Origin: Candidatus Micrarchaeum sp.
GTDB lineage: Archaea; SpSt-1190; DYHY01
NCBI GenBank assembly: GCA_020723935.1
Contig: DYHY01000031.1
Span: 1 to 8,734 of the forward strand
Length of the DNA stretch: 8,734 nucleotides
Reading direction: 5' to 3'
Within the stretch, counting starts at the first letter, position 1; each line of letters opens with the position of its first letter. Below are positions 1-8,734 of this stretch, piece after piece. The position numbers and the translations under genes were made by a program. Below the pieces are notes generated by a model that ran no database searches, had not been told where the DNA came from, and saw nothing but the letters and a program-made list of their open reading frames with translations.

Positions 1-1
1 A

Positions 2-775
2 TTCAACAACCCGATCGCCAAGACCGTCGCGGGCCTCGGGTACAAGGCAATGTACACCGAGGGGATAGACTGGATCCTCGGCGGATGGAGGTCCCCCAAC
101 CACCTCTACACGGTAAAGGACGCGCCCGGGATCGTCGCGCTCCTCAGGAACTACAAGCTCTCCGACGACATCGGCTACAAGTTCTCGGCTCGCTGGTGGA
201 ACGAGTGGCCCCTCACGGCAGACAAGTACGCGGCGTGGCTGGCGGCGACGCCGGGGGACTTTGTCAACATCTGCATCGACTTCGAGACATTCGGCGAGCA
301 CCAGTGGCAGGACACCGGGATCTTCGAGTTCATGCGGAGCCTCCCGGGCGAGGTCCTGAACCACCCGCACTTGAACTTCGCGACGCCCACCGAGCTCGTG
401 GAAGGACACAAGCCGGTCGGGGAGATAGACGTCTTCGAGTTCAACACCATCTCCTGGGCCGACATGGAGAGGGACACGAGCGCGTGGCTCGGGAACAGGA
501 TGCAGCAGGTCGCCTTCGCCGAGCTCAAGACCCTGCAGCCCTTCGTGCTCGCCACCAAGGACCCCGACCTCATCAAGACGTGGCGCCTCCTGCAGACGAG
601 CGACCACTTCTACTACATGTGTACGAAGTGGCTCGGGGACGGGGACGTGCATTCCTATTTCGCGCACATCAAGAACCCCTACGAGGCCTACGCGAACTTC
701 CTCTCGGTCATCTTCGACTTCAAGGCGCGCGTGTACAGGCACCTGGACGAGCGCGGGATAAAGGTAGAGGTATAG
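2..775 (+). CDS. GH57 alpha-amylase-type glycoside hydrolase, C-terminal part (5' cut by window edge)
   Basis: The reading frame is open from base 2, so the ATG at 50 is internal and the true start lies upstream of the window; 257 residues are visible. GH57 enzymes hydrolyse alpha-1,4-glucans with retention. Conserved region 4 is the stretch CIDFETFGEHQW; its Asp (codon 278-280) matches the family's catalytic proton donor. A later SWADMERDTSAWLGN stretch (about 446-490) matches conserved region 5 of GH57 alpha-amylases. An early TEG followed by WRSPNHLY is also typical. By family architecture the nucleophile Glu should lie only a few residues before the first visible one, so it cannot be checked here. 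The protein ends in a helical C-terminal segment and has no visible signal peptide or membrane segment in this part, suggesting a cytoplasmic role in storage-polysaccharide or maltodextrin turnover (inference). It is convergent with the mazG-like gene, 68 bp away. Family assignment is firm; exact substrate is not. Confidence 0.88.
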   Translation, partial: FNNPIAKTVAGLGYKAMYTEGIDWILGGWRSPNHLYTVKDAPGIVALLRNYKLSDDIGYKFSARWWNEWPLTADKYAAWLAATPGDFVNICIDFETFGEHQWQDTGIFEFMRSLPGEVLNHPHLNFATPTELVEGHKPVGEIDVFEFNTISWADMERDTSAWLGNRMQQVAFAELKTLQPFVLATKDPDLIKTWRLLQTSDHFYYMCTKWLGDGDVHSYFAHIKNPYEAYANFLSVIFDFKARVYRHLDERGIKVEV

Positions 776-843
776 GCTGGCATCACGGGCCTCGCGGGGC
801 CGGCTGGCGAGAAGGCCGCGTGAGCAGCCTGGAAATCGGCCGG

Positions 844-1166
844 TTAGGGGCGCTTCGCTATCTCGCGTAGCTTCCCCTCGAGTGCCTTCTCGACGTCGAC
901 GCCCATGTGCTCCGCGAGGATTGCGGTCGATATCAGGACGTCAGCTATCTCCTCGGAAGCGCCTGCGGCCCGGCTTCGCGGCCCTTGCCGCGGTCCCGCT
1001 GCAGCGCCTGCGCGGCGAGGACCTGCTGGCACAGCTCCCCGACCTCCTCGCCGAGCTTCACCGTCTGGGCGAGGGCCATCCTCTCGGGATCCTTGACGGA
1101 CGGGTAGCGGGCGAGGATGCGCGCGTTCTCCCGCTTTGCGAAGGAAACGAGCTCGGACAGTTCCAT
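844..1166 (-). pseudogene. MazG-like nucleotide pyrophosphohydrolase, one frameshift
   Basis: MazG-fold enzymes hydrolyse NTPs or dNTPs to monophosphate and pyrophosphate using Mg2+ held by two EExxE/ExxD-type helices. The first half (ATG at 1166) reads MELSELVSFAKRENARIL and then KLGEEVGELCQQ, the first acidic helix. The second acidic helix, EEIADVLISTAILAEHMG, is in another frame and runs to a TAA at 844-846. The two frames meet around 950-1010. One extra base restores a 107-residue protein, a normal length for single-domain MazG-like proteins; the simplest repair is adding one G to the minus-strand GGG run at 969-971. No other damage is seen, and both metal-binding helices are intact. The gene is last in the CYTH-ASCH-MazG cluster, 32 bp after the ASCH stop, and may also have its own weak TATA element at 1190-1198. 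It may be a true pseudogene or a sequencing error. Identity as MazG-like is good; substrate is unknown. Confidence 0.78.
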
Positions 1167-1189
1167 GGGAAGGCCGCCGCACGCGCCGG

Positions 1190-1198
1190 TTGATAAGC
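1190..1198 (-). promoter_or_regulatory. Possible weak TATA element for the mazG-like gene
   Basis: On the minus strand the sequence reads GCTTATCAA, ending 24 bases before the ATG at 1166. This is the same distance as the clear TATA boxes of the S27ae, membrane-protein and thrS genes here, so a leaderless transcript is possible. The element is imperfect (TTATCAA rather than TTATAA) and lies just past the ASCH stop codon, so read-through from the upstream genes is an equally good explanation. Confidence 0.35.
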
Positions 1199-1651
1199 CT
1201 ATTGCACCGGCTCCGGGAGCCGCCGCTTGGGAAGGTAGGGGGCAGTGAGCCAGGCGCACATCGCCCCGAACCCGCTCTTGTCGACTTCAAAGGGGGCTTC
1301 GACCCTCCTCGCTCCCTTGAGGAAGACGAGGATGCAGTATCTCTTGTCCCTGAACCTGGCGAAATACCTGGGAAGCTCGCTTTCGGCTATCCCGTCGTCC
1401 TTGCCTTGCTTTTCCAGAAGCGCCTTCACCTTCGCAGGGGTCAGGCCCTCGAACTGCGCGACATCGGAGACGCGCGCCTCGGCGATAACCGCCGCTTCCC
1501 CGGAATTCCTGAAGAACACCCGGTCGCCCCTGGAGATCCTCCCCCAGGGAGCGCGGCGCGAGGAATACCAGCGCGATTCTATTCTCTTCTCCCGGGAGAG
1601 GATCTTCGGGATCAGGCCCCAGGATCTCTTCATTATGGCGAGATGCTCCAT
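1199..1651 (-). CDS. ASCH-domain (PUA-like) protein
   Basis: A 150-residue single-domain protein. The ASCH signature GxKxxExR appears as REKRIESR at residues 20-27, followed by WYSSRRAPWGRI and GDRVFFRNSGE (about 42-52), the typical second strand region of the family. The usual first Gly of the signature is Arg here; Lys22, Glu25 and Arg27 are kept. ASCH domains are small beta-barrels related to PUA that bind RNA or nucleotides; a few characterised members are ribonucleases or amidohydrolases acting on N4-acetylcytidine, but this protein cannot be assigned to either from sequence alone. I chose the ATG at 1651 because family members start close to MxHLAIMKxSW. A GTG at 1669 would add six residues and overlap the CYTH stop codon as GTGA, so a coupled start there is possible. 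No signal peptide or membrane segment. It is the middle gene of the minus-strand cluster and, unlike its neighbours, has an intact frame. Confidence 0.78.
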   Translation of the reverse strand: MEHLAIMKRSWGLIPKILSREKRIESRWYSSRRAPWGRISRGDRVFFRNSGEAAVIAEARVSDVAQFEGLTPAKVKALLEKQGKDDGIAESELPRYFARFRDKRYCILVFLKGARRVEAPFEVDKSGFGAMCAWLTAPYLPKRRLPEPVQ

Positions 1652-1665
1652 GCCGCGCGCGCCCT

Positions 1666-2245
1666 TCACCGCCCGCCCTTCAGGAGGCCCGCCTTCTCCA
1701 GGAGGAGGTACGGATATCCGCGCAGGTCCCTCTTTGAGACGTCGATTCCCAGGGACCGCGCCTCCGCGAACACGGCCGCCCTCGTCGCCCCGGTTCCGCC
1801 GAAATCCCGCAGGGCTTCCACCTCCGCGAAGAGGCCCAGGCCCTCGACGGAATCCGGCGAAACCTCAAAATCCCCGTACACGAACGATGCCCGCTCCTTC
1901 CTCACGACGACGAGCTCCTGGAAGCCCAGGGAGAGGAGGATCCTTCGCGCCTCTTCTGCGGAGGAGACCTCCGTCTCCGCCTCCTCGCAGTGCGTCGCGT
2001 CCCGGGCGTTCTCCGGATAGTAGTGCTTGTAGTTGATGATCGCGCGCCCCGCGCTCGCGCACGCTGAGCCATTCGAAGGGGAAGGCGAAGGAAAGGAAGT
2101 CGTGGGAGGGATGGTTGAAGTAGGCGTCCGCCTGGGCCGTCCGCCTGGCCTGCGGGCAGGAAGCGGACAGGGTCTGCGCAAGCCTCCCGAACAAGTCCTC
2201 CCCGACAGGGACCTTGCTCTCTATCTCCTTCCCTTCTGCTGCCAC
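1666..2245 (-). pseudogene. CYTH-domain protein (CyaB/ThTPase-like), one frameshift
   Basis: CYTH enzymes bind triphosphate-containing substrates in a beta tunnel and act as class IV adenylate cyclases or tri(poly)phosphatases. The amino end, from a GTG at 2245, carries the diagnostic ExExK motif as EIESK, then QADAYFNHPSHDF and EWLSVRER. The remainder continues in another frame: AIINYKHYYPENARDATHCE, then ETEV, VVRKER, and the close GIDVSKRDLRGYPYLLLEK, all typical of archaeal CyaB-like proteins. Dropping one G from the minus-strand GGGG run at 2047-2050 joins the frames as VRERGRAIINYK and gives 192 residues, the usual family length. The GTG start is the only in-frame start codon between the preceding T-rich promoter element and EIESK. 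The stop overlaps a possible GTG start of the ASCH gene. It may be a pseudogene or a base-calling error. Archaeal members have mostly unknown substrates, so cyclase activity should not be assumed. Confidence 0.82.
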
Positions 2246-2275
2246 GGCTCGCCGGGGCGATGCCCGTAGCGCCCC

Positions 2276-2284
2276 TTGATAAAA
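2276..2284 (-). promoter_or_regulatory. Probable TATA element of the CYTH-ASCH-MazG cluster
   Basis: The minus strand reads TTTTATCAA here, ending 31 bases before the GTG at 2245. An archaeal start about 25 bases downstream would leave a leader of a few bases. It uses the same TTATCAA core as the element before the mazG-like gene, unlike the TTTATAA boxes of the other genes. It is arranged back to back with the S27ae promoter. Confidence 0.5.
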
Positions 2285-2342
2285 AACGACGGCTGGAGGC
2301 CCGCAAAGGCGCCGGAGGCCTTTTGCGGAGGACAAAACAACA

Positions 2343-2350
2343 TTTATAAA
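2343..2350 (+). promoter_or_regulatory. TATA box of the rps27ae-kae1 operon
   Basis: A perfect archaeal TATA box, TTTATAAA, with an A-rich BRE-like stretch just before it (ACAAAACAACA). The last A is 24 bases from the ATG at 2374, so transcription should start at or next to the start codon and give a leaderless mRNA. No Shine-Dalgarno sequence is present, which agrees. Confidence 0.8.
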
Positions 2351-2373
2351 CGGTTCCGGCGGCCCCCCGTGCA

Positions 2374-2604
2374 ATGGCTGGAGAAGGCAAGAAGCAGAAG
2401 AAGCCCCAAAAGTACGTTCCCAAGTACAAGTACTACAAGGTCGACGCGGCCGGGAAGGTCGTGCGCACACTCAAGAACTGCCCCCGGTGCGGGGCGGGGA
2501 CAATGATGGCTAGTCACAAGGACAGGGAATACTGCGGAAGGTGCCACTACACGGTCTTCAAGGAAGGGCAGGCCAAGCCCGCGGCGTCCCCCGCGAAAGC
2601 CTGA
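2374..2604 (+). CDS. rps27ae: Small ribosomal subunit protein eS31 (S27ae)
   Basis: A 76-residue zinc-ribbon protein of the 30S subunit, the archaeal counterpart of the ribosomal part of the eukaryotic ubiquitin-S27a fusion. The zinc ligands are Cys36, Cys39, Cys54 and Cys57 in NCPRCGAG and YCGRCHY. A basic N-terminal tail (residues 5-21, with PKYKYYKV just after) would reach into rRNA. The C-terminal tail after residue 64 is Ala/Pro/Lys-rich and a little longer than in many archaea. The start is set by the TATA box 24 bases upstream. It is followed 24 bp later by kae1, a common archaeal gene order. No ubiquitin domain is attached, as expected for archaea. Confidence 0.95.
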
Positions 2605-2628
2605 CGAATTAGTGGATCCTGGAGAAAC

Positions 2629-3603
2629 ATGGGCGTCGTCGTCCTCGGAATAGAGAGCACGGCGCACACTTTCGGCGCGGGGGTATTCGATTCCTCCGGC
2701 GGCAGGATTCTAGCAAACGAGAGGTCGGTCTTCTCGCCTCCGGCTGGGCGCGGCATGATACCCAGGGACTGCGCGGACCACCATTCCGCGGAGTGCGGGG
2801 CCGTGCTCGGGCGGGTCTTCTCCAAGGTGAAGCCCGGGGAAATCGGCGCCGTCGCCTATTCGCGCGGCCCGGGCCTCGGGCCGGTCCTGCGCGTGGGCCT
2901 CGCGTGCGCAAGGTCCCTTTCCGGCTCCCTCGGCAGGCCCCTCGTCGGGGTGAACCACGCCGTCGCGCACATCGAGGTCGGCAAATGGGCGACGAAGGCG
3001 CGCGACCCGGTCGTCCTCTACGTCTCCGGGGGGAACACGCAAGTGATCGCGCTCTCGTCAGGGAGGTACCGGGTGTTCGGCGAGACATTGGACATCCCGA
3101 TAGGGAACGCCCTGGACGTCCTCGCGAGGAACCTGGGCCTGCCCTTCCCCGGCGGCCCGAGAATCGAGGAGCTCGCATCCAGGGGGGCCAAGCTCATCGA
3201 CCTGCCCTACGTCGTCAAGGGGATGGATCTCTCCTATTCCGGCCTCCTGACCCACTGCACGAGGCTCGCGAAGACCGAGAAGCTGGAGGATGTCTGCTTC
3301 TCATTCCAGGAGCACTGCTTCGCGATGCTCGCCGAGGTCACCGAGCGCGCGGTCGCCCACACCGGCAAGTCCGAGGTCATGGCGGTCGGAGGGGTCGCGG
3401 CGAACAGGAGGCTCGCGCAGATGCTTCGCACGATGTGCGAGGAGCGCGGCGCGGAGTTCACAGTCGTGCCTCTGGAATACGCGGGCGACAACGGCGCGAT
3501 GATCGCCGTGACGGGCGCGCTCATGGCGGCGAGGCCCGAGAAGCCGGAGGATGCAACAGTCGACCAGAGGTTCCGGGTGGACGAGCAAGATGTGTTCTGG
3601 TAG
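2629..3603 (+). CDS. kae1: Kae1, tRNA N6-threonylcarbamoyladenosine synthase subunit (KEOPS)
   Basis: The catalytic subunit of archaeal KEOPS; it transfers threonylcarbamoyl from threonylcarbamoyl-AMP to A37 of tRNAs reading ANN codons. The protein has 324 residues, full length for a single-domain Kae1. Visible motifs are GIESTAHTFG (7-16), IPRDCADHH (44-52), the metal-binding pair His110 and His114 in VNHAVAHIE, the ATP-binding SGGNTQ (133-138), GGVAANRRL (254-262) and YAGDNGA with Asp287, the third metal ligand. The tail RFRVDEQDVFW is the normal Kae1 end. Many euryarchaeal Kae1 proteins are fused to the kinase Bud32; here the frame stops without a kinase domain, and no bud32 lies in the window. 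The ATG at 2629 has a GGAGA Shine-Dalgarno-like element six to ten bases upstream, as expected for a second gene in an operon whose first gene is leaderless. Confidence 0.95.
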   Translation: MGVVVLGIESTAHTFGAGVFDSSGGRILANERSVFSPPAGRGMIPRDCADHHSAECGAVLGRVFSKVKPGEIGAVAYSRGPGLGPVLRVGLACARSLSGSLGRPLVGVNHAVAHIEVGKWATKARDPVVLYVSGGNTQVIALSSGRYRVFGETLDIPIGNALDVLARNLGLPFPGGPRIEELASRGAKLIDLPYVVKGMDLSYSGLLTHCTRLAKTEKLEDVCFSFQEHCFAMLAEVTERAVAHTGKSEVMAVGGVAANRRLAQMLRTMCEERGAEFTVVPLEYAGDNGAMIAVTGALMAARPEKPEDATVDQRFRVDEQDVFW

Positions 3604-3639
3604 TCCGCAGGATGCCTCCGGCAGTTCGCCGGGGAAAAC

Positions 3640-3647
3640 AAATATAA
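3640..3647 (+). promoter_or_regulatory. TATA box of the membrane-anchored protein gene
   Basis: The sequence AAATATAA, preceded by GGGGAAAAC, ends 26 bases before the ATG at 3673. This spacing indicates a leaderless transcript and argues against the in-frame TTG at 3661 as the start. Confidence 0.7.
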
Positions 3648-3672
3648 CCGCGCGGCGGGATTGGCGCACGAA

Positions 3673-4344
3673 ATGCCCAGGAAACCATCCCAATCGCACG
3701 ACAAGCAGGGCGCCAAGGAGCCGATAATCCTGATAGCGATCGCCGTCGTCCTTTTCGCGGCCGCCGGCTTCTTCCTCCTGAGGGGCGCATCCAGGCCTAG
3801 CGGCCCTTCTTCCGCCGCGACGACCACCGTCCAAGGGGCGGTCGGCGGGCAGACCGACGGGCACGGTTGCCTCGTCGCAGCGGGCTATTCCTGGTGCGAG
3901 GCCCTCGGCAAATGCATCAGGCAGTGGGAGGAGGACTGCACCGCCGCGGGCGCTACCGAGACGACCCTGCCCCCCGCTCTTCCGGAATCGCCGACGACTT
4001 CTCCGGGCGGTCCGGAGACGATCTCTCCGCCGACAGTGACAAGCGTCGCCGAAGAAGGCCCCAGCTACACGGACAAGGGCTTCGGAGGCTTGGAGATACG
4101 CGTGTTTGACGCATCGACGAGGGCGACGCTCTACGACGCGACGGTCTTCGTCACTGATTCCGCAGGCAAGCCTGTGGTCTCCCTGGGCACGCAAGCCGGG
4201 ACGGCGTCCTTCGTCCTCCTGGTGGGCGGGTATTCCGCCAACGCCACGGCCCTCGGCTACAAGTCGGTGAAGCAGCCCGTGATAGTCTCCGAGGGAGTGA
4301 ACAGGCAGATCTCCATAGGGATAGGCAAGAGGCCCCCGGGCTGA
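3673..4344 (+). CDS. Membrane-anchored extracytoplasmic protein with four-Cys motif and PEGA/carboxypeptidase-regulatory-like domain
   Basis: I do not recognise this as a named protein. From the ATG at 3673 it has 223 residues: a short charged cytoplasmic start (1-17), one hydrophobic segment (18-36, IILIAIAVVLFAAAGFFLL), then an outside part. The Lys/Arg-rich N-terminus and Arg37 after the segment make it a signal anchor rather than a cleaved signal peptide, though orientation is inferred. After a Ser/Thr-rich spacer comes a compact Cys motif, GC(66)LVAAGYSWC(75)EALGKC(81)IRQWEEDC(89), able to form two disulfides or bind a ligand. A Thr/Pro/Ser linker (about 90-130) follows, rich in possible O-glycosylation sites. 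Residues 136-223 alternate like a small beta-sandwich (GLEIRVFDAST, ATVFVTDSAGK, GGYSANATALGY, IVSEGVNRQISI) resembling PEGA or carboxypeptidase-regulatory domains of surface proteins. It has its own promoter and ends one base from the thrS stop. Confidence 0.72.
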   Translation: MPRKPSQSHDKQGAKEPIILIAIAVVLFAAAGFFLLRGASRPSGPSSAATTTVQGAVGGQTDGHGCLVAAGYSWCEALGKCIRQWEEDCTAAGATETTLPPALPESPTTSPGGPETISPPTVTSVAEEGPSYTDKGFGGLEIRVFDASTRATLYDATVFVTDSAGKPVVSLGTQAGTASFVLLVGGYSANATALGYKSVKQPVIVSEGVNRQISIGIGKRPPG

Positions 4345-4345
4345 A

Positions 4346-6310
4346 TCAGAGCTCCAGGCTCCGCTCCGCGTTCTTCCTTAGGGCCAGGCCGACGAATTCG
4401 GCGACGGGCATCGGAGCCAGCATCTCCCCGCTCCTCTTCCTGACCGAAACCGTCCCCGCAGCGATCTCCTTGTCCCCGACGACAATCATGTACGGGATTT
4501 TCCTCAGCTGCGCCTCCCTTATCCTGTAGTCCAGGGTCTGGTTGCTGGAGTCGGTGCTCGCGCGGATCCCCACCGCGGCGAGGGCCTCCTCAACCTTCCT
4601 CGCCCCTTCCGCGTGCCTGTCGGCTATCGGGAGGACGGCGACCTGCTCCGGCGAGAGCCAGAACGGCAGGCTCCCGGCGTAGTGCTCGAGGAGGTATGCG
4701 ATGAAGCGCTCGAAGGAGCCCAGGATCGCGCGGTGTATTATCACGACGGTCTCCTTCGCCCCCTTCTCGTTCACGAAGGTGAGGCCGAGGCGCTTGGGCA
4801 CCATCACGTCCACCTGCACGGTCCCGATGGTGTCCTCCTTCCCGAAGACGTTCTTGAGCTGGATGTCAATCTTGGGCCCGTAGAAGGAGGCCTCGCCCTT
4901 CACCTCCTCGAAGGGGACGCCGAGATCCAGCAGCGCGCTCCTCAGCTGCTCGGCGGCTCCCGTCCAGGCGTCCTTGTTGTCGACGTTCCCGTATTTCTCC
5001 GGGTTGTTCTCGAAGTCGGGGAGGGAGAGGCGGAACGAGTATTCCGATATCCCCATGTCCCTGTAGACGCGCTGGAAGAGGCGCACGACCCTGATGACCT
5101 CGGAGTGTATCTGCGCGGGCGCGAGGTAGATGTGGGAGTCGTTCTGCGTGAAGCAGCGCACGCGGATCAGGCCGTGCATCGTCCCCGAGAGCTCGTGCCT
5201 GAAGCAGTCGCCGGCCTCGGCGAACCTGATAGGGAGGTCCTTGTAGCTTGCCGCAAGCGTCCGGTACATCATGTGGTGGTGCGGGCAGTTCATCGGCTTG
5301 AGGTAGTATTCCATTCCATCGATCTCGATGGGCGCGTACATGCTGTCCTTGTAGTAGGGCAGATGGCCCGTCGCGAAATAGAGCTCCGAGCGTGTTATCC
5401 CGGGGCTCCTCACGTAGACGTAGCCGTCCTCCTCCTCCATCTTCCTCATGTATTCTATCAGGAGGTGCCTGAGGACCTCGCCGCCAGGGAGCCACAGGGG
5501 GAGGCCCATCCCGACCTCCTCTGCGAACGTGAAGATGTGAAGGTCTTTGCCGATCTTGCGGTGGTCGCGCTTGGCCGCCTCCTCCAGCATCTTCAGGTGC
5601 TCGGTTAGGAGCTTGTTCTCCGGGAACGAGACGCCGTAGATCCTCTGCAGGGCCCGGTTCTTGCTGTCCCCGCGCCAGTACGCGGTCGACGTGCTCAGGA
5701 GCTTGAACGCCTTGATCTTACCCGAGGACGGGACGTGGGGCCCGCTGCACAGGTCGATGAAATCCTTCCCGAGAGCGTAGAAGGATATCTTCTCCCCATC
5801 CGGGACGTCCTTCAGGAGGTCTATCTTGTAGGAGTTCTTCAGGCGGTTGTGGATTATCTGCTCTGCTTCCGAGCAGGAGACTTCCAGGCGCTCGAAGGGC
5901 TCGTTTGCCTCCGCGAGCCTCTTCATCTCCTTCTCGATCGCGGCGAGGTCATCCGGGGTGAAGGGCTTCTCGACGTCAATGTCGTAGTAGAAGCCGTCCT
6001 CGATGGCCGGGCCGATCGTGAGCCTGGCGTCGGGGAAGAGGCGCATGACTGCCTTCGCCATCAGGTGCGAGGAGGAGTGCCAGAAGACGTCCTTGCCGTC
6101 CTTCGAGTCGAACTTCACGGCCTCGAATTTCGCGTCCGCCTCTATCGGGCGGGAGAGGTCGACGAGCGCGCCGTCCAGCTTCGCGGCGACGGAGGCGCGG
6201 GCGAGGCCCTCGGAAATGGATTTCGCGACTTCCAGGCAAGGGATCCCTTTCAGGAACTCGTGGACATCGCCGTTGGGAAAAGTCACCTTGACGACCTTCT
6301 CTGAGCTCAT
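4346..6310 (-). CDS. thrS: Threonyl-tRNA synthetase, bacterial type with N2 editing domain
   Basis: A class II synthetase that charges tRNA-Thr and edits mischarged Ser-tRNA-Thr. From the ATG at 6310 it has 654 residues, normal for the full-length bacterial form. Order: TGS domain (about 1-62), N2 editing domain with HSSSH (His78, His82) and CSGPH (Cys188, His192), catalytic core (about 240-540) and anticodon-binding domain (about 545-654, VAVLPIADRH onward). The catalytic zinc ligands are Cys342 in MNCPHHH, His393 in TQNDSH and His526 in IIHRAILGSFERF, the last being motif 3. Motif 2 lies around RFAEAGDCFRHE. All editing and zinc residues are present, so it should be active. Many archaea instead carry a ThrRS with a D-aminoacyl-tRNA deacylase-like editing domain. 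An in-frame ATG at 6409 would add 33 residues, but the TATA box 26 bases before 6310 and the TGS boundary favour 6310. Convergent with the membrane-protein gene. Confidence 0.95.
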   Translation of the reverse strand: MSSEKVVKVTFPNGDVHEFLKGIPCLEVAKSISEGLARASVAAKLDGALVDLSRPIEADAKFEAVKFDSKDGKDVFWHSSSHLMAKAVMRLFPDARLTIGPAIEDGFYYDIDVEKPFTPDDLAAIEKEMKRLAEANEPFERLEVSCSEAEQIIHNRLKNSYKIDLLKDVPDGEKISFYALGKDFIDLCSGPHVPSSGKIKAFKLLSTSTAYWRGDSKNRALQRIYGVSFPENKLLTEHLKMLEEAAKRDHRKIGKDLHIFTFAEEVGMGLPLWLPGGEVLRHLLIEYMRKMEEEDGYVYVRSPGITRSELYFATGHLPYYKDSMYAPIEIDGMEYYLKPMNCPHHHMMYRTLAASYKDLPIRFAEAGDCFRHELSGTMHGLIRVRCFTQNDSHIYLAPAQIHSEVIRVVRLFQRVYRDMGISEYSFRLSLPDFENNPEKYGNVDNKDAWTGAAEQLRSALLDLGVPFEEVKGEASFYGPKIDIQLKNVFGKEDTIGTVQVDVMVPKRLGLTFVNEKGAKETVVIIHRAILGSFERFIAYLLEHYAGSLPFWLSPEQVAVLPIADRHAEGARKVEEALAAVGIRASTDSSNQTLDYRIREAQLRKIPYMIVVGDKEIAAGTVSVRKRSGEMLAPMPVAEFVGLALRKNAERSLEL

Positions 6311-6335
6311 CTCGGGCGGGGAACCACCTCGCCGC

Positions 6336-6343
6336 TTATAAAA
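6336..6343 (-). promoter_or_regulatory. TATA box of thrS
   Basis: On the minus strand the sequence is TTTTATAA, ending 26 bases before the ATG at 6310. This gives a leaderless thrS mRNA and rules out the upstream in-frame ATG at 6409, which would lie before the promoter. Confidence 0.8.
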
Positions 6344-6655
6344 CGGTTTCCACCATCTGCCGGCTTCCTGTCCCGAAATTGTCCTCCCGTCCGAATTCTC
6401 ATTCTCCACGACTTCCGATCGATATAGCTACGCGCTTCTTGCAGCGGAAAAGAAAGGGCTCCGCCCGCCTGAAAACACATCTTCGGAAAAATGGTGCTCG
6501 GGCCGCAAAGGCGTCTACCCAGGTGTTTCAAAACCCGCAAGCCGTCCTTGCGGGATTGCACTCTCCGTCATCGTCATCTTCCCTTCGCACCCAGCGGGGA
6601 GGTGGGCCCGCCCGACCTATTTAATACTTGCCGCAAAACCCCCCGTGCCCACGGA
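6344..6655. other. Intergenic stretch upstream of thrS
   Basis: About 310 bases between the thrS promoter and the end of the nitrilase-like pair. It holds a strong hairpin at 6534-6554 (separate entry) and an AT-rich TATTTAATA at 6619-6627 that could act as a TATA element on either strand. On the minus strand this element, a 20-codon frame from ATG 6577 and the hairpin would make a short transcript, but nothing supports it beyond the layout. I see no tRNA, C/D box RNA or conserved coding signal. Open frames here lack codon character. Confidence 0.5.
6530..6554 (-). terminator. Hairpin with T run downstream of the nitrilase-like pair
   Basis: A perfect 8-bp stem, CCCGCAAG and CTTGCGGG, with a 5-base loop. 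Read on the minus strand it is followed directly by TTTT (6530-6533) and then GAAA. It lies about 100 bases past the stop codon of the downstream nitrilase-like gene and points the right way to end that transcript. Archaeal termination depends mainly on the T run, which is short here, so the hairpin may instead protect the 3' end. Confidence 0.5.
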
Positions 6656-7573
6656 TTACGCCGGACGCGGGCGAAGGCTGTGTAGGACGGAAAAGCCGTC
6701 GATTTCTGCGACGACGAAGCCGTCGGCAGGCGATTCGACCGAAAGGAGGAGCGGCCTCAGCCCGTCCCGCTTCCCGCCCCTCGGAACGACCGAGACGCTC
6801 TCGCCGCGCGCCCGCATCCTCAGGCGCCTCCCGCCGGACTCTATGGTGAAATGCCCGACGTCCGGATGGAGGTAGACGTTTGCCGCGTCCACGCGCTTTT
6901 CTGTCGAGTACCCCCGCCGGCCGAATACCGGATGAGCCAGTCGTGCAGCCACCTGTCCTGCGCGCCGTTCCCGGCGTAGAACGCGACGTCGGCGTGCAGG
7001 GGGCCCGGCTCAATGTCCGCGCATATCGGGAACCAGAGCTCTAGCAGCCTCTCCTCGCCCATTTCCGCGGAGACGACGGAAGGCTTGCGCAGGCCGTAGC
7101 CCTCCGGCATCGCGTCGAGGATTTCTGGAGGGACGCGGCCGTGATGCTTCGCCTTTTCCGGACGGAGGAGATCGAAGCCAGATATCCACGTGCCGCTCTC
7201 GGGATCCGGGACGACGTACTGCTGCGGGAATTCGGCCGCGCCGTCGCTCCCCTTCTTCGGGAACAGGGAAGTCCTCCTCTCCCCTCCAGGAGGAGTGTAG
7301 GCGACGACGTCAACGCAGGAGACGCACGGGCGCCCGTCCGATTTCCCGGCGTAGATGCGCCCGTTGAGGACGAGGACGGATTTGGCCGGGACAGCCATCC
7401 CGCGCACGGTCTCGAGGAACTCCTGGGGCTCGGAAAGCGGGACGCCGAACTCCCAGGCGACTGTCGCCCGGGGCTCGTATTCCCCGAGGAACCGATTCGG
7501 ATCCCCCCGAAACCTCCGCGAGGGTGTGCCAGCCCGGCTCGTTGCCCTCCGAATATATCCCGAGGACCTTCAT
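6656..7573 (-). pseudogene. Divergent nitrilase-like protein, second of a tandem pair, two frameshifts
   Basis: The start ATG at 7573 overlaps the stop of the upstream gene as ATGA, so the two are translationally coupled. The product is spread over three frames. Removing one G from the minus-strand G6 run at 7503-7508 joins LAEVSG to DPNRFLGEYEP; adding one G to the G5 run at 6911-6915 joins IRYSAGGG to YSTEKRVDAANVYL. The shifts cancel, and 918 bases then encode 305 residues ending in TAA. Features of the repaired protein: Glu41 in VAWEFGVP, LVLNGR, a Lys pair at 106-107 (LFPKK), Cys184 in ELWFPICADIEPG, ADVAFYAGNG, and a C-terminal beta-rich part. The order Glu, Lys, Cys and the strand pattern recall carbon-nitrogen hydrolases, but identity is too low to be sure. 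It shares FPICxDxEP and the Glu41 position with its upstream neighbour and is longer by an insert between them. Pseudogene or sequencing error. Confidence 0.55.
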
Positions 7574-8334
7574 TTCGAAGGGGCTTCTCCCTTCAGCCTG
7601 GGTGCGAACGGCACGTCGTAGAGCTCTATGAGCGCGGACCTGTCGGGCGAGACGGAGGTCGCCCGGCCGATCCCCTTCCCCTCGAACTCGGAGAGGCGCC
7701 GGAAGCCGCGGCCGCCGTACGCGTCCCTCAGGTGCTCGGCCTCCTCGCCTTTGGGCGAATCCGATGCGGGCTTCGCGAGATAGTAGACGCCGCGCGTTCC
7801 GGCAGAGGGGACTCTCGAGTCGGCGCAGAAATAGGCCGAATGCTTCTTCCTCACGAGGCCGCGCATCGTCCTGCAGTTGGACGGATAGAGCGCGAGGTCG
7901 AAGAGGCCGGTCTTGGGCTCGACGTCAAGGCATATCGGGAAGTAGCCAGTTATGATCCCGCCGGCGACCTCCAAGTCCAGGGTCGCGGGCCTCCTGAAGC
8001 GGTAGTTTGCGTTGGAATAGGCCTCCCACCCGGGACCGAGATCCGGCGCCCCGCTCCGGTCAGCCCTCACGGCGCTGACGCATCCGATGTATTCGCGCCC
8101 CCTCGCCAGAAGGAGGCCCCTGCCGTTGGCGACGACGATGCCCCCGCGCGGCGTTTCGATGGAAAGGACCGAGCGCATGAGCTCCAGGAGGCCGGAAGGG
8201 GGCGCGGCCCATTCCCTCGTAAGGACAATGTCGGGCTCGTGCGCCTCCAGGTCCCGCCTGATCTCGGCTTCCATCCCGTCCAGATCGTCCCAGAGCGACC
8301 CGTTGCCCCAGCCGTAGTAAAGAAGCGCCTTCAC
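7570..8334 (-). CDS. Divergent nitrilase-like (carbon-nitrogen hydrolase) protein, first of a tandem pair
   Basis: A 254-residue protein with an intact frame starting at a GTG (8334), with AGGGGA six bases upstream. I do not recognise a named family with certainty. The order of elements fits the nitrilase superfamily: an N-terminal strand and helix ending in EPDIVLTREWAAP (candidate catalytic Glu41), GIVVANGR and EYIGCVSAVRADRSG where nitrilases have the yNsa.vidpdG strands, then GYFPICLDVEP (candidate nucleophile Cys135) and DLALYPSN, like the ICyD...P segment, and near the end GIGRATSVSPDRSALIE, like the G.S.ivdP.G segment. The usual catalytic Lys is not obvious; the matching stretch NANYRFRRP has only Arg, so it may be inactive or use different chemistry. 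No membrane segment or signal peptide. Its stop overlaps the start of the paralogous downstream gene (ATGA), pointing to a heteromeric or sequential function. Other alpha-beta hydrolase folds are possible. Confidence 0.5.
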   Translation of the reverse strand: MKALLYYGWGNGSLWDDLDGMEAEIRRDLEAHEPDIVLTREWAAPPSGLLELMRSVLSIETPRGGIVVANGRGLLLARGREYIGCVSAVRADRSGAPDLGPGWEAYSNANYRFRRPATLDLEVAGGIITGYFPICLDVEPKTGLFDLALYPSNCRTMRGLVRKKHSAYFCADSRVPSAGTRGVYYLAKPASDSPKGEEAEHLRDAYGGRGFRRLSEFEGKGIGRATSVSPDRSALIELYDVPFAPRLKGEAPSK

Positions 8335-8370
8335 GCAGTTCCCCTGAAGAAAAAAATGACTATTCCATAG

Positions 8371-8377
8371 TTATAAA
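8371..8377 (-). promoter_or_regulatory. TATA box of the nitrilase-like pair
   Basis: The minus strand reads TTTATAA, with AAAACAACTAAA just before it as a BRE-like region. It ends 37 bases before the GTG at 8334, so a leader of about a dozen bases carrying AGGGGA is expected. This is unlike the leaderless genes in the window. Confidence 0.65.
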
Positions 8378-8414
8378 TTTAGTTGTTTTCCGGCACTCCG
8401 CGAAAAGGCGACAG

Positions 8415-8423
8415 CTTTTAAAG
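8415..8423 (+). promoter_or_regulatory. Probable TATA (box A) element of tRNA-Pro
   Basis: The symmetric CTTTTAAAG, with AT-rich flanks, ends about 45 bases before the mature tRNA 5' end. Transcription should start near 8445-8450, leaving a leader of about 20 bases to be removed by RNase P. It is divergent from the nitrilase-like pair promoter, about 40 bp away. Confidence 0.55.
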
Positions 8424-8467
8424 CCAAAAGAGGGCCTCCCCTACAACAACCCCAAAAGTTCTCATCT

Positions 8468-8541
8468 GGGGCGATGGTCTAGCTTGGTATGATGCCAGCT
8501 TCGGGGGTTGGAGGTCGGGGGTTCAAATCCCTCTCGCCCCA
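8468..8541 (+). tRNA. tRNA-Pro, anticodon CGG
   Basis: The cloverleaf folds completely. The acceptor stem GGGGCGA pairs perfectly with TCGCCCC (8534-8540), and A8541 is the discriminator. The D arm has a GG-containing loop (GCTTGGTAT). The anticodon stem CCAGC/GTTGG closes loop TTCGGGG, giving anticodon CGG at 8502-8504, which reads CCG proline codons; G37 follows, as in proline tRNAs. The variable loop is 5 bases, and the T arm GGGGG-TTCAAAT-CCCTC has one G-U pair. No intron and no encoded CCA, so CCA is added after transcription. The last 12 bases (8530-8541) also begin the 75-bp tandem repeat that follows. Confidence 0.95.
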
Positions 8542-8734
8542 CTCATTTCCTCGCTTACGCGAGGGTTTTTCGATTCTTGGTTCGAGACCTCTCCCTTCAG
8601 TCGGCCTCTCGCCCCACTCATTTCCTCGCTTACGCGAGGGTTTTTCGATTCTTGGTTCGAGACCTCTCCCTTCAGTCGGCCTCTCGCCCCACTCATTTCC
8701 TCGCTTACGCGAGGGTTTTTCGATTCTTGGTTCG
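8530..8734 (+). repeat. 75-bp tandem repeat beginning in the tRNA-Pro 3' end (2.7 copies, open at window edge)
   Basis: Units lie at 8530-8604, 8605-8679 and 8680-8734, the last cut by the window end after 55 bases. All visible bases are identical between units. Each starts with the 12-base tRNA-Pro 3' end CCTCTCGCCCCA, followed by ACTCATTT-type spacer, the terminator hairpin with T5, then GGTTCGAGACCTCTCCC, which looks like a worn T-arm, and CTTCAGTCGG. Only the first unit belongs to a complete tRNA. The array could be a true tandem duplication at a tRNA, a product of site-specific integration at the tRNA 3' end, or an assembly loop at a contig end. Confidence 0.9.
8549..8570 (+). terminator. 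Terminator of tRNA-Pro
   Basis: A perfect 6-bp stem, CCTCGC and GCGAGG, with loop TTAC, followed by G and TTTTT. It starts 8 bases after the tRNA end and is well placed to stop the tRNA transcript. Because it lies inside the 75-bp unit it recurs at 8624-8645 and 8699-8720. Confidence 0.7.

Follow-up and report, generated by a model that had tools for sequence, protein, structure and literature searches.

Two overlapping genes on one contig

The window analysed here is one whole contig (C11) of 8734 bases, from an archaeal draft genome of 1.14 Mb in 47 contigs. It carries two genes, which we call P1 and P2, between a tRNA-Pro gene and a threonyl-tRNA synthetase gene (Table 1). The ATGA overlap of the two genes given in a preliminary description of this DNA was recovered, the common stretch being exactly these four bases, and suggests translational coupling. 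Ahead of P1, a sequence resembling an archaeal TATA box and another resembling a Shine-Dalgarno sequence both lie at fitting distances; as read from the sequence, they are putative expression signals.

Table 1. Features of the P1/P2 locus, in positions of the window
Feature	Position	Strand	Remarks
tRNA-Pro gene		opposite to P1/P2	upstream of P1
TTTATAA	8371..8377	(-)	archaeal TATA-box-like, 37-43 bases 5' of P1 start; putative
AGGGGA	8340..8345	(-)	Shine-Dalgarno-like, 5 bases ahead of P1 GTG; putative
P1 gene	8334..7570	(-)	254 aa, GTG start, orphan protein
P1 Glu41 codon	8212-8214	(-)
P1 Cys135 codon	7930-7932	(-)
P1 FPICLDVEP motif and downstream Asp	7897..7941	(-)	motif pattern search
ATGA stop/start overlap, P1/P2	7570..7573	(-)	putative translational coupling
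P2 gene	6656..7573	(-)	~305 aa; ATG at 7573, stop 6656-6658; frame broken twice; P1 paralog
G6 run	7503..7508	(-)	P2 frame +1
P2 Glu41 codon	7450-7452	(-)
P2 stretch with insert, K138 and K140	7108..7284	(-)	~residues 97-155
P2 Cys184 codon	7021-7023	(-)
P2 FPICADIEP motif and downstream Asp	6988..7032	(-)	motif pattern search
G5 run	6911..6915	(-)	P2 frame -1
Threonyl-tRNA synthetase gene		(-)	downstream of P1/P2, gap ~246 bases or more

P2 is continuous only with two single-base frame changes of opposite sign, both in G-runs, and once these are allowed no further stops are met. Between about 7513 and 7000, one frame has a high third-codon-position G+C, and from about 6913 onwards a different frame does; since this G+C tracks the shifted frames, both parts of P2 look coding. 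That the sole available copy has two frame breaks would fit a true, decaying pseudogene, with P1 alone functional. We consider this unlikely, given that the one-base breaks at G-runs cancel each other and leave no other stops, that codon-position G+C is intact on each side of them, and that another broken gene in the same 8.7 kb points to assembly error. The halves of that gene, which encodes a CYTH domain (1666-2470), lie in two different frames with a switch near 2050, and PF01928 positions 2-48 are matched in one frame at E 0.028 and positions 77-177 in the other. Because this gene on the same contig is also split, assembly indel errors are the likeliest cause of the breaks in P2, and since the breaks read as draft-assembly indels, the gene is probably intact in the living organism. 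Programmed frameshifting was set aside, as P2 would need it twice, with opposite signs, and a second gene of the window is broken as well. A MazG-like gene (844-1290) also seems to be split over two frames, near 950-970; no family was found for its first half.

Kinship of P1 and P2

P1 and P2 are paralogs. Two collinear segments are aligned by blastp, residues 1-90 at E 7e-8 and residues 111-180 of P1 with 159-233 of P2 at E 1e-5, with 28-30% identity in the aligned stretches. The preliminary description, in which the pair shared little beyond one Glu, one motif and similar strand patterns, thus understated their likeness; its picture of coupled, unequal paralogs is supported by the blastp kinship, the ATGA overlap and the large insert in P2, which was located as described. 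Two shared features that it named are also in place: Glu is residue 41 in both proteins, and FPICxDxEP surrounds a Cys in both, C135 of P1 and C184 of P2, with the longer form FPICxDxEP(x5)D present in each (chance matches expected in the window, 0.00). Further common residues include N11, N70, R72, R114/R162 and N153/N202, and there are two invariant Cys, C85/C86 and C135/C184, not a single one; the invariant Arg R114/R162 sits 21-22 residues N-terminal of the second. The remark that P1 has no obvious catalytic Lys was correct, because there is not one Lys between K2 and K141.

Search for relatives

Conservation of the pair in related archaea, a point raised earlier, was not found: no relative of P1 or P2 was detected in 61 and 394 archaeal genomes, which include nine other genomes of the same phylum, nor in two other phyla (156 and 23 genomes), nor in phage and plasmid records (plasmids with P1 as the query). 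Peptide-pattern scans of IMG/VR, and peptide and motif patterns run over 84,980 GTDB genomes, gave no confirmed relative. As a DNA pattern, FPxCxDxEPx5D picked out nine stretches in the 84,980 genomes, none of the nine in a nitrilase-like or P1/P2-like frame, and its single viral match sits in an unrelated protein. By these searches P1 and P2 are an orphan pair; pattern scans catch near relatives only, so distant relatives may exist.

Comparison with the nitrilase superfamily

The preliminary description took P1 and P2 for very divergent nitrilase-like proteins. A Glu-Lys-Cys triad and a four-layer fold have been described as common to the nitrilase superfamily (PMC1199592, PMC5500890); our search of the open-access literature brought up no pertinent work on nitrilases that are inactive or heteromeric. 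The Pfam, NCBIfam, PHROG and PDB-sequence libraries yielded no usable family match for either protein: a PHROG match to an anti-CRISPR at E 0.075 is noise, and the one designed protein returned by a profile search against PDB sequences, with no stretch past the limit, was taken as noise as well. Up to E 1, the PF00795 profile matched neither P1 nor the pieces of P2, and both were absent from the matches of a whole-genome search carried to E 10, which found another nitrilase. This one recognisable nitrilase of the genome seems to be split over two contig ends, L006/L007 (C23/C24), the end of C23 matching PF00795 positions 1-40 and that of C24 positions 61-254. An archaeal profile built from some 30 nitrilases collected from relatives left P1 and P2 undetected by HMMER and hhalign, and profile alignment to these sequences gave nothing above shuffles; as a control, an accepted nitrilase withheld from the profile reached Z 13, and a very weak one had Z 2.4, or 4.5 with local alignment.

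Single motifs are nevertheless alike. Taken as a pair, the proteins resemble PF00795 in the order in which strands are predicted for the N-terminal half, in a Glu that would close strand 2 and in a Cys within an I-C-x-D string that would follow a later strand, and the Glu-Cys spacing of P1 (94) is close to that of the superfamily; they differ from it in showing no detectable profile similarity, in having no Lys at the usual triad position, in the Glu-Cys spacing of P2 (143) and in the stretch from the Cys to the next common Asp, which at 11 residues is too short for the nitrilase post-Cys helix (Cys to PS is 23 residues in 28 of the 28 reference nitrilases used). Scored against nitrilase motif blocks, Glu41 of P1 ranks first of 244 positions for the Glu block and Cys135 second of 245 for the Cys block; in P2, Cys184 ranks first of 296 and Glu41 only 23rd of 295. 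Chained as Glu-Lys-Cys at natural nitrilase spacing, the blocks of P2 score marginally (16 of 400 shuffles reach it) and use residues other than Glu41 and Cys184, and those of P1 score no better than shuffles, 142 of 400 reaching it.

A different register was considered, in which P1 would be a nitrilase with the triad E41-K141-C170 and P2, Cys-less there, its inactive partner. KTGLFD resembles KIHLFD and CADSRVP resembles CYDIRFP, and once the spacing is loosened the score of the four blocks rises to 17.7, where shuffles give -8.5 +/- 5.7; this 17.7 equals two weak accepted nitrilases and is reached by 0 of 1000 shuffles and 0 of 174 other open reading frames. This signal is gone at natural spacing, however. 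From Glu to Lys the distance is 100, whereas 28 nitrilases have 59-75, and from Cys to PS it is 19, whereas all 28 have 23. Neither K141 nor C170 is common to P2, and the lead was found after looking, as one of several registers tried; we regard it as very unlikely.

Structure models and competing folds

The P1 model was made by AlphaFold2 from the two-row P1/P2 alignment, without templates; both it and a model of P2 have low confidence scores (pLDDT 36 and pTM 0.34 for P1, pLDDT 36 and pTM 0.27 for P2). The P1 model has the order E-H-E(Glu41)-H-E-E-E-E, followed by Cys135. Foldseek returned nothing under E 0.08 for it, with unrelated top rows. VIA-align was then applied to Foldseek's 1000 best chains, and nitrilase-superfamily entries make up 33 of the 50 PDB neighbors listed, with Z 3.9-5.4 over 113-129 residues, where values below 8 may reflect merely a common arrangement. 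These entries span amidase, formamidase, Nit2, Nit3, carbamoylase, the glutaminase domain of NAD synthetase and Lnt, and cover the P1 model from residue 1 to about 136-158 with collinear N-termini; one other row passes residue 158, through poor loops only. Such agreement across many nitrilase branches would be hard to get from noise. The P2 model has no nitrilase among its structural neighbors and is uninformative. The proposed nitrilase-like fold has thus fared unevenly: profiles and motif spacing speak against it, the low-confidence model of P1 leans towards it through the VIA-align neighbors, with Foldseek null, and the model of P2 lends it nothing.

P1 and P2 may instead form a small lineage-specific family with a fold of its own, or an unassigned one, in which the likeness of Glu41 and FPICxDxEP to nitrilase motifs would be fortuitous, both a Glu at the end of a strand and an IC.D string being common features. 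The empty library searches, the absence of relatives from the genomes searched and a natural-spacing motif test equal to shuffles make this quite possible, if doubtful; the strong enrichment of nitrilase structures among the neighbors of a model built template-free argues against it. Descent from the EEP (DNase I-like) superfamily (PF03372), also an alpha-beta-beta-alpha sandwich, with loss of the catalytic residues, would explain the start of P1 (strand, helix, PDIxxxxE), as strand 2 of EEP proteins ends in Glu (PDIxxLQE). The P1 stretch EPDIVLTRE fits the EEP LQE block (9.3 bits) better than the nitrilase Glu block (4.2 bits), and only 2 of 400 shuffles reach P1 with a chain of four EEP blocks. 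P2, however, gives no match (its score is reached by 240 of 400 shuffles), local profile alignment does no better than with shuffles, and of the hallmark set (Asn in strand 1, Glu in strand 2, GDxN, SDH) the Glu block alone scores well, in P1 only, with GDxN and SDH absent. No EEP fold is among the 50 VIA-align rows listed for the P1 model. We judge this descent to be distinctly unlikely.

A possible heteromer

The reading that we tentatively prefer, while holding it to be rather doubtful as a whole, is that this orphan pair arose by duplication, is translated together and has a nitrilase-like sandwich, and that the two proteins may assemble as a heteromer. P1 and P2 would be the tandem duplicate of one gene, transcribed from the one putative promoter, with translation coupled through the ATGA overlap. 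The weak P1 model and the motif positions suggest an alpha-beta-beta-alpha sandwich of the nitrilase type as the most likely fold for both, in which Glu41 would end strand 2 and Cys135/Cys184 would follow a later strand. The conserved R114/R162 may replace the usual catalytic Lys, or the predicted activity may be lost or altered; R114/R162 and C85/C86 are further candidate functional residues.

Co-translated paralogs often assemble together, and P1 and P2 probably form a heteromer, because they appear to be co-translated and are unequal. Since the standard Lys is absent from both, P1 and P2 may together make up an altered Cys enzyme, or one subunit may be a scaffold; the division into an active and a structural partner, as proposed earlier, is one that we only infer. 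A bolder version, in which the two would be new lineage-restricted, obligate heteromeric enzymes of nitrilase fold, both subunits keeping Glu and Cys, with Arg replacing the catalytic Lys, strikes us as highly improbable. If the sandwich is real, P1 and P2 would belong to a branch so remote that profiles miss it, marked by a changed triad and by coupling to an unequal partner; if it is not, they would be an ordinary orphan pair in a small archaeal genome.

An adjacent pair of nitrilases occurs in a genome of the same class (L041, 8225-8983 and 9082-9903). It is like P1/P2 in comprising two neighboring paralogs; unlike them, it passes the PF00795 cut-off and has Glu, Lys and Cys, and it shows no significant similarity to P1 or P2. 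It belongs to a stretch (L041:4877-11504) with three tandem GCS2-like genes (glutamate-cysteine ligase family 2; one of them scanned), then the two divergent nitrilases (252 and 273 aa) and an amidohydrolase, which looks like a C-N ligase/hydrolase cluster.

Other features of the contig

The product of the gene at 3661-4344 has a hydrophobic stretch at its N-terminus and, below the cut-off, a weak match to a carboxypeptidase-regulatory-like domain (PF13620). At 8530-8734 lies a perfect 75-base tandem repeat of 2.7 copies, which begins inside the 3' end of tRNA-Pro and is cut by the contig end; it may represent an array of integration sites or an artefact of the assembly. Each unit holds the tRNA 3' end CTCTCGCCCCA and a terminator-like hairpin, and pieces of it, 20-27 bases long, are found again at 49645-49720 of contig C36.
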